Origin: Chryseobacterium contaminans
GTDB lineage: Bacteria > Bacteroidota > Bacteroidia > Flavobacteriales > Weeksellaceae
DNA length: 64,000 bases
Direction: 5' to 3'
NCBI RefSeq assembly: GCF_001684955.1
Contig: NZ_MAYF01000223.1
Span: forward strand, 29,779 to 93,778
Positions within the stretch are counted from its first letter, which is position 1; each line of letters begins with the position of its first letter. Made by a program: the position numbers and the translations under genes. Positions 1 to 64,000 of this stretch are shown one piece after another. The notes under the pieces were generated by a model. The model made no database searches. It saw only the letters and a program-made list of their open reading frames with translations, and had not been told where the DNA came from.

Positions 1-81
1 GATACAACAGATCCGGCGACAAACTTTGGTTTTAGAATCGATGGAATCAGATATCAGTTTGGAGCGAACTATTTCTTCTAA
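1..81 (+). CDS. C-terminal end of a probable outer-membrane beta-barrel protein (5' truncated)
   Basis: Frame 1 is open from the window edge to a TAA at 79-81 and gives 26 residues ending RYQFGANYFF. Alternating aromatic and polar residues with a terminal phenylalanine are typical of the last strand of an outer-membrane barrel. The family cannot be named from this tail. A rho-independent terminator lies about 236 bases downstream. Confidence 0.5.
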   Translation, partial: DTTDPATNFGFRIDGIRYQFGANYFF

Positions 82-316
82 ACCCAATGGTTTTAAAAAA
101 AAACTGATGAAATACAATAAAAATGTTCTTACAAAAGAATATTGGAAGAGATTTTGTATAGGTAGTGCGAACCTGCTACTCGGAAAAGTTTTCACTTGGG
201 CTAAAAGTAAGTAATAACGATATTAATACCGGTTTAGAAAGGAGGAATTACGACAGATTCCTTTCTCAAATTTGTATTAACTTTTTAATTTATTCATATC
301 AAATTAATTTTGTACA

Positions 317-351
317 CATTAAGATGGCTCAGCCGTCTTAATGTTTTTTTT
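317..351 (+). terminator. Rho-independent terminator
   Basis: A 12-13 bp stem (CATTAAGAtGGCT pairing with AGCCgTCTTAATG, one G-U pair) with a very tight loop is followed by eight T. It ends transcription entering from the left edge, before the permease gene. The stretch 82-316 holds only a weak 8 bp inverted repeat (AGAAAGGA 236-243 / TCCTTTCT 259-266). Confidence 0.85.
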
Positions 352-432
352 ATAATACCCATGCATTCTTATTTCAAGATTCTCTTCACTTGTTCAGGTT
401 AATTTTATACATTTAATAAAATTATCTGACCA

Positions 433-924
433 ATGGATCATAAGAATAACAATCTCTTTGAAAAATTTTCAAACTGGGCCGTAAAATTTACAGGAAGTCA
501 GTATGCCTTTATTGGAGCAACATTTGTGGTTGTGGCATGGGCAGTTACAGGCCCCTTTTTCAATTATTCAGAAACCTGGCAGCTGGTTATCAATACAGGA
601 ACTACAATTATTACCTTTCTCATGGTTTTCCTTATTCAGAAAGCCCAGAATAAAGATTCAAAAGCCATACAGATCAAGTTGAATGAAATCATTGCGGCTC
701 ATGAAAAAGCAAGTAACAGAATTGTAGATATTGAAGATCTTACGGAAGCAGAACTGGATCAGCTTCATCACTATTATGAAAATTTAGCTCAGTTTGCCAA
801 GAAAGATTCGGATATCCATACTTCTCATTCTATAGATGCTGCACAGCGAAACCAGGATTATAAATATGAGTTCTTTAAAAGGAAGCATGAAGAATGGCTA
901 CAGAAGCAGGAACAGGAAAAATAA
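433..924 (+). CDS. Low affinity iron permease family protein
   Basis: The 163-residue product matches the low affinity iron permease family (Pfam Iron_permease). After a short polar N-terminus it has two hydrophobic segments (about residues 22-45 and 52-70) around GPFFNYSETWQL, then a charged helix with IQIKLNEIIAAHEKASNRIV. That helix and the second membrane segment are the family hallmark. The name derives from yeast Fet4; in bacteria the transported substrate is not established, so iron transport is inferred from family only. It has no operon partner: the next gene starts 115 bases later behind its own promoter. Confidence 0.75.
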   Translation: MDHKNNNLFEKFSNWAVKFTGSQYAFIGATFVVVAWAVTGPFFNYSETWQLVINTGTTIITFLMVFLIQKAQNKDSKAIQIKLNEIIAAHEKASNRIVDIEDLTEAELDQLHHYYENLAQFAKKDSDIHTSHSIDAAQRNQDYKYEFFKRKHEEWLQKQEQEK

Positions 925-1005
925 TATTTATTTAATGATGAACATTGTTTTTTGTTAATAAATTGGAATTTGTTAATATATTTTATTTTGTGTTAAGTTA
1001 ATTTT

Positions 1006-1013
1006 TATATTTG
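1006..1013 (+). promoter_or_regulatory. -7 promoter element of the metalloprotease gene
   Basis: TATATTTG is an exact match to the Bacteroidota -7 consensus TAnnTTTG. A TTTG at 987-990 could serve as -33 element, but its spacing (15) is short. Transcription would start near 1017-1019, which makes the TTG at 1019 unusable as a start codon and favours the GTG at 1040. Confidence 0.55.
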
Positions 1014-1039
1014 TTGTATTGAATATAAAATCCACTACT

Positions 1040-3283
1040 GTGAAAAGAAAACTACTATGTTTGCCAGTATTGCTTTTGGCAACAGCGGCAAGTGCACAAT
1101 GGAGTAAAGCTGTGCCACAACAGAGAATTATTAAGAAAAGTGATCATTCTATTTATTATAAACTTGATATAGATCAAATCAGAACACAGCTTTTGCAGGC
1201 ATCTAAAATTGGAGAAGGTGCACCGGTTACGATAAGCATTCCTAATCTGGAAGGTAAGATAGAAAGGTTTACAGTGAATAGCTTTCCTGTAATGGATGAA
1301 ACTTTAGCAAAACAATACCAACTTGGATCTTATGTGGGAATAGGTACTGATGATCCTTCAAAGTATATCCGTTTTAGTGTTGCTCCTAATGACTTTCAGT
1401 CTATGATGATTGCTCCTGATGGTAAGTATGAGTTTATAGAGCCGGCTACAGCAGATAAATCTTATTATTCTATACATGGGAAAACCAGTAAGAATGGGCA
1501 CGCATTTACCTGTAGTACTAAAGAAAGTAAGGAATCTGTAGCCAACCTTCAGAAAATGATAAAGTCCGGGGCAACCGCTAAAGCCAGTAACAAAACTTTT
1601 CACACGCTTAAACTGGCAATGTCTGTGACAGGAGAGTACACCTCTTATTTTGGTGGTATTGTGGGAGCTCTTACACAAATCAACGCTACCTTATCAAGAG
1701 TGAATGGAGTATTTGAAAGAGAGTTTAATGTACATGTGAACGCAATTAATGCACCTGGCCTTATCTTTACCAACGCTGCTACTGACCCTTACAGTACTTC
1801 CGATCTTATGTGCAAATGGAATTACGAATTAATGAATGCTTTGCATGGCGGAAACTATGGTGTTACTGATGAAAGTTTTGATATCGGACATTTATTTGGT
1901 GCTACAGGAGGTGGAGGTAATGCAGGTTGTATTGGCTGTATAGGAAGCAATGATATCTCTACTACCTCTTATACTGCTGCACAAAGTGACTGTCAGGATG
2001 CCAGTGGTAGTTATTATGCATACATATCTCCGGATAATTATAAAGGAAGTGGTTTCACCTCTCCTGCAGACGATATTCCAATGGGAGATAATTTTGATAT
2101 TGATTTTGTAGCCCATGAGATGGGGCATCAGCTTGGAGATAATCATACGTTTAGTAGAGATGAGCAGTCTGGATCCAATACTTATGTTGAACCGGGTACC
2201 GGAAGCACTATTATGGGATATGCAGGACTTTGGGGAACTATGTCTGTTCAACCCCATTCAGATATATATTTCCATAGTGTAAGTATAGATCAGATACAAG
2301 CTAACATGGCAGCTATAACTGCTGATGTGGAAACTCCAATAGTGAATAATCCACCAGTAGTCGCTGCAATGAATACTGTATATACAATTCCAAAATCAAC
2401 AGCATTCGTATTGACAGCTTCTGCCACAGATCCGGATGGAGATGCTTTAACTTATTGTTGGGAACAGGTGAATTCAAGTACCTTATCCGGTGGTGTAACC
2501 AAAACTAATATTGGAAATACCGCTTCAGGGGCGAGTTTCAGATCATGGACACCTACCAGCAGCCCTACAAGGTATTTCCCTAAACTATCAACTGTTTTGG
2601 GGGGAACTGTAAAGAATACTAATGATTTTGAAGCTGCAAGTACAGTAGCAAGAACTACTAATTTCCGTGTTACCGTAAGAGATAATAAACCCGGAGGACA
2701 GGCACAGACTGCGTATGCAAATCAAACAGTTGTTGTGGGATCTGCTGCTGCATTTACAGTAAATACAACATCTCTTACTCCAAATGCCAATTCTACAATT
2801 GCATGGACCGTTTCAGGAACAACTGCAGCTCCATATAACGTAGCAAATGTTAAAATTGATTATACAGAAGATAATGGAACAACATGGAATGACCTAGCGG
2901 CATCAGTGCCAAATAATGGTTCTGCAAGTGTTTTCATTCCTGCAGCTTTAGCTGGGAAAAGTATTCATATTAGAGTATCTGCAATTGGAAACGTATTTTA
3001 TGCAGTGAAGAAGGCTACTGTATCAAATGTTCTTGCTGTTTCTGAGGCAGGTAATAATGTAAAAACTGTTCATATCTATCCAAACCCTGTTGAGGATATT
3101 CTTAATGTTACGAATGTTTCTTCAGGTGCCATTTATGAAATTTTTAATACTCCAGGTCAATTGGTTTTAAAAGGAACAATAGGTGATGGAAGGATTAATG
3201 TAAGCAATTTGGTAAAAGGAGTTTATTTCATTGCAATTAATGGTAAGGAGATCAACAGTAAAACTAAGTTTGTCAAAAAATAA
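1040..3283 (+). CDS. Secreted M12-type (reprolysin-like) zinc metalloprotease with T9SS sorting domain
   Basis: I chose the GTG at 1040 because it follows the predicted transcription start and opens a textbook signal peptide (MKRKLLCLPVLLLATAASA|Q). The product is 747 aa. The zinc site HEMGHQLGDNH (about residues 359-369) fits HExxHxxGxxH of metzincins, and STIMGYAG about 30 residues later fits the Met-turn. Beyond it lie Ig-like/fibronectin-like segments (ATDPDGDALTYCW). The last ~70 residues (HIYPNPVEDILNV to KTKFVKK) are a type A T9SS C-terminal domain. It is therefore probably exported by Sec, then secreted or anchored on the surface by the type IX system. The substrate is unknown. It is transcribed alone and ends in a bidirectional terminator. 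Confidence 0.88.
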   Translation: MKRKLLCLPVLLLATAASAQWSKAVPQQRIIKKSDHSIYYKLDIDQIRTQLLQASKIGEGAPVTISIPNLEGKIERFTVNSFPVMDETLAKQYQLGSYVGIGTDDPSKYIRFSVAPNDFQSMMIAPDGKYEFIEPATADKSYYSIHGKTSKNGHAFTCSTKESKESVANLQKMIKSGATAKASNKTFHTLKLAMSVTGEYTSYFGGIVGALTQINATLSRVNGVFEREFNVHVNAINAPGLIFTNAATDPYSTSDLMCKWNYELMNALHGGNYGVTDESFDIGHLFGATGGGGNAGCIGCIGSNDISTTSYTAAQSDCQDASGSYYAYISPDNYKGSGFTSPADDIPMGDNFDIDFVAHEMGHQLGDNHTFSRDEQSGSNTYVEPGTGSTIMGYAGLWGTMSVQPHSDIYFHSVSIDQIQANMAAITADVETPIVNNPPVVAAMNTVYTIPKSTAFVLTASATDPDGDALTYCWEQVNSSTLSGGVTKTNIGNTASGASFRSWTPTSSPTRYFPKLSTVLGGTVKNTNDFEAASTVARTTNFRVTVRDNKPGGQAQTAYANQTVVVGSAAAFTVNTTSLTPNANSTIAWTVSGTTAAPYNVANVKIDYTEDNGTTWNDLAASVPNNGSASVFIPAALAGKSIHIRVSAIGNVFYAVKKATVSNVLAVSEAGNNVKTVHIYPNPVEDILNVTNVSSGAIYEIFNTPGQLVLKGTIGDGRINVSNLVKGVYFIAINGKEINSKTKFVKK

Positions 3284-3304
3284 TTGAACAATAAAGTAAA
3301 AATA

Positions 3305-3333
3305 AAAACCTCTGAGTCATCAGAGGTTTTTTT
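3305..3333. terminator. Bidirectional rho-independent terminator
   Basis: AAAACCTCTGA (3305-3315), loop GTCA and TCAGAGGTTTT (3320-3330) form a perfect 11 bp stem flanked by A and T runs. It lies between the convergent metalloprotease and TPR-type genes and can serve both. Confidence 0.9.
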
Positions 3334-3343
3334 ATGATTGATT

Positions 3344-6082
3344 CTATCTCATGAAATAGCTGAAATAACTACAGCTTCCCATTAGACTTTTTGTAGTTTC
3401 AGCATCTGAATACTGTGCCTTCAGCTGTGCAAAATACGTTCTGTATTTTTGATTCTTCAGATTGTCCAGCTCCTTTTGACGGGCATCTTCTTTTTCAGAC
3501 CATTTCGGATCAGAATAATCGAAATCTTTCGGAGCTTTGGCTTCATACTGATAATATTTACCTTGCTCAGCACTGGCCATCTGGAATAAAATTCTAGCCT
3601 TCTCTTCTTTATTGTTTGAAAGCTTAAGCGCTTTCTGATAATAGTTGATGGCTAAATCAAAATTATCAGGTTCAATATAAGAAGTATCCATGAAGTTTTT
3701 ATAGTAGTACTTATAAGGATTTCCTTTATCATTATTCCAGAAGTAATATTTTCCACCATTGCTGTTATCAATATCCATAACAAAAAGGTGTCGGTAATAT
3801 CCTAAAATGGAAGTATTATATAGCAGGTTTCCGATAAGCTGGTTAGCTCTTGCAGCCTTTTCGTCATTTCCATTTCCGATTTTCTTAAGCTGGATTAAAA
3901 CATCTGTCAGCTCCAGTTTGTTCATATTATCTTTGATGAAAGGAAAATCACTGTAACCTTCAGACTTCATAGATTCAGAAGCAGCACTTTGATAACTTTC
4001 CCACACATTATGTCCGAAAACAAGACTTGAAATATTATTGAAGCCATTATATTCAGAAGAGGCATATTGTTTTGGAGTAATAGTTTGTCCGCTCTTTTCG
4101 CTCCAGTCATAATTCACTCTTGGTATTCCACCGAATTTCTGGACCTTTTCATAATATGATTTAGCCTTTCCAAAATCAGCAAGCCTCATAGCTCGGTCGC
4201 CATAAATGGTATTGAAGAAAGCCTCAATATTTCCTACACTGTCCATATTTTTAGCAATAATCTGCTGTTCAAACTGGGTCTTATTAGGCTTTCTGTAGAA
4301 CTCCTCAACACTTTTTACAAGACTTGAATTTGGATTATACTGAAGGTCTGAAAGGGTGTTGTTCATCAGGAATGATTTACCATCTTCCCCCTGAAGCAGA
4401 TAACGGTTAGCCATTACATCTTTTAAGAAATCAGCAGTGGAAGGTGCAGGTCCGTAATAGTCGTAATAACTGTTGGCATTTGCAGTGTCCATTTTCACTT
4501 CTTTTTCCATAAAATATTCCGCATAGTCTTTCATCATATGATTTTCAAAAGCAGCATCTATTTTTGGTTGTGAAACTATATCATTCAGAACCTTCATTCT
4601 TTTGATTTCCTCCAGATATTCAGGATTGGTGGTTTTGATCTCGTTCAGAATCTCGGTACTTTCTTTATAATCTTTCTTTAAAAACTTAAGGTAGGCATCT
4701 GCGATCTGCCAGTATTCATCTTTTGACTTTTCTTTGGCTTTGGAAGTGAATTTTTCAAGGTCATCAAGGTAATCTTTAGTGTTGTCATCATACCCGCTGT
4801 ATCCTGTAGTGTAAAAAGGAATTCTGTTGGGATTATTCAATAGTTCATCATCACTCTGGTCTGCTTTATTTCCATCACCGGATGTGTCAGATTTAGAACC
4901 TCCGAAAAGATTCTTGAAGAACCTTACAATTTTCTGCCAGAAAGATATCTTTTCTTCTTTCACCTCTTTTACTTCTGTTGTTTTCTTATCAGAAGCAACA
5001 TCTTTTGAGTTATGTGTTTCAGTATTTCCCCTGTAGACAGATACCCTGCCGTAAGCATCAGAAGTGTAATAATAGGTAGGAAGATAGCTTCTTTCCAGCT
5101 CATTGATGCTTCTTACTGCCATTACTTTCAGGATTTCAGAATCCGGATTGATGTCAAACATTTTTTCCATGATAGGAATAGGGTTGTTGAAATCTTCATA
5201 TCCTAAAAGGAAATAAGCCATGTTCTTTTCCTCATTCGTATTGGCTCTTTTCATAATATTGCTGAAAGAAGCTGTATCCGAAAGTTTCATAGAGACAAAA
5301 GCAGATTCCTTGCGGTCTTTACTGTTCATAAATACCTGAAAGAAATTCCAGTTGGCATCACCATTCATCTCTAATCCTCTTTGAGCTCCTGCCAATTGAT
5401 CCAGAGCCATATAATATACCGTGCCTTTTAACTTGATGGGTTCAATATAGGTTTTGAAAGCCTGCAGGGCAGAGTCATAGTTTCTGGTATAATGATTCAG
5501 ACGTACAAGCTGGTACCCGTAGCGCTGCTTGATCTCAGGATTTCTGGCTGCGTTATATAGAGAGGTTAGGGCTGCGATCGTTTTATTATAATCAAGAGAG
5601 GTGGCATTTTTTCTGTTTTCATCTCTGTTATAGTAAAAAGAGTTTTCACTTTCAATATAGTTGATGCTCATGTAGGGCTCCAGATACTTGGCTTCAATCA
5701 AATAATCAATTCCTTCTTTATATTTCTGGTAAAATCCAGTTCCTAATTTTTGTAAAAGAGGATTAGTAGGAGTCCCATTTTTAAGAGCGTTCAGGTCATT
5801 CAAGCTTAATTTATATACCAGATTCTGTGTCTCGGCGTAGTCAAGCTGATTGTTAAAGTACTTTTTCCAGGTTTCAATATTATCATCAGGAATCATAGAT
5901 GGATTATAATGACCAAAGAATCTTGAAGAATAGGTATGAAGAAAAGGAAGATAAGACTTATCCTTAATAATACTCTGCGTAAAAAGGTTGAAGTATTCAT
6001 AATCCGGATCCGACCAGGCACAGGCGTTGGAGTTGGTGTAGAAAAGAGATACAACCGCAAGTGAAAGAATATACTTTTTCAT
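3344..6082 (-). CDS. Exported helical-repeat (TPR-like) protein of unknown function
   Basis: The product has 912 aa with an N-terminal signal sequence (MKKYILSLAVVSLFYTNSNA, then CAWSDPDYEY). A cysteine follows the hydrophobic stretch, but SNAC is a poor lipobox, so periplasmic or lipoprotein fate is open. The C-terminal third contains helix pairs typical of TPRs (FDLAINYYQKALKLSNNKEEKARILFQMA). Residues around 365-415 form a charged linker with an amphipathic KISFWQKIVRFFKNLFGG segment. No catalytic motif was recognised. It lies 108 bases downstream of a lipoprotein gene on the same strand and may share its transcript. Confidence 0.7.
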   Translation of the reverse strand: MKKYILSLAVVSLFYTNSNACAWSDPDYEYFNLFTQSIIKDKSYLPFLHTYSSRFFGHYNPSMIPDDNIETWKKYFNNQLDYAETQNLVYKLSLNDLNALKNGTPTNPLLQKLGTGFYQKYKEGIDYLIEAKYLEPYMSINYIESENSFYYNRDENRKNATSLDYNKTIAALTSLYNAARNPEIKQRYGYQLVRLNHYTRNYDSALQAFKTYIEPIKLKGTVYYMALDQLAGAQRGLEMNGDANWNFFQVFMNSKDRKESAFVSMKLSDTASFSNIMKRANTNEEKNMAYFLLGYEDFNNPIPIMEKMFDINPDSEILKVMAVRSINELERSYLPTYYYTSDAYGRVSVYRGNTETHNSKDVASDKKTTEVKEVKEEKISFWQKIVRFFKNLFGGSKSDTSGDGNKADQSDDELLNNPNRIPFYTTGYSGYDDNTKDYLDDLEKFTSKAKEKSKDEYWQIADAYLKFLKKDYKESTEILNEIKTTNPEYLEEIKRMKVLNDIVSQPKIDAAFENHMMKDYAEYFMEKEVKMDTANANSYYDYYGPAPSTADFLKDVMANRYLLQGEDGKSFLMNNTLSDLQYNPNSSLVKSVEEFYRKPNKTQFEQQIIAKNMDSVGNIEAFFNTIYGDRAMRLADFGKAKSYYEKVQKFGGIPRVNYDWSEKSGQTITPKQYASSEYNGFNNISSLVFGHNVWESYQSAASESMKSEGYSDFPFIKDNMNKLELTDVLIQLKKIGNGNDEKAARANQLIGNLLYNTSILGYYRHLFVMDIDNSNGGKYYFWNNDKGNPYKYYYKNFMDTSYIEPDNFDLAINYYQKALKLSNNKEEKARILFQMASAEQGKYYQYEAKAPKDFDYSDPKWSEKEDARQKELDNLKNQKYRTYFAQLKAQYSDAETTKSLMGSCSYFSYFMR

Positions 6083-6190
6083 AGGGTGTAGTGTTTTTTT
6101 AGTTTTTTATATAGTTTTTTGTAATCAATGGTGCGGACAGAAATGGTTATGATGTTGAGCTTCTATCCTATGTCTTCATCTATGGAAGAT

Positions 6191-7162
6191 TTAAAATTTT
6201 CGATCTAACACAAATTTACTATCTAATTGATAATAAATAATATTAAAATGTGGGATTTTTTTCTGAAGGAAAACAATCACATCAGTTAATTGTTCTTCCG
6301 ATATTTCTTCCACCTTTATTTTGAAACCTTTATTCAGGTAACTTCCAAAGTAGAAGCCGTCTTTCAATACTTCAGCTTCATATTCCGAAATCTTTTTGAA
6401 GTTAGGATTTTCGAGGTCCTTTTTAGATAAAGCATTGATAAGTTTATGTTTGTCCAGATGATTCGTAATAATTCCCCATGAATAAATAGGAAGAGCTACT
6501 TCTACTTTTTTAATGGGGTAATCTTCCATTTTCGAAAGATAACTTTTCAGAATATTGACGTCCAGAATAGAATTTTTATTCGTTTTTTCCAATGGGGAAG
6601 AAGTAGAGTAGCACATCAGATACACTTTATTCACTGGAGGTATTCCAGTCTGTTTTTTATCTTTAACCTGATGAAGGCGTAATGTGCAGGTGATTTCTTT
6701 TCCGGAAACTCTTTGCAGTTCCTTCAGGAATTTAAAATAATCATCCCGTGTTCCGGCAGTCCAGTCACAGTCAATCTGAATTTCATTATTGATTTTTAAA
6801 TGATATTCCTCTGCTTTCTTCTGAACCAAATGATGAATGCTTTCTGCCAGAAACTTAATTTCTTCCTGAGAAATCCCCAATATGGTTTGATTGGTGATAA
6901 AAACAGTAGGTACAATCTGCTTGTCCGTTTGAAAACTCTGGTCTTTTGTGATGACGGCAACAGGTTGGAATTTTCCCCCAATTTTATCCACATCAAAAAA
7001 CCTTGTGTATAAATAAGGAACAGTTGCCTGGTTTAAAACTTTCTTTTCTTCCTCATCCAGTTTCAGATTCGTTTTCCAGTAATAAAATGTATAAGGATGG
7101 TTCTCTTTTTTACTGCAGGAAACAATAAAAAGTAAGGCCCATAAAATGTTTAGTATTTTCAT
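6191..7162 (-). CDS. Putative lipoprotein, possibly TIM-barrel (DUF3142-like)
   Basis: The start was placed at the ATG at 7162, which opens a lipoprotein signal (MKILNILWALLFIVSC|SKKEN, 323 aa). A longer in-frame start at 7264 would run across the terminator of the upstream gene and its own promoter, so it is rejected. The segments IQIDCDWTAGTRDDYFKFLKEL, ITCTLRLHQ and KVYLMCYST look like successive beta strands of a TIM-barrel glycosidase-like fold, resembling DUF3142 proteins from memory; this is weak. No enzymatic role is claimed. The downstream TPR-like gene may be co-transcribed. Confidence 0.6.
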   Translation of the reverse strand: MKILNILWALLFIVSCSKKENHPYTFYYWKTNLKLDEEEKKVLNQATVPYLYTRFFDVDKIGGKFQPVAVITKDQSFQTDKQIVPTVFITNQTILGISQEEIKFLAESIHHLVQKKAEEYHLKINNEIQIDCDWTAGTRDDYFKFLKELQRVSGKEITCTLRLHQVKDKKQTGIPPVNKVYLMCYSTSSPLEKTNKNSILDVNILKSYLSKMEDYPIKKVEVALPIYSWGIITNHLDKHKLINALSKKDLENPNFKKISEYEAEVLKDGFYFGSYLNKGFKIKVEEISEEQLTDVIVFLQKKIPHFNIIYYQLDSKFVLDRKF

Positions 7163-7188
7163 GCTGTGATAGGGCATAGTTGATTCTC

Positions 7189-7235
7189 CAAAAGTAAAGA
7201 TATTTAAACAAACAATGAACCGTAAAATCACGGTG
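7189..7235 (-). promoter_or_regulatory. Promoter with upstream ACCG-N8-CGGT dyad (lipoprotein gene)
   Basis: Read on the minus strand, TACTTTTG (7196-7189) matches TAnnTTTG. Upstream, the plus-strand sequence AACCG (7218-7222), N8, CGGTG (7231-7235) forms a dyad. The same dyad with near-identical inner sequence (TAAAATCA versus TAAAATCC) lies at exactly the same distance from the -7 element in front of the gene at 7289-7708. This suggests a shared regulator. Confidence 0.6.
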
Positions 7236-7250
7236 ATTCCCCAAGTAAAC

Positions 7251-7272
7251 AAAAACCGCTCCAAAGGAGCGG
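7251..7272 (-). terminator. Rho-independent terminator of the 139-aa secreted protein gene
   Basis: On the minus strand CCGCTCC, loop TTT, GGAGCGG is followed by TTTTT. It sits 16 bases after the stop codon of the gene at 7289-7708. Confidence 0.85.
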
Positions 7273-7288
7273 CTATTTTATGATCTCA

Positions 7289-7708
7289 TTATTCATAGAG
7301 TTCACTTTCACAAGTACAGGTTTCTTTATCTATACTTTCTTTGGCAGAACAACAGCCATCAAGGTTTAGAATATTTCCTTTCTCATCCGTAAGATAGATT
7401 TTATCTTTCCCGAATTTCACAAAAAAGGTTTCTTTATATTTCTTGAACACCACCTTCATTACTTTATTCAGAGCATATTTACCAGCATTGAATTCTTCTT
7501 TAGTTTCTTTCCAGTCAGCCTGGTTAACCTGAACGTATCCAAAAACTACGTCGCCGTTCTTTTGTATATTGAGGTAATAATGAGGAGTGCCGGTACCACT
7601 GTATCCTTTCAGAAGGTCAAAACTTCTATGACCGGTAAAAGGTAGTTTTGTTTGTGCAAAAGTGAAAATGGTGATGCATAGAATCATTAAACTGAAAATC
7701 TTTTTCAT
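7289..7708 (-). CDS. Small secreted protein of unknown function
   Basis: The product has 139 aa with a clear signal peptide (MKKIFSLMILCITIFTFA|QTK). The mature part is beta-rich (HYYLNIQKNGDVVFGYVQVN) and ends with a cysteine-rich tail (DGCCSAKES...ETCTCESELYE, four cysteines) that could form disulfides or bind metal. No family was recognised. It is a single-gene unit with its own promoter and terminator. Confidence 0.65.
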   Translation of the reverse strand: MKKIFSLMILCITIFTFAQTKLPFTGHRSFDLLKGYSGTGTPHYYLNIQKNGDVVFGYVQVNQADWKETKEEFNAGKYALNKVMKVVFKKYKETFFVKFGKDKIYLTDEKGNILNLDGCCSAKESIDKETCTCESELYE

Positions 7709-7722
7709 ATTATTTTTTTCTT

Positions 7723-7769
7723 CAAATTTAAAAATATCTGTCCAATTTATGCACCGTAAAATCCCGGTG
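7723..7769 (-). promoter_or_regulatory. Promoter with upstream CACCG-N8-CGGTG dyad (secreted protein gene)
   Basis: On the minus strand TAAATTTG (7730-7723) is a perfect TAnnTTTG. A perfect 5 bp dyad, CACCG (7752-7756) and CGGTG (7765-7769), lies 21 bases upstream. The predicted transcript starts about 10 bases before the ATG. See the matching element at 7189-7235. Confidence 0.6.
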
Positions 7770-7850
7770 ATTTTTTATCCTATATAGTCTCAAACATCCT
7801 TCTCAGCAACTACAATAATTCATATAACCATTTCCTTTGACTGGAAGAGT

Positions 7851-7875
7851 GGCAAAAATTCAAAGAATTTTTGCC
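7851..7875. repeat. Perfect 11 bp inverted repeat in intergenic DNA
   Basis: GGCAAAAATTC, loop AAA, GAATTTTTGCC is a perfect palindromic hairpin with no T tract on either strand. It is followed at once by GGGGTGGT (7876-7883), which is the exact complement of ACCACCCC (7906-7913) in the neighbouring terminator. The rest of the 7772-7850 gap shows nothing recognisable. Confidence 0.6.
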
Positions 7876-7900
7876 GGGGTGGTCTTTTCCTCAAGCAAGC

Positions 7901-7926
7901 AAAAAACCACCCCAAAAGGAGTGGCT
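7901..7926 (-). terminator. Terminator of the glycerol operon
   Basis: On the minus strand AGCCACTCC, loop TTTT, GGGGTGGTT is followed by a T run (plus-strand A7901-A7906). It lies about 27 bases after the stop of the last gene of the operon. Confidence 0.75.
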
Positions 7927-7952
7927 TTTCTATAATTTAATTGAAAACTAAA

Positions 7953-8762
7953 TTAAAAAACAGTCGCAGCCAGCTGGATCCTCGCATATTTATTCGAAGG
8001 ATTCCACATAGCCATCATAGAAACAGGTAAACTGTAATGTTCTGTAATTTTAAGAACTTTCCCTGCTTTTACCCCAACATTCACAATGTCAAAATTGTTT
8101 TTTCCATTTCCATACAGAAAAGTATCTCCATTCAATGAAAATCCTGCGCCTACAAAAGCATCCAGATTTACTTTTTGCCCACTGATGACAGGATAACTAG
8201 CCTGTACATAAGTAGAATATCTGTTCTTTTTATAGCTGCCATCCGGTTCCAGAATTACTTCTCCTGCATTGGCACCTCCATACAGCATAATGTCTGCTTC
8301 AATATTGATCGGGAATGATGGCCCGAAAGTATAATTGGTTCTTAAATCAATAATATGGGCTGTTCTTCTCTGTGAATAGCTGAAAATGTCATCTGCTGCA
8401 ACAGCGGTATTGATATTTCTGGAATTATAAAGATCCCATAATCCAATATAAAAACGTCCGTTAGAATACTGAACATAATAATTGATCTCCTTATAATGGG
8501 TATTGTCTTTATCATCCGCAAGGGCAGAAGCACCCCAAATCCCTACTTTCCATTTTTTCTCCGCATCCAAAGCATAGGAAAGATTTCCCATCACAACAGG
8601 TTTGTCTGTAATTATCAAACCTCTCCATAAGTGGTTGTTCTGAATGTTTGCAGTAAAATCCAACCTGTTTTCTTTGGTTTCCTTTGTTTCACTGCTTTCC
8701 TGTGAAAATAACCTTCCTGCACCTAAAGTAAGCAGGAAGATCCCTTTTAATATTTTCATCAT
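7953..8762 (-). CDS. Putative outer-membrane beta-barrel protein of the glycerol operon
   Basis: The product has 269 aa with a signal peptide (MMKILKGIFLLTLGAGRLFS|QES). It shows many amphipathic beta strands (EINYYVQYSNGRFYIGLWD, YSTYVQASYPV, FVGAGFSL) and a C-terminal phenylalanine (IQLAATVF), as in outer-membrane barrels. It starts 8 bases after glpF stops and is the last gene before the operon terminator. A role in passage of glycerol or glycerol phosphodiesters across the outer membrane is inferred from position alone. No named family was recognised. Confidence 0.65.
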   Translation of the reverse strand: MMKILKGIFLLTLGAGRLFSQESSETKETKENRLDFTANIQNNHLWRGLIITDKPVVMGNLSYALDAEKKWKVGIWGASALADDKDNTHYKEINYYVQYSNGRFYIGLWDLYNSRNINTAVAADDIFSYSQRRTAHIIDLRTNYTFGPSFPINIEADIMLYGGANAGEVILEPDGSYKKNRYSTYVQASYPVISGQKVNLDAFVGAGFSLNGDTFLYGNGKNNFDIVNVGVKAGKVLKITEHYSLPVSMMAMWNPSNKYARIQLAATVF

Positions 8763-8770
8763 CTGTATTT

Positions 8771-9502
8771 CTATTTTAAGGTTATGAACAATAACGCAGC
8801 GATCACAGCTCCTATCACAGGGCCTATCACAGGAATCCAGGCATAGCCCCAGTCACTGCTTCCTTTTACCGGAAGAATAGCGTGCATAATTCTTGGGGCA
8901 AGATCTCTGGCAGGATTAATGGCATATCCAGTAGTGCCTCCTAAAGAAAGTCCGATTACCCATACAAGAAATGTCACGGGAATGGCTCCTATAGAGCCTA
9001 GCCCAACCTTCGCATTAGGGTCTGCCTGTAAATTAATACTTGGATTTGAAATGTAGAAAATAACAAATACCAAAACAAATGTACCTATAATCTCACTGAT
9101 AAGGTTAGAGGAAACTTTTCTGATGGCAGGGCCTGTACTGAAACAAGCCAGCTTTGCTCCTTCGTCTTCCGTAATGGCAAAATGATCTTTATTGAATAAC
9201 CACACTAAAAAAGCTCCTAACATTCCTCCAATCATCTGAGCCGCAATATAAGACGGAACCAGATCCCAGGCAAACTTTCCTGCAGTCGCCAAGCCAATAG
9301 TAACAGCCGGATTTAAATGAGCCCCACTTACGGGTCCTGCAACGGTTACCCCTACAAAAACGGCTAAAGCCCAGGCAGTGGTAATAACAATCCATCCGGA
9401 ATTATTTCCTTTGGTATCCTTCAAGACAACATTGGCTACAACGCCGTTGCCTAACAAAATTAGAAGCATCGTCCCGATCACTTCTGCGATAAATGGAGTC
9501 AT
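8771..9502 (-). CDS. glpF: Aquaglyceroporin / glycerol uptake facilitator (MIP family)
   Basis: The 243-aa integral membrane protein carries both MIP half-repeat signatures, SGAHLNPAVTIG (about residues 59-70) and GYAINPARDLAPR. The aspartate directly after the second NPAR is the residue that separates glycerol facilitators from water-selective aquaporins. It passes glycerol through the inner membrane by facilitated diffusion and works with the glycerol kinase encoded 24 bases upstream in the same operon. Confidence 0.93.
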   Translation of the reverse strand: MTPFIAEVIGTMLLILLGNGVVANVVLKDTKGNNSGWIVITTAWALAVFVGVTVAGPVSGAHLNPAVTIGLATAGKFAWDLVPSYIAAQMIGGMLGAFLVWLFNKDHFAITEDEGAKLACFSTGPAIRKVSSNLISEIIGTFVLVFVIFYISNPSINLQADPNAKVGLGSIGAIPVTFLVWVIGLSLGGTTGYAINPARDLAPRIMHAILPVKGSSDWGYAWIPVIGPVIGAVIAALLFITLK

Positions 9503-9526
9503 ATGTGTATTTTTAAGGTCAGGGAA

Positions 9527-11023
9527 TTAATCTTCAATCCAACTTTGAGCACGGGATACCGCTTTGTTCCAAGAATGAACCATGGCATCCACTTTTTCTT
9601 TTTCCAATTGAGGGTGGAAATCTTTATCTACAATCCATTGAGCTTGTATCTCATCAATGTTTTTCCAGTAGCCAACTGCAAGACCTGCTAAATAAGCGGC
9701 ACCTAAAGCTGTTGTTTCCAATGTTTTCGGTCTTGTAATTTTAAAACCAAAAAGATCAGACTGGATCTGCATCAACAGATTGCTTGCCGAAGCTCCGCCA
9801 TCCACTCTCAGTTCAAGACTTGCTCTTCCTGAATCCGCTTCCATAGATTTTACAATATCATATACCTGGAATGCAATTCCTTCCAGGGTGGCTCTTGCGA
9901 TGTGTCCATCAGTGGTACCTCGGGTAATTCCTACAATCGTTCCACGGGCATACTGATCCCAATGAGGAGCGCCTAAACCTGTAAGAGCAGGAACAAAGTA
10001 AACGCCGCCATTATCTTCAACTGAAGCAGCCAGGTCATTCACCTGCTCTGAAGAATCAATTAGTTTAAGTCCGTCTCTCAACCATTGAATAGCAGCTCCG
10101 CCTACAAATACGCTTCCTTCTAAAGCATAATTAACCTCTCCGTTGATTTTCCATGCTACAGTAGTAAGAAGATTATTTTTAGAAGCAACAGCTTCTTTTC
10201 CGGTATTCATTAATAAGAAACATCCTGTTCCGTAAGTGTTTTTTACCATTCCCGGAGAAGTACACATCTGTCCGAATAAAGCAGCCTGTTGATCTCCAGC
10301 AATCCCTGCAATTGGAATTTTGGTAGAGAATAGAGTAGTGGCTGTCTCACCATACACTTCACTGCTTTGCTTTACTTCAGGAAGAATAGCTTTAGGAATA
10401 TTAAAAAGTTCCAATAGATCATTGTCCCATTCCAATGTATGGATATTCAGAAGCATGGTTCTGCTGGCATTCGAAACATCCGTGATAAACATTTTTCCAC
10501 GGGTTAGCTTCCATACTAGCCAGGTATCAACGGTTCCGAAGCATAGCTTTCCGGCTTCTGCTTTTTCTCTTGCTCCGTCAACATTGTCCAGGATCCATTT
10601 TAATTTGGTTGCAGAGAAGTAAGCGTCCAATACAAGACCTGTTTTTTCTTTGATCGTTTCTGTATGACCTTGTTCTTTCAGTTCATCACAATATTTGGAA
10701 GTCCTTCGGTCCTGCCATACAATAGCATTATAAATAGGCTCTCCGGATTCTTTATCCCAAACAATTGTCGTTTCACGTTGGTTCGTAATCCCTATAGCTG
10801 CTACTTCCAGCCCGGAAATACCAGCTTTGGCAATAATTTCTGCAGCAACGGAGATTTGTGATGACCATATTTCATTTGGATCATGCTCTACCCAACCCGG
10901 AGTAGGGAAGATTTGTCTGAAGTCCTTTTGAGATACATATTTGATTTCTCCGCTATGGTTGAATAGAATCGCTCTGGAGGAAGTAGTTCCCTGATCCAAA
11001 GCGAGGATTAACTTTTCATTCAT
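9527..11023 (-). CDS. glpK: Glycerol kinase
   Basis: The 498-aa product is full length for GlpK (FGGY carbohydrate kinase family). It phosphorylates glycerol with ATP to sn-glycerol 3-phosphate in the cytoplasm. It shows the N-terminal phosphate motif DQGTTSSRA, the glycerol-contact stretch [15 protein letters not shown], and the C-terminal signature [18 protein letters not shown]. The NIHTLEWD loop keeps the histidine that is PTS-phosphorylated in Firmicute homologues; no PTS gene is visible here, so this may be only ancestral. The gap to glpD is 7 bases, which indicates co-transcription. Confidence 0.96.
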
Positions 11024-11030
11024 ATAGTGA

Positions 11031-12629
11031 TTAATTAAGGTTGATAACTTTAGGTGAGTAAGGCGTTAGTAAATATCCTTTTGCCAATTCAATGAATTCA
11101 TTTTCCTGTTGCTGAGCCCATTCCTCAGAATATCCTTTTTCTTCAGCAATGATTCTCGCCACATTGTGTGCACTGTCTATAGCAGCTCTTGCATCAAGGA
11201 ACAACAGGCGGGCTCTTCTTGCCAATACATCCTCAATGGTTTCTGCCATTTCATTTCTTGCTGCCCAAACCACTTCTGCTACAGTAAACGGATGGTCTGG
11301 ATGTATTTTCTGTGAAAAACGTGGATTACTTTCCTGTAAAGCTTTTATCGCAGGAATATCGGATCCGTATACATATAAATGATTGGTTCTGTCTACCTGC
11401 TCTGGTTTTACATTTCCATGAATAGACATGTTCTCTGTTTTGGAAGTGGTATTCCCCAGATTATGTACCTGCATGGCTTTGTCAATAGTATCTTCAGCCA
11501 TTTTACGGTAAGTTGTCCACTTTCCGCCAATGATAGAAATAAGTCCTGTGTCAGATGCAATAACCTTGTGGCTTCTGGAAACTTCTTTGGTGCTCTTGCT
11601 GCCATCCTTTGGGGCTGCAAGAGGGCGAAGTCCGGCAAAAACAGATTTTACATCATCACGGGTTGGTTTTTTAGACAGATATTGTCTTGCCGTATTTAAA
11701 ACGAAGCTGATCTCTTCTTCCAAAGCGCGAGGTTCGAAACTTTCGTTTTCCAAAAGAGTATCTGTTGTTCCCACTAAAGCTCTGTCATGCCACGGCACAA
11801 CGAACAATACTCTTCCATCTGACGTTTTTGGAATCATGATGGCATCATCACTTTTCAGGAATGATTTATCCAAAACGAGGTGAATCCCCTGGCTTGGTAC
11901 CACAAGTTTACCATGCTTAGGATTGTTCATATTAAGGATGTCATTCGTAAAAACACCGGTAGCATTGATAACTACTTTTGCAAGAATCTGATATTGCTGC
12001 TTGGAGAACTGATCTTCAGCAACTACACCGATAATTTTATTCTTGTCATCTTTCAGAAGATTAATAACTTTCACATAATTAACTGCGCTACCTCCTTTTT
12101 CAATGATAGTTTGCGTTAAGTTAACAGCAAGTCTCGCATCATCAAACTGTCCGTCCTGGTAAACAACACCACTCGCTAAGTGATTTTGTTCAATAGTAGG
12201 AAGTTTTTCAATAGTTTTTGATTTGCTGATGTATTTCGTTTTACCCAAACTTAATTTTCCGGCAAGAAAATCATACACGGATAAACCTATTTTATAATAG
12301 ATTCCACCCCACCAGGTATAATTAGGAATAATGAAAGACTGGTTTTTTACAATGTGTGCTGCATTTTTAGCCAAAAGCCCTCTTTCTTTTAATGCTTCTT
12401 TCACTAATCCTACGTCTCCCTGTGCTAAATATCTTACTCCACCATGTACCAGTTTGGTACTTCTGCTGGATGTTGCTTTCGCAAAGTCATGAGATTCAAG
12501 CAATAAAGTCTTAAATCCTCTGCTTACCGCGTCTAATGCTGAACCTAAACCACTGGCTCCCCCTCCTATGACTATAAAGTCCCATTCTTTTACACTGGTT
12601 AATTTACTGAGTTCTTCGTTTCGTTTCAT
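11031..12629 (-). CDS. glpD: Glycerol-3-phosphate dehydrogenase/oxidase, FAD-dependent
   Basis: The 532-aa enzyme oxidises sn-glycerol 3-phosphate to dihydroxyacetone phosphate. It has a Rossmann FAD motif near the N-terminus ([15 protein letters not shown]) and the GlpD signature [30 protein letters not shown] and a C-terminal DAO_C-like domain ([24 protein letters not shown]) follow. It is the first gene of the glpD-glpK-glpF-barrel operon. The first codons (ATGAAACGAAACGAAG) themselves contain a copy of the TTTCGTTT repeat found in the promoter. Confidence 0.95.
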
Positions 12630-12653
12630 AAATGTTTCGTTTATGTTTCGTTT
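12619..12653 (-). promoter_or_regulatory. Repeated TTTCGTTT operator sites at the glpD promoter
   Basis: Two perfect tandem 11 bp repeats (ATGTTTCGTTT at 12632-12642 and 12643-12653) overlap and follow the predicted glpD transcription start. A third TTTCGTTT lies at 12619-12626 inside the first codons. The inverse, GAAACGAA (12734-12741), overlaps the start of the divergent regulator gene. This fits binding by the adjacent DeoR-family repressor; the assignment is inference. Confidence 0.65.
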
Positions 12654-12654
12654 T

Positions 12655-12683
12655 CAAATATATAAATTAAAAATGAAAGCAAA
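12655..12683 (-). promoter_or_regulatory. Promoter of the glycerol operon
   Basis: On the minus strand TTTG (12683-12680), a 17-base spacer and TATATTTG (12662-12655) make a Bacteroidota promoter. The start would be near 12651, inside the tandem TTTCGTTT repeats, so an occupied repeat would block transcription. Confidence 0.7.
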
Positions 12684-12723
12684 AAGAAAATAAATGAAAT
12701 TTTAAGATATCGAAAAAAAACGG

Positions 12724-12741
12724 TAATTTTGAGGAAACGAA
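12724..12741 (+). promoter_or_regulatory. Promoter of the DeoR-family regulator with overlapping operator half
   Basis: TAATTTTG (12724-12731) is a perfect TAnnTTTG. The GAAACGAA half-site (12734-12741) covers the predicted start near 12735, and the ATG follows at 12746. This suggests autoregulation. Confidence 0.6.
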
Positions 12742-12745
12742 TAAA

Positions 12746-13510
12746 ATGGAGAAGTTAATACCAAGGCATGATGAAATCTTAAAGGAACTGGATGATAAAG
12801 GACATGTTCTTGTTCAGGATCTGTGCGAAAAACTTAATGTTTCTTCGGTTACGATACGAAAGGATTTGAACCATCTCGAAAGTCTGGGGCTTCTTTTTAG
12901 AAATCACGGGGGAGCAAGTAAGCAGGTAAGGTATGCTTATGAAAAAAATGTAGGAGAAAAAGAGAATATCAATGTGGAAGCGAAGCAGGCTATTGCTAAA
13001 GCAGCACTTCCGTTGATCCAGGAGAATGACTGTATCATATTGGCATCCGGAACTACGATGCATTATCTTGCCAGGATGCTGATGAACTTCGGTCCACTTA
13101 CTGTTCTGACCTCTTCATTAAGAGTAGCTATTGAATTGTGTAATAATCCTAATATTAATGTCATTCAATTAGGTGGTGAAGTGAGGAAAAGCTCAACATC
13201 CATTGTAGGATCTATCTCGGAAGGTATTCTTAAACAGTTTTCATGTAATAAACTTTTTCTTGGGGTGGATGGGATTGATCTGGAATTTGGAATCAGTACA
13301 TCTAATGCTGCAGAAGCACATCTTAATCAGGTTATGATTGAATGCGCAGATAAGACCGTAGTTCTTGCAGACTCTTCAAAATTGAACAAGAAAGGTTTTG
13401 GTAAAATAGCTTCGCTGGATGAAGTGGATTATCTGATTACAGATGAAGGGATCAGTAGAGAAGATATGTCTGCATTGGAAGAAAGAGGAGTTACTGTTAT
13501 TGTAAAATAG
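12746..13510 (+). CDS. glpR: DeoR/GlpR-family transcriptional repressor, probably of the glp operon
   Basis: The 254-aa protein has the N-terminal DeoR winged helix (ILKELDDKGHVLVQDLCEKLNVSSVTIRKDLNHLESLG, about residues 10-47) and a C-terminal DeoRC sugar-phosphate sensor domain (ILASGTTMHYLARML, LGGEVRKSSTSIVG, VVLADSSKLNKKGFGKIASLDEVDYLITD). It is divergent from glpD across 116 bases that contain the repeated TTTCGTTT sites. A role as glycerol-3-phosphate-responsive repressor follows from family and position; the ligand is inferred. Confidence 0.85.
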   Translation: MEKLIPRHDEILKELDDKGHVLVQDLCEKLNVSSVTIRKDLNHLESLGLLFRNHGGASKQVRYAYEKNVGEKENINVEAKQAIAKAALPLIQENDCIILASGTTMHYLARMLMNFGPLTVLTSSLRVAIELCNNPNINVIQLGGEVRKSSTSIVGSISEGILKQFSCNKLFLGVDGIDLEFGISTSNAAEAHLNQVMIECADKTVVLADSSKLNKKGFGKIASLDEVDYLITDEGISREDMSALEERGVTVIVK

Positions 13511-13540
13511 AGTGTATTTTACTTATCGGGTTATTTAAAA

Positions 13541-13582
13541 TTAAAATAGAGACAGTCTGGTTTCAGAAAGTCCCTATTTTAA
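13541..13582. terminator. Probable bidirectional terminator
   Basis: TTAAAATAGaGAC (13541-13553) pairs with GTCcCTATTTTAA (13570-13582) with one mismatch across a 16-base loop. It separates the convergent regulator and GNAT genes. The T tract is short. Confidence 0.5.
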
Positions 13583-13599
13583 ATTAAAAATGAATCGTT

Positions 13600-14043
13600 T
13601 TATACTTTCCAGAAAAATCTTTCTTTATTTTTTCTTTCCGCTCCAAGCCGCGAGTAGAATTTAATCGCCCCTGTATTAAAGCTCGGTGTTTGCCACTGAA
13701 TTATCTGGCAGTCCTGTTCTTTTGAAAGAACTCTTATTAACTCCATTATTTGTTTTCCTGTTCCGTTTCCTCTTGCGTTTTCTTTTAGGAATAAGCAGTC
13801 AACGTACATATAATAGCCTGCATCCCAGGTTGAAAACTGTTTGAAGAATGTGGCATAACCTATTATTTCAGTATCAGATTCAGCAATCAGACATTTTATA
13901 TTTGAATCCGGATCGAAGATATATTTAGATAGCAACTGTATCTTGTTCTCTTCCTTAAAGGAACTCTTTTCATATTGGGCATGAGCTTTACAGAGTTCAA
14001 TAATGGAGCTTAGGTCTTTTTCTTCGGCAAATCTTATTTTCAT
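13600..14043 (-). CDS. GNAT-family N-acetyltransferase
   Basis: The start was set at the ATG at 14043 (147 aa, MKIRFAEEKDLSSIIELC). Reading further upstream would enter the rhodanese gene. It has the GNAT beta-bulge strand YYMYVDCLFLKENARGNGTGKQIMELI with the acetyl-CoA loop ARGNGTG (Q/RxxGxG/A), then a C-terminal NTGAIKFYSRLGAERKNKERFFW. Its substrate is unknown. It sits 16 bases after the rhodanese gene and is likely co-transcribed. Confidence 0.85.
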   Translation of the reverse strand: MKIRFAEEKDLSSIIELCKAHAQYEKSSFKEENKIQLLSKYIFDPDSNIKCLIAESDTEIIGYATFFKQFSTWDAGYYMYVDCLFLKENARGNGTGKQIMELIRVLSKEQDCQIIQWQTPSFNTGAIKFYSRLGAERKNKERFFWKV

Positions 14044-14059
14044 ATTTCTTAAAGGTGGT

Positions 14060-14452
14060 TTAACAGGCGCATACGAATGTAGAGCCATTGGTAGGATGAG
14101 TTCCTTCTGTGGCATAACCGTCAAATTTCCACCATTCAATTCCTCCTATTAATTCAATAACCTTAAATCCTAATTTAGTCATTTTTAAAGCTCCTTTTGT
14201 TGATGCGTTACAACCAATTCCATCACAATAGCAGACATATATTTTTGATTGATCAAGATGCTGTGTGTTCTCTTCTGTCATTTCCCGATGTGGAAGATTG
14301 ATGGCAGATGGAATATGTTCTTTGTTGTAGCCACTAGGTTTTCGGGTATCTACCGCAATATAGTCGGTGCTGTTTTGAAATACCTCATATAAGTCTGAAG
14401 GATCCATTTCGTACATTAATTTTTTCTGGTAGAATTCAATTTGTTCTTGCAT
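14060..14452 (-). CDS. Single-domain rhodanese-like protein
   Basis: The 130-aa start (ATG at 14452, MQEQIEFYQKK) lies 22 bases downstream of a TAACTTTG -7 element. Rhodanese features are YIAVDTRKPSGYNKEHIPSAINLPH and the active-site loop VCYCDGIGCNAST, with cysteine at the catalytic position. Family members transfer sulfane sulfur via a cysteine persulfide. The C-terminus ends with an extra pair, FVCAC, which could be redox active. It is divergent from a LysR regulator, which may control it. Confidence 0.85.
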   Translation of the reverse strand: MQEQIEFYQKKLMYEMDPSDLYEVFQNSTDYIAVDTRKPSGYNKEHIPSAINLPHREMTEENTQHLDQSKIYVCYCDGIGCNASTKGALKMTKLGFKVIELIGGIEWWKFDGYATEGTHPTNGSTFVCAC

Positions 14453-14473
14453 GATTTTAAATTGTTTATGATG

Positions 14474-14481
14474 CAAAGTTA
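14474..14481 (-). promoter_or_regulatory. -7 element of the rhodanese-GNAT unit
   Basis: The minus strand reads TAACTTTG followed by CAT, an exact TAnnTTTG. The same eleven bases (TAACTTTGCAT) form the divergent LysR promoter at 14573-14583, making a symmetric pair. Confidence 0.6.
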
Positions 14482-14572
14482 TGCTCAGGCTTCTTTTTTT
14501 TCTAAGAATGAAATTGAATACTATGCAGTTTTATATGAAATATTTTCAGACATTATTTTTTTGTTAGATTGT

Positions 14573-14580
14573 TAACTTTG
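14573..14580 (+). promoter_or_regulatory. -7 element of the LysR-family gene, nearly leaderless
   Basis: TAACTTTG ends 4 bases before the ATG at 14585. With the usual distance from -7 element to start site, transcription would begin at or within one or two bases of the start codon. Confidence 0.55.
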
Positions 14581-14584
14581 CATT

Positions 14585-15481
14585 ATGGAAATCAAGTTTT
14601 TAAAACTTATTAAAACAATTGCAGAAGAAGGAAGTATTGCCGGTTCTTCTGAAAAACTATTTTTAACACAGTCAGCACTAAGTCATCAGCTTAAAGATCT
14701 TGAAATCCAGCTTGGTTTTAAAGTGTTTTACAGGACACGGAACAAATGGGAGCTAACTGAAGAGGGAAGTGTGCTTTATAAAACTGCGTGTACGGTAATG
14801 GACAGTATTGGGAATGGCTTGAATGCTATTCAACAAATAAGAGCCGGAGCAGCAGGTGTAATAAAAATCAGTACAGAATGTTACTCATTCTATCATGGGT
14901 TGCCTATGTTTATTCAGAGAATGAAAGTCCTGTATCCTGAAATTGAGGTAGACTTAGTATTGGAAGCCACTCATCAGCCTGTTGAGAAAGTAATATCCAA
15001 TGAAATAGACATTGCAGTTGTTACTTCAAAGCCTTCTGGTAATAAAGATTTGGTAAGCATTGAGATTTTTGAAGATGAAATTTTTGCTGTCATGCATCAG
15101 GAAAATCTTCTGAATGATTTGGAATATGTTGCTGCTGATAATTTTCTGGATGTTCATTTAATTATTCATTCTTTTCCGTTGAAAACGGTTTCTGTTTATG
15201 AAAAATTTCTGAACCCAAACGGAATAATGCCGGTAAAGATTTCTGCAGTTCCTTTAACAGAAGTAGCATTGGAAATGGTACAGGCTAATATGGGAATTAC
15301 CTGTATGCCGAAATGGGCATTAAGCTCCTTCAGGCTATCCGATGAACTGAAGTTAAAAAAGATCGGGAGTAAAGGTTTGAAAAGAAAGCATTATCTGGTC
15401 GTAAGGAAATCAGATATTGGAAAAAAATATGTTAGTGATTTTCTTTTGAACTTCAAAGAATATTTTCAAAATTTCGGATAG
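14585..15481 (+). CDS. LysR-family transcriptional regulator
   Basis: The 298-aa protein has the standard LTTR layout. The N-terminal winged helix (FLKLIKTIAEEGSIAGSSEKLFLTQSALSHQLKDLE) is followed by a periplasmic-binding-type effector domain (GVIKISTECYSFYHGLPMFIQRM to C-terminus). The residues QSALSHQLKDLE match the MetR-like branch, which might point to methionine or sulfur control and would fit the divergent rhodanese. That link is inference. A 108-base divergent region with mirrored TAACTTTGCAT promoters lies between them. Confidence 0.88.
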   Translation: MEIKFLKLIKTIAEEGSIAGSSEKLFLTQSALSHQLKDLEIQLGFKVFYRTRNKWELTEEGSVLYKTACTVMDSIGNGLNAIQQIRAGAAGVIKISTECYSFYHGLPMFIQRMKVLYPEIEVDLVLEATHQPVEKVISNEIDIAVVTSKPSGNKDLVSIEIFEDEIFAVMHQENLLNDLEYVAADNFLDVHLIIHSFPLKTVSVYEKFLNPNGIMPVKISAVPLTEVALEMVQANMGITCMPKWALSSFRLSDELKLKKIGSKGLKRKHYLVVRKSDIGKKYVSDFLLNFKEYFQNFG

Positions 15482-15535
15482 TTTTTTGTTCGGAATCGCT
15501 AAATGATTAAAAATCAAAATATTTTACTCAAAATA

Positions 15536-15593
15536 TTTGTCGGTTACAAAATTATTCATAAATTTGCACACTCATTTTAGGAGCGTAGTGTGC
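15536..15593 (+). promoter_or_regulatory. Promoter and 5' leader hairpin of the ribosomal protein operon
   Basis: TTTG (15536-15539), 19-base spacer and TAAATTTG (15559-15566) make a good Bacteroidota promoter. The transcript would begin near 15570. GCACACT (15566-15572) and AGTGTGC (15587-15593) are perfect complements, so the RNA 5' end folds into a short hairpin. About 100 bases of untranslated leader precede rplC. This leader replaces the usual rpsJ position and is where autogenous control by L4 would be expected. Confidence 0.7.
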
Positions 15594-15672
15594 CTATATC
15601 AAAAGTAGAAATCACTTCAGACTTCCGAAAAATGGAGAAAAATAAAGGATAAATTTTATTATAATATAAACA

Positions 15673-16296
15673 ATGTCAGGTATTATTGGTAAAAAAATCG
15701 GTATGACATCTTTGTTTAACGAAGAAGGGAAAAACATTCCTTGTACAGTTATTCAAGCTGGTCCATGCTCGATTTTACAGGTCAGAACCTTAGAAAACGA
15801 CGGTTATACAGCTGTGCAGTTAGGTTTCGATGACAAGAGTGAGAAGAACGTTGGTAAAGCGTTAGCTGGCCATTTTAAAAAGGCTGGTTCTGCTCCTAAA
15901 GCTAAATTAGTTGAATTCCACGATGGATTCGCAGATGCTAAAGTAGGAGAGGAAGTAAATGTTCAATTATTCATCGAAGGTGAATATGTAGACGTAACAG
16001 GAACTTCAAAAGGTAAAGGTTTCCAAGGTGTTGTTAAAAGACACGGATTTGGAGGTGTAATGCAGGCAACTCATGGTCAGCACAACAGACTTAGAGCTCC
16101 AGGTTCTATCGGTGCTGGATCTGACCCTTCAAGAGTATTCAAAGGGATGAGAATGGCTGGAAGAATGGGAGGTAAGCAGGTAACTGTTCAAAACCTTCAA
16201 GTGTTAAAAGTTGATCAAGAACAAAATCTTTTAGTAGTAAAAGGTGCTGTTCCGGGAGCTAAAAATTCTTATGTAATTATCAGAAAATGGAACTAG
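15673..16296 (+). CDS. rplC: 50S ribosomal protein L3
   Basis: The 207-aa product is full length. It shows [15 protein letters not shown] and the central [15 protein letters not shown] with [27 protein letters not shown], the extension that reaches the peptidyl transferase centre. It is the first gene of the cluster; rpsJ, which usually precedes it, is absent here. Its end overlaps the rplD start by 10 bases, implying translational coupling. Confidence 0.98.
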
Positions 16297-16916
16297 TAGT
16301 ATTAAATACATCAGGAAAAGAGACCGGAAGAAAAGTAACTCTAGACGAAACAGTATTCGGAATTGAGCCAAATCAGCACGCGGTTTACTTAGAAGTTAAA
16401 CAGTACCTTGCTGCACAAAGACAAGGAACTCATAAAGCAAAAGAAAGAAGCGAAATTACTGCTTCTACTAAAAAGCTTAAGAAGCAAAAAGGATCAGGAT
16501 CTGCTAGATACGGTGATATCAAATCTCCAGTATTCAGAGGTGGAGGTAGAGTATTTGGACCAAAACCAAGAGACTACAGATTCAAATTGAACAAAGCTCT
16601 TAAGAGATTAGCTAAAAAATCTGTTTTATCTCAGAAAATGAGAGATAACAGCATCAAAGTTTTAGAAGATATGAGCTTTGCAGCTCCTAAGACTAAAGAT
16701 TTCATCAATGTATTAAATGCATTGGAACTTAACGGTAAAAAATCTTTATTCGTTCTTCCTGAAGCTAACAAGAATGTGTATTTATCTTCAAGAAACTTAC
16801 CTAAAGCTAAAGTAATGAACTTCAACGAAATCAGTTCTTACGATTTAGTTAACGCTGGTGAGATCATTTTCTTCGAAGGTGCAGTTGAAAAATTCCAGGA
16901 AAATTTAAAGAAATAA
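16287..16916 (+). CDS. rplD: 50S ribosomal protein L4
   Basis: The 209-aa product has the tunnel loop [36 protein letters not shown]4 lines the exit tunnel. In E. coli it also represses its own S10 operon; whether the leader at 15566-15672 is an L4 target here is unknown. The ATG lies inside the last codons of rplC. Confidence 0.98.
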
Positions 16917-16919
16917 GTC

Positions 16920-17210
16920 ATGTCAGTTATTATTAAACCAGTTATTTCAGAAAAGGCTAACTACCTTACAGATTTAAGAGGTACTTATTCTTTCTTAGTG
17001 AACCCTAAGGCGAATAAGATCGAGATCAAAAAGGCTGTTGAAGCAGCTTACGGTGTAAAAGTAGCAGACGTTAACACAATGATTTATGCTCCGAAGGTTT
17101 CTTCAAAATACACTAAAAAAGGTCTTCAAGTAGGAAAGACAAACAAATTGAAAAAAGCGGTAATCAAACTTGCTGAAGGTGAGGTTATCGATATTTTTGC
17201 TGTAAATTAA
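16920..17210 (+). CDS. rplW: 50S ribosomal protein L23
   Basis: The 96-aa product begins MSVIIKPVISEKANYLTD and contains NPKANKIEIKKAVEAAYGVKV, the L23 core. It forms the docking site for trigger factor and SRP at the exit tunnel. It starts 3 bases after rplD. Confidence 0.97.
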   Translation: MSVIIKPVISEKANYLTDLRGTYSFLVNPKANKIEIKKAVEAAYGVKVADVNTMIYAPKVSSKYTKKGLQVGKTNKLKKAVIKLAEGEVIDIFAVN

Positions 17211-17232
17211 TTATTAATTATAAATAATAGTA

Positions 17233-18054
17233 ATGTCTGTTAGAAAATTAAAACCTATCACCCCGGGACAGAGATTCAGAATTGTAAACAATTTTGAGGA
17301 AATTACTACTAACAAACCAGAGAAATCTCTAGTAGTTGGTATTAAAAAGTCAGGTGGACGTAACAATACAGGTAAAATGACCATGCGTTACACCGGAGGT
17401 GGACACAAAAAGAAATACAGAATTATTGACTTCAAAAGAAACAAAGCAAACGTTGAAGCAACTGTAAAATCTGTAGAATACGATCCAAACAGAACTGCAT
17501 TTATCGCTTTATTAGAGTACGCAGATGGAGAGAAGAGATATATCATCGCTCCAAACGGTATCAAAGTTGATCAGAAAGTAGTTTCAGGTGAAAGCGTTGA
17601 ACCAAATGTAGGTAACGCAATGAAGTTGAAAAATATTCCATTAGGTACTGTTATCTCTTGTGTTGAAATGAAGCCTGGTCAAGGTGCAATTTTAGCAAGA
17701 AGTGCTGGTTCTTCAGCTCAATTAACTTCTAGAGACGGTAAGTATGCAATCATCAAATTACCTTCAGGAGAATCAAGAATGATCCTTACTGAATGTATGG
17801 CAATGATTGGATCAGTTTCCAACTCAGATCACCAATTAACTGTATCAGGTAAGGCTGGTAGAAGCAGATGGTTAGGTAGAAGACCAAGAACAAGAGCGGT
17901 TGTAATGAACCCAGTAGATCACCCAATGGGTGGTGGTGAAGGACGTTCTTCAGGAGGTCACCCAAGATCTAGAAACGGTAAACCAGCTAAAGGTTACAAA
18001 ACTAGAAAGAAAAACAAAGTGTCTAACCGTTACATCGTATCTAAAAGAAAATAA
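17233..18054 (+). CDS. rplB: 50S ribosomal protein L2
   Basis: The 273-aa product carries the conserved C-terminal segment [18 protein letters not shown] with the histidine implicated in peptidyl transferase activity. It also has RNA-binding N-terminal motifs ([15 protein letters not shown]). Standard length. Confidence 0.98.
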
Positions 18055-18056
18055 TT

Positions 18057-18335
18057 ATGGCAAGATCACTTAAGAAAGGACCGTTCATTCATCATACTTT
18101 AGATAAGAAGGTTCAGGCAAATATAGAGTCTGGTAAAAAGACTGTTATCAAAACTTGGTCTAGAGCATCTATGATTTCTCCAGACTTCGTAGGACAAACT
18201 ATTGCTGTACACAACGGGAAATCTTTTATCCCAGTTTACGTTACAGAAAACATGGTTGGTCACAAGTTAGGCGAATTTTCTCCAACAAGATCTTTCAGAG
18301 GTCATGGTGGTAACAAAAACAAAGGAAGCAGATAA
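18057..18335 (+). CDS. rpsS: 30S ribosomal protein S19
   Basis: The 92-aa product ([19 protein letters not shown] ... [18 protein letters not shown]) is a typical S19, which pairs with S13 at the head of the small subunit. It starts 2 bases after rplB. Confidence 0.98.
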
Positions 18336-18337
18336 TC

Positions 18338-18736
18338 ATGGGATCAAGAAAACAAGATAGTTCAATCGCAAGAAAAGAAGCTAACAAAGACGTTGTAAAA
18401 GCTTCATTAAATAATTGCCCGTCTTCTCCAAGAAAAATGAGATTAGTTGCTGATATCATTAGAGGAGAGCAGGTAGATAAAGCTCTTTATATCTTAAAAT
18501 ATTCTAAGAAGGATGCTTCTAACAAATTAGAAAAATTACTTCTTTCTGCTATGGCAAACTGGCAGGTGAAAAACGAAGGTGCGGATATTGAAGAAGCTAA
18601 CCTTATCGTTAAAGAAATCTTCGTGGATAGCGCAAGACAATTGAAGAGACTAAGACCAGCTCCACAAGGTAGAGGGTATAGAATCAGAAAAAGATCTAAC
18701 CACGTTACATTAATCTTAGGTAATAAAGAAAATTAA
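18338..18736 (+). CDS. rplV: 50S ribosomal protein L22
   Basis: The 132-aa product contains [21 protein letters not shown] and the hairpin end [24 protein letters not shown], which reaches into the exit tunnel. It has a roughly 20-residue N-terminal extension relative to the E. coli protein. Confidence 0.97.
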
Positions 18737-18743
18737 TCAAGGT

Positions 18744-19493
18744 ATGGGACAGAAGACAAATCCAATTGGTAATAGATTAGGTATCATCAGAGGATGGGAT
18801 TCTAACTGGTTTGGTGGAAACGATTATGGAGACAGAATCGCTGAAGACTACAAAATCAGAAGATACCTTGAGGCTAGATTATCTAAAGGTGGTATTTCAA
18901 AAATCTATATTGAAAGAACACTTAAATTAGTAACAGTTACAATCACTACTGCTAGACCAGGACTTATCATCGGTAAAGGAGGTCAGGAAGTTGATAAATT
19001 AAAAGAAGAGTTGAAGAAACTTACAGGTAAGGATATTCAAATCAACATCTTCGAAATCAAAAGACCTGAATTAGATGCTGTACTAGTTGCTGATAGTATT
19101 TCTAAGCAAATTGAAAACAGAATTTCTTACAGAAGAGCTGTTAAAATGGCAATGGCAAGTACTATGAGAATGGGTGCTGAAGGTATCAAAGTTCAGATCT
19201 CTGGTAGATTGAACGGAGCTGAAATGGCAAGATCAGAATCTTTCAAAGAAGGAAGAATTCCATTGTCAACTTTCAGAGCTGATATCGATTACCACTGGGC
19301 AGAAGCTCACACTACTTATGGTAGACTAGGTGTAAAAGTTTGGATCATGAAAGGTGAAGTTTACGGTAAAAGAGAACTTTCTCCACTAGTGGGACAACAG
19401 AAAAAAGGAGGTCAGTCAGACAGAGGAAACAGAGGAGGAGACAGAGACAACAGAAGACCTAGAAAAAACAACAACAATAACAATAATAATTAA
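18744..19493 (+). CDS. rpsC: 30S ribosomal protein S3, with Asn-rich tail
   Basis: The 249-aa product has the KH domain loop [12 protein letters not shown] and the C-terminal S3 domain ([36 protein letters not shown]). It contributes to mRNA entry. The C-terminus beyond about residue 215 is low complexity ([20 protein letters not shown]) and ends in eight consecutive asparagines encoded by AAC/AAT repeats. Confidence 0.97.
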
Positions 19494-19590
19494 AATTTTA
19501 GATTAGAGTTTTGAGTTTTAAATTACCGTTACTTTTTTAAAATTAAAAAAAATCTAAAATCTAAAATCTAAAATCTAAAATTTAGAAATT
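19494..19590 (+). repeat. Intergenic heptad repeats with inverted counterpart before rplP
   Basis: Four perfect head-to-tail copies of TCTAAAA fill 19553-19580, directly upstream of the rplP start. The segment 19495-19525 contains degenerate copies in the opposite orientation (TTTTAGATTAGAG, GAGTTTTAAATT). The transcript could therefore fold into a long imperfect A/U hairpin that covers the ribosome landing region. Confidence 0.65.
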
Positions 19591-20016
19591 ATGTTACAAC
19601 CAAAAAGAACCAAATTCCGTAGAGTTCACAAGATGAAGATGAAGGGGAATGCCCAGAGAGGTAGTCAACTTGCATACGGAACTTTTGGGATCAAAGCAAC
19701 TGAAGGAGCTTGGATCACTGCAAGACAAATTGAAGCGGCTCGTATTGCTGCGACAAGATATATGAAGAGAGAAGGTCAACTATGGATCAAAATCTTCCCG
19801 GATAAGCCAATTACTAAAAAACCAGCGGAAGTACGTATGGGTAAAGGTAAAGGTGCTGTTGAATATTGGGTAGCTGTAGTAAAACCAGGTAAAATTATGT
19901 TCGAAGTAGGTGGAGTTCCTTACGAAGTAGCGAAAGAAGCTCTTAGACTTGCTGCACAGAAATTACCAGTAGTTACTAAATTCGTAGTTGCTAACGATTT
20001 TGTTAAACCTCTATAA
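19591..20016 (+). CDS. rplP: 50S ribosomal protein L16
   Basis: The 141-aa product starts [19 protein letters not shown] and has [24 protein letters not shown] and [21 protein letters not shown]16 shapes the A-site of the large subunit. It is separated from rpsC by an unusual 97-base repeat-filled gap. Confidence 0.98.
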
Positions 20017-20028
20017 TCTTTGAATACA

Positions 20029-20214
20029 ATGAAAAAAGCTGATATTAAAAATTTAAGCGCGGGTGATATTCAAGCTCAATTAACTGAAGCAAAAGCTCAA
20101 TATTCTAAATTGAAATTGGCTCATGCAATCAGCCCAATTGAAAACCCGATTCAAATCAGAGATTTGAGAAAAACAATCGCAAGACTAAACACTGAGTTAA
20201 CTAACAAACAATAA
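20029..20214 (+). CDS. rpmC: 50S ribosomal protein L29
   Basis: The ATG at 20029 gives a normal 61-aa L29 (MKKADIKNLSAGDIQ ... IRDLRKTIARLNTELTNKQ). A TTG nine bases upstream would add three residues and is less likely. L29 lies beside L23 at the tunnel exit. Confidence 0.95.
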   Translation: MKKADIKNLSAGDIQAQLTEAKAQYSKLKLAHAISPIENPIQIRDLRKTIARLNTELTNKQ

Positions 20215-20226
20215 TTTCATTTTACA

Positions 20227-20481
20227 ATGGATAGAAATTTAAGAAAAGAAAGAATCGGAGTGGTTTCCAGCAATAAAATGGAAAAGACCATTGTTGTTAG
20301 TGAAACGATGAGAATGAAGCACCCGATGTACGGTAAATTCGTATTAAAAACGAAAAAATATACTGCACACGACGAGAACAACGAATGCAACGAGGGAGAT
20401 ACAGTTTTGATCCAAGAAACTAGACCTTTGAGCAAGAACAAGAGATGGAGATTAGTAAGAATCATTGAAAAAGCTAAGTAA
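20227..20481 (+). CDS. rpsQ: 30S ribosomal protein S17
   Basis: The 84-aa OB-fold protein begins [24 protein letters not shown] and has [21 protein letters not shown] and [20 protein letters not shown]. It is a primary 16S rRNA binder. Confidence 0.97.
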
Positions 20482-20483
20482 TA

Positions 20484-20852
20484 ATGTTACAAACAGAATC
20501 AAGATTAAAAGTTGCTGATAACACAGGTGCAAAAGAAGTACTAGTTATCAGAGTTCTGGGAGGAACCAGAAGAAGATATGCTTCAGTTGGTGATAAAATC
20601 GTTGTTACTATCAAGGATTCTACGCCATCAGGAAACGCTAAAAAAGGTCAGGTATCTAAAGCTGTAGTAGTAAGAACTAAAAAAGCAGTAAGAAGAAAAG
20701 ATGGTTCATACATCAAATTCGACGACAATGCTTGTGTATTACTAAACGCAGCAGGAGAAATGAGAGGAACTCGTGTTTTCGGACCAGTTGCTCGTGAGTT
20801 GAGAGACAAAGAATATATGAAAATCATTTCATTAGCTCCTGAAGTACTTTAA
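20484..20852 (+). CDS. rplN: 50S ribosomal protein L14
   Basis: The 122-aa product contains [23 protein letters not shown] and the C-terminal [28 protein letters not shown], standard for L14 at the intersubunit bridge. It starts 2 bases after rpsQ. Confidence 0.98.
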
Positions 20853-20873
20853 TTTTTAAAATTTTTTAAAGAA

Positions 20874-21200
20874 ATGTCAAAGTTAAAAATAAAAAGAGGA
20901 GATAACGTAATCATTACTACTGGTAAGAAAGATATCAAAGGTAAGACTGGTGAAGTTATTGAAGTGATCAAGAAAGAAGGAAGAGACCCTAGAGTAGTTG
21001 TTGCAGGACTTAACATCATCAAAAAGCACGTTAAGCCTTCAGCTTCAAATCCTCAAGGAGGAATCGTTGAAAGAGAAGCTTCTATTCATATCTCAAACGT
21101 AGCTTTAGTTGGTAAAGACGGAAAAGCTATCAAAGTAGGTTATAAAATCGAAGGAGATAAGAAAGTAAGAATCAACAAAAAAACGGGTGAAACTTTATAA
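20874..21200 (+). CDS. rplX: 50S ribosomal protein L24
   Basis: The 108-aa product carries the KOW motif (RGDNVIITTGKKDIKGKTGEVIEV) and NIIKKHVKPSASNPQGGIVEREA. It is an assembly initiator of the large subunit. Confidence 0.97.
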   Translation: MSKLKIKRGDNVIITTGKKDIKGKTGEVIEVIKKEGRDPRVVVAGLNIIKKHVKPSASNPQGGIVEREASIHISNVALVGKDGKAIKVGYKIEGDKKVRINKKTGETL

Positions 21201-21213
21201 TTTTAAATAACAC

Positions 21214-21765
21214 ATGGAATATATAGCAAGACCCAAAAAAGCATATAAAGAGACAATTGTTCCTGCAATGATGGAAGAATTCGGGTATAAGTCAGTAATG
21301 CAAGTACCTAAATTAGAGAAAATCGTTGTATCACAAGGTTTAGGTGATGCTACTGCAGACAAAAAAATCATTGATTATGCTGTAGAAGAGCTTACAAATA
21401 TCACAGGTCAAAAGGCTGTTGGTACAATCTCTAAAAAAGACGAAGCTGCTTTCAAATTGAGAAAAGGAATGCCTGTAGGTGCTAAAGTAACATTGAGAGC
21501 TGACAGAATGTATGAATTCTTAGACAGACTTACTTCTTCTGCTTTACCTCGTATCAGAGATTTCTCTGGAATCAAAGCAGATGGTTTCGATGGTAGAGGT
21601 AACTACAACTTAGGTATTACTGAGCAGATTATCTTCCCTGAAATCGTAATTGACAAAGTGAAAAAAATCCAAGGGATGGACATCACTTTCGTAACTACTG
21701 CGAAAACAGATAAAGAAGCTAAAGCATTATTAACTCACTTCGGTTTACCATTTAAAAAGAACTAA
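21214..21765 (+). CDS. rplE: 50S ribosomal protein L5
   Basis: The 183-aa product has [16 protein letters not shown], the 5S rRNA contact region [21 protein letters not shown] and [20 protein letters not shown]. Full length. Confidence 0.98.
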
Positions 21766-21768
21766 GAA

Positions 21769-22038
21769 ATGGCTAAAGAATCAATGAAAGCGCGTGAGCG
21801 CAAAAGAGAAGCACTAGTTGCTAAATACGCTGCTAAAAGACAAGCTCTTAAAGAAGCTGGTGATTACGAAGGACTTCAAAAATTGCCTAAAAATGCTTCT
21901 CCTGTAAGATTACACAACAGATGTAAACTAACAGGTAGACCAAGAGGATACATGAGAACGTTTGGTATTTCCAGAGTAACTTTCAGAGAAATGGCTAACA
22001 ACGGTCTTATCCCAGGTGTAAGAAAAGCTAGTTGGTAA
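21769..22038 (+). CDS. rpsN: 30S ribosomal protein S14, zinc-free form
   Basis: The 89-aa product ([20 protein letters not shown] ... [39 protein letters not shown]) has a single cysteine and lacks the paired CxxC zinc ligands of the 61-aa type. It is therefore a zinc-independent S14. After it comes a 145-base gap with two hairpins. Confidence 0.96.
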
Positions 22039-22057
22039 TAACTACTAATAAAAATCG

Positions 22058-22126
22058 GAACAATTAAGTTGTTCAGATACTAAAGATAAAAATATCAGAC
22101 TGAAGATTTCTGAAGTCTGATATTTT
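22058..22126 (+). promoter_or_regulatory. Tandem hairpins between rpsN and rpsH
   Basis: GAACAA/TTGTTC (22058-22063 and 22069-22074) forms a small hairpin. AAAATATCAGACT (22089-22101) and AGTCTGATATTTT (22114-22126) form a perfect 13 bp stem with a 12-base loop. The right arm ends in TTTT but has no longer T tract. Positioned in the middle of a gene-dense operon with a further 57 bases before rpsH, it may be an attenuator, an RNA processing site or a ribosomal-protein binding leader. Confidence 0.65.
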
Positions 22127-22183
22127 ACTCTTCAAGTCTTTGCAAAACTGATTGTTCTTTAACCAATAATTTATAAAAGAAAA

Positions 22184-22582
22184 ATGGTAACAGATCCAAT
22201 TTCAGATTTCCTAACAAGAGTAAGGAACGCACAAAGCGCAGGCCACAAAGTGGTGGAAATTCCTGCATCGAAAATCAAAAAGGAGATTACTAAGATCTTA
22301 TTTGATCAAGGTTATATCTTAAACTACAAGTTTGAGGATAGCGCTGTTCAAGGTTCGATCAAAATCGCTTTAAAGTACGATAAGCAAACTAACAAACCTG
22401 CTATTAAGTCTATTCAAAGAGCTTCAAGACCAGGTTTAAGACAGTACAAAGGTTCAGCTGAGCTTCCAAGAGTACTTAACGGTTTGGGTATAGCTATCAT
22501 CTCTACTTCTAAAGGAGTAATGACTGATAAGAAAGCTAGAGAAGAGAAAGTAGGCGGTGAAGTAATCTGCTATGTTTATTAA
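22184..22582 (+). CDS. rpsH: 30S ribosomal protein S8
   Basis: The 132-aa product starts [17 protein letters not shown] and ends [27 protein letters not shown], the standard S8 frame. S8 is the spc-operon autoregulator in E. coli, which makes the structured RNA just upstream worth testing as its target here. Confidence 0.98.
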
Positions 22583-22599
22583 TTTTTAATCAGAGGAAA

Positions 22600-23145
22600 A
22601 TGTCAAGAATTGGTAAAGCAATTATAACAATTCCAGCTGGAGTTACCATCACTGAAAACAACGGTGTAGTAACTGTAAAAGGAGCAAAAGGAGAACTTTC
22701 TCAGGAGCTTACAGCAGGAATTACTTTAGAACAAAAAGATGGTGAGCTTAATGTAAACAGACCATCTGATTCTAAGCAACACAAAGCGCTTCACGGTTTA
22801 TACAGAGCGTTAATTAACAACATGATTGTTGGTGTTTCAGAAGGATTCACAAAACAATTAGAACTAGTAGGGGTAGGATACAGAGCATCTCACGCAGGTC
22901 AAAAGCTTGAGTTAGCTTTAGGATTCTCTCACGGTATCGTATTAGAACTTCCAAGTGAAGTAAAAGTTGATACATTGACTGAAAAAGGTAAAAACCCAAT
23001 TATTACTTTAACGTCTCATGACAAGCAACTTCTAGGAATGGTTACTGCAAAGATCCGTTCTTTCAGAAAGCCTGAGCCATACAAAGGAAAAGGTGTAAGA
23101 TTCGTAGGAGAAATTGTTAGACGTAAAGCTGGTAAATCTGCTTAA
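22600..23145 (+). CDS. rplF: 50S ribosomal protein L6
   Basis: The 181-aa product has MSRIGKAIITIPAGV, ELVGVGYRASHAGQKLELALGFSH and the C-terminal signature PEPYKGKGVRFVGEIVRRKAGKSA. Confidence 0.98.
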   Translation: MSRIGKAIITIPAGVTITENNGVVTVKGAKGELSQELTAGITLEQKDGELNVNRPSDSKQHKALHGLYRALINNMIVGVSEGFTKQLELVGVGYRASHAGQKLELALGFSHGIVLELPSEVKVDTLTEKGKNPIITLTSHDKQLLGMVTAKIRSFRKPEPYKGKGVRFVGEIVRRKAGKSA

Positions 23146-23160
23146 TAAATTATAAGTATT

Positions 23161-23514
23161 ATGGCATTAAGTAAATTAGAAAAAAGAATAAGAATCAAAA
23201 GAAGAGTAAGAGGAAAAATCTCTGGTTCTTCTGAATTGCCAAGATTATCTGTATATAAAAGTAATAAGGAAATTTACGCTCAGTTAATCGACGATAAAAA
23301 TGGTAAAACTTTAGTATCAGCTTCTTCTAGAGAGAAAGGTGTAGATGCTAAAGGTACTAAGACAGAAGTTTCTACAGCTGTTGGTAAAGCTATTGCTGCT
23401 AAAGCTATCGCTGCTGGAATCGAAAATATTGTATTTGACAGAAACGGTTTCGTATATCACGGTAGAGTAAAAGCTCTAGCTGATGGTGCGAGAGAAGGAG
23501 GACTTAAATTCTAA
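23161..23514 (+). CDS. rplR: 50S ribosomal protein L18
   Basis: The 117-aa product contains [24 protein letters not shown] and [27 protein letters not shown]. It binds 5S rRNA together with L5. Confidence 0.98.
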
Positions 23515-23533
23515 TCATTAAATTTCGGAAAAT

Positions 23534-24055
23534 ATGTTAGGACTAGATAATATAGAAAGAGTAAAACCGGGAGGATTAGAATTAAAAGATCGTCTCGTAG
23601 CTGTTAACAGAGTAACAAAAGTAACAAAAGGAGGTAGAGCTTTCGGATTTTCTGCTATCGTAGTTGTAGGTAACGAAGATGGGGTAATCGGTTTCGGTTT
23701 AGGAAAATCTAAAGAGGTTGCTTCTGCAATTGCTAAAGCAGTTGAAGATGCTAAGAAAAACCTTGTGAAAGTTCCTGTAATGAACCACACTATTCCTCAC
23801 CAAACTACTGCTAGATACGGTGGTGCAGATATCTTCTTAAGACCTGCTTCTCACGGTACAGGGCTTATCGCCGGAGGTGCGGTAAGAGCGGTATTGGAAT
23901 CAGCTGGTATTCACGATATCCTTTCAAAATCTAAAGGATCTTCTAACCCTCACAACGTAGTAAAAGCTACTTTCAAAGCGTTATTGGATATCAGAAGACC
24001 TGAAGAGATTGCTAGAATGAGAGGAATTTCTCTAAGTAAAGTGTTTAACGGTTAA
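23534..24055 (+). CDS. rpsE: 30S ribosomal protein S5
   Basis: The 173-aa product has the dsRNA-binding-like core ([28 protein letters not shown]) and [30 protein letters not shown]. It contributes to decoding accuracy. Confidence 0.98.
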
Positions 24056-24066
24056 TAATTAAAACA

Positions 24067-24243
24067 ATGGCAACAATTAAAGTAAAGCAAGTAAGAAGCG
24101 CTATTGGTAGAACAAAAACCCAAAAGAGAACGCTTGAAGCATTAGGATTAAAAAAACTTCACCAAGTTGTAGAGCACGAAGCTACTCCTTCTATCTTAGG
24201 AATGATCGCTGCTGTAGGTCACTTACTTGAAGTTCAAAAATAA
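24067..24243 (+). CDS. rpmD: 50S ribosomal protein L30
   Basis: A short gene fills the gap between rpsE and rplO: ATG at 24067, TAA at 24241-24243, 58 aa. The sequence MATIKVKQVRSAIGRTKTQK ... MIAAVGHLLEVQK is a clear L30. Confidence 0.96.
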   Translation: MATIKVKQVRSAIGRTKTQKRTLEALGLKKLHQVVEHEATPSILGMIAAVGHLLEVQK

Positions 24244-24264
24244 TTTTATAAAAGAGAAATTAAA

Positions 24265-24714
24265 ATGAATTTAAATAACATACAACCAGCTGCAGGATCT
24301 ACTTTCAACTCAAAGAGAATTGGTAGAGGTCAAGGTAGTGGAAAAGGAGGTACTTCAACAAAAGGACACAAAGGTCAGAAATCTAGAGCTGGTTATTCTC
24401 AGAAGATCGGTTTCGAAGGTGGACAGATGCCTTTACAAAGAAGATTACCTAAATTCGGATTCAAAAACGTAAACAGAAAAGAGTTTAGAGGAATTAACCT
24501 TGATACAATCCAAACTTTAATCGAAAACAAATCCATCACTGGAGATATCACGAAAGAAGTTTTAGTAGCAAACGGTTTAGTTTCTAAAAACGAATTAGTG
24601 AAAATTATGGGTAGAGGAGAATTGAAATCTGCGGTTTCAATCTCTGCTGACAAATTCACTAAATCTGCTGAAGAGCTTATTGCTAAGGCAGGTGGAAAAG
24701 CAATTACCTTATAA
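24265..24714 (+). CDS. rplO: 50S ribosomal protein L15
   Basis: The 149-aa product shows the Gly-rich N-terminus (RIGRGQGSGKGGTSTKGHKGQKSRAG) and FEGGQMPLQRRLPKFGF. It is a late assembly protein of the large subunit, directly followed by secY. Confidence 0.98.
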   Translation: MNLNNIQPAAGSTFNSKRIGRGQGSGKGGTSTKGHKGQKSRAGYSQKIGFEGGQMPLQRRLPKFGFKNVNRKEFRGINLDTIQTLIENKSITGDITKEVLVANGLVSKNELVKIMGRGELKSAVSISADKFTKSAEELIAKAGGKAITL

Positions 24715-24723
24715 TACTTACTA

Positions 24724-26103
24724 ATGAAAGAATTTATACAAACACTTAAAAATATTTGGAGTCTTAAAGAGCTTAGAGATAAAATTCTCTTCACTTTAGG
24801 GATTATCCTTGTGTATAGATTCGCATCTTATATCTCACTTCCTGCAATTAACCTTGCAGAGGTGGGAGATCTCTTAGAGCATTATAAAAATCAAGGCGGT
24901 AACAAGCAAGGAGCAGGTCTCCTTGGCTTGCTTTCGTCGTTTACGGGGGGAGCTTTCAGCCACGCTTCCGTAATGGCGTTAGGAATCATGCCTTATATTT
25001 CTGCTTCTATTATTGTTCAGTTGATGGGGATGGCTATTCCTTATCTTCAGAAGCTTCAGAAAGATGGAGAGTCAGGTAGAAATACATTGAACCAAATTAC
25101 AAGATGGTTAACGATCGGGGTTTGTCTGGTACAGGCACCTTCTTACTTAACTTCTATTACTCAATTATTCTTACCGTATGCTCAGTTCCAGTCTGCATAC
25201 TATGTAGAGCCCAATTCAATCATGTTCTGGTTACCAAGTATTGTTATTCTTGTAGCTGGTTCAGTATTTGCAATGTGGCTAGGTGAAAAGATTACCGATA
25301 AAGGAATCGGAAATGGTATCTCTATCCTTATTATGGTGGGGATCCTTTCAAGATTACCTGAGGCATTCGTACAGGAGATGGCCGTGCAGAACGGAAAAGG
25401 AGGAATGGGATCTATCATGATCCTTGTTGAAGTATTATTCTGGATGTTGGTAGTTCTTTTAGCAGTGATCTTATCAGTAGCTGTTAGAAAAATTCCAATT
25501 CAGTATGTAAGCAGAGCTCAAGCAAGAGGAGGTGTAAACAGAAATCTTATGCAGGGAGCAAGACAATGGATTCCATTGAAAGTAAATGCTGCTGGTGTAA
25601 TGCCGATTATCTTTGCTCAGGCATTGATGTTCGTACCAGGATTATTAACAAAATTCGATGAGTCTAATACTTTTCTTGCAGGTTTCAAGAATGTTTTTAG
25701 CTGGCAGTACAACGTATTGTTTGCGCTATTAATTATTATCTTCTCATTTTTCTATACTGCGATTACTATTCCGGTAAACCAGATGGCTGATGATTTGAAG
25801 AGAAACGGAGGTTTAGTACCGAAAGTAAGACCCGGAAAAGAGACCGCTGATTATTTAGATGATATTTTATCAAAAATTACCTTGCCAGGTGCAATTTTTT
25901 TATCTATCTTTGCAGTCCTTCCAGCAATTGTGCATGGAAGCTTTGTTCAGACAGATGCGTTTGCCCTATTTTTCGGGGGAACGTCCCTATTAATTATGGT
26001 GGGTGTAATTTTAGATACAGTTCAACAGATTAATACTTATCTGCTGAACCATCATTATGATGGCTTAATGCAGTCTAAATTATCAAGAACGACTGGATAT
26101 TAA
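24724..26103 (+). CDS. secY: Preprotein translocase subunit SecY
   Basis: The 459-aa membrane protein has ten predicted transmembrane helices and the SecY signatures SGGAFSHASVMALGIMPYISASIIVQL and GEKITDKGIGNGISILIM. It forms the Sec channel used by the many exported proteins in this window. It lies at its normal place after rplO. The cytoplasmic loop RAQARGGVNRNLMQGARQWIPLKVNAAGVMPIIFA is conserved. Confidence 0.98.
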   Translation: MKEFIQTLKNIWSLKELRDKILFTLGIILVYRFASYISLPAINLAEVGDLLEHYKNQGGNKQGAGLLGLLSSFTGGAFSHASVMALGIMPYISASIIVQLMGMAIPYLQKLQKDGESGRNTLNQITRWLTIGVCLVQAPSYLTSITQLFLPYAQFQSAYYVEPNSIMFWLPSIVILVAGSVFAMWLGEKITDKGIGNGISILIMVGILSRLPEAFVQEMAVQNGKGGMGSIMILVEVLFWMLVVLLAVILSVAVRKIPIQYVSRAQARGGVNRNLMQGARQWIPLKVNAAGVMPIIFAQALMFVPGLLTKFDESNTFLAGFKNVFSWQYNVLFALLIIIFSFFYTAITIPVNQMADDLKRNGGLVPKVRPGKETADYLDDILSKITLPGAIFLSIFAVLPAIVHGSFVQTDAFALFFGGTSLLIMVGVILDTVQQINTYLLNHHYDGLMQSKLSRTTGY

Positions 26104-26106
26104 TTT

Positions 26107-26322
26107 ATGGCAAAACAAAAACATATTGAACAAGATGGCGTGATTGTGGAAGCACTTTCAAACGCCATGTTCCGTGTAGAGCTGGAAAATGGGCATATTC
26201 TTATTGCTCATATCTCTGGCAAAATGAGAATGCATTATATTAAACTTTTACCTGGAGATAAGGTAAAACTAGAAATGTCTCCCTATGATTTAACAAAAGG
26301 GAGGATCACATTTAGATATTAA
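26107..26322 (+). CDS. infA: Translation initiation factor IF-1
   Basis: The 71-aa OB-fold protein ([53 protein letters not shown]) is standard IF-1. It starts 3 bases after secY. Confidence 0.97.
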
Positions 26323-26330
26323 AACAATTA

Positions 26331-26358
26331 GCCAAATGGAATTCTCATTCCATTTGGC
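26331..26358 (+). promoter_or_regulatory. Perfect 12 bp hairpin between infA and rpmJ
   Basis: GCCAAATGGAAT (26331-26342), loop TCTC and ATTCCATTTGGC (26347-26358) pair perfectly. There is no T tract (ATTTGTAAAA follows), so it is not a simple terminator. It could be an RNA stability or processing element that sets infA levels apart from rpmJ. Confidence 0.6.
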
Positions 26359-26384
26359 ATTTGTAAAAAATAAATACTATCAAA

Positions 26385-26501
26385 ATGAAAGTAAGAGCAT
26401 CAATTAAAAAAAGAAGCGCTGATTGCAAAATCGTACGCAGAAAAGGTGTACTATTCGTAATCAACAAGAAGAACCCAAAATTTAAACAAAGACAAGGTTA
26501 A
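26385..26501 (+). CDS. rpmJ: 50S ribosomal protein L36, zinc-free variant
   Basis: ATG at 26385 to TAA at 26499-26501 gives 38 aa ([20 protein letters not shown] ... KFKQRQG), the normal L36 length. The zinc-binding set C11, C14, C27, H33 of the E. coli protein is reduced to S11, C14, N27 and F33, so it cannot hold zinc in the usual way. Confidence 0.95.
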
Positions 26502-26510
26502 CATTAAATT

Positions 26511-26888
26511 ATGGCGAGAATTGCAGGTATTGATTTACCAAAAAACAAAAGAGGTGTTATCGGTTTAACTTACATCTATGGAGTAGGAAGAAGTACTTCT
26601 TCTGAAATCCTTAAAGCTGCCGGTATCAGCGAAGACAAGAAAGTCAACGAATGGAATGACGATGAATTGGCTGCAATCAGAACATATATCTCTGAAAACG
26701 TAAAAGTAGAAGGAGAATTGAGATCTGAAGTGCAATTGAACATCAAGAGATTGATGGACATAGGATGCCAACGAGGAATACGTCACAGACTTGGATTACC
26801 TTTAAGAGGCCAGAGAACGAAAAACAACTCTAGAACACGTAAAGGGAAGAGAAAAACTGTTGCTAACAAGAAAAAAGCTAGTAAATAA
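26511..26888 (+). CDS. rpsM: 30S ribosomal protein S13
   Basis: The 125-aa product begins [30 protein letters not shown] and has the C-terminal [18 protein letters not shown] that contacts tRNA. It starts 9 bases after rpmJ. Confidence 0.98.
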
Positions 26889-26900
26889 TCGTTAGGAATT

Positions 26901-27290
26901 ATGGCAAAACAAACTAAAGTAGTTAAGAAAAGAAAAGTAAAAGTTGAAGCTATTGGTGAAGCTCATATTCAGGCTTCTTTCAATAACATCATCATTTCTT
27001 TAACAAATAAAAACGGAGAGGTTATCTCTTGGGCTTCTGCCGGTAAAATGGGATTCAGAGGTTCTAAAAAGAATACTCCATTTGCTGCTCAGATGGCAGC
27101 TGAAAATTGCTCTGCTGTAGCTCACGAAGCTGGTTTAAGAAGAGTAAAGGTGTTTGTGAAAGGTCCAGGTGCAGGTAGAGAATCTGCGATCAGATCTATC
27201 CACAATTCAGGAATTGAAGTTTCAGAAATCGTTGACGTGACTCCTATGCCACACAACGGATGTAGACCACCAAAAAGAAGAAGAGTTTAA
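26901..27290 (+). CDS. rpsK: 30S ribosomal protein S11
   Basis: The 129-aa product contains [40 protein letters not shown] and ends [19 protein letters not shown], the S11 signature. Confidence 0.98.
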
Positions 27291-27309
27291 TTTTTAGAAT
27301 TTACCCATT

Positions 27310-27918
27310 ATGGCAAGATATATTGGACCTAAAACTAAGATTGCTAGAAAGTTTGGTGCTGCAATCTACGGAGATGATAAAAACTTCGAAAAAAGAAAGA
27401 ACCAACCGCCAGGACAACACGGTCCTAATAAAAGAAGAGGTGCTAAAAAATCAGAATATGCAGTTCAGTTAGCTGAAAAACAAAAAGCTAAATATACTTA
27501 CGGTATCTTAGAAAGACAGTTTGCTAACTTATTTGAAAAAGCACACAGAAGTAAAGGTGTAACAGGGGAAGTTCTATTACAACTTTGTGAATCAAGATTG
27601 GATAACGTAGTATACAGATTAGGTTTTGCTAAAACCAGATCTGGAGCTAGACAATTAGTTTCTCACAGACACATCACTGTGAACGGAGAAATCCTTAATA
27701 TCCCTTCTTACTTGGTAAAAGCTGGTGATGTAATCGCTGTAAGAGAAAAGTCTAAGTCTCTTGAAGTTGTTACCAATGCATTGGCTTCTAAGTCAAACTA
27801 TGAGTGGTTACAATTCAACGATGAGAAGAAAGAAGGTACCTTCATTTCTGCTCCTGAAAGAATCCAGATTCCGGAAGACATCAAGGAGAACCTTATCGTC
27901 GAACTTTACTCTAAATAA
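27310..27918 (+). CDS. rpsD: 30S ribosomal protein S4
   Basis: The 202-aa product has [36 protein letters not shown] and the S4 RNA-binding domain [33 protein letters not shown]. It lacks an N-terminal cysteine zinc cluster. In E. coli S4 regulates the alpha operon. Confidence 0.98.
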
Positions 27919-27951
27919 TTTTTTAATCAAATTTTTGCTCAACCCAATAAT

Positions 27952-28947
27952 ATGGCAATTTTACAATTCATAAAACCCGATAAAGTAATTTTACTTAACT
28001 CTGATGAATTTAAAGGTCAATTTGAATTCAGACCTTTAGAACCAGGTTTCGGGCTTACAATCGGTAATGCTTTGAGAAGAGTGTTGCTTTCTTCTCTGGA
28101 AGGATACGCTATTTCATCTATCAAAATAGAAGGTGTAGAGCACGAATTTTCAACTATTCCAGGAGTAATCGAAGACGTTACCGAAATTATTCTTAACCTA
28201 AAGCAGGTAAGATTAAAAGCTTCAGCAGAAGGCCAGGCTAATGAGCAGGTTGTTGCTAAAGTTTCAGGTCAAACGATTATTACTGCTGGTGATTTAGGAA
28301 AATCGATCAACGGATTCGAGGTATTAAACCCGGATTTAGTGATTTGTAACCTAAATACTGATGTAACTTTCGAAATTACTTTCAATATTGAAAAAGGTAG
28401 AGGATATGTTCCTTCAGAACAAAATAAGTCGAACAATGCACCTGTAGGTACTATTGCTATTGACTCTATTTTCACGCCGATCAAGAAAGTACAATACAGC
28501 ATTGAAAATTATCGTGTAGAGCAAAAAACAGACTACGAAAAACTTGTATTAGATATAGAAACTGACGGGTCTATCAGCCCTCAGAATGCTTTAACAGAAG
28601 CTTCTAAGATATTAATTTATCACTTCATGCTATTCTCTGATGAGAGAATCACTCTTGAAACTGAAGCTGTAAAAGCGTCTATCCAATATGATGAGGAAAC
28701 TCTTCATACAAGACAATTACTTAAGTCTAAATTAGCAGATATGGATCTTTCTGTAAGAGCCCTTAACTGTCTTAAAGCAGCTGAAGTAGAAACTCTTGGA
28801 GAATTGGTTTCTTACAGTAAGTCTGATTTGATGAAATTCAGAAATTTTGGTAAAAAATCTTTGACAGAACTAGAAGAATTAGTGCATTCAAAAGGTCTTA
28901 ACTTCGGTTTCGACGTTGCAAAATATAAGTTAGACGCTGATAAATAA
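27952..28947 (+). CDS. rpoA: DNA-directed RNA polymerase subunit alpha
   Basis: The 331-aa product has the N-terminal dimerisation domain ([29 protein letters not shown]) and a complete alpha-CTD (LDMSVR-like [47 protein letters not shown]). It lies at its usual alpha-operon position, 33 bases after rpsD. Confidence 0.98.
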
Positions 28948-28953
28948 TTAATA

Positions 28954-29475
28954 ATGAGACACGGTAAAAAATTCAATCACTTAGGAAGAACAGCTTCTCA
29001 CAGAAGTGCTTTACTTTCTAATATGGCTTGTTCTCTAATTGAGCATAAAAGAATCAACACTACTGTTGCTAAAGCTAAAGCTTTAAGAGTATATGTTGAG
29101 CCTCTATTAACAAAAGCAAAAGAAGATACTACACACAACAGAAGAGTAGTATTCTCTTACCTTCAAAATAAATTTGCGGTTGCTGAATTATTCAGAACTG
29201 TAGCTCCTAAAATCGCTGAAAGAAACGGTGGTTATACAAGAATCATCAAGACAGGATTCAGACCAGGTGATGCTGCTGATACTGCTCTTATCGAATTAGT
29301 AGATTTCAACGAGCTTTACAACCCGAATGCAGAGGAGAAAAAAGCTACAAGAAGAAGCAGAAGATCATCTGCTGCACCTAAAAAAGCTGAAGCAGTAGTT
29401 GCTGAAGCTCCTGCAGTAGAAGAGAAAGTAGAAGAAGCTAAAGCTGATACTACTGAAGAAAAAACTGAAGAATAA
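28954..29475 (+). CDS. rplQ: 50S ribosomal protein L17 with charged C-terminal extension
   Basis: The L17 core ([34 protein letters not shown] ... [10 protein letters not shown]) spans about residues 1-115. It is followed by a roughly 55-residue Lys/Arg then Ala/Glu-rich tail ([36 protein letters not shown]) absent from the E. coli protein. It is the last gene of the cluster. Confidence 0.97.
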
Positions 29476-29500
29476 TATTCATTCAGATATCAATAGAAAA

Positions 29501-29528
29501 CCATCCGAAATCCGGATGGTTTTTTTTT
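29501..29528 (+). terminator. Terminator of the ribosomal protein cluster
   Basis: CCATCCG (29501-29507), loop AAATC and CGGATGG (29513-29519) are followed by nine T. Confidence 0.92.
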
Positions 29529-29546
29529 ATGTCTGTGTAAAAGTAT

Positions 29547-29571
29547 AAAAAAACCGTCCCTGCTGGGACGG
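29547..29571 (-). terminator. Terminator of the small lipoprotein gene
   Basis: On the minus strand CCGTCCC, loop AGCA, GGGACGG is followed by TTTTTTT (plus-strand A29547-A29553). Confidence 0.9.
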
Positions 29572-29578
29572 CTTTATT

Positions 29579-30013
29579 TTATATTTTGGTTCTTTTTAAT
29601 TCTATAATATTATTACCCTGTTCAAGATGAAGACTGTCTCCTTTTACCCTTGCGGTCATATCATCTTTTTTATAGATGGTTTCGTCTCCTTTAGTTTCCG
29701 ATTTAGGAAGGGTAAACGTCTTTTTATTGCTGGTAATGGCTACTGTACTTTCTTTCGGATCATTTTTGAAAACTACTTTTACCAATGTTCCATCTGTAGC
29801 CTTGTAAACAAAATCTGTTTTTTCAAACTTTTTACCATTCACATCTACTGTTGATGAACTCTGGGTTACAGAATCAATCTTTCCGTTGTTGTCTGTAACT
29901 ACTGTTTCTGAGCTATCTGTTTTAATGACACTCTTATTTCCGCTTTCACTTTTTTTGCAGCTGATTACAGTTAATGCAAGAACAGCGCTAAGTGCTAAAA
30001 GACTTTTTTTCAT
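29579..30013 (-). CDS. Small lipoprotein of unknown function
   Basis: The 144-aa product has a lipoprotein signal (MKKSLLALSAVLALTVISC|KKSESG). The mature part is beta-rich and hydrophilic (FVYKATDGTLVKVVFKNDPKESTVAI). KVVFKND and the threonine-rich repeats resemble small Flavobacteriia lipoproteins without known role. It is convergent with rplQ and carries its own terminator. Confidence 0.7.
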   Translation of the reverse strand: MKKSLLALSAVLALTVISCKKSESGNKSVIKTDSSETVVTDNNGKIDSVTQSSSTVDVNGKKFEKTDFVYKATDGTLVKVVFKNDPKESTVAITSNKKTFTLPKSETKGDETIYKKDDMTARVKGDSLHLEQGNNIIELKRTKI

Positions 30014-30288
30014 GATTATATTATTTGATATTCAATATGATTTTTACCCTTTAATTTTGCAAAAATCATGCCTTACAATATGATGATTTTTTCACTTTTT
30101 GGACAAATAATTTTGTCTTTTTCTTTTAATAATATAAAATGATATTCAGTTTTTAGTAACAAAATCATTGTCAGTACAATGACAGGTTGATTTGTTAAAA
30201 TTTATTAAAAAAATATAGTTTTGAAATGGAAAAATAATTAATTTTAATAAGACTAAAAACTAACCATAACTGTAAACTCACTCCCAAG
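30014..30288. other. AT-rich intergenic region upstream of the two-component operon
   Basis: No open reading frame, stable hairpin or consensus -7 element was recognised in this stretch. It separates the lipoprotein gene from the regulatory dyad that begins at 30289. Confidence 0.5.
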
Positions 30289-30336
30289 ATTACACAAAAG
30301 TGTAATTGACTACAATTTGTTTTCTGTTGAAATTTG
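30289..30336 (+). promoter_or_regulatory. Dyad plus weak promoter of the response-regulator operon
   Basis: ATTACAC (30289-30295), AAAA, GTGTAAT (30300-30306) is a perfect 7 bp dyad continuing into TGAC. The TTG inside it (30306-30308) can act as -33 element, 20 bases before GAAATTTG (30329-30336), a degenerate -7 element (GA instead of TA). The same arrangement, with the same 22 bases between dyad and -7, precedes the operon at 33332. Weak -7 plus dyad suggests activator dependence. Confidence 0.7.
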
Positions 30337-30353
30337 TTTCAAATAATAAAGAC

Positions 30354-30986
30354 ATGAGCATTTCTATTGCCATAGTAGAAGACGAAAAAAACTACAACAA
30401 TGCGTTGAAGAAGGTGATCAATTATCAAAAGGATATGAAAGTTGTTGGCCAATTCTTCGATGGCAATGATGCCTTGAAAAACTTACCTGACCTTTCGCCC
30501 AATGTTGTCATGATGGATATCCAGCTCCAGGATATGCTGGGTATTGAAATCATTGAAAAGCTTAAAAAAGAAATGCCCGAAACCCATTTCATCATGTGCA
30601 CCAGTTTTGAAGATGATGAAAAGATCTTTAATTCTTTAAAAGCAGGTGCCATGGGATATCTTGTTAAGGGTGAAAGTATGGATAAAATACTCTCTTCTAT
30701 CCGGGATGTGTATAACGGTGGAGCTCCTATGAGTTTTTCTATTGCTAGGAGAGTCCTTCAGCACTTTGAAAAGAAACTTTCAGAGATCAAAGGTTTTGAT
30801 GAACTGACCAAACGAGAACAGGAAATTCTTGAACTTCTCTCGCAAGGTTTCCTATACAAAGAAATTGCAGATCAAAAGTGTATCAGTATGGATACTGTGA
30901 AAAAGCATGTTGGAAATATTTACAGAAAACTCCACGTCAGCAATAAAGTGGAGGCTATTAATAAATTTAACCATTTTAAAAACTAA
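30354..30986 (+). CDS. LuxR/NarL-family response regulator
   Basis: The ATG at 30354 gives 210 aa starting MSISIAIVEDEKNY. The receiver domain has acidic ED at residues 9-10, phosphoacceptor D55 (VVMMDIQL) and conserved K (YLVKGESMD). A C-terminal LuxR helix-turn-helix follows (LTKREQEILELLSQGFLYKEIADQKCISMDTVKKHVGNIYRKL, about 145-190). It should be phosphorylated by the kinase encoded three genes downstream. It is the best candidate to bind the dyads at 30289 and 33264. Confidence 0.92.
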   Translation: MSISIAIVEDEKNYNNALKKVINYQKDMKVVGQFFDGNDALKNLPDLSPNVVMMDIQLQDMLGIEIIEKLKKEMPETHFIMCTSFEDDEKIFNSLKAGAMGYLVKGESMDKILSSIRDVYNGGAPMSFSIARRVLQHFEKKLSEIKGFDELTKREQEILELLSQGFLYKEIADQKCISMDTVKKHVGNIYRKLHVSNKVEAINKFNHFKN

Positions 30987-30992
30987 GAAACC

Positions 30993-31781
30993 ATGGAGAA
31001 TTTTAATGAAACAAATCAAGAAACTATCAATGGCACGATGACTTATACAGAAGGTCCTATTGGGAATAAATTTGAGAACCTGGTTGAAGGTCTGGAACTT
31101 ATTGGGGTTGCAACGGTTCTGGCAGAAAGTTTTATTAATAAAGCTAAAAAAGGGATGTTACCTTTTATGAGAAATAATAATTTTAATTTCAATAATGGTG
31201 GTGTTTATGAGGTAAGCTATGCTTTATTGGATAATATTCGGGAGCTTATGGTAGAAAATAAGGCAACTTATTTAACCTTTACTTTTGTGGAAATATCCCC
31301 CGAAGATTCTAGATTAAAAGTTACTCCCTATTCTGATGGAAGTATGATGTATATGATAGCATCTTTAGAAACGGAAGAGAAAAAAGCAATTGGAGAACAA
31401 AATTACCTTATCATCAATGGTAATCAACAGCTCTCATTGAAAGATCTTAAAATTTCAGATAAAGATTTTGAGGACCTTAAGATAGCATATGAAGAACATG
31501 GTAAACGAATCATGGATGCATATTTTGGAAATAAAACAAATACGGTTTCTATCAGCTATCATATTGTGGATTTAATAGATACTTTACATAAGGAGCCTTG
31601 TGATAAATTTATTGTAAATCTTAGTGAGATTAGTGATGTAAAGAAATTAGTAGCTGAAGAAAGACTTGGTATAATTAAGGAAGCCCAATACAGGGCGCAT
31701 TTTGAATCACATTTAGATCAAATGACATTAGTTTTTAAGGGGAATGATAACTATTATGATATGGGCTCATTATATCCATAA
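30993..31781 (+). CDS. Unknown cytoplasmic protein inside the two-component operon
   Basis: The 262-aa product has no signal peptide and no clear membrane span. It is acidic, with a Phe/Asn-rich patch (MRNNNFNFNNGGVYEVSYALLDNIREL) near residue 55 and beta strands such as ATYLTFTFVEISPEDSRLKV. A helical second half includes DLKIAYEEHGKRIMDAYF. I do not recognise the family. It is tightly packed (6 bases after the regulator, 2 bases before the membrane gene), so it probably takes part in the signalling pathway, for instance as an accessory or stress-sensing protein. That role is inference. Confidence 0.7.
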   Translation: MENFNETNQETINGTMTYTEGPIGNKFENLVEGLELIGVATVLAESFINKAKKGMLPFMRNNNFNFNNGGVYEVSYALLDNIRELMVENKATYLTFTFVEISPEDSRLKVTPYSDGSMMYMIASLETEEKKAIGEQNYLIINGNQQLSLKDLKISDKDFEDLKIAYEEHGKRIMDAYFGNKTNTVSISYHIVDLIDTLHKEPCDKFIVNLSEISDVKKLVAEERLGIIKEAQYRAHFESHLDQMTLVFKGNDNYYDMGSLYP

Positions 31782-31783
31782 AA

Positions 31784-32413
31784 ATGTTATTTCAGATATT
31801 ATATTTAACAGTACTTTTTGTAGTCACTGTAAAGTCAATAGTTTTAGCTGGAAAGAAAGGACTTTCCAGCCAAAATTATTTTGCTGTTTTTCTATTGGTT
31901 TCTCTTGGGCTGGAGTTGTATGGACACTATAAAATTTATATCAGAGAGTTTGATTTTGCTTATCTGTTTAATTATTATAGTATTTTTATGATTATATTCT
32001 TTTATATATACTATAGCCGGATATTTTCCAGACAGTTAAGAATAGTTTCTCTTGTTTTAGTTATCACAATCCTTACTTACATTCTATTGTTTGTAAAGTT
32101 TTATGGTGGAAACTATGCCAATGAACTGGGAATATTAGTCTGCTTCTATTTTATTATTAATGCCTTGGTCTGGTTCTATAACAGGATTAAAAACTTTGAT
32201 GCTGTTAAAATCACTGATGATCCTCATTTCTGGATATCATCCGGACTGCTTTTTTGGAGCATCTTTTTTATTTTCAGATCTATCCCAATGTATTTTTTTA
32301 AAGATAATGATCCTGCTTTTTTACAGGTTCTAAAGAATATACAGTATGGTGTGAATATTTTGATGTATACGATGTTCTATATTGCTCTAAACAAATTTAG
32401 AAAATCAGTTTAA
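31784..32413 (+). CDS. Seven-transmembrane protein of the two-component operon
   Basis: The 209-aa product is almost entirely membrane: hydrophobic segments at about 3-22, 33-52, 58-81, 86-107, 115-133, 149-173 and 183-203. Lengths and layout resemble the stand-alone 7-TM sensory modules common next to Bacteroidota histidine kinases. Because the adjacent kinase has a single TM and no sensor domain, this protein may supply sensing. No motif defines a ligand. Confidence 0.75.
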   Translation: MLFQILYLTVLFVVTVKSIVLAGKKGLSSQNYFAVFLLVSLGLELYGHYKIYIREFDFAYLFNYYSIFMIIFFYIYYSRIFSRQLRIVSLVLVITILTYILLFVKFYGGNYANELGILVCFYFIINALVWFYNRIKNFDAVKITDDPHFWISSGLLFWSIFFIFRSIPMYFFKDNDPAFLQVLKNIQYGVNILMYTMFYIALNKFRKSV

Positions 32414-32415
32414 TT

Positions 32416-33204
32416 ATGAAGCAGTTGCCAGATGCAATCAGATTAACCTATATTATTGCAGCAATTTTGCTCATAATATTTGTTGTATTTATTGTTTTGA
32501 TTATTATTCTATACAATAAAAGGCAGATTTTTTTTATTCAGCAGCAACGTCTCAAAGAAGCAGAGCATCAAAACCAGCTTCTCCAAAAAGAACTTGAGCA
32601 GCAAAGGTCTATTGAAAAAGAAAGAGAGCGCATTTCCCACGATATGCATGATGATCTGGGGGCCGGTATTTCTGCGTTGAAGCTTCAGGCTGAGTTCCTG
32701 AAATATAAAATTGAGGACAATGAGCTTCAGAATGATATCGATGAATTACTGAGAACTTCAGAAGAAATGAATATCTCCATGCGGGAGATGCTTTGGAGCC
32801 TGAACTCAGGAAATGATACATTAGGAAGCTTTATTGAGTATGCTATATTGTACACCGGAAACTTCTTAAAGAAAACGAAAATAATATTTCATTCAGAATG
32901 TGAAGATATTATTTCTGATACTTCAATTTCTACAGAGTTACGGAGAAACCTGTTTTTATGTTTAAAAGAGGCGGTCAATAATGTATATAAACATAGTAAA
33001 GCAAATGTTTTAAAACTTTCATTCTGCCAAATCGGAAATCACTTCTTAATGAGGATTGAAGATGATGGAATCGGTATTCCTGGAGGAAAATTGGAAGGTA
33101 ACGGACTTCGCAATATGAAACGAAGGATGAAGGAAGTGCAAGGAGAGTGTAAAATCTCATCTGCAACCTCAAAAACTATTCTGACTTTTGAAATTATACA
33201 GTAA
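32416..33204 (+). CDS. Sensor histidine kinase (HisKA_3 / NarX-like)
   Basis: The 262-aa kinase has one TM helix (about 10-32), a Gln/Glu-rich coiled coil (about 36-72) and the HisKA_3 box ERERISHDMHDDLGAGI with phosphoacceptor H78. The HATPase domain follows (KEAVNNVYKHSKA, IEDDGIGIP, GNGLRNMKRRM). There is no periplasmic sensor domain. Its partner is the LuxR-type regulator at the head of the operon. It starts 2 bases after the 7-TM gene. Confidence 0.92.
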   Translation: MKQLPDAIRLTYIIAAILLIIFVVFIVLIIILYNKRQIFFIQQQRLKEAEHQNQLLQKELEQQRSIEKERERISHDMHDDLGAGISALKLQAEFLKYKIEDNELQNDIDELLRTSEEMNISMREMLWSLNSGNDTLGSFIEYAILYTGNFLKKTKIIFHSECEDIISDTSISTELRRNLFLCLKEAVNNVYKHSKANVLKLSFCQIGNHFLMRIEDDGIGIPGGKLEGNGLRNMKRRMKEVQGECKISSATSKTILTFEIIQ

Positions 33205-33224
33205 TCATTTTCTAAATCTATATT

Positions 33225-33254
33225 AACAGCACCATTCCTAATGGTGCTGTTTTG
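33225..33254 (+). terminator. Terminator of the two-component operon
   Basis: AACAGCACCATT (33225-33236), loop CCT and AATGGTGCTGTT (33240-33251) form a perfect 12 bp stem followed by TTTGTTGTTT. Confidence 0.8.
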
Positions 33255-33263
33255 TTGTTTATA

Positions 33264-33311
33264 ATCACCCTTTTGTGTAATTGACAGGTGTGTTTTTTAG
33301 AGAGAACTTTG
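33264..33311 (+). promoter_or_regulatory. Dyad plus weak promoter of the downstream envelope operon
   Basis: ATcACcC (33264-33270), TTTT, GTGTAAT (33275-33281) and the following TGAC repeat the right arm and tail of the 30289 dyad. The -7-like GAACTTTG (33304-33311) lies exactly 22 bases after the dyad, as in the first promoter. The predicted transcript starts about 17 bases before the ATG at 33332. Confidence 0.7.
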
Positions 33312-33331
33312 AGTTAATAAAACTAATAGCC

Positions 33332-33658
33332 ATGAAAACTTTAATTAATGACAGTATTGAAGATTTGGAAGCTGCGTTGAAAAGTAGCAGTGATCTTCAG
33401 GAAAAATTTAAAACCAATCCTGTAGAAGCCATTAGAAATATGGAGATTAGAAATCCAAAAGATACAGATTACTGGATTTATAGGATTATTGTTATTATGC
33501 TTGGGCTGGCTATCATAGCCATTATAGCAGGGCTTATTCTTCTCTCTTTCTGGAGTAGTGGTGAACCGGATAGTCAGCTGGTAACTATTTTTGCCACCAT
33601 TTCTTCTGGAGCTATTGGTGCTTTAGCAGGCCTTTTATCCCCTTCACCTAGAAAATAG
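33332..33658 (+). CDS. Small two-TM membrane protein, first gene of the putative target operon
   Basis: The ATG at 33332 lies downstream of the predicted promoter and gives 108 aa. A soluble helix-rich N-terminus (MKTLINDSIEDLEAALKSSS ... FKTNPVEAIRNMEI) is followed by a long hydrophobic segment (about 47-70). A Gly/Ala-rich second segment (LVTIFATISSGAIGALAGLL) precedes a short basic end. The N-terminal part faintly resembles leader-like regions of nitrile-hydratase-like peptides (DLQEKFKTNPVEAI). Function unknown. Confidence 0.65.
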   Translation: MKTLINDSIEDLEAALKSSSDLQEKFKTNPVEAIRNMEIRNPKDTDYWIYRIIVIMLGLAIIAIIAGLILLSFWSSGEPDSQLVTIFATISSGAIGALAGLLSPSPRK

Positions 33659-33683
33659 ATTAATTATCTTAAAAATTACAATC

Positions 33684-34166
33684 ATGAGAACTAAAAAAGA
33701 TCAACTGGCCAGAATTATAAACACGCAGTCGCAGCTACTCAATCTCAAAATTATGGAGTTGCAGATGAACAGTGTTTTAGCAGAAAACCAGGAAAGTGAC
33801 AGCAGATATGTTGCTGCTAAAAATATAAGGCTTCCTGATGATAACTCTCAGGTTACTGTTTCAATTTACTTTGGAGGCGAAGGACAATCAGGATCTGCTA
33901 CTCTAAAAGTGTTAAGAACCAATCAGGAAAGTAAATTCATTAAAGGATCTGTTGATAATATTTTAATAGGAACATGTAAGGAACTGATTGGACAGGTTCT
34001 GAATATAGAATCTTTTATACAGGATACAAGTAAGGACAGCAATAAAACTATTTTGACTGTAAAGATCAGACAGGCAGGAAAAGTTATTTATGATGACACT
34101 CATATTTCTGAAGTAAAGACAGAAGGCGGAGCTTCATTATATACCCATCATCTTACATTTTATTAA
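33684..34166 (+). CDS. Unknown soluble protein of the putative target operon
   Basis: The 160-aa product lacks signal peptide and membrane spans. An N-terminal helix (QLARIINTQSQLLNLKIMELQMNSVLAE) is followed by beta-rich sequence (NSQVTVSIYFGGEGQSGSATLKVL, ILTVKIRQAGKVIYDD). No family was recognised. It lies 25 bases after the two-TM gene and 8 bases before the exported barrel gene. Confidence 0.65.
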   Translation: MRTKKDQLARIINTQSQLLNLKIMELQMNSVLAENQESDSRYVAAKNIRLPDDNSQVTVSIYFGGEGQSGSATLKVLRTNQESKFIKGSVDNILIGTCKELIGQVLNIESFIQDTSKDSNKTILTVKIRQAGKVIYDDTHISEVKTEGGASLYTHHLTFY

Positions 34167-34174
34167 AAATAGCC

Positions 34175-35383
34175 ATGAAAACACTAAAATTGAGTTTTGT
34201 ATTAACACTCATTCTGCTTTCACATTTTTATTCCGGACAGGAAGAAAAAGGAATTGATTTAGATGTGCTGAGAGCTCAGGCATCACCGGGAGCCAATCTT
34301 CTGGGAATTGCCAACTCTGATATTGAAAAACCTACGGACCTTAAAAGTATTATGGTTTCGTTAAGAGAGGGAACTGGCAATTTCTCAAGTTTACCAACTT
34401 CATTTGCGATGGATCTGGCTCCTTTTAAATTAAATGGAAATTATCAGGATTTAAGAACCAATTCAGATTTTGCTACAACATTCAAACAGACATTTGTAAC
34501 TTCTATAGCATATAAAGAAGTTAAATCAGATGAAGAACTGAATATAGAAGAAAGGTCAAGAATAGGTTTTGGGGTAAAGTTCTCTATTAAAAGAGGAGAA
34601 TTAAGCAGTGAAACTATAAACGCATTAGATAAAATTCATGAAGTCCATCAATTATTAGAAAGCCGAAGAATTTATAGGAATGATACTAGCATGGAATTAG
34701 CGAGGCTTGATGCTGCCAACAAATCTCTTTTACAAAAGAAAAGGCTTTTGGAAGATGCCGGGAAAACAGATACCGCAGAATATAGGGACCTGGAAAAACA
34801 GATAGAAGAAATAAGAGTTAAGATAGAGAGTTATCATCAACAGAATATTGATGATGAAGGAAAAATAGAGGAAATAACCAACATTGCGAAGAATATTAAA
34901 TTGGAGCGCTTTGGTTTTTTCTTAGATATGTCAATGGGAGGTGTCCTGGATTTTAGAAGTAATAGATTCAATAACTCGCAAATATCCAAAGTGGGAGCGT
35001 GGCTTACGGGTGGTTACAACTGGAAGCAGAATCCTTCAACATTTATTTTTATGGCCAGGTATTTATATAATCCGGATTCATCTTTAGCCAATCCATCATT
35101 GAAAAAAGAAAACCTGCATACTTTAGATATGGGCTCACGACTGATGTTCAAACTGTTTGAAGAGAGATTTCTTTTAAGTGGAGAATGTATGTACAGAAGT
35201 ATTCTGAATAAATCAGACTTTGAGGCGTCCTGGAAGTATCTTCTTAATTTTGAATATGAACTATCTAAAAACCAAAGACTGACATTCTCGTTTGGTAAGG
35301 ATTTTAATGGAAACTATGAAAAGAAAGGAAATCTTATTGTAGCGCTGAATTTATTAGTTGGGTTAGGAAAAATGAAATTATGA
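34175..35383 (+). CDS. Exported protein with coiled coil and probable outer-membrane barrel
   Basis: The 402-aa product has a signal peptide (MKTLKLSFVLTLILLSHFYSG|QEE). The middle (about 145-235) is a strong coiled coil (IHEVHQLLESRRIYRNDTSM, LEKQIEEIRVKIESYHQQN). Flanking regions consist of amphipathic strands (FGFFLDMSMGGVLDF, VGAWLTGGYNWKQN, RLTFSFGKDFNGNY, LIVALNLLVGLGKMKL) typical of outer-membrane proteins. Last gene of the operon. It could span the outer membrane with a periplasmic coiled-coil insert; the role is unknown. Confidence 0.65.
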   Translation: MKTLKLSFVLTLILLSHFYSGQEEKGIDLDVLRAQASPGANLLGIANSDIEKPTDLKSIMVSLREGTGNFSSLPTSFAMDLAPFKLNGNYQDLRTNSDFATTFKQTFVTSIAYKEVKSDEELNIEERSRIGFGVKFSIKRGELSSETINALDKIHEVHQLLESRRIYRNDTSMELARLDAANKSLLQKKRLLEDAGKTDTAEYRDLEKQIEEIRVKIESYHQQNIDDEGKIEEITNIAKNIKLERFGFFLDMSMGGVLDFRSNRFNNSQISKVGAWLTGGYNWKQNPSTFIFMARYLYNPDSSLANPSLKKENLHTLDMGSRLMFKLFEERFLLSGECMYRSILNKSDFEASWKYLLNFEYELSKNQRLTFSFGKDFNGNYEKKGNLIVALNLLVGLGKMKL

Positions 35384-35409
35384 AATAAAAAACTATATAA
35401 CCAATTTCT

Positions 35410-35445
35410 ACTCTCCGGCATTGATAAAATCTGGGGAGTTTTTTA
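35410..35445 (+). terminator. Terminator of the putative target operon
   Basis: ACTCTCCGG (35410-35418) pairs with CTGGGGAGT (35431-35439), 9 bp with two G-U pairs, followed by a T run. Confidence 0.75.
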
Positions 35446-35581
35446 TATATTCCCCCAGATTAAAACCTCAATTTCACACAAACAATTTATTCAGTTTATC
35501 ATAATATAAATTAACTAAAATTTAACGGCGAATTATTTCAAAAAGATCATCCTGAAATACCCCTAAAAGTTAAATTTTGAT

Positions 35582-35589
35582 TAAATTTG
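35582..35589 (+). promoter_or_regulatory. -7 element of the enolase gene
   Basis: TAAATTTG matches TAnnTTTG exactly and lies 22 bases before the ATG. No clear -33 element was found at the expected distance. Confidence 0.5.
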
Positions 35590-35608
35590 TCTAAACTAAA
35601 AAAAATAA

Positions 35609-36904
<1,296 letters not shown>

Positions 36905-36988
36905 TCGAATTTATAAATAACGGCAAGCGATAATTTTTGTTTGCCGTATTTTATGGAAAGTGGTATATTTAAAAAAAATAAATAAATA

Positions 36989-38275
36989 ATGTCAGACAAC
37001 AAAGTAATATTGAATTACGACGGTAATTCATATGAATATCCAATTGTGGATAGTACTATCGGAGACAGAGGGATTGATATTTCAAAATTAAGAGACCAGA
37101 CAGGTTTAATCACTCTGGATTTAGGTTACAAAAATACAGGAGCTACTATTAGCGACATCACTTACTTAGACGGAGATAAAGGAGAATTATTCTACAGAGG
37201 TTATCCAATTGAGCAAATTGCTGAGAAATCTAACTTCACAGAAGTAATGTATCTTTTATTACATGGAGAATTACCTACTCAGGATCAATATACTTCTTTC
37301 GAGAACAATATTAAAAAATATAACTTCATCGCAGACGAGATGAAAAAAATCATTGATGTTTTTCCTCGTTCTGCTCACCCTATGGGAGTTTTATCTTCTT
37401 TAACTTCTGCTTTAACTGCTTTCAACCCAAAAGCGGTTAACGTAAACTCTAAAGAAGAAATGGATCACGCTGCTGAGCTTATGATCGCTAAGTTCTCTCA
37501 CCTTTGTGCTTGGACTTACAGAAAAACTCAAGGCTTACCATTAAACCACGGTGATAACAACCTAAACTACGTAGAGAATTTCTACAAAATGGCATTCAGA
37601 TTACCAAACGCAGATTTCGAAATCGATCCGGTAGTTGTAAATGCATTAGATAAATTATTAATCCTTCACGCTGACCACGAGCAAAACTGTTCTACTTCTA
37701 CAGTAAGAATGGTAGGTTCTGCTCACACAGGTCTTTTTGCTTCTATCTCTGCTGGGGTATCTGCACTTTGGGGACCACTTCACGGTGGTGCTAACCAGGC
37801 TGTAATCGAAATGCTTGAGCTTATCGAAAAAGATGGTGGTGATGTATCTAAATACGTTGCTAAAGCTAAAGATAAGAACGATAGCTTCCGTTTAATGGGA
37901 TTCGGACACAGGGTTTACAAAAACTTCGACCCAAGAGCGAAAATTATCAAGAAAGCTGCTGATGACATCCTTAAAGCATTAGGAATCCAGGATAAAGCTC
38001 TTGACATTGCAATGCAGTTAGAAAGAGTAGCGCTTGAAGATGAATACTTCGTAGAAAGAAAACTATATCCAAACGTAGATTTCTATTCAGGTATCATCTA
38101 CAGAGCATTAGGAATTCCAACAGAAATGTTTACAGTAATGTTTGCATTAGGAAGACTACCAGGATGGATCTCTCAGTGGAAAGAAATGAGATTGAAAGGA
38201 GACCCGATCGGAAGACCAAGACAGGTTTACCAAGGTGCTCAACAAAGAAACTATATAGATATCGCAAGCAGATAA
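36989..38275 (+). CDS. gltA: Citrate synthase
   Basis: The 428-aa product is a type I (hexameric-type length) citrate synthase. It shows LPLNHGDNNLNYVENFYKM, the oxaloacetate-binding LILHADHEQNCSTSTVRMVGSAH, GPLHGGANQAVIEML and MGFGHRVYKNFDPRAKI, with catalytic His and Asp regions intact. It condenses acetyl-CoA with oxaloacetate to start the TCA cycle. It follows eno on the same strand. Confidence 0.98.
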   Translation: MSDNKVILNYDGNSYEYPIVDSTIGDRGIDISKLRDQTGLITLDLGYKNTGATISDITYLDGDKGELFYRGYPIEQIAEKSNFTEVMYLLLHGELPTQDQYTSFENNIKKYNFIADEMKKIIDVFPRSAHPMGVLSSLTSALTAFNPKAVNVNSKEEMDHAAELMIAKFSHLCAWTYRKTQGLPLNHGDNNLNYVENFYKMAFRLPNADFEIDPVVVNALDKLLILHADHEQNCSTSTVRMVGSAHTGLFASISAGVSALWGPLHGGANQAVIEMLELIEKDGGDVSKYVAKAKDKNDSFRLMGFGHRVYKNFDPRAKIIKKAADDILKALGIQDKALDIAMQLERVALEDEYFVERKLYPNVDFYSGIIYRALGIPTEMFTVMFALGRLPGWISQWKEMRLKGDPIGRPRQVYQGAQQRNYIDIASR

Positions 38276-38294
38276 TATTTGCTTATACCATATC

Positions 38295-38325
38295 AAAATC
38301 CCAAGGCTCGCTTTGGGATTTTTTG
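38295..38325 (+). terminator. Terminator of gltA
   Basis: AAAATCCCAAGG (38295-38306) pairs with CTTTGGGATTTT (38311-38322) and continues into a T run. Confidence 0.9.
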
Positions 38326-38329
38326 TTTT

Positions 38330-38570
38330 TATATGAGGAGCTATTTCCCGCTATCCACTCATACTCCTCGCGCCAGGCCTCTCCAGCGTAAGCTGCGGGG
38401 TAACCGTTTCTATCGGGGCTAGGATATAAGCAATGAATAATAAGTAATGAGATTAGCCTGATAACTAATGAAGTCATATACAAACAATGCTTCTGGCAAA
38501 ATAAATTAAACATCTGTGAAAATTTGCGTTATCTGCGGGAAACTTTAAACATTAATGCTTTTCACAAATA
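38330..38570. repeat. GC-rich intergenic segment resembling a dispersed chromosomal repeat
   Basis: The stretch 38335-38420 (AGGAGCTATTTCCCGCTATC ... CAGCGTAAGCTGCGGGGTAA ... TATCGGGGCTAGG) is much richer in GC than its surroundings and contains the hairpin CAGC-GTAA-GCTG. A second piece reads CATCTGTGAAAATTTGCG and TTATCTGCGGGAAAC near 38510-38545. From memory both resemble short sequences repeated between genes in Chryseobacterium and Flavobacterium genomes. No coding frame is convincing. The remaining 38571-38690 shows nothing recognisable. Confidence 0.4.
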
Positions 38571-38690
38571 TTAGCAATAATTAGTATCAATAGAAACGAA
38601 CTTTAACTCATTAATGAACAGAGAAAATATTCTATTGGCTTTGTCAAAATGTAAAATCTGCTATTCATCTTGATAAGAAAAGATAAAAGA

Positions 38691-38714
38691 AAACCTGCTT
38701 AAAAAAGCAGGTTT
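38691..38714 (-). terminator. Terminator of the peptide 2 - peptide 1 unit
   Basis: AAACCTGCTT, AAAA, AAGCAGGTTT form a perfect 10 bp stem 9 bases after the peptide 1 stop on the minus strand. The following minus-strand sequence is TCTTTTATC. Confidence 0.75.
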
Positions 38715-38722
38715 AGTATTTT

Positions 38723-38881
38723 TTATGGGCAAACGCAGTTACCACATGTCCAGATTCTGCAGCTGCCATCTTCATTCCATTCACAGCAGTATCTTTCTCT
38801 GTTTATTCCTCCGATTACCGATTTTTGTTGCTCTCTTCCTAATTTTTGTGCATTTTTTAGCACAGGATTTTTCTTGTTCAT
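38723..38881 (-). CDS. Double-glycine leader peptide 1 (bacteriocin-like / RiPP-type precursor)
   Basis: A 52-aa frame starts at ATG 38881-38879 and ends at TAA 38725-38723. Residues 1-25 (MNKKNPVLKN ... REQQKSVIGG) form a GG-type leader. The 27-residue core, INRERYCCEWNEDGSCRIWT followed by CGNCVCP, holds six cysteines. The leader is identical to that of peptide 2 apart from one residue. GG leaders are cut and exported by C39-peptidase ABC transporters; no such transporter is in the window. Selection on the cysteine frame across three paralogues shows it is a real gene. Product activity (antimicrobial, signalling, surface) is unknown. Confidence 0.85.
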   Translation of the reverse strand: MNKKNPVLKNAQKLGREQQKSVIGGINRERYCCEWNEDGSCRIWTCGNCVCP

Positions 38882-38920
38882 GATTTTGATTTTTGATGTT
38901 AATAGTTAAGTTTTGATTTT

Positions 38921-39085
38921 TTATGGGCATTGGCATCTATCACAAGTATAGAGCGTGCATTTTCCTGACGGATCCCATTCACAGCATCTTTTGCCTGTTG
39001 AGATTCCTATTCCACCTACTACTGATTTTTGTTGCTCTCTTCCTAATTTTTGTGCGTTTTTTAGCACAGGATTTTTCTTGTTCAT
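38921..39085 (-). CDS. Double-glycine leader peptide 2 (bacteriocin-like / RiPP-type precursor)
   Basis: A 54-aa frame starts at ATG 39085-39083 and ends at TAA 38923-38921. The leader ends QQKSVVGG at residue 25. The 29-residue core (IGISTGKRCCEWDPSGKCTL then YTCDRCQCP) shares CCEW-x3-G-x-C-x4-C-x2-C-x-CP with peptide 1. Only 39 bases separate its stop from the peptide 1 start, with no hairpin between, so peptides 2 and 1 probably form one transcript. The bases just before both start codons are almost identical, which indicates a recent tandem duplication. Confidence 0.85.
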   Translation of the reverse strand: MNKKNPVLKNAQKLGREQQKSVVGGIGISTGKRCCEWDPSGKCTLYTCDRCQCP

Positions 39086-39139
39086 GATTTTGATTTTTTG
39101 ATGTTGATAGTTAAGTTTTAAACAATATAATTTAATGAT

Positions 39140-39221
39140 AAATTATATCACTAATATAGGAATTTATTTTGTTTAAAAAAGAATTTTTTATTATTATGTA
39201 TGTGAAATTTAATAAGTTGTA
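39140..39221 (-). promoter_or_regulatory. Conserved upstream block of peptide 2
   Basis: The plus-strand block 39140-39161 (AAATTATATCACTAATATAG plus GA) recurs with one mismatch at 39610-39631 upstream of peptide 3, at 54 and 53 bases from the respective start codons. A second conserved stretch (ATTATGTATGTGAAATTTAA to GTTGTA, 39193-39221) recurs at 39664-39693. No perfect TAnnTTTG is present, so these may be sites for a dedicated regulator or alternative sigma factor. Outside the block, 39222-39348 shows nothing recognisable. Confidence 0.55.
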
Positions 39222-39348
39222 TTGTATTAAATAGAATTTCAATAATTTTTTATCATAAAATAAAGAAGATAGAGTACGACTCAGAAAGGTGAAATTGAAA
39301 GTTACTTTTACAAAAAAACTTGTACATATAATTTGATGTAGGCTTATT

Positions 39349-39382
39349 AAAAAAGCCGTCTCAAAATTCATGAAACGGCTTT
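39349..39382 (-). terminator. Terminator of peptide 3
   Basis: On the minus strand AAAGCCGTTTC pairs with GAGACGGCTTT across a 9-base loop (one G-U pair), followed by a T run (plus-strand A39349-A39354). It begins 10 bases after the peptide 3 stop. Confidence 0.85.
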
Positions 39383-39391
39383 CTCAGTATT

Positions 39392-39556
39392 TTATGGACA
39401 ACCACATCTGTTACATACCCACAGGAAGCATGATCCGGTTACATCGTCCCATTCACAACATTTTCTGGGGCCGGTGAATTCACCTCCGATAATAGTTTTT
39501 TGCTGGTCTCTTTCTAATTTTCGTGCGTTTTTCAGCACAAGGTTTGTCTTGTTCAT
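39392..39556 (-). CDS. Double-glycine leader peptide 3 (bacteriocin-like / RiPP-type precursor)
   Basis: A 54-aa frame starts at ATG 39556-39554 and ends at TAA 39394-39392. The leader (MNKTNLVLKN ... RDQQKTIIGG) ends with GG at 24-25. The core (EFTGPRKCCEWDDVTGSCFL then WVCNRCGCP) keeps all six cysteines, CCEW and the terminal CP. It is the most diverged of the three and forms its own unit with promoter block and terminator. Confidence 0.85.
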   Translation of the reverse strand: MNKTNLVLKNARKLERDQQKTIIGGEFTGPRKCCEWDDVTGSCFLWVCNRCGCP

Positions 39557-39609
39557 GACTTTGTTTTTTTGATGTTAATAATAGAGTTTTAGCATGTATA
39601 ATTCCGCGA

Positions 39610-39693
39610 AAATTATATCACTAATGTAGGATGTTAAATTGTAAAAAAAATCTATTTTTCCATTCTTATGTAGATGAAATGTAGTAGGTTGTA
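39610..39693 (-). promoter_or_regulatory. Conserved upstream block of peptide 3
   Basis: The block AAATTATATCACTAATGTAG plus GA (39610-39631) and the distal stretch 39664-39693 (TTCTTATGTAGATGAAATGT to GTTGTA) match the region upstream of peptide 2 at equal spacing. Both copies point the same way as the peptide genes. Confidence 0.55.
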
Positions 39694-39821
39694 GATGTTT
39701 TTGTATGCTTTATACTACGGTTTGTTGGATAGGGGGAGAATTTCGCTGAAAGAAGACGTGTGCGAAGGTCAAATTTCAGGCATAAAATAGACCAAAAATT
39801 TTCTAGATAGAGACCTTTACT

Positions 39822-39829
39822 TATATTTG
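39822..39829 (+). promoter_or_regulatory. -7 element of the amidinotransferase-like gene
   Basis: TATATTTG is an exact TAnnTTTG, 19 bases before the ATG at 39849. It probably drives the run of genes up to at least ctlX. Confidence 0.6.
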
Positions 39830-39848
39830 TAGTATTGCATAAATCTTT

Positions 39849-40763
39849 ATGAGACTAAACATTAAAAACGAAACGGGGAGGCTGAGATCAGTAGTTCTGG
39901 GCCAGCCTAATTCATTGGGACCAGTGCCCACGCTAGAGGAAAGTTATGACGCTAAGTCGTATTACTCAATCGAACACAACATTTATCCTAAAGAAGAGGA
40001 TATTATCAATGAAATGAACGCTTTTGAAGCGGTATTAAAAAAGTATGACGTTGAAGTACTGCGTCCAAGCATTATTGAAGATTACAACCAGGTCTTTTCA
40101 AGAGACGTTGCCTTTGTAATTGATGACAAAATGATTATTTCCAACGTAATTGCAGACAGAGCAGATGAGCAGGAAGCATACAAAAGTGTTTTTGAAAAAG
40201 TGGCCTGGAGAAAGATCATCAATCTTCCGGAAACAGCCCATATTGAAGGTGGTGATGTTATTGTATGGAATGACTTCCTTTTCATCGGAACCTGCTTCAG
40301 TGAAGATTACAGAAACTATAAAACGGCAAGAACCAACGAGTATGCCATTGAAATTTTAAAAGAATACTTCCCGAAGAAAAGAATCATTGATCTTGAACTG
40401 AAGAAAAATGATAAAGTACCCTTTGAAGGAATCTTACACCTGGACTGTACTTTCAATCCGGTAGGAGAAGACAAATGTATTATCTACAAAAACGGATTCG
40501 TAGACGAAAGCGATTATCGCCTTATCATCGATATTTTTGGTGAAGAAAACTGCTTCCACATTAACGATGAAGAAATGTTTGAAATGTTCCCGAATATTTT
40601 CTCTATTTCTCCGGATGTAGTAGTTTCAGACAAAGCATTTACAAGAATGAACAACCATTTAAGAGATGTGTGGGGAATGACCGTAGAAGAAATTCCTTAC
40701 AGAGAAATTTCTAAAATGGGAGGTCTGCTGAGATGCTCTACAATGCCTCTTGTAAGAGAATAG
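39849..40763 (+). CDS. Amidinotransferase-fold hydrolase (dimethylarginine dimethylaminohydrolase family)
   Basis: The 304-aa pentein-fold protein shows SRDVAFVIDD, HIEGGDVIVW, the catalytic His in ILHLDCTFNPVG and the nucleophile Cys in GGLLRCSTMPLV. Family enzymes hydrolyse the guanidino or ureido group of arginine derivatives. The exact substrate is not fixed by sequence; the neighbour ctlX suggests arginine or citrulline breakdown to ornithine. It precedes ctlX by 81 bases. Confidence 0.82.
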   Translation: MRLNIKNETGRLRSVVLGQPNSLGPVPTLEESYDAKSYYSIEHNIYPKEEDIINEMNAFEAVLKKYDVEVLRPSIIEDYNQVFSRDVAFVIDDKMIISNVIADRADEQEAYKSVFEKVAWRKIINLPETAHIEGGDVIVWNDFLFIGTCFSEDYRNYKTARTNEYAIEILKEYFPKKRIIDLELKKNDKVPFEGILHLDCTFNPVGEDKCIIYKNGFVDESDYRLIIDIFGEENCFHINDEEMFEMFPNIFSISPDVVVSDKAFTRMNNHLRDVWGMTVEEIPYREISKMGGLLRCSTMPLVRE

Positions 40764-40844
40764 TTGAGTGTAGAGTTATAGGGTAGGAGAGTTTTAGAGT
40801 GAGAGAAAATCTTTCAGTCTTTTAAATTTTTAATTCAAAAAAGC

Positions 40845-41768
40845 ATGCAAACTACAGATACAGTATTAATGATAGAACCGATAGCATTCGGTTACAACGC
40901 AGAAACTGCAAAAAATAATTATTTTCAGGTAGAACAGACAGGTTCCGATATTCAGTCAAAAGCTTTAGCAGAGTTCAATACCTTTGTTGGGAAGCTGAGA
41001 GAAAAAGGGATCAATGTGATTACTATAAAAGATACATTAGATCCTCATACACCGGATTCCATTTTCCCAAATAACTGGGTAAGTTTTCATAGAGACGGAA
41101 AAGTGGTTTTATATCCGATGTTTGCCTCCAACAGAAGAGTGGAAAGAAGAGATGATATTCTTGAAAGCATCAAAGACCAGGGATTTGATATTACTGAAAT
41201 TGACGATTGGTCATTTCCTGAAACCCAAGGTCATTTCCTGGAAGGAACCGGAAGTATGATCTTCGATCACGATAATAAAATTGCATACGGTTCAGTTTCT
41301 TTGAGATTAGATGAAAATTTATTCAGAGAATTCTGTGCAAAATATGGTTTTACACCGGTGGTTTTCCATTCATATCAGACGGTAGGTACAGAAAGGCTTC
41401 CTATTTATCACACTAATGTTATGATGTGTGTAGCAGATAAATTTGTAGTCATCTGCCTTGATTGTATTGATGATGAGCTGGAAAGAGAAAAAGTAATTGA
41501 AACCATCAAGAATTCAGGAAAAGAAATCGTTGAAATTTCAGAAGAACAAATGCAGCAGTTTGCAGGAAATATGCTTCAGGTGCAGAATAAAGCAGGCAAA
41601 AAATTCCTTGTGATGAGCCAGACAGCTTATCAGTCTTTAAACCAGGAACAAGTAGCTGCTATTGAAAAATACTGTGAAATTATTTATTCAGATTTAAATA
41701 CCATTGAAGTAAATGGAGGCGGAAGTGCAAGATGTATGCTTGCAGAAGTTTTTCTTCCAAAAAAATAA
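40845..41768 (+). CDS. ctlX: Citrulline utilization hydrolase CtlX
   Basis: The 307-aa pentein-fold protein has DSIFPNNWVSFH, GHFLEGTGSMIFDH, the catalytic His in PIYHTNVMMCV and Cys in VNGGGSARCMLAEVFLP. This pattern matches the family named CtlX from Francisella, which hydrolyses citrulline to ornithine. It lies 20 bases upstream of the AdoMet decarboxylase gene, so ornithine production may be linked to polyamine synthesis. The spacer 40764-40844 is purine rich and shows no clear promoter. Confidence 0.85.
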   Translation: MQTTDTVLMIEPIAFGYNAETAKNNYFQVEQTGSDIQSKALAEFNTFVGKLREKGINVITIKDTLDPHTPDSIFPNNWVSFHRDGKVVLYPMFASNRRVERRDDILESIKDQGFDITEIDDWSFPETQGHFLEGTGSMIFDHDNKIAYGSVSLRLDENLFREFCAKYGFTPVVFHSYQTVGTERLPIYHTNVMMCVADKFVVICLDCIDDELEREKVIETIKNSGKEIVEISEEQMQQFAGNMLQVQNKAGKKFLVMSQTAYQSLNQEQVAAIEKYCEIIYSDLNTIEVNGGGSARCMLAEVFLPKK

Positions 41769-41788
41769 TATATTTACGAAAAAATTAA

Positions 41789-42148
41789 TTGAACCCATTA
41801 TCAAATAAAGGTTTACATATTCTTCTGACTTTGGAAACAGAGTCAGAAGATTTGTTATTGGACAGCAAAGGTTTTCTCGATTTTACGGAAAGTATTCTTA
41901 AAACCCAAGAGGTAGAGATTGTAGGAATTACCAATCACGTTTTTGAAAATCAGAGTTTCACTTCGGCAGTCTGCCTTAAAGAATCGCATCTCTGTATTCA
42001 TACTTGGCCGGAATTTAAACAGCTTACCTTCGATGTTTTTCTTTGTAATTATACTCAGGATAATACTGCCAAAGTAGAGCAGATTGCAGATGAGGTTGTT
42101 CAGTATTTTAAAGCTAATACCATTCAAAAACACAAAATTTACAGATAG
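41789..42148 (+). CDS. speD: S-adenosylmethionine decarboxylase proenzyme
   Basis: The 119-aa proenzyme starts at TTG 41789 because no ATG is available before the conserved core. The self-cleavage site is KESHLCIHTWPE: cleavage before Ser gives the pyruvoyl group. The downstream cysteine in DVFLCNY matches the catalytic Cys of the small bacterial (SpeH) class. It makes decarboxylated AdoMet, the aminopropyl donor used by the spermidine synthase homologue four genes downstream. It is the first clear gene of the membrane-associated polyamine cluster. Confidence 0.9.
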   Translation: MNPLSNKGLHILLTLETESEDLLLDSKGFLDFTESILKTQEVEIVGITNHVFENQSFTSAVCLKESHLCIHTWPEFKQLTFDVFLCNYTQDNTAKVEQIADEVVQYFKANTIQKHKIYR

Positions 42149-42151
42149 AAA

Positions 42152-43615
42152 ATGGATCATATTTGTCCCCTTTGCCGGACTAACAACAACGAAATGGCTA
42201 TAGATTTTGCCATTGAAGAATTTATTTGCAGCCATTGTCACAATCTTATTACCCTAGGGCAGTCTGCCCAAAAAAAGATTGTTAAAAAGCCTGTAGAAAA
42301 TGTTGTTTTGGAAGTTGGATGTAAAGGAATACTCCATGGAACAGAGTACTGGGTAATTAATATTGTAATTAAAAAATATGGCTCAAATACCTTCTGGCGG
42401 GAATATTCATTAAAAGACCGTGCCGGAAACAATGCATACCTCAGTGAAAGTGATGGGCATTGGGTTTTTCTTCGCCCTGTAGATTTTGCTTTTAAAGAAT
42501 TTAAATATTACGCTGAAGCAGATGGAAAAAAGTACAGATGGTATGAAACTACTCCCTGTACAGTACATGCCGCTGCCGGTTTTTTTGAAGATAAGCTGCC
42601 GTTTGGGCTGGCTACTTACAAAGAATATGTAAATGGCACTGAAATGATTTCCCGTGAGGAATATGGAAAATCAGTACAGTTTTTCAAAGGTAATCATATT
42701 TCAAGAGCTGAAATCAAAAAAGCATTCGGAATACTGGAGCTGCCTTATCGTTCCGGAACCGGAATTGTTCAGCCGTTTTACTTTAATGTTAAACAATGTA
42801 CCAATATTATGGCGATTACAGCCTTATTGATATGTGTTTTACAGTTATATGTGGTCACTTCAAGAACTAATAAGACGGTTTTTGAACAAAGTATCAATTT
42901 TGCAGATGTTACCGATAAGGAAGTGGTGAGTAAAAGTTTTGTCCTTTCAGGCGGCTCTGCACCATTAAAAGTACATGCATTTTCTGATGTGGATAACTCC
43001 TGGGCAAATGTTGGTCTCAGCCTCGTGAATGAGAACACCAACGAAGTTATTTACGCTTCTAAGGATATTGAAAAATATTCCGGATATGAAGATGGAGAAA
43101 GCTGGAGCGAAGGAAGCCAGTCAGAAGATTTCAACTTATGTGGAATTCCCGCAGGAAATTATCATTTTCTGATCTCGGCAGAAAAAGAAGGCGGGGCTAA
43201 GGATCCATTTAAAACCGGTTACAGACCAGCTAATGCAGACTTTTCCATTGTTAAAAATGATGCCGGGAATTTCTTTCTCAAAAATGATAAAGATCAGACC
43301 ATCAGCACCTATAATGAAACTGAAGCCCTGGCTAATGATATTATGCAGAGAACCGGGCTTCCGAATAGTATAAAAACAAAAGGGAAATTAGATTCCATAC
43401 TTCTCAATATGCCTCAGGAATACGGTTATCCAGAAAATTACGACAAAAATCCATCGGTAGATATTACAGCAACATGGCTGCCAGTCTCCTTCTGGAATTT
43501 TGGAATTGTTCTGGTTTGCCTTATCATATTTACCGTAGTAATTCATTGGATGAAACGTACTTTCGAAACAGGAAAATGGAATAACAGCTCCAATTCACCT
43601 TATGCAGACAATTAA
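42152..43615 (+). CDS. DUF4178 membrane protein with N-terminal zinc ribbon
   Basis: The 487-aa product opens with a zinc ribbon (CPLCRTNNN ... FICSHCHNLI, two CxxC pairs). A DUF4178-type beta domain follows (LEVGCKGILHGTEYWVINIVIKK, WREYSLKDRAGNNAYLSESDGHWVFL), then a TM helix at about 220-240, a large extracytoplasmic beta domain and a second TM (FWNFGIVLVCLIIFTVVIHW, about 448-468). DUF4178 is known from conserved neighbourhoods with DUF350, AdoMet decarboxylase and spermidine synthase homologues. Its biochemical role is unknown. It starts 3 bases after speD. Confidence 0.8.
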   Translation: MDHICPLCRTNNNEMAIDFAIEEFICSHCHNLITLGQSAQKKIVKKPVENVVLEVGCKGILHGTEYWVINIVIKKYGSNTFWREYSLKDRAGNNAYLSESDGHWVFLRPVDFAFKEFKYYAEADGKKYRWYETTPCTVHAAAGFFEDKLPFGLATYKEYVNGTEMISREEYGKSVQFFKGNHISRAEIKKAFGILELPYRSGTGIVQPFYFNVKQCTNIMAITALLICVLQLYVVTSRTNKTVFEQSINFADVTDKEVVSKSFVLSGGSAPLKVHAFSDVDNSWANVGLSLVNENTNEVIYASKDIEKYSGYEDGESWSEGSQSEDFNLCGIPAGNYHFLISAEKEGGAKDPFKTGYRPANADFSIVKNDAGNFFLKNDKDQTISTYNETEALANDIMQRTGLPNSIKTKGKLDSILLNMPQEYGYPENYDKNPSVDITATWLPVSFWNFGIVLVCLIIFTVVIHWMKRTFETGKWNNSSNSPYADN

Positions 43616-43618
43616 ACC

Positions 43619-43810
43619 ATGGAAAAAATAATTTATTATATCAAAAGCAACTGGCTGTTATTAGCTATCGGAGCATTTTTTATGGGCTGGTTCGTTTATC
43701 TTACATTTACAGGAAACCAATTCTGCGATTGTGTAAGAACAGAAAAATATCGCGATGGAACTACAAAAAGCCACTCCAGAGCAGGATTTTACAGATACTA
43801 TCACAAATAA
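43619..43810 (+). CDS. Small single-TM protein of the polyamine cluster
   Basis: The 63-aa product has one TM helix (NWLLLAIGAFFMGWFVYLTF, about 11-30), then a short tail with CDC and many basic and aromatic residues (EKYRDGTTKSHSRAGFYRYYHK). It is packed 3 bases after the DUF4178 gene and 12 before DUF350, so it is probably a genuine component. No family recognised. Confidence 0.7.
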   Translation: MEKIIYYIKSNWLLLAIGAFFMGWFVYLTFTGNQFCDCVRTEKYRDGTTKSHSRAGFYRYYHK

Positions 43811-43822
43811 AAATTAAAAACT

Positions 43823-44038
43823 ATGGACAACATTAATCTAATTCCTATATTCAATTCAATTCTTTATTCATTTTTAGGAATTGCTATTTTACTGGTATGT
43901 TACTTTATCATTGAAAAATTAACTCCCGAAAAAACATGGCATGAGATTGCTCAGAATAAAAATATAGCATTGGCTATTGTTTTCGGGGCATTTATCATCG
44001 GAATTTCAATGATTATAAGCGCGGCAATTCATGGATAA
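43823..44038 (+). CDS. DUF350 membrane protein (single-unit form)
   Basis: The 71-aa product has two TM helices (about 12-30 and 47-68) separated by EKLTPEKTWHEIAQNKNIALAIVFGAFIIGISMII, the DUF350 signature. Many DUF350 proteins, such as E. coli YjfL, contain two such units; this one has one. Its stop overlaps the spermidine synthase homologue start by 8 bases. Confidence 0.8.
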   Translation: MDNINLIPIFNSILYSFLGIAILLVCYFIIEKLTPEKTWHEIAQNKNIALAIVFGAFIIGISMIISAAIHG

Positions 44039-45545
44039 GAAGAGGATTCCTCTTGAGCTGCTTTTACTCTTTTCTGTATTTGTCATTGCGACATGTGGAT
44101 TGATCTATGAACTGGTGGCGGGAGCATTGGCAAGTTATCTTTTAGGAGACTCTGTAAAGCAGTTTTCCTTTATCATTGGGGTTTACCTGTTTTCTATGGG
44201 CGTAGGCTCCTACCTATCCAAATTTATTAAGGGAAACCTTATTGATAAATTCGTAGAGATTGAAATCCTGGTCGGAATCGTTGGCGGGATCAGCTCAGTG
44301 GTATTGTTTGTTTTATTTAATACACTCGCCCATTTTGAAAGTGTGCTTTATCTTTTTGTCTTCTTTACAGGATGTTTGGTAGGGGTGGAAATTCCGCTTC
44401 TAATGAATATTCTGAAGGATAGGGTTCAGTTTAAAGATTTAGTTTCAAACGTATTCGCTTTTGATTATATCGGGGCTTTATTGGCTTCTATTCTTTTTCC
44501 TTTGGTTTTAATTCCACAGCTGGGAATTGTAAAAACACCATTGTTTTTCGGGCTTATCAATATCTCTATTGCTATATTCTTATGCTTTTATCTTAAGAAA
44601 GAACTATCAAAACCCTTCTCATTAAAAATAAAATCAATAGCAGCATTTATCTTGCTGGTTGGTCTTTTTATTTTTTCAGATAGGATCTTGTCCTATTCTG
44701 AGGAGAAGCTTTATGGGGAAAATGTTGTTTATACGAAGAGTTCTCCTTATCAAAGAATTGTTTTAACAAGAAATAACCGGGAATTCAGGCTTTATTTGAA
44801 CAATAACCTGCAGTTTTCTTCTACCGATGAATACCGCTATCACGAAGCATTGGTACATCCGGTAATGTCTATGGCTAAAAATATTGATAATGTATTGATT
44901 CTTGGAGGTGGTGATGGTTTTGCAGTGCGTGAGGTACTGAAATATAAAGAAGTGAAAAAGATTCAGCTTGTTGATCTGGATGGAGAAATGACCAATTTTT
45001 TCAAAACCAATGAAACCATGAAAAGACTGAATCAAAGTGCTTTGTCTAATCCCAAAGTGGAAGTGATCAACAAAGATGCTTATATCTGGGTAAAAGAAAA
45101 TAAAAAGAAATTTAATGTCATCATTATAGACTTTCCGGATCCGTCCAATTACAGCTTAGGAAAGCTATATTCTCTGCAGTTTTATAAAGAACTGGAAAGA
45201 CTAACTACTCCGGATACCAAAATTGTAGTACAAACCACTTCTCCTTATTTTGCTCCGAAATCATTTTGGTGCATAGAGAAAACCATTAATCAGATTTTTC
45301 CTTTTACTTCGGCATATCATACTTACGTTCCGTCATTTGGGGAATGGGGCTTTTCAATGGCTTCATTTGAGCCTGTCAATAATAAGATCTACAGAAGACT
45401 TCCCAATTTGAAATACTATGATTACGATTTTTCACAAATATCATATTTCAGTAAGGATATGAAAGTGAATGAAGTAGAAGTTAACCGTCTGGATAACCAG
45501 ATATTAGTCCGTTATTTCGATGAAGAGTGGGGGAAAGTTCAGTAG
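44031..45545 (+). CDS. Membrane-anchored spermidine synthase homologue
   Basis: The 504-aa product has about seven TM helices (residues ~10-215), then an aminopropyltransferase-type Rossmann domain. That domain shows LILGGGDGFAVREVL, QLVDLDGEM, and IIDFPDPSNYSLGKLYSLQFYKEL with the Asp expected for catalysis. It may transfer aminopropyl groups at the inner face of the membrane using product of the upstream decarboxylase; the acceptor is unknown. Gene overlaps on both sides (8 and 26 bases) show tight coupling. It is not the usual soluble SpeE. Confidence 0.85.
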   Translation: MDKKRIPLELLLLFSVFVIATCGLIYELVAGALASYLLGDSVKQFSFIIGVYLFSMGVGSYLSKFIKGNLIDKFVEIEILVGIVGGISSVVLFVLFNTLAHFESVLYLFVFFTGCLVGVEIPLLMNILKDRVQFKDLVSNVFAFDYIGALLASILFPLVLIPQLGIVKTPLFFGLINISIAIFLCFYLKKELSKPFSLKIKSIAAFILLVGLFIFSDRILSYSEEKLYGENVVYTKSSPYQRIVLTRNNREFRLYLNNNLQFSSTDEYRYHEALVHPVMSMAKNIDNVLILGGGDGFAVREVLKYKEVKKIQLVDLDGEMTNFFKTNETMKRLNQSALSNPKVEVINKDAYIWVKENKKKFNVIIIDFPDPSNYSLGKLYSLQFYKELERLTTPDTKIVVQTTSPYFAPKSFWCIEKTINQIFPFTSAYHTYVPSFGEWGFSMASFEPVNNKIYRRLPNLKYYDYDFSQISYFSKDMKVNEVEVNRLDNQILVRYFDEEWGKVQ

Positions 45546-47109
45546 AAAAGAGTTCCTGAAAACTTTAATGTTGGGCGGATTGATGCTTCCCTTTCTTCAA
45601 TATTGCGGAAAGAAAGTAAAATCATTGTTGCTAAAAATCACCGGGACCAACCACGTTCTGGGACACAAATTATGGGCAAAGGATTTTCCACAATTCTCCG
45701 AAGTTATCCACACTAAGTATCTTGTAGTGGGTGCCGGCATCTCCGGACTTTCTGCTTGTAGATTTTTCAGTCAGCACAATGAAAATGATTACCTTTTACT
45801 GGAAATGGAAGATCATTCGGGTGGAAATTCTTCCAACGGACAGAATAAGTTTTCAAAATTCCCATTGGGAGCGCACTATCTGCCTTTACCCAATAAAGAA
45901 AATACAGAGATCATAGAATTTCTTAAAGAATGTGGTATTTGTCAGGGAATTGACGGAAATGGAGAACCTGTTCTGGATGAATATCAGATGACTTTTCCAC
46001 AACAGGAAAGACTGTTCTATAAAAATTCATGGCAGAATGATATTGTTCCTCAAAAAGGAATTTCTCAGGAAGTACAGAACGAATTTGACCGTTTCTTTAC
46101 AATGATGGATGGGTTCCGTCAAAAGAAAGATATTCAGGGGAACTATTGGTTTGCAATTCCTGTTCATGATTCCAGTAGAGAAGATGAAGTACTCAACCTT
46201 GAAAAAACTATTTTTAGTGATTGGCTACGGCAATATAACTTCCAGTCTGAAGAACTACTTTGGCTATTGGACTATTCATGTAGAGATGATTATGGTTTAG
46301 GACTGGATTATGTATCAGCCTGGGCCGGGATTCATTATTTTGCGGGAAGAAAAAACAACTGGAGTACAAAATATAAAGATCAGGTATTCACATGGCCGGA
46401 AGGAAATGCAAAGCTAAGTCGTTATCTTTCAAAATATACAGAAGGAAAATTATTAACTAAAAATTTAGTTTTTGATCTTGAAGTGAATGATAAAGTAGAA
46501 GTTACAAGTTTTGACAATGCTAAGAAGAAAACTACAAAGATCATTGCGGATAAAGTTTTATTTGCCACACCACAGTTCGTCAATGAAAGAATTTTCAACA
46601 ACAGAAAAGCATCATCCTTTCATTATGTTCCATGGTTATTAACAACCATTACGCTGAATAATGAATTTGGGGGAGATGAAGAGCTTGCATGGGATAATGT
46701 GATCTACGGGTCATCCGGATTAGGATATATCTTTGATCAGCATCAGAATATCAATCAGATTATAGGCGAAAAAGTGATTACCTACTATAAAAGCTTCTCT
46801 ACAAATGATTGTAAAAAGGCAAGGAAGAAACTATATTCTATGAAGGAAACTGAACTTAAAGATTTAGTTTTAGATGATCTGAAAAAAGCCCACCCATTAA
46901 TTGAAGATTTTATTCTTGAAATGGAATTTCATAAAATAGGGCATGCAATGATTGCGCCTACGCCAGAACAAATTTTTGGCGAAAATTCTAAAATGGCTAA
47001 GAAACCTATTGATGGGAAAATATTTTTTGCCCATTCGGATCTTTCAGGAATTTCTATTTTTGAAGAAGCTTTCTACCAGGGAATAAGAACCGCCAAAGAA
47101 ATGCTATAA
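45520..47109 (+). CDS. Exported FAD-dependent amine oxidase-like protein
   Basis: The 529-aa product begins with a Tat-like signal (KFSRKEFLKTLMLGGLMLPFLQYC, with RK instead of RR and a lipobox-like cysteine). The FAD Rossmann motif YLVVGAGISGLSACRFF and GGNSSNGQNKFSKFPLGAHYLP follow. The C-terminal ITYYKSFS and FFAHSDLSGISIFEEAFYQG suit an amine oxidase/protoporphyrinogen oxidase-like fold. Folded export with FAD fits Tat. It may oxidise a polyamine or modified amine outside the membrane; the substrate is inference from context. It overlaps the previous gene by 26 bases. Confidence 0.8.
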   Translation: MKSGGKFSRKEFLKTLMLGGLMLPFLQYCGKKVKSLLLKITGTNHVLGHKLWAKDFPQFSEVIHTKYLVVGAGISGLSACRFFSQHNENDYLLLEMEDHSGGNSSNGQNKFSKFPLGAHYLPLPNKENTEIIEFLKECGICQGIDGNGEPVLDEYQMTFPQQERLFYKNSWQNDIVPQKGISQEVQNEFDRFFTMMDGFRQKKDIQGNYWFAIPVHDSSREDEVLNLEKTIFSDWLRQYNFQSEELLWLLDYSCRDDYGLGLDYVSAWAGIHYFAGRKNNWSTKYKDQVFTWPEGNAKLSRYLSKYTEGKLLTKNLVFDLEVNDKVEVTSFDNAKKKTTKIIADKVLFATPQFVNERIFNNRKASSFHYVPWLLTTITLNNEFGGDEELAWDNVIYGSSGLGYIFDQHQNINQIIGEKVITYYKSFSTNDCKKARKKLYSMKETELKDLVLDDLKKAHPLIEDFILEMEFHKIGHAMIAPTPEQIFGENSKMAKKPIDGKIFFAHSDLSGISIFEEAFYQGIRTAKEML

Positions 47110-47148
47110 TTGTTTGAACTGATAAGATGTTACCATAAATATCCACTC

Positions 47149-48174
47149 ATGAAACAACCTTGGATACATAATGCAAAAACAGATTGGTGGTTTATCTTAT
47201 CCCCACCTTTTCTGGTATTGCTGATTATTTTTCTTTTTCAGAAACAGATTCAGGGATTGGAAAATCATTATTCCTTTTATACATGGCTTTTTCTGATCGT
47301 TTTTGTAGATGTTGCGCATGTGTATTCCACATTATTTAAAACGTATTTCGTAAAAGCTGAAGTTCAGAAGAGAAAACTGCTGTATTTTGGAGTACCGCTC
47401 ATAAGCTGGTGTTTGGGTATTGCTTTGTTTCAGTTTGGAAGCTTAACATTCTGGTCTGTGCTGGCACTCATAGCTGTTTTTCACTTTATCCGCCAACAAT
47501 ACGGCTTTATGAGAATTTATGCCCGTTTTGAACCGGATAACTGGAGCAAGAAAATAGATGAGGTTGCAGTATATGCTGCTACTGTTTTTCCAATGCTGTA
47601 TTGGTTTAAAACTCCGCGTGCCTTTACCTGGTTTGTTGATAATGAATTCAGATGGCTCCAAAATCTTCCGGATTACGTTCCCTTGATTACCGCTATATAT
47701 TTGGGTATCCTGATTATATGGATTATAAAAACAGCTTTTGAAGCTTTTAGGACAAAGAAAATTAATATTCCCAAAACGGCATTGATTACCGGAACTTATC
47801 TGTCCTGGTACTTTGGAATTGTGTACTTCAACAATGATCTCCTTTTTACTTTTCTGAATGTGGTTTCCCATGGAATTCCTTATATCGCATTGATTTATAT
47901 CCGGGAGATCAGACAAAAAGATCAACAACAGCTAAATTGGATGCAGATTTTTAAACCCTTTTCAGGAATGCTTTTATTTATAGGAATCATTTTAAGTTTT
48001 GCTTTATTGGAAGAGTTTCTGTGGGAAACACTGGTGTGGAATGAGCACTTTTCACTGGAGCTGGCTGTTTCTGAAAACCTGTTTCAATTTTTAGTTCCAT
48101 TATTAGTTGTTCCGCAGCTTACTCATTATCTTTTGGATGGCTTTATTTGGAGAAAACCCAAAAAAGTTAGCTAA
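47149..48174 (+). CDS. Polytopic membrane protein with conserved-looking histidines
   Basis: The ATG at 47149 (341 aa, MKQPWIHNAKTDWWFILSPP) was preferred over an in-frame TTG at 47110. About nine hydrophobic segments are present. Histidines lie in or next to them: VDVAHVYST, AVFHFIRQQYGF, VVSHGIPYIAL and LTHYLLDGFIWR. Such a pattern could bind a metal or heme in the membrane, but no known desaturase or carotenoid oxygenase signature is complete. It is the last gene of the cluster. Confidence 0.65.
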   Translation: MKQPWIHNAKTDWWFILSPPFLVLLIIFLFQKQIQGLENHYSFYTWLFLIVFVDVAHVYSTLFKTYFVKAEVQKRKLLYFGVPLISWCLGIALFQFGSLTFWSVLALIAVFHFIRQQYGFMRIYARFEPDNWSKKIDEVAVYAATVFPMLYWFKTPRAFTWFVDNEFRWLQNLPDYVPLITAIYLGILIIWIIKTAFEAFRTKKINIPKTALITGTYLSWYFGIVYFNNDLLFTFLNVVSHGIPYIALIYIREIRQKDQQQLNWMQIFKPFSGMLLFIGIILSFALLEEFLWETLVWNEHFSLELAVSENLFQFLVPLLVVPQLTHYLLDGFIWRKPKKVS

Positions 48175-48179
48175 CTTTG
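48172..48179 (+). promoter_or_regulatory. -7 element of the GH43 gene
   Basis: TAACTTTG matches TAnnTTTG, overlapping the stop codon of the previous gene and lying 22 bases before the ATG at 48202. It suggests separate transcription of the glycosidase. Confidence 0.55.
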
Positions 48180-48201
48180 CTTTAATCTATAAAATCTAAA
48201 A

Positions 48202-49956
48202 ATGAGACAATGTATTCTGTCATTAGCCATTTTTCTTGGAATAATGGTAGGCGGCCAGCAGAAAACTTTTTGCAATCCTATTAATATTGATTATGGGTAT
48301 ACTCCTTTTGAAGTTTTTTCAAAACAAGGAAAACACCGCGCTACAGCAGATCCTGTGATTGTTAATTTTAAGAATAAGCTGTTTCTTTTCTCTACCAATC
48401 AGGAAGGATATTGGTACAGTGATGATATGCTGGACTGGAAGTTTGTAAAAAGGAAATTTCTGAGAGACAATAAATATATCCACGACCTTAATGCTCCGGC
48501 TGTCTGGGCTATGAAAGATACACTTTATGTTTATGGATCTACATGGGAACAGGATTTTCCGATCTGGAAAAGTACCAATCCAACCAAAGACGATTGGAAA
48601 ATTGCAGTAGATACTTTGAAAGTAGGAGCGTGGGATCCGGCATTCCATTATGATGAAGACAAGAATAAGCTTTATCTGTATTGGGGTTCAAGTAATGAAT
48701 GGCCTTTGCTGGGAACAGAAGTGAAAGTTAAAAATCTTCAGTCCGAAGGTTTTGTAAAGCCCATTATTAAACTAAAACCTGAGGATCATGGCTGGGAGCG
48801 TTTCGGGGAATACAATGATAATGTTTTTCTTCAGCCTTTTGTAGAAGGTGCATGGATGACAAAGCATAATGGAAAATATTATATGCAGTATGGTGCTCCT
48901 GCAACAGAGTTCAGCGGATATTCTGATGGAGTATATGTAAGCAAAAATCCGTTGGAAGGCTTCGAATACCAGCAGCATAATCCGTTTTCCTATAAGCCGG
49001 GAGGTTTTGCAAGAGGTGCCGGCCACGGAGCAACGTTTGAAGACAATTATAAAAACTGGTGGCATGTTTCTACCATCTTTATTTCTACTAAAAATAATTT
49101 TGAAAGAAGGCTGGGAATATGGCCGGCAGGATTTGATAAGGATGATGTGATGTATACCAATACTGCTTATGGAGATTACCCTACCTATCTTCCACAGTAT
49201 GCACAAGGTAAAGATTTTACAAAAGGTCTTTTTGCCGGATGGATGCTGTTGAATTATAATAAACCGGTTCAGGTTTCATCTACTTTAGGCAGTTACCAGT
49301 CCAATTATGCTGTAGATGAAGATATCAAGACTTACTGGAGTGCTAAAACGGGAAATGCAGGGGAGTGGTTTCAGACTGATCTTGGTGAAGTTTCTACCAT
49401 TAATGCCATTCAGATCAATTATGCGGATCAGGATGCTGAATTTATGGGGAAAACCTTAGGGAAAATGCATCAATATAAAATCTATAGTTCCAATGATGGA
49501 AAGAAATGGAATGTGATTGTGGATAAAAGCAAGAACACAAAAGATGTCCCTCATGATTATATTGAACTTGAACAGCCTGCAAAAGCCCGTTTTCTGAAAA
49601 TGGAAAACCTTAAAATGCCTACCGGAAAATTTGCATTAAGCGGTTTCAGAGTGTTTGGAAAAGGGGCAGGAAAACAGCCTTCTAAAGTGGAAAACTTTGT
49701 TCCTTTAAGGGCTGATCCTAAAAAATATGGGGAAAGAAGAAGTATCTGGATGAAGTGGCAGCAAAACCCTGATGCAGACGGCTATGTGATTTATTGGGGA
49801 AAATCTCCTGATAAAATGTATGGAAGCATTATGGTATACGGAAAGAATGAATACTTCTTTACGGGTGCAGACAGAACAGATGCTTACTATTTTCAGATTG
49901 AAGCCTTCAATTCCAATGGTGTTTCTGTAAGAACAGATGTTGTAAAATCTGAGTAA
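48202..49956 (+). CDS. Glycoside hydrolase family 43 protein with F5/8C and fibronectin-like domains
   Basis: The 584-aa product has a signal peptide (about 1-21, MVGGQQKTF). The five-bladed propeller region starts with HRATADPVIVNFKNKLFLFSTNQEGYWYSDDMLDW; GAWDPAFHYDEDKNKLYLYWGSS and GFARGAGHGATFED follow, which fits GH43-type arabinan/xylan-active enzymes. Residues about 355-490 form an F5/8 type C carbohydrate-binding domain (VDEDIKTYWSAKTGNAGEWFQTDLGEV). The C-terminal 85 residues look fibronectin type III-like. Exact linkage specificity cannot be read. No T9SS domain is present. Confidence 0.82.
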   Translation: MRQCILSLAIFLGIMVGGQQKTFCNPINIDYGYTPFEVFSKQGKHRATADPVIVNFKNKLFLFSTNQEGYWYSDDMLDWKFVKRKFLRDNKYIHDLNAPAVWAMKDTLYVYGSTWEQDFPIWKSTNPTKDDWKIAVDTLKVGAWDPAFHYDEDKNKLYLYWGSSNEWPLLGTEVKVKNLQSEGFVKPIIKLKPEDHGWERFGEYNDNVFLQPFVEGAWMTKHNGKYYMQYGAPATEFSGYSDGVYVSKNPLEGFEYQQHNPFSYKPGGFARGAGHGATFEDNYKNWWHVSTIFISTKNNFERRLGIWPAGFDKDDVMYTNTAYGDYPTYLPQYAQGKDFTKGLFAGWMLLNYNKPVQVSSTLGSYQSNYAVDEDIKTYWSAKTGNAGEWFQTDLGEVSTINAIQINYADQDAEFMGKTLGKMHQYKIYSSNDGKKWNVIVDKSKNTKDVPHDYIELEQPAKARFLKMENLKMPTGKFALSGFRVFGKGAGKQPSKVENFVPLRADPKKYGERRSIWMKWQQNPDADGYVIYWGKSPDKMYGSIMVYGKNEYFFTGADRTDAYYFQIEAFNSNGVSVRTDVVKSE

Positions 49957-49974
49957 ATCAAATTAGAAATAAAT

Positions 49975-50012
49975 AATGGCACGTTTTGAAATATCAGAGC
50001 GTGTTATTTTTT
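49975..50012 (+). terminator. Probable terminator of the GH43 gene
   Basis: AATGGCACG pairs with CGTGTTATT (9 bp with two G-U pairs, 16-base loop) and runs into TTTTTT. Its end overlaps the 3' end of the convergent esterase gene. Confidence 0.55.
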
Positions 50013-50858
50013 GTTTACTTTTTTCAGAAATGTTTCAATCTTATCAATAAGAAAGGTAGTATTAGGTTGTTTATCCCAATCCAAATGTCCACCATTAAAC
50101 TCATAAGATTCATGAACAACATTGTTTTTATTCAGAACGGAATCAAGGATATTATTTTGGTTTAAAGGAACCACGCGGTCCGTTTTTCCATAGTAAGAAA
50201 GAGTTGGTGAAGAGGCCGTATTTATCCAATGAACAGGACTGGCAAAATTAATTGCTGAGGTTGTTGCGGGCAGTATTTTAGGATCAGCCAGGTGCTTTTC
50301 TACAAAAGAATATTCTTCATAATTCTTAAAACCTTTATCAGAGAGATCGGCTGGCCCCACAATATTGATAACTGCTTTTACATTTTTATCGGCATCAAAA
50401 TGATAAGCATAAAGCATAGATAAATGAGCACCGGCACTGTTTCCCATAAGAATCACCTCAGGTTTATAGTTGAGTTTATTTTTCAGGAAATTAATGACAT
50501 TCTTAATATCATCCGTCTGATTGGGAATAGCATATTGTATAGCTGAAGCCAATCTGTAATTCATATTGACAAAGACATGATCCGGAAACCTTTGCATCAT
50601 AGAAAGGGTAAAGAAGGTAAGTTGAGACTTGTTTCCGCCACGCCATCCGCCGCCATGAATAATGATGAAAACTTCTTTTTCTTCAGATGACTTTTTATGG
50701 GGAATATAAAGATCCACAACCTGTTCCGGACTATTTCCATAATGAATATTTTCCTCTTTATTAAAGCTGATATTATTTCCAAGATTGATCTTACTCTCTT
50801 TGCAGCCTATCAACAAAAATGAGACAAAACAGATGGTAAATACTAAACTCTTTTTCAT
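50004..50858 (-). CDS. Lipoprotein alpha/beta hydrolase (BD-FAE-like esterase)
   Basis: The 284-aa product has a lipoprotein signal (FVSFLLIGC|KESK), the oxyanion motif IIHGGGWRGGNKSQ, the nucleophile elbow MGNSAGAHLSML, an Asp in YGKTDRVVPLNQN and a His in FNGGHLDWD. It fits esterase/lipase families such as BD-FAE. With the adjacent GH43 it might deacylate plant polysaccharide; that is inference. Start ATG at 50858. Confidence 0.85.
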   Translation of the reverse strand: MKKSLVFTICFVSFLLIGCKESKINLGNNISFNKEENIHYGNSPEQVVDLYIPHKKSSEEKEVFIIIHGGGWRGGNKSQLTFFTLSMMQRFPDHVFVNMNYRLASAIQYAIPNQTDDIKNVINFLKNKLNYKPEVILMGNSAGAHLSMLYAYHFDADKNVKAVINIVGPADLSDKGFKNYEEYSFVEKHLADPKILPATTSAINFASPVHWINTASSPTLSYYGKTDRVVPLNQNNILDSVLNKNNVVHESYEFNGGHLDWDKQPNTTFLIDKIETFLKKVNKK

Positions 50859-50870
50859 ACAATTAAAGAT

Positions 50871-50899
50871 AAAAAACCTGCTGAAGAATCAACAGGTTT
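50871..50899 (-). terminator. Terminator of the tandem receptor unit
   Basis: On the minus strand AAACCTGTTG, a 6-base loop and CAGCAGGTTT form a 10 bp stem (one G-U) followed by TTT. It lies 41 bases after the stop of the receptor at 50940. Confidence 0.75.
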
Positions 50900-50939
50900 G
50901 TGTACAAAATAATTTGATTGAATATGAAGAAAGATAGTT

Positions 50940-53201
50940 TTATCTGGTTCTGCTCTTGATAGATTCGGAAGCTCCTTCAATGTCTCTCACCTTTTTCAGT
51001 TTTTTGTTTCCGAAATTGTAAGTAAGGCTCACTGTGAAAGTTCTTTTGTATTGGTTCTGGTGGATATAATTGTAGTTTCCGTTACTCTGATAGTCGTCAA
51101 TTTCTACAATATTGGTTCTTAGTACATCATTTACATTCAGGGCAAACGTCCAGTCGTTCCAGTTTTTCTTGATGCTGAGGTCCAGACTTGATAAACCCCG
51201 TAACATACCCAGCTCTATCTGCTGCTTGTCTATGTAGAAAAAGTTAACCCCAAGGAACCATGTTTTAGCCTTATCAAGACGGATGGTATTGTTGGTCTGA
51301 ATCAAAAGACTGGTAGAATTTGCAGTATTGGTGTAGGTGATAGGCTTATCTTCCTGATCCACGAACCGGTCCCCTGTAGTAGGATCCATATCCAGGCTTC
51401 CGTTATTTCTGTTATGCTGAACTCCAACGCTGAAATTAGTAGTCCAGTACTGTTTGAAAAATGACTTCTGGATTCCTATCATGGCAGACATTTCCTGCTT
51501 ATCCCCAAAATTTGTCCTGATATACCTTAAGGCCAGATTTTTACCTGTTGATCCGTCAGGATGTTTAGGATAACCCTGCAAAGGAACCTGAGTGATCGCG
51601 TCTTTTATATAAGAATGATTTAAAACTACAAAATAGGAATTCTTATACATATACATCAGCTCCTGATTATAGGTAGAAGAAGCCTTTACAAATGGGTTGT
51701 TCTGTGTGTAGTTGTCATCTGTAAGTTTATTCACTACCGGATTAATTTCCCAGAAGCTCGGTCTTCTCATTCTGCTTGAAAATGAATAGGAAAGATTGTT
51801 TTTATCATTAATCGCATAGTTAAAGCTCAGATAAGGCAGAATATTATTGTAGTTTCTTTCAATCTTTTTAAGAGCTTCTAACTCTGCAGGGGGATTATCC
51901 GAAGTCCCTAAACTGTTGGTGATCTCATATCTTGCCCCGATTTTTCCGGAGAATTTTTCTGAAAATTTCTTTTCGGCAGTCGCGTAGAAGCCATAGATGT
52001 TTTCATCATAGATAAAATGGTTGGGTGCGAATTTAGGCGGATTTGAAGGATCAAGAAAATAAGTGTCGTTTTTAGTATCGTTATCTGTTTTAGTTTTATT
52101 ATAATTTCCACCAACGGAAATCGTAAGGTCATTTTTAAACTTCTGGATATAGTCTGCCATTCCGGAGAAGTTATTGATAATCTGCGGCAGATCCTGGAAC
52201 ATCTGTATAGACTTATCTCCTATATTTCTGTTGATGTCAGACTTATACGTGATATTATCTGTAAACTGGAACCTTTTATAATTCAGATACGCTGCATTTA
52301 CATTCAATTTGCTTCCTGAAGAATCCGTTTTTAATTCATAATTTAAATTGAAGGAGTTGTTATAGCTTCTTGTATCTTCCTTGTTTTTAGACCAGGTATA
52401 TTTTGTACCATATTCTTTACTCACAATAGTATTGAACAGGCTCACAGTTGAATTATAGCTTTTATTGGCCCACGTATTCCAGGATAAGGCTAAGTTGCTG
52501 TTATCATTTAACTGATAATCTATGTTCAGGTAACCGCCAATATTTTTGTTGGGATCATCAATATCACCGGTTGATTCATTAGATGCACCAATACTGCTGT
52601 TTTTCAGAGTGTAGGTTTGTGCTTCAATATTTTCGCCGCCACTAAGGCTGGCACTTATTCCCAGCTTGTCTTTTCTGTAATTGGCCGAAAAACTTGCCTG
52701 GCTGCCGTTGTATTTGCCCTGAGTATTGGAGAATCTCATATTCCCGTTAAGACCGTCACTCGTTTTTTTCTTTAAAACAATATTGATAATTCCATCAGAA
52801 GACTCAACCTGGTATTCACTTCCCGGAACTGTAATCACTTCAATCTTCTGGATATTTTCCGCCGGGGTATTTTTCAGGAACTGAGCCAGTGACTCTGCAT
52901 CCATATTGGATTTTCTCCCGTTGATGTAGATTAATACATTGTTCTTTCCTGCAATCTTTAATGTTTTATCATCCGTTGAAGATAATAAAGGAGTCTGTTT
53001 CAGAATATCGAAGGTAGTATTTCCTTTCGCTACAGGAGAAGCTGCAACATCATATACCAGACGGTCGCTTTGTTTTTTGAAAACCTGCTTGGTGATGGTA
53101 ACACCTTCTATATTTTTAGTTTTTGCCGAGTCAGATTTCTTTTCCTGGGCAAAAGCACAGGTTCCAAATATAACAGCTATTGACAAAAGTATACGTTTCA
53201 T
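50940..53201 (-). CDS. TonB-dependent receptor-like outer-membrane protein (copy B)
   Basis: The 753-aa product has a signal peptide (MKRILLSIAVIFGTCAFA|QEK). A plug-like domain follows (DRLVYDVAASPVAKGNTTFDILKQTPLL ... IEVITVPGSEYQVESSDGIINIVLKKK), then a large C-terminal barrel of the outer_membrane beta-barrel family (OMP_b-brl_3 type). The barrel ends with a typical strand FTVSLTYNFGNKKLKK and a short basic tail. It lacks the usual N-terminal CarboxypepD_reg-like domain. It lies 45 bases after its paralogue and probably shares its transcript. Ligand unknown. Confidence 0.83.
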   Translation of the reverse strand: MKRILLSIAVIFGTCAFAQEKKSDSAKTKNIEGVTITKQVFKKQSDRLVYDVAASPVAKGNTTFDILKQTPLLSSTDDKTLKIAGKNNVLIYINGRKSNMDAESLAQFLKNTPAENIQKIEVITVPGSEYQVESSDGIINIVLKKKTSDGLNGNMRFSNTQGKYNGSQASFSANYRKDKLGISASLSGGENIEAQTYTLKNSSIGASNESTGDIDDPNKNIGGYLNIDYQLNDNSNLALSWNTWANKSYNSTVSLFNTIVSKEYGTKYTWSKNKEDTRSYNNSFNLNYELKTDSSGSKLNVNAAYLNYKRFQFTDNITYKSDINRNIGDKSIQMFQDLPQIINNFSGMADYIQKFKNDLTISVGGNYNKTKTDNDTKNDTYFLDPSNPPKFAPNHFIYDENIYGFYATAEKKFSEKFSGKIGARYEITNSLGTSDNPPAELEALKKIERNYNNILPYLSFNYAINDKNNLSYSFSSRMRRPSFWEINPVVNKLTDDNYTQNNPFVKASSTYNQELMYMYKNSYFVVLNHSYIKDAITQVPLQGYPKHPDGSTGKNLALRYIRTNFGDKQEMSAMIGIQKSFFKQYWTTNFSVGVQHNRNNGSLDMDPTTGDRFVDQEDKPITYTNTANSTSLLIQTNNTIRLDKAKTWFLGVNFFYIDKQQIELGMLRGLSSLDLSIKKNWNDWTFALNVNDVLRTNIVEIDDYQSNGNYNYIHQNQYKRTFTVSLTYNFGNKKLKKVRDIEGASESIKSRTR

Positions 53202-53246
53202 GTTTATTTTTTTTTGAGAGTGGTTAAGTGAAATAAGTTTTATAGA

Positions 53247-55523
53247 TTAGGTTCTTGATTTTACAGCATCATTTGCTGATTTCATTTCCCTTGCTTTTTT
53301 CAGTTTCTGATTTCCGAAATTGTAGGTTACGCCAATGCTTATCAATCTTGGATAGTTGAAGTTGGTGATATTGTTATATTTTCCGTTAGGCTGTATTCCA
53401 TTAACTCTGTAAAAGCTCTGGTTAAATAAGTCATTGCCTTCCGCAACAATAGTCCAGTCTCCGATAATTTTCTTCACACTGATATCGAAGCTTTGTCTTA
53501 CCCCTATTGTTCCGCCTTCCATAGCTACTTTACTTCCGAAATAATAATTAACCCCTAAAAACCAGTCCTTTTTAGAAGAAAGACGGATGATATTGTTGAT
53601 GGTTGCTGACATATTGTAGTTCTTAACATCCACGATATAAGGCTCCAGTTCTTCACTTTCGTATGGCCCAAGCTGAGAGGTCGGATCCTGCCATACTCCA
53701 CCTGTGTAAGTAATGTATCCAAGGTTCACAGAATAATTGGTGGTCCAGATATCTTTAAACCAGGATTTGTTCATCCCAAGTGTTAAAGCAATTTCTCTGT
53801 TCTTTCCATAATTGGTTCTGATGTATCTCAGGAATCTTATTTTGTCCATAAGCATATTACCCGCTGCATCGTATATGTAATTGCCATTTTCATCCTTTTG
53901 TGGAGTGGTTAAAATTCCCTGTAAAGGAAGCAGGTCCGAAGCCGCGGCATCATCTACCATCGTATAACTCAGGTTGGCATAGAATGCATTCTTATACATA
54001 TAGTTCAGCTCCTGGTTATAGAATTTGGCGGCCAACACAAACGGGTTATTCTGAGTATAATTGGTTGGAGTAAAATACGTTCTGGATGGGTTGAGTTCCC
54101 AGAATCTCGGTCTTCTGATCCTGCTGGAGAAAGTATAGCTTAAATTATGATCCGGATTGATGGCATAATTTAAATTCAGGTAAGGAAGCAGGTTATTATA
54201 ATTTCTTTCAAATCCTGTTTTTCCAAGAATATCTCCCGTACTTCTTGTCATTTCATAGCGGGCTCCTATTTTTCCGGATAACTTTTCAGTCAGCTTTCTC
54301 TCATAGTTGAGATAGATTCCTAAAATATTTTCTTTATAAATGAAGTGATTGGTTTGTTTAGTATCCATTACAAATTCACCGCCTATTAATTTGTCCTGTC
54401 GGGTATCATTATCTGTATTCGTATAATTATAACTTACTCCCATTAACCATGTTGCTCCTTTAGCCGTTTTTTTCAGGAAATCTATATTCGCCGCATAATT
54501 GTTGATGATTTGAGGTACAGATTGCTGTAAAGCTGAGTATCTCTTTTTATACTCTTCCCCTGATGGATCAATACCTAGCGGGATACTCTCATTGAAGCTT
54601 ACTTTATCTCTGTTAAACCACAGGTAAGAAACGTTGGAAGTAAGCTTACTGCCTATAGAGTCTGTCTTTATTTCATAATTTAAATTGAAAGAATGGTTTC
54701 TGGTCTGGGCATCTTCATAATTAACAGTTCTGTCCATTAATACTCCATTTTGCCAGTTAGTCATATCCAGAACTGAATTGAAACTTTTATTGTATCTCAT
54801 ATTATAAGAAAGTCCGAGGCTCTGTTTCTTGTTGATCTCATAATCAATATTAAACCCACCACCGAAGTTTTTATTCGGATCATCATTGGAACCATAAGAC
54901 TCATTTCTGAAGGTAGGATCTCCGTTGGAAAGCGTATATCTTTGTCTTTCTGTCCAGCTTCCCATTCTGAAATTAGAGTTTCCGGACCATTTTCCCTGTC
55001 TGAAATTAAAAGACCCTCCAGCATTAGGATTATTATAATAAGCCTGTTCATTCTGCATTTTCAAAGTCCCATTGTAGCCGTTATTTTTGTTCTTCTTCAT
55101 CACAATATTAATCACCCCTTCCTTAGATTCTACCTGAAATTCACTTCCGGGAACAGTGATCACTTCAATTTTCTGGATATCTTCCGATGGAGTAGACTTC
55201 AGCATTTCAATCAATGCTTCAGCATCCATATTGCTTTTTTTATTATTGATGTAAATGATTGCATCAGATTTTCCAAGAATCTTTAACGTTTTACCATCAA
55301 TGCTGGAAATCATAGGAGTTTGCTTTAAAAGGTTAAAAGTATTAGTCCCTTTAGCAATAGGAGAGGCTGCTACATCATAAACAAGACGGTCTCCCTGTTT
55401 TTTGAAAACCTGTTTCTTGATATTGACGGACTCAATAGCATTTACTTTCAAACTATCTTTTTTCTGCTGGGCGGTAATAAGTCCGCTGAAGAATAGAGCT
55501 GCAATGAGAATTTGAGTTTTCAT
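53247..55523 (-). CDS. TonB-dependent receptor-like outer-membrane protein (copy A)
   Basis: The 758-aa product has the same architecture as the next gene. A signal peptide (MKTQILIAALFFSGLITA|QQK), plug-like region (VKSTPSEDIQKIEVITVPGS-like, KEGVINIVMKK) and barrel ending ISIGVTYNFGNQKLKKAREM are visible. The two proteins align along their full length, so they arose by tandem duplication. They differ most in the loops of the barrel, as expected for different ligands. First gene of the unit. Confidence 0.83.
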   Translation of the reverse strand: MKTQILIAALFFSGLITAQQKKDSLKVNAIESVNIKKQVFKKQGDRLVYDVAASPIAKGTNTFNLLKQTPMISSIDGKTLKILGKSDAIIYINNKKSNMDAEALIEMLKSTPSEDIQKIEVITVPGSEFQVESKEGVINIVMKKNKNNGYNGTLKMQNEQAYYNNPNAGGSFNFRQGKWSGNSNFRMGSWTERQRYTLSNGDPTFRNESYGSNDDPNKNFGGGFNIDYEINKKQSLGLSYNMRYNKSFNSVLDMTNWQNGVLMDRTVNYEDAQTRNHSFNLNYEIKTDSIGSKLTSNVSYLWFNRDKVSFNESIPLGIDPSGEEYKKRYSALQQSVPQIINNYAANIDFLKKTAKGATWLMGVSYNYTNTDNDTRQDKLIGGEFVMDTKQTNHFIYKENILGIYLNYERKLTEKLSGKIGARYEMTRSTGDILGKTGFERNYNNLLPYLNLNYAINPDHNLSYTFSSRIRRPRFWELNPSRTYFTPTNYTQNNPFVLAAKFYNQELNYMYKNAFYANLSYTMVDDAAASDLLPLQGILTTPQKDENGNYIYDAAGNMLMDKIRFLRYIRTNYGKNREIALTLGMNKSWFKDIWTTNYSVNLGYITYTGGVWQDPTSQLGPYESEELEPYIVDVKNYNMSATINNIIRLSSKKDWFLGVNYYFGSKVAMEGGTIGVRQSFDISVKKIIGDWTIVAEGNDLFNQSFYRVNGIQPNGKYNNITNFNYPRLISIGVTYNFGNQKLKKAREMKSANDAVKSRT

Positions 55524-55572
55524 GATTATTATTTTTTAATTAATAGCTTGTATGGTTTGTTATTTTACATTA

Positions 55573-55604
55573 CAAAGATATATAATAAATTTAGTATCAT
55601 GCAA
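55573..55604 (-). promoter_or_regulatory. Promoter of the tandem receptors
   Basis: On the minus strand TTG (55604-55602), 21-base spacer and TATCTTTG (55580-55573) fit the Bacteroidota consensus. Start expected about 45 bases before the ATG. The rest of the gap (55605-55764) is AT rich without clear features. Confidence 0.6.
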
Positions 55605-55764
55605 TACAAAGTACTGAAAAATAATTTTTACGAGTTTTAACTTGTTGATTTTCAGTTAATAAATTTTTGGTTTAAAAAAATGATTGCTTGACCTTTCTGT
55701 ATAATAAGACAACTGTAACAATAATTTTGTTACAGCAAAACATGAAATTTTATGAAAAATAATT

Positions 55765-56103
55765 TTATTCCCTGTTGAATTGAGCCAGTTTTTTATCCAC
55801 CCAAACCGTAGCAAAAGGAAAAAACGCAGCTAATAAAGCGAACACAAAATCTTCATCATCCCAATTGTAAATTTTTCTTGCAGGAAGGCAGAGTAAAAGA
55901 TAGAGCGTAAAAAATAGTCCGTGTAAACTCCCAATTACACTAATGAAAATAATAGAATACAGGTTTTCATCATATCGAATCCAGATCATGGCAACACAAT
56001 ACAGTAGAACGCATGAAATAGCTTCCGCAAGACAAATCTGTTTAAACCATTTGATGAGTTTTCCCTGAGAATATTTTGAGAAAAATTTTTCGATGAAGTT
56101 CAT
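55765..56103 (-). CDS. DUF3817 membrane protein
   Basis: The 112-aa product has three TM segments with FKQICLAEAISCVLLYCVAM, VIGSLHGLFFTLYLLLCL and FAFFPFATVWVDKKL-like sequence, the DUF3817 pattern (short integral membrane proteins, role unknown). It lies 6 bases after the TonB-like gene and may be in the recJ-nadD transcript. Confidence 0.8.
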   Translation of the reverse strand: MNFIEKFFSKYSQGKLIKWFKQICLAEAISCVLLYCVAMIWIRYDENLYSIIFISVIGSLHGLFFTLYLLLCLPARKIYNWDDEDFVFALLAAFFPFATVWVDKKLAQFNRE

Positions 56104-56109
56104 GAATAA

Positions 56110-56907
56110 TTATTTATAGTAAATGAAGAAGCTTGTCTCACTTTTTACTGGATAGCCTCCGTATTTTACAGGCTCAAAGTTAGTATATTTTATAAACTTT
56201 TTAATCTCCTTTTCAAAATAAGGAATATATTTCAGATTACGATCATTATAAATATTATGCTTGAATTCTTCTTTTAAAACCTTTCCTTTTTCATTTAATG
56301 TGAGTGTAACAGCAGTGTTTGAATGATATTTTTGAGACGGGTCATAATTTTGGTAACCTTCAGGATAAGCAACGTTTTTAAAAAAATCCTTATTCAGTAG
56401 GTCATTGCCATCATTATAAATAAGATAAGTACCTTTGTAAGTCCATTCAGAATGTTCATTTCTATCAAAAATTTTTCCAGGATGTTTTTTTACGTACTGA
56501 GCAACCGATTCTGCAACAAGCCCATCAACAAAATCTTTACCGAATTTTTTTTCAGTCAATTCTGTCATCATCGAGTAATAGCATCCCCCTGAATAACCAC
56601 CACTATCACTTCCCATCCATTCTCCTCCCCAAATAATAGTATGCTTTTTTAAAACTTCTTTGAGCTCTTCACCAGGTAGAAAATTGTCACCATAAGGAGC
56701 AGCAATGTTGATGTAATATTTATTTTGGATTTTTGAATCATTCTCCGCCCGAATTGAGTCTTCACGGCACCGCTCTTTATTATATTTTATTCTTGCCTCA
56801 TAAGCCTTCTTTCTCCATTCATTAAGAGAATCATTTTTTAAAGCAGTTAATTCCTGAGCGTATAAACAACTTTGTAAAAAGACGAGTAAGAATATGGATA
56901 ATTTCAT
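56110..56907 (-). CDS. Exported protein with TonB-like C-terminal region
   Basis: The 265-aa product has a signal sequence (MKLSIFLLVFLQSCLYAQEL; the LQSC motif could also be lipidated). The C-terminal section AVTLTLNEKGKVLKEEFKHNI ... YFEKEIKKFIKYTNFEPVKYGGYPVKSETSFFIYY resembles the TonB C-terminal fold, although there is no N-terminal membrane anchor or Pro-rich spacer. Middle part unknown. It begins 3 bases after nadD. Confidence 0.65.
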   Translation of the reverse strand: MKLSIFLLVFLQSCLYAQELTALKNDSLNEWRKKAYEARIKYNKERCREDSIRAENDSKIQNKYYINIAAPYGDNFLPGEELKEVLKKHTIIWGGEWMGSDSGGYSGGCYYSMMTELTEKKFGKDFVDGLVAESVAQYVKKHPGKIFDRNEHSEWTYKGTYLIYNDGNDLLNKDFFKNVAYPEGYQNYDPSQKYHSNTAVTLTLNEKGKVLKEEFKHNIYNDRNLKYIPYFEKEIKKFIKYTNFEPVKYGGYPVKSETSFFIYYK

Positions 56908-56910
56908 TGT

Positions 56911-57495
56911 TTATTTATAAAAGTTACTACCATCCAAATATTCAAAAACTTCGGGTGGTAACATAGGCCTTACATTCTTACCTTCTTTTATCATATTACG
57001 GATTTCTGTAGCAGAAAGTTCAATGACAGGAGCTTTTATCATAGAGATATTCTCATGCTGAAGATATTCAGAATCTTTCTTTTCTCCTTCAAATACCCTT
57101 GGGTAAACAATAATATGATGGTTTTTAATCAAAGTATCAGCATTTTTCCACTTATGAAGACTATCCAGGTTGTCTTCGCCCATAATCAGGCTGAAAGAAT
57201 AGTCTGGGTGCTTTTCATGAAGATAAGTAAGTGTATCAATAGTATAACTTGGCTTCGGAAGAGAAAACTCCACATTGGAAGCACGCATATTCGGATAGTT
57301 TTTCACCGCTAGCTGTACCATATCCAATCTATTGTGGTCTTTCAACAAAGATTTTTTGTCCTTGAAAGGATTTTGCGGGCTCACTACAAACCACAGTTCA
57401 TCCATATCCGAATTTTCCAGAATATAATTAGCTAAAATAAGATGACCGATATGGATCGGATTAAAAGATCCGAAAAATAGACCGATTTTTTTCAT
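56911..57495 (-). CDS. nadD: Nicotinate-nucleotide adenylyltransferase
   Basis: The 194-aa enzyme adenylylates nicotinate mononucleotide in NAD synthesis. It shows the nucleotidyltransferase motif GLFFGSFNPIHIGHLILAN (HxGH), the family stretch ELWFVVSPQNPFKDKKSLL and C-terminal IELSATEIRNMI (SxTxxR). Full length for NadD. It follows recJ by 42 bases. Confidence 0.95.
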   Translation of the reverse strand: MKKIGLFFGSFNPIHIGHLILANYILENSDMDELWFVVSPQNPFKDKKSLLKDHNRLDMVQLAVKNYPNMRASNVEFSLPKPSYTIDTLTYLHEKHPDYSFSLIMGEDNLDSLHKWKNADTLIKNHHIIVYPRVFEGEKKDSEYLQHENISMIKAPVIELSATEIRNMIKEGKNVRPMLPPEVFEYLDGSNFYK

Positions 57496-57537
57496 ATTTG
57501 TTTAGATAGCAGGGAGAATCATATCGCCAATGATTAT

Positions 57538-59250
57538 TTAATCCCTAAACTTTACATCCTTTATATTAAGATAATGAGTCACATTGCCTTTCCAATGATT
57601 TTCTTCCAGCGTAAAAGCAAGATCAAAGTTTTTATTTTTAAAATCATCTACAAACTGACCCAGCTTAAAGCCGACACATTCAATATTTCTTCCCGTAGAT
57701 TCCTGCTTGATATAAAACTTCAGGTGATTATTATCTTTACCCATTGTTTTTACATAGCCGGAAAGCTTCTGATTGGAAAGAGTAAAGATAGGTTTCATAT
57801 TCTGAGGCCCGAAAGGTGCCAGCTTCCTGTGGAAATTAATAAATTCCCTGTTGATATCATCAATTTTAATTTCAGAATCAATCGTAATGGAAGGTTCCTT
57901 TTGATGTTCCTGAATTCTTTCAGAAACAATTTTCTCAAATTTAACCTTGAAAGCTTCAAACTTTTCTTTCTCCATTGATAATCCTGCAGCAGCATGGTGT
58001 CCCCCGAATTTAAGGAAATATTCAGAACACATATCAAGTGCCTCATGAACATCAAAATCAGAAACAGATCTTGCAGAAGCTACCATTTCACCATTATTCC
58101 CGTCTGTAAATACCAGTGTAGGTTTATAATAGGTTTCAATAAGTCTGGAAGCCACAATTCCAATCACTCCTTTGTTCCATTCAGGATGATAAACAATCGT
58201 GGTATGTTTCGTTTCCTGCTGAGATTCTATAATCTGATTTAAAGCTGAAAGAGTAGAGTTCATATCCAGCTCACGCCTTTCATCGTTGAGGTTCATGATA
58301 TCACTCACAATCTGGTGGGCATGTTTCAGGTTTTCAGAAACCATAAGTTCTACAGCAGCTTTTCCATGGGAAATTCTTCCTGCAGCATTTATTTTGGGAG
58401 CAATTTCAAAAACAATATTTGAAATTTCAAAATGAGATAGTTTATCTTCCGGAATTAATAATCTTAATCCAAGATTTCTTGTTTTTCTCAGGGTTTTCAA
58501 TCCCATTTTTGCAAGAACCCTGTTTTCACCGGTCATCGAAACAATATCGGCTGCTATGGATATAGCAAGAAGATCCGTGAGCTCAAATAATTCAGCATCC
58601 GGAAGTTTATAAATGGTATTAAGTCCCTGGCAAAGCTTAAAGCCTACACCGCATCCGGAAAGTTCCTTGAACGGGTATCGGCAGTCACTTCTTTTAGGGT
58701 CAAGTACGGCTGCTGCATTAGGAATTTCTTCACCGGGAAGGTGGTGATCACAGATAATAAAATCTATTCCAAGACTGGAAGCATAATTAATCATATCAAG
58801 AGCCTTGATTCCACAGTCTAAAGCAATGATTAGTGAAAAACCATTCTCTTTGGCAAAATCAATTCCCTCTGTAGAAATTCCGTATCCTTCAGAATTTCTG
58901 TCCGGAATATAGTAATCCAGATATTTTTTCTCAACAATCTTGCTGAGATAAAGATACATTAAAGCAACTGCTGTAGTTCCATCCACATCATAGTCGCCAT
59001 ATACCAATATTTTTTCGCCATTTTCAATGGCTGTGGCAATACGCTCTACAGCTTTTTGCATATCTGCCATTAAAAACGGACTGTGTATATCGTTAAGGTT
59101 TGGTTTGAAAAATTCTCTCGCCTTCTGATAATTGTCAATTCCTCTTAGAACGAGAAGTTTAGATTCAAAAGTACCAAAACCAAGTGACGAACTTAGTCCG
59201 TCCACAACTTCCTCATCGGGTTCGGGCTTGTAAATCCATTTTTGACTCAT
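57538..59250 (-). CDS. recJ: Single-stranded-DNA-specific exonuclease RecJ
   Basis: The ATG at 59250 (570 aa, MSQKWIYKPEPDEEVVDGLS) matches usual RecJ starts. The upstream in-frame start adds only a hydrophobic stub. DHH-family motifs are VYGDYDVDGTTAV, LIIALDCG, ICDHHLPGEEIP and the DHHA1 motif FGGHHAAAGL. It is a 5'-3' exonuclease in recombination and mismatch repair. A TATTTTTG element ends 5 bases before the start codon. Confidence 0.95.
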   Translation of the reverse strand: MSQKWIYKPEPDEEVVDGLSSSLGFGTFESKLLVLRGIDNYQKAREFFKPNLNDIHSPFLMADMQKAVERIATAIENGEKILVYGDYDVDGTTAVALMYLYLSKIVEKKYLDYYIPDRNSEGYGISTEGIDFAKENGFSLIIALDCGIKALDMINYASSLGIDFIICDHHLPGEEIPNAAAVLDPKRSDCRYPFKELSGCGVGFKLCQGLNTIYKLPDAELFELTDLLAISIAADIVSMTGENRVLAKMGLKTLRKTRNLGLRLLIPEDKLSHFEISNIVFEIAPKINAAGRISHGKAAVELMVSENLKHAHQIVSDIMNLNDERRELDMNSTLSALNQIIESQQETKHTTIVYHPEWNKGVIGIVASRLIETYYKPTLVFTDGNNGEMVASARSVSDFDVHEALDMCSEYFLKFGGHHAAAGLSMEKEKFEAFKVKFEKIVSERIQEHQKEPSITIDSEIKIDDINREFINFHRKLAPFGPQNMKPIFTLSNQKLSGYVKTMGKDNNHLKFYIKQESTGRNIECVGFKLGQFVDDFKNKNFDLAFTLEENHWKGNVTHYLNIKDVKFRD

Positions 59251-59255
59251 GTTCA

Positions 59256-59263
59256 CAAAAATA
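59256..59263 (-). promoter_or_regulatory. -7 element of recJ, close to the start codon
   Basis: The minus strand reads TATTTTTG, a perfect TAnnTTTG, 5 bases before the ATG, so the transcript would be leaderless or nearly so. No -33 match was found, which lowers confidence. Confidence 0.4.
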
Positions 59264-59353
59264 AGGAAAAAAAATAGCATTTTGATGGGATAGGGAGCGA
59301 AGTTTTGACTTAATAATTGTTAAAAATTGATTACCTTCGTGCTCCAAATTTAA

Positions 59354-60169
59354 ATGACTATGAAAAAAATTATCGTATGCCTTACTTTTTTAGGCGCAAT
59401 GAACTCAATGAATGCACAATTTAATCTCGGAAAAGCTGCCGGGGTTGTTACAAAGGGTGCAAAAGCTTTAACGTTTACAAACGAAGATGCAATCAAATTA
59501 TCCAAAGAATCTGTAGACTGGATGGATAAAAATAATCCTGTAGCGGGACCAAAAGATCCTTACACCGTAAGATTGAATAAACTGTTTGGAAAACACAAAT
59601 CACAAGATGGGCTTAATTTGAACTATAAAGTATATAAAGTAAAAGATATCAATGCTTTTGCTTGTGCAGACGGAAGTGTTCGTGTATTCTCTTCTCTGAT
59701 GGATATCATGACAGATAACGAGTTATTGGCTGTAATTGGTCACGAGATCGGACACGTTAAAAATCAGGATACAAAAGATGCCATGAAATCTGCCTATTTA
59801 AAAGCAGCTGCATTAGACGCAGCTTCATCAGCATCTGGTGCGGTAGCTACTCTTAATGACAGCCAGATAGGGAAGATGGCTAATGCATTTTTAGATGCTT
59901 CCCATAGCAAAAAGCAGGAATCAGAAGCAGATACTTATTCTTATGATTTTATGAAAGCTAATAAATATGATGTAGTAGGCGCTTATACCGCTTTTAAGAA
60001 ACTAGCTTTATTATCAGAAGGAAGTGCACAATCCGGATTTGAAAAAATGTTCAACTCTCACCCCGACAGTGAGAAAAGAGCTCAGAACATCAAAAAGAGA
60101 GCTGAAAAAGACGGGTTATGGAAAGATCCGGGAACTGTTGCTATTCCAACAACGAAACTTACAAAATAA
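59354..60169 (+). CDS. M48-family zinc metallopeptidase, exported
   Basis: The 271-aa product has a signal peptide (KKIIVCLTFLGAMNSMNA|QF) and the zinc motif VIGHEIGHVKNQ with the third ligand in KKQESEADTYSYDFM, as in M48 peptidases related to BepA/LoiP. It may act in periplasmic protein quality control. A second ATG six bases downstream is equally possible. It ends in a strong terminator. Confidence 0.88.
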   Translation: MTMKKIIVCLTFLGAMNSMNAQFNLGKAAGVVTKGAKALTFTNEDAIKLSKESVDWMDKNNPVAGPKDPYTVRLNKLFGKHKSQDGLNLNYKVYKVKDINAFACADGSVRVFSSLMDIMTDNELLAVIGHEIGHVKNQDTKDAMKSAYLKAAALDAASSASGAVATLNDSQIGKMANAFLDASHSKKQESEADTYSYDFMKANKYDVVGAYTAFKKLALLSEGSAQSGFEKMFNSHPDSEKRAQNIKKRAEKDGLWKDPGTVAIPTTKLTK

Positions 60170-60191
60170 TTATTTTATTTATTGTTAAACG

Positions 60192-60225
60192 AAAATACCT
60201 CAGAGCATTGCTTTGAGGTATTTTT
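60192..60225. terminator. Bidirectional terminator
   Basis: AAAATACCTCAGAG (60192-60205), loop CATTG and CTTTGAGGTATTTTT (60211-60225) form a long stem between convergent genes. Confidence 0.85.
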
Positions 60226-60246
60226 ATATTCATTGAATGTATCAGA

Positions 60247-61869
60247 TTAAGAATACATTTTCTCTCTTAATTCCTTTACTTTTTTATCAGCAAGATACTC
60301 ATCGTAAGTCATCTCTCTGTCGATGATTCCGTTAGGAGTCAATTCGATGATTCTGTTACAGACAGTCGACAACATTTCGTGGTCATGAGATGCCAATAAA
60401 AGGTTTCCTTTGAAGTTAGACAATGAGTTGTTCAATGTGGTAATACTTTCAAGGTCTAAGTGGTTGGTAGGCTCATCTAATAAAAGAACGTTTGCTTTCT
60501 GAAGCATCATTCTACTGAACATACATCTCATTTTTTCACCTCCTGAAAGTACTTTACAAGATTTCAAGGCTTCATCACCGGAGAATAACATTCTACCTAA
60601 GAATCCTCTTACGAACTCTTCGTGACGTTCTTCGTCATTCTTAGTAAATTGTCTTAACCAATCAACCAAGCTTAAATCTTCCTGGAAGAACTTAGTGTTA
60701 TCTAAAGGCATGTGAGACTGGTTCGTAGTAACTCCCCAGGCAACAGTTCCTTTATCTGCTTCAACATTTCCAGCCAAAATTTCGAAAAATTCCGTGATTG
60801 CTAAAGAGTTTTTAGAAAGTACAGCTACTTTATCACCTTTTTTAAGGTTTAGGTCGATATTAGAGAATAATAATTCTCCGTCTTTTGTTTTTTCAAGACC
60901 TTTTACATCAAGGATCTGATCTCCTGCTTCTCTTTCCATTTCGAAAATAATCGCTGGATATCTTCTTGAAGTAGGTTTAATGTCGTCGATGTTCAGCTTA
61001 TCAATCATTTTCTTTCTTGCGGTAGCCTGTTTCGCTTTTGCTACGTTAGAACTGAATCTTGCAATGAAATCCTGAAGTTCTTTTTTCTTCTCTTCAGCTT
61101 TTTTGTTAGCCTGAGCTCTTTGTTTTGTAGCTAATTGAGATGCCTGATACCAGAAAGAGTAGTTACCTGTATAAAGGTTCAGCTTAGAATAATCTAAGTC
61201 ACCGATGTGCGTACAAACCGTATCTAAGAAGTGACGGTCGTGAGATACTACAATTACCGTGTTTTCATAATCAGCAAGGAAATCCTCTAACCAAGAGATT
61301 GTATCAATGTCAAGGTCGTTGGTAGGCTCATCCAGAATCAATACATCAGGATTACCGAAAAGTGCCTGAGCCAAAAGAACCTTTACTTTGTCTTTATTCT
61401 CAAGTTCACTCATCATTTGCCAGTGCATATCATCAGTGATTCCTACGTTAGAAAGCATGGTTTGTGCATCAGATTCGGCAGTCCATCCACCCATTTCATC
61501 ATAGATTACACCTAATTCACCTGCCTTAATTCCGTCTTCATCGGAGAAATCTTCTTTTGCGTATAACGCATCCATTTCCTCCTTTATCTCAAATAATTTT
61601 TTATTACCTCTTAATACAGCTTCAAGAACAGTATACTGATCATAAGCAAAGTGATCCTGTTCTAAAACTGACATTCTTTTCCCTGGCTCCAGAGATACGT
61701 GACCTGTTGTAGGATCTTGCTTTCCTGTTAATATTTTAAGGAATGTAGACTTTCCCGCCCCGTTTGCTCCGATGATCCCGTAGCAGTTTCCTTTGGTAAA
61801 CATAATATTTACCTCGTCAAAAAGAACTCTTTTCCCGAATTGTAAAGATAAGTTAGATACTGTTAACAT
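60247..61869 (-). CDS. ABC-F family ATPase (YbiT-like) with degenerate second Walker A
   Basis: The 540-aa protein has two ABC domains and no membrane domain, and aligns in order with YbiT-type ABC-F proteins. These bind the ribosome and assist translation. Domain 1 has Walker A GANGAGKST and Walker B LILDEPTNDLD but a degenerate signature (MSELENKDKVKVLLAQ). The inter-domain linker is charged (KKAEEKKKELQDFIARFSSN). Domain 2 has the signature LSGGEKMRC and Walker B LLLDEPTNHLD, but its Walker A reads LSKNSLAITEF, without the lysine. Function therefore may rest on one ATP site. Confidence 0.9.
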   Translation of the reverse strand: MLTVSNLSLQFGKRVLFDEVNIMFTKGNCYGIIGANGAGKSTFLKILTGKQDPTTGHVSLEPGKRMSVLEQDHFAYDQYTVLEAVLRGNKKLFEIKEEMDALYAKEDFSDEDGIKAGELGVIYDEMGGWTAESDAQTMLSNVGITDDMHWQMMSELENKDKVKVLLAQALFGNPDVLILDEPTNDLDIDTISWLEDFLADYENTVIVVSHDRHFLDTVCTHIGDLDYSKLNLYTGNYSFWYQASQLATKQRAQANKKAEEKKKELQDFIARFSSNVAKAKQATARKKMIDKLNIDDIKPTSRRYPAIIFEMEREAGDQILDVKGLEKTKDGELLFSNIDLNLKKGDKVAVLSKNSLAITEFFEILAGNVEADKGTVAWGVTTNQSHMPLDNTKFFQEDLSLVDWLRQFTKNDEERHEEFVRGFLGRMLFSGDEALKSCKVLSGGEKMRCMFSRMMLQKANVLLLDEPTNHLDLESITTLNNSLSNFKGNLLLASHDHEMLSTVCNRIIELTPNGIIDREMTYDEYLADKKVKELREKMYS

Positions 61870-61987
61870 ATAGTTTTGTAAATTTGGCGCAAAAATACAA
61901 AAAGAATTTGGGTATTTTGTAATAATATAATAGTCAAGTTTTTAAATGTATGGTATTTTTTATATATTTCATTAACGAAATTTTAAA

Positions 61988-62449
61988 ATGATGAAGATTG
62001 AGAAAACAGTTAACATATTAAACAGAAGAGCCCGTTTTGAGTATGAAATTCTTGAAGAATATGAAGCCGGAATGGTTTTAACGGGTACAGAAATAAAATC
62101 TTTACGTTCTTCCAAAGCATCTATCACAGAATCGTTCTGTCAGTTTATTGATGGGGAGTTATACATCATCAACATGATGATTGATGAGTATAAATTGGGA
62201 ACTTTTTACAACCATAAAACAAAAAGGGAACGGAAATTGCTCTTGCACAAAAAAGAATTGCAAAAACTTGAAAAAAAGTTAAAAGATGCAGGGAACACGA
62301 TTATACCTTTAAAATTATATATCACTGACCGAGGTAAAGCAAAAGTGCTGATAGCGCTGGGGAGAGGGAAAAAGCTCTTCGATAAAAGAGAGGCCATTAA
62401 AGATAGAGAAAATAAGCGGAACCTGGACAGAATATTAAAGAAAAGTTAA
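61988..62449 (+). CDS. smpB: SsrA-binding protein SmpB
   Basis: The 153-aa product carries NRRARFEYEILEEYEAGMVLTGTEIKSLRS and ends with basic DKREAIKDRENKRNLDRIL, the SmpB tail that occupies the vacant mRNA channel. It partners tmRNA in ribosome rescue. No tmRNA gene was seen in this window. Confidence 0.97.
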   Translation: MMKIEKTVNILNRRARFEYEILEEYEAGMVLTGTEIKSLRSSKASITESFCQFIDGELYIINMMIDEYKLGTFYNHKTKRERKLLLHKKELQKLEKKLKDAGNTIIPLKLYITDRGKAKVLIALGRGKKLFDKREAIKDRENKRNLDRILKKS

Positions 62450-62465
62450 AAATCATTTGAAAAAC

Positions 62466-62497
62466 TTTGTATATAAAGAAAAATTATATTTATTTTG
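62466..62497 (+). promoter_or_regulatory. Probable promoter of the OmpA-family gene
   Basis: TTTG (62466-62469), 21-base spacer and TATTTTG (62491-62497), a -7 element one base shorter than consensus. A leader of about 25 bases would precede the ATG at 62527. Confidence 0.45.
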
Positions 62498-62526
62498 CAT
62501 TATCAATTATTTAATCATTTAATTCT

Positions 62527-64000
62527 ATGAAAAATCTAAAATTAGGAATTTCAGCATTGGCGCTTACCGTTGCCTCTACTGTTTTCGCACAGACTACCAA
62601 CAATCCGTGGTTAATCGGAGTTGGTGCTCACGCTGAAAACCATGTAGCAGCAAGATCTAAATTCGGTAATACGTTCTCTGCGAAAAATTTGACGAAGAAT
62701 CTGTTCAACATGAACAGCTATTCTATTACACCTCCATTATCTAAGTTAACAGTTGCTAGAAACATTGGTAAAGGTTTAGTTATTGACTGGCAGACTTCTG
62801 TTGGAAATGTTGAAAACAAAAGATTCAACATGGGGAAAGAATTTTTCCTAATGACAGGTATTGGTTTCCAGGCTAAAGCTGCAGGCCTTTTATGGAACGA
62901 AGAATCTTGGTTTGATCCATATTTAAGAGTTGGTGCTAACTACCTAAGACATGACTATACAGGACAATCATTCCCTAAGAATGGTCTTGATGCTAATGGT
63001 AATGTATTAGATTACAATGTAACAAACGGAAAAGATGGTAACGAGAATGGTAAAGCTAACTTCTTTACTGTATCTACAGGTGCTGGTGCTAACTTCTGGG
63101 TAACTAAAAACTTCGGTCTTGGTATCCAAGGAGATTATGTATCAACTCCAGGTGATCACTCTACTGTTGCTAACTTCTGGCAAGCTTCTGCTTCTATCTT
63201 ATTCAGATTCGGAAACAGAGATAGAGATAAGGATGGTATCCTAGATAAAGACGATCTTTGTCCAGATACTCCAGGTTTACCAGAATTCCAAGGATGTCCT
63301 GATACTGACGGTGACGGAGTTCCAGATAAAGACGATCAATGTCCAGATGTAGCTGGTCCAGTTGAAAACAACGGTTGTCCTTGGCCAGATACAGATGGTG
63401 ACGGTGTAATCGACAAAGATGATGCTTGTCCTACTGTAGCAGGTCCTGCTGAAAACAAAGGTTGTCCTTGGCCAGATACAGACGGTGACGGTATCCTTGA
63501 TAAAGACGATGCTTGTCCTACTGTTCCAGGTCTTCCAGAATACAACGGATGTCCTAAACCAAAAGGTCAAACAGCTATCGACGTTGAAACTAAATTGAAG
63601 AGCGTTTACTTCGATTTCAACAAAGCAACTATCAAAGCTGAATCTAAAGATGCTCTAGATGCTGCTGCTGAAATCATTAAGAAAGACGGAGGTAACTATC
63701 TATTAGAAGGTAGAACTGATGCTAAAGGTGCTGCTGCTTACAACTTGAAATTATCTAGAGAAAGAGCTGCTTCTGTAGTTGCTGCTTTAGATTCAAGAGG
63801 TGTAGATGCTAACGCTCTTAAATCTATTGGTGTAGGTGCTACTAAAGCTACAGTTTCTGCTAAAGCTTCAGACGCTGAAAGACAAGTAGACAGAAAAGTA
63901 GTTGTTAAAGCTATCGAAAACGAAGCTGAGTGGAATGCAATCTCTAAGAAAGATTACGCTGATGCTCCAGTTAAGAAAGCGACTGCTAAAAAAGCAACTA
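62527..64000 (+). CDS. OmpA-family outer-membrane protein with TSP3-type repeats (3' truncated by window)
   Basis: An open frame from ATG 62527 runs off the window (at least 491 codons). It has a signal peptide (MKNLKLGISALALTVASTVFA|Q) and a roughly 210-residue barrel (FFTVSTGAGANFWVTKNFGLGIQGDY). Four thrombospondin type 3-like calcium repeats follow (DTDGDGVPDKDDQCPDVAGP, about residues 231-347). The OmpA peptidoglycan-binding domain (VYFDFNKATIKAES, LEGRTDAKGAAAYNLKLSRERA, ERQVDRKV) keeps the Asp and Arg needed to hold diaminopimelate. Beyond it an Ala/Lys-rich tail begins. Codon use is strongly biased, as for an abundant protein. Confidence 0.93.
   Translation, partial: MKNLKLGISALALTVASTVFAQTTNNPWLIGVGAHAENHVAARSKFGNTFSAKNLTKNLFNMNSYSITPPLSKLTVARNIGKGLVIDWQTSVGNVENKRFNMGKEFFLMTGIGFQAKAAGLLWNEESWFDPYLRVGANYLRHDYTGQSFPKNGLDANGNVLDYNVTNGKDGNENGKANFFTVSTGAGANFWVTKNFGLGIQGDYVSTPGDHSTVANFWQASASILFRFGNRDRDKDGILDKDDLCPDTPGLPEFQGCPDTDGDGVPDKDDQCPDVAGPVENNGCPWPDTDGDGVIDKDDACPTVAGPAENKGCPWPDTDGDGILDKDDACPTVPGLPEYNGCPKPKGQTAIDVETKLKSVYFDFNKATIKAESKDALDAAAEIIKKDGGNYLLEGRTDAKGAAAYNLKLSRERAASVVAALDSRGVDANALKSIGVGATKATVSAKASDAERQVDRKVVVKAIENEAEWNAISKKDYADAPVKKATAKKAT

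Follow-up and report, generated by a model that had tools for sequence, protein, structure and literature searches.

Short peptides with a double-glycine (GG) leader and a cysteine-containing core are already known from Bacteroidota, and four described systems come closest to the locus reported here. Bacteroidetocins are class II-type bacteriocins of Bacteroidales with a GG leader and four cysteines, for which no immunity gene was found (PMC6671954). Their four-gene cluster is described there as encoding a TM protein, the peptide, a thiol oxidoreductase, and a double-glycine-peptidase ABC transporter (PMC6671954). Two NCBIfam models, NF047798 (leader_Chryseo, "bacteriocin-like protein") and NF047792 (CCPGW family, "putative bacteriocin"), cover further short cysteine-rich precursors. 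Prochlorosins of picocyanobacteria are lanthipeptides made by one promiscuous enzyme, ProcM, from many precursors, and their function is described as unknown. Within Chryseobacterium itself, the precursor ChrA is reported to be modified by the MNIO enzyme ChrH with ChrI (PMC10214503).

The locus considered here lies in a 64,000-nt stretch of Chryseobacterium contaminans DNA (the window) and encodes three small precursors, the trio. The likeness to bacteroidetocins lies in the GG leader, even cysteine number, association with a peptidase-ABC transporter and a thiol oxidoreductase, lack of a detected immunity gene, and occurrence in Bacteroidota, whereas the four bacteroidetocin genes stand together and the trio, with its six-cysteine core of 27-29 residues, is far from its putative export hub. 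No cluster of the bacteroidetocin type adjoins the trio, a similar set being present just at that hub (locus L020), and none of the database searches made here linked the two; killing of Bacteroidales is a further mark of bacteroidetocins. The trio shares leader register and short cysteine-rich precursors with NF047798 and NF047792 but scores under both cut-offs. The prochlorosin parallel is one enzyme serving many precursors, although the trio would acquire disulfides from a VKOR-thioredoxin fusion and not lanthionines from ProcM. ChrA likewise has a cysteine-containing precursor, but ChrA-type precursors are reported to end in CPACGMG and to be clustered with their enzymes, and the trio shows neither feature (PMC10214503). 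Literature searches at title and abstract level, with most subscription journals and some preprints outside their reach, returned no description of this core, its cysteine parity, or its hub linkage. The kind of molecule, a GG-leader disulfide peptide of bacteriocin-like type, is known from bacteroidetocins and leader_Chryseo, and what is new is the core family and the predicted arrangement of dispersed precursors with one hub.

All three genes lie on the minus strand, and each encodes a 25-residue GG leader followed by a short core. Precursor 1 (38723..38881, 52 codons) has a 27-residue core, INRERYCCEWNEDGSCRIWTCGNCVCP, whereas precursor 2 (38921..39085, 54 codons) and precursor 3 (39392..39556, 54 codons) have 29-residue cores, IGISTGKRCCEWDPSGKCTLYTCDRCQCP and EFTGPRKCCEWDDVTGSCFLWVCNRCGCP, respectively. 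These coordinates and lengths agree with a preliminary description of the region, and the leader (residues 1-25) and core pattern it proposed, CCEW-x(3,4)-G-x-C-x4-C-x2-C-x-C-P-stop, with its six cysteines, its EW pair, and its closing CP, fit all three open reading frames (ORFs). Identity to precursor 1 is 69% for precursor 2 and 60% for precursor 3. Precursor 2 lies 39 nt upstream of precursor 1, and the two are likely one transcript; precursor 3 is a separate unit. A hairpin scan placed a terminator-like hairpin of the intrinsic type 3′ of precursor 1 (38691..38714, minus strand), and a hairpin followed by a T-run, AAAGCCGTTTC / GAGACGGCTTT, was recognized by eye 3′ of precursor 3 (39352..39382, minus strand); the latter is missing from the scan because its 9-base loop exceeds the limit of 8.

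The flanking genes are syntenic and run on the plus strand: the citrate synthase gene gltA (36989..38275; Pfam PF00285) on one side and a gene for an arginine deiminase/DDAH-like protein (39849..40763; PF02274/PF19420) on the other. Six neighboring proteins were scanned, comprising enolase, citrate synthase, two DDAH/arginine-deiminase-like proteins, S-adenosylmethionine decarboxylase, and a DUF4178 protein. No transporter or maturase is among them, in line with the earlier view that no C39 transporter or maturation enzyme is adjacent, and no immunity gene was seen near the trio.

The family extends well beyond this genome. A search of 5.8 billion proteins returned 26 protein clusters (E 3.8e-27 to 8.1e-14), and every source name that bears an organism is Chryseobacterium; clusters P0001, P0002, P0021, and P0024 are without a source and may contain the window's own proteins. 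A genome scan matched 78 loci, one of which (L129, 21 bits) was left out as not a family member, leaving 77 loci of other genomes, among them L052 from C. jejuense DSM 19299, with 93 further members. All 93 lie between gltA and the DDAH-like gene, 270-1635 nt from the latter, with one copy in 66 loci, two in seven, three in three, and four in one. Searching Chryseobacterium genomes, as the preliminary description had suggested, found the family in at least 125 of 173 (E ≤ 1e-8), and in the taxonomic family as a whole at least 125 of 320 genomes are positive, all in one of the 33 genera searched; in both searches candidates were scored only in part for some genomes, so misses are possible. The three genes had been called unannotated, which holds only in part: public databases already list several homologues under the name "hypothetical protein", and another is entered there as "RSAM-modified peptide". 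The trio core falls below the cut-offs of the profile libraries searched.

Residues C35, C36, C45, C55, and P56 are invariant in 95 distinct coding sequences, and C50 and C53 are kept in 94 of the 95. Six core cysteines and a C-terminal CxCP end are found in 95 of 96 family members, the exception being the third copy in locus L086, which has only four and ends in an acidic tail. Nei-Gojobori (NG86) dN/dS, calculated from the 268 of 4465 pairs that are 85-99% identical, is 0.092 for the whole precursor, 0.106 for the leader, 0.190 for the spacer, 0.078 for the core, and 0.050 from CC to the end, and these low values come with high dS. The family is genuine and has long been established in the genus. 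Purifying selection (dN/dS about 0.09) bears out the earlier claim of a selected peptide family, and the broken frames or near-neutral ratios that would have spoken against it did not occur, a match in one genome (G047) having the sole internal stop among the matches listed.

Upstream of the coding sequences, a 22-nt element, TTCMTAYMTTAGTGATATAATT, is conserved in the family. In the window it is present on the minus strand as TTCCTATATTAGTGATATAATT before the precursor 2-1 unit (39141..39162) and as ATCCTACATTAGTGATATAATT before precursor 3 (39611..39632). The form TA[TC][ACT]TTAGTGATATAATT lies, with at most three mismatches, about 61-74 nt 5′ of the ATG in 90 of 95 members; the remaining five (window precursor 1, L052_6001, L103_6001, L114_5372, and L114_6001) sit 39-82 nt behind another copy. 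The element matches assigned to L052_6001 and L103_6001 fall within the upstream gene and were discarded as spurious. After removal of duplicates, the 95 members gave an alignment of 85 sites with 11 invariant columns. This is best described as a DNA element and a predicted promoter or regulatory site, and its TATATTAG portion resembles the Bacteroidota -7 box, TAnnTTTG. An RNA hairpin suggested by eye from the dyad TATAATTT...AAATTATA was rejected, as RNAalifold returned 0 pairs and 0 kcal/mol for the 85 sites.

Genome-wide, the 14-base heart of the element, TTAGTGATATAATT, occurs with at most one mismatch at eight sites, compared with seven for the reversed control. The trio accounts for two of the three exact copies, and the third is intergenic, on contig C17, so the element appears to mark the family and not a large regulon. 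When the element weight matrix was run over the 250 nt 5′ of each of 61 GG peptides in the genome, two trio genes scored 37.5 and 35.0 and precursor 1 was without a site. Among the other 58, peptides on C333 (12.2) and C108 (5.5) are conspicuous. A further eight rows score above the 99th percentile (-15.7) obtained with 600 random stretches: C13:3504, C2:67678, C135:42981, C8, C349:8270, C349:8468, C317, and C344:75582, the two C349 rows being one site. Since the random stretches came from the same loci, coding DNA included, these promoters may be related in some way, although the scan of these 61 upstream regions does not demonstrate a shared regulon. By eye, a different motif, AGAGTAGG, lies about 20-35 nt 5′ of the ATG in eight of the 61 GG peptide genes (contigs C57, C35, C13, C179, and C344), possibly a second promoter or leader type.

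GG leaders of the class II bacteriocin type, exported through C39 transporters, typically carry hydrophobic residues at positions -4, -7, and -12. The family has GG and L at -12 in all 95 distinct coding sequences and I/V at -4 in 93, with Gln at -7 in 94. The trio leader also has Ala at -15, and many other leaders of this genome have Leu where the trio has Ala and Gln. Profile scores are low: the trio reaches 13.3, 13.5, and 14.0 bits against a cut-off of 23.5 for leader_Chryseo, a profile that matches 14 of 86 family members (E ≤ 0.01). With the CCPGW model, which matches 16 of the 86 at the same threshold, precursors 1 and 3 obtain 11 and 13.1 bits against 80 and precursor 2 has no match. 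Pfam PF14406 (Bacteroid_pep) gives 15.8 bits against 25 for precursor 1 and nothing for precursors 2 and 3.

The trio is one clade among 61 GG peptides scattered over the genome. This repertoire was compiled from 62 leader_Chryseo matches at E ≤ 10, 30 of them above the cut-off, by removing four weak ones (E 1.8-3.5) and adding three from the family profile. The 61 cores form 36 BLAST clusters, and cysteine spacings differ widely among peptides with the same leader type. After the GG, 33 peptides have six cysteines, 22 have four, three have eight, and one each has two, three, and five; the number is even in 59 of 61 cores, and 34 of the 36 clusters contain even counts only. Random placement of the same cysteines yields a mean of 30.5 even cores and a maximum of 43-45 in 20,000 draws, and a narrower set of 38 peptides defined by regular expression contains 37 even ones. 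Other ORFs of 35-100 codons were tried as a control and rejected (19 even and 42 odd with at least three cysteines, 19 and 4 with at least four), because such dependence on the threshold makes them an unfair yardstick; random placement was used and gave the same answer. Pairing of cysteines, as in disulfides, predicts such a prevalence of even counts among cores unrelated to one another.

Some members of this repertoire can be described individually. Two four-cysteine relatives of the trio core (CCE..GxC..W....CP), at L019 4446-4580 and 4922-5062 on contig C135 (minus strand), keep the C-terminal CP and adjoin groES/groEL-like genes (names by eye). An array of six GG peptides on contig C190 (L022 5300-6747, minus strand) has the spacing C-xn-C-xn-CC-xn-C-xn-C, which we take to resemble that of knottins (inhibitor cystine knots). 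Another GG peptide, on contig C108 (L037 72-356, minus strand), has a core that opens with glycine-rich GGVxGGVG-like repeats and closes with four cysteines.

A genome-wide look for C39 ABC transporters, as the preliminary description had proposed, found two, both away from the trio, in accord with its prediction that export would act in trans. One belongs to the hub on contig C57, where the genes run in the order VKOR+Thioredoxin_4 fusion, GG peptide, C39-ABC, GG peptide, HlyD. The second (L021, contig C1) stands with an HlyD gene, and a TolC-like gene and a gene for a large protein with a GG-type start were recognized there by eye. The hub arrangement recurs: among the 25 loci that scored best for the fusion, a set that includes this genome, every one has the C39-ABC gene next to it, and a pattern search also found a GG peptide between the two in 15.

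Across the 173 genomes of the genus, a C39 match is present in 169 and the VKOR-thioredoxin fusion in at least 162 (E ≤ 1e-20); for five of the 11 genomes negative for the fusion, only part of the candidates was scored. Both are present in every one of the 125 family-positive genomes, and none of the 11 without a fusion match carries the family (Fisher 3e-7, in a test that ignores phylogeny). Because C39 is near-universal, its co-occurrence weighs little. Peptides matching leader_Chryseo (E ≤ 5e-4) occur in 160 genomes, with 1 to 46 in each, these being lower bounds from at most 49 scored candidates per genome. They are missing from 10 of the 11 genomes without the fusion and from three of the 162 with it (Fisher 6e-13, again ignoring phylogeny). 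The exceptions are G068, which has four peptides and no fusion match, and G088 and G137 (strong fusion) and G029 (weak fusion), which have no peptides. By comparison, peptides are missing from three of the four genomes without C39 and from 10 of the 169 with it; since C39 tracks them less well than the fusion does, it is the oxidase, and not C39 as such, that tracks the peptides. A single C39 match was counted by eye in 16 of the 125 family-positive genomes; among the matches listed, it lies beside the fusion on one contig in five of these (G008, G043, G058, G103, and G155), and in G087 the C39 and fusion genes are at the ends of different contigs.

The trio cores are probably exported in trans by the hub C39 transporter and oxidized to three disulfides, a predicted mechanism that draws on the GG leader, the hub gene row, the co-occurrence of fusion and peptides, and the even-cysteine rule. 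The C39 domain of the hub would recognize the trio leader, and the precursor would be cut after Gly25, releasing the 27-29-residue core. The core would pass the C39 ABC transporter and HlyD and leave through an unlinked outer-membrane channel; its three disulfides would be introduced by the VKOR-thioredoxin fusion encoded beside the transporter. Two points count against the hub as the trio's exporter: the second C39 transporter on contig C1, and the atypical leader, whose low leader_Chryseo score, Ala at -15, and Gln at -7 suggest that the hub may not export it. An AlphaFold2 model built from 86 sequences (mean pLDDT 68, pTM 0.26), which was not used as evidence, contains a predicted beta-hairpin in the core (residues 30-35 and 41-46) and has no PDB fold match at E ≤ 0.001.

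To our knowledge, large sets of disulfide-rich mini-proteins are not a recognized feature of Gram-negative bacteria. One tentative reading of the whole repertoire, to which we give somewhat less than an even chance, likens it to venom or defensin sets: dozens of disulfide-rich mini-proteins, scattered over the genome and for the most part unrelated, would pass in trans through one hub of C39-ABC, HlyD, and VKOR-thioredoxin. The set would include some whose cysteines are spaced much as in knottins, and the CCEW...CxCP family would be a member of deep conservation with a promoter element to itself. If one hub does process about sixty peptides, it would be a single genetic switch for testing the role of the entire set, the genus would be a source of stable peptide scaffolds, and the VKOR-thioredoxin fusion would gain a concrete substrate set. 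The combination of parity and co-occurrence also offers a general way to tie orphan GG peptides to a distant exporter.

What the mature peptides might do is a separate matter. Extracellular antagonism of other bacteria is the first choice, at close to even probability, by analogy with the bacteroidetocins, which likewise combine a GG leader with paired cysteines and a thiol oxidoreductase and for which no immunity gene was found. Against antagonism, strong purifying selection together with a fixed synteny would be uncommon in a bacteriocin engaged in an arms race, and no immunity gene is visible near the trio. The same strict synteny and strong selection make a close second of a secreted signaling or housekeeping peptide, whether a pheromone-like molecule or one directed at the envelope of the producer itself, which would use the same hub and be no weapon. 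This alternative, which we consider less likely than not, would account for the single chromosomal position in 77 of 77 loci, a dN/dS of 0.05 over the cysteine-rich end, the dedicated upstream element, and the missing immunity gene, but the six scanned neighbors include no receptor or regulator, the trio's own members have diverged to 69 and 60% identity, and a signal would not usually belong to a group of about sixty divergent peptides.

A different product is conceivable if the cysteines are modified in trans by an MNIO, radical-SAM/SPASM, or lanthionine enzyme and form no disulfides. A profile search of the genome found one MNIO (PF05114), one SPASM protein, and two LanC-like matches, one of them over the cut-off and one below (contigs C5, C33, C63, and C157), which probably serve other RiPP pathways; because these proteins could act on the trio's cysteines, they weigh against the disulfide reading and leave some room for such a RiPP. 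One homologue bears the name "RSAM-modified peptide", and ChrA supplies a precedent in the genus. This outcome is nevertheless improbable, as none of these enzymes is next to the trio, the core is without the C-terminal motif of ChrA-type precursors, and the even-cysteine rule and VKOR linkage point to disulfides. Less probable still is an intracellular, metallothionein-like mini-protein in which the CxxCxC of the cysteine-rich core binds zinc or copper: the GG leader is conserved under selection, the family is linked to an export and thiol-oxidation locus, and peptides with the same leader have many different cysteine spacings. The sole PDB sequence match, to a mercuric transport protein, would favor metal binding but was rejected as too weak (E 0.18).

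Chance ORFs or an RNA element that merely looks coding, as antisense ORFs of 52 and 54 codons over precursors 1 and 2 and an upstream element conserved as DNA might suggest, have a negligible probability, since the selection data (low dN/dS with high dS) exclude chance, the element is structureless in RNAalifold, and Rfam gives nothing above gathering score over the trio region. An Rfam Trp_leader candidate overlapping precursor 1 was rejected at 19.8 bits, 41 being required. Between precursor 1 and gltA, window positions 38340-38424 (minus strand) nearly match the Flavo-1 RNA (RF01705), reaching 40.9 bits (E 6.6e-7) where the gathering score is 42.
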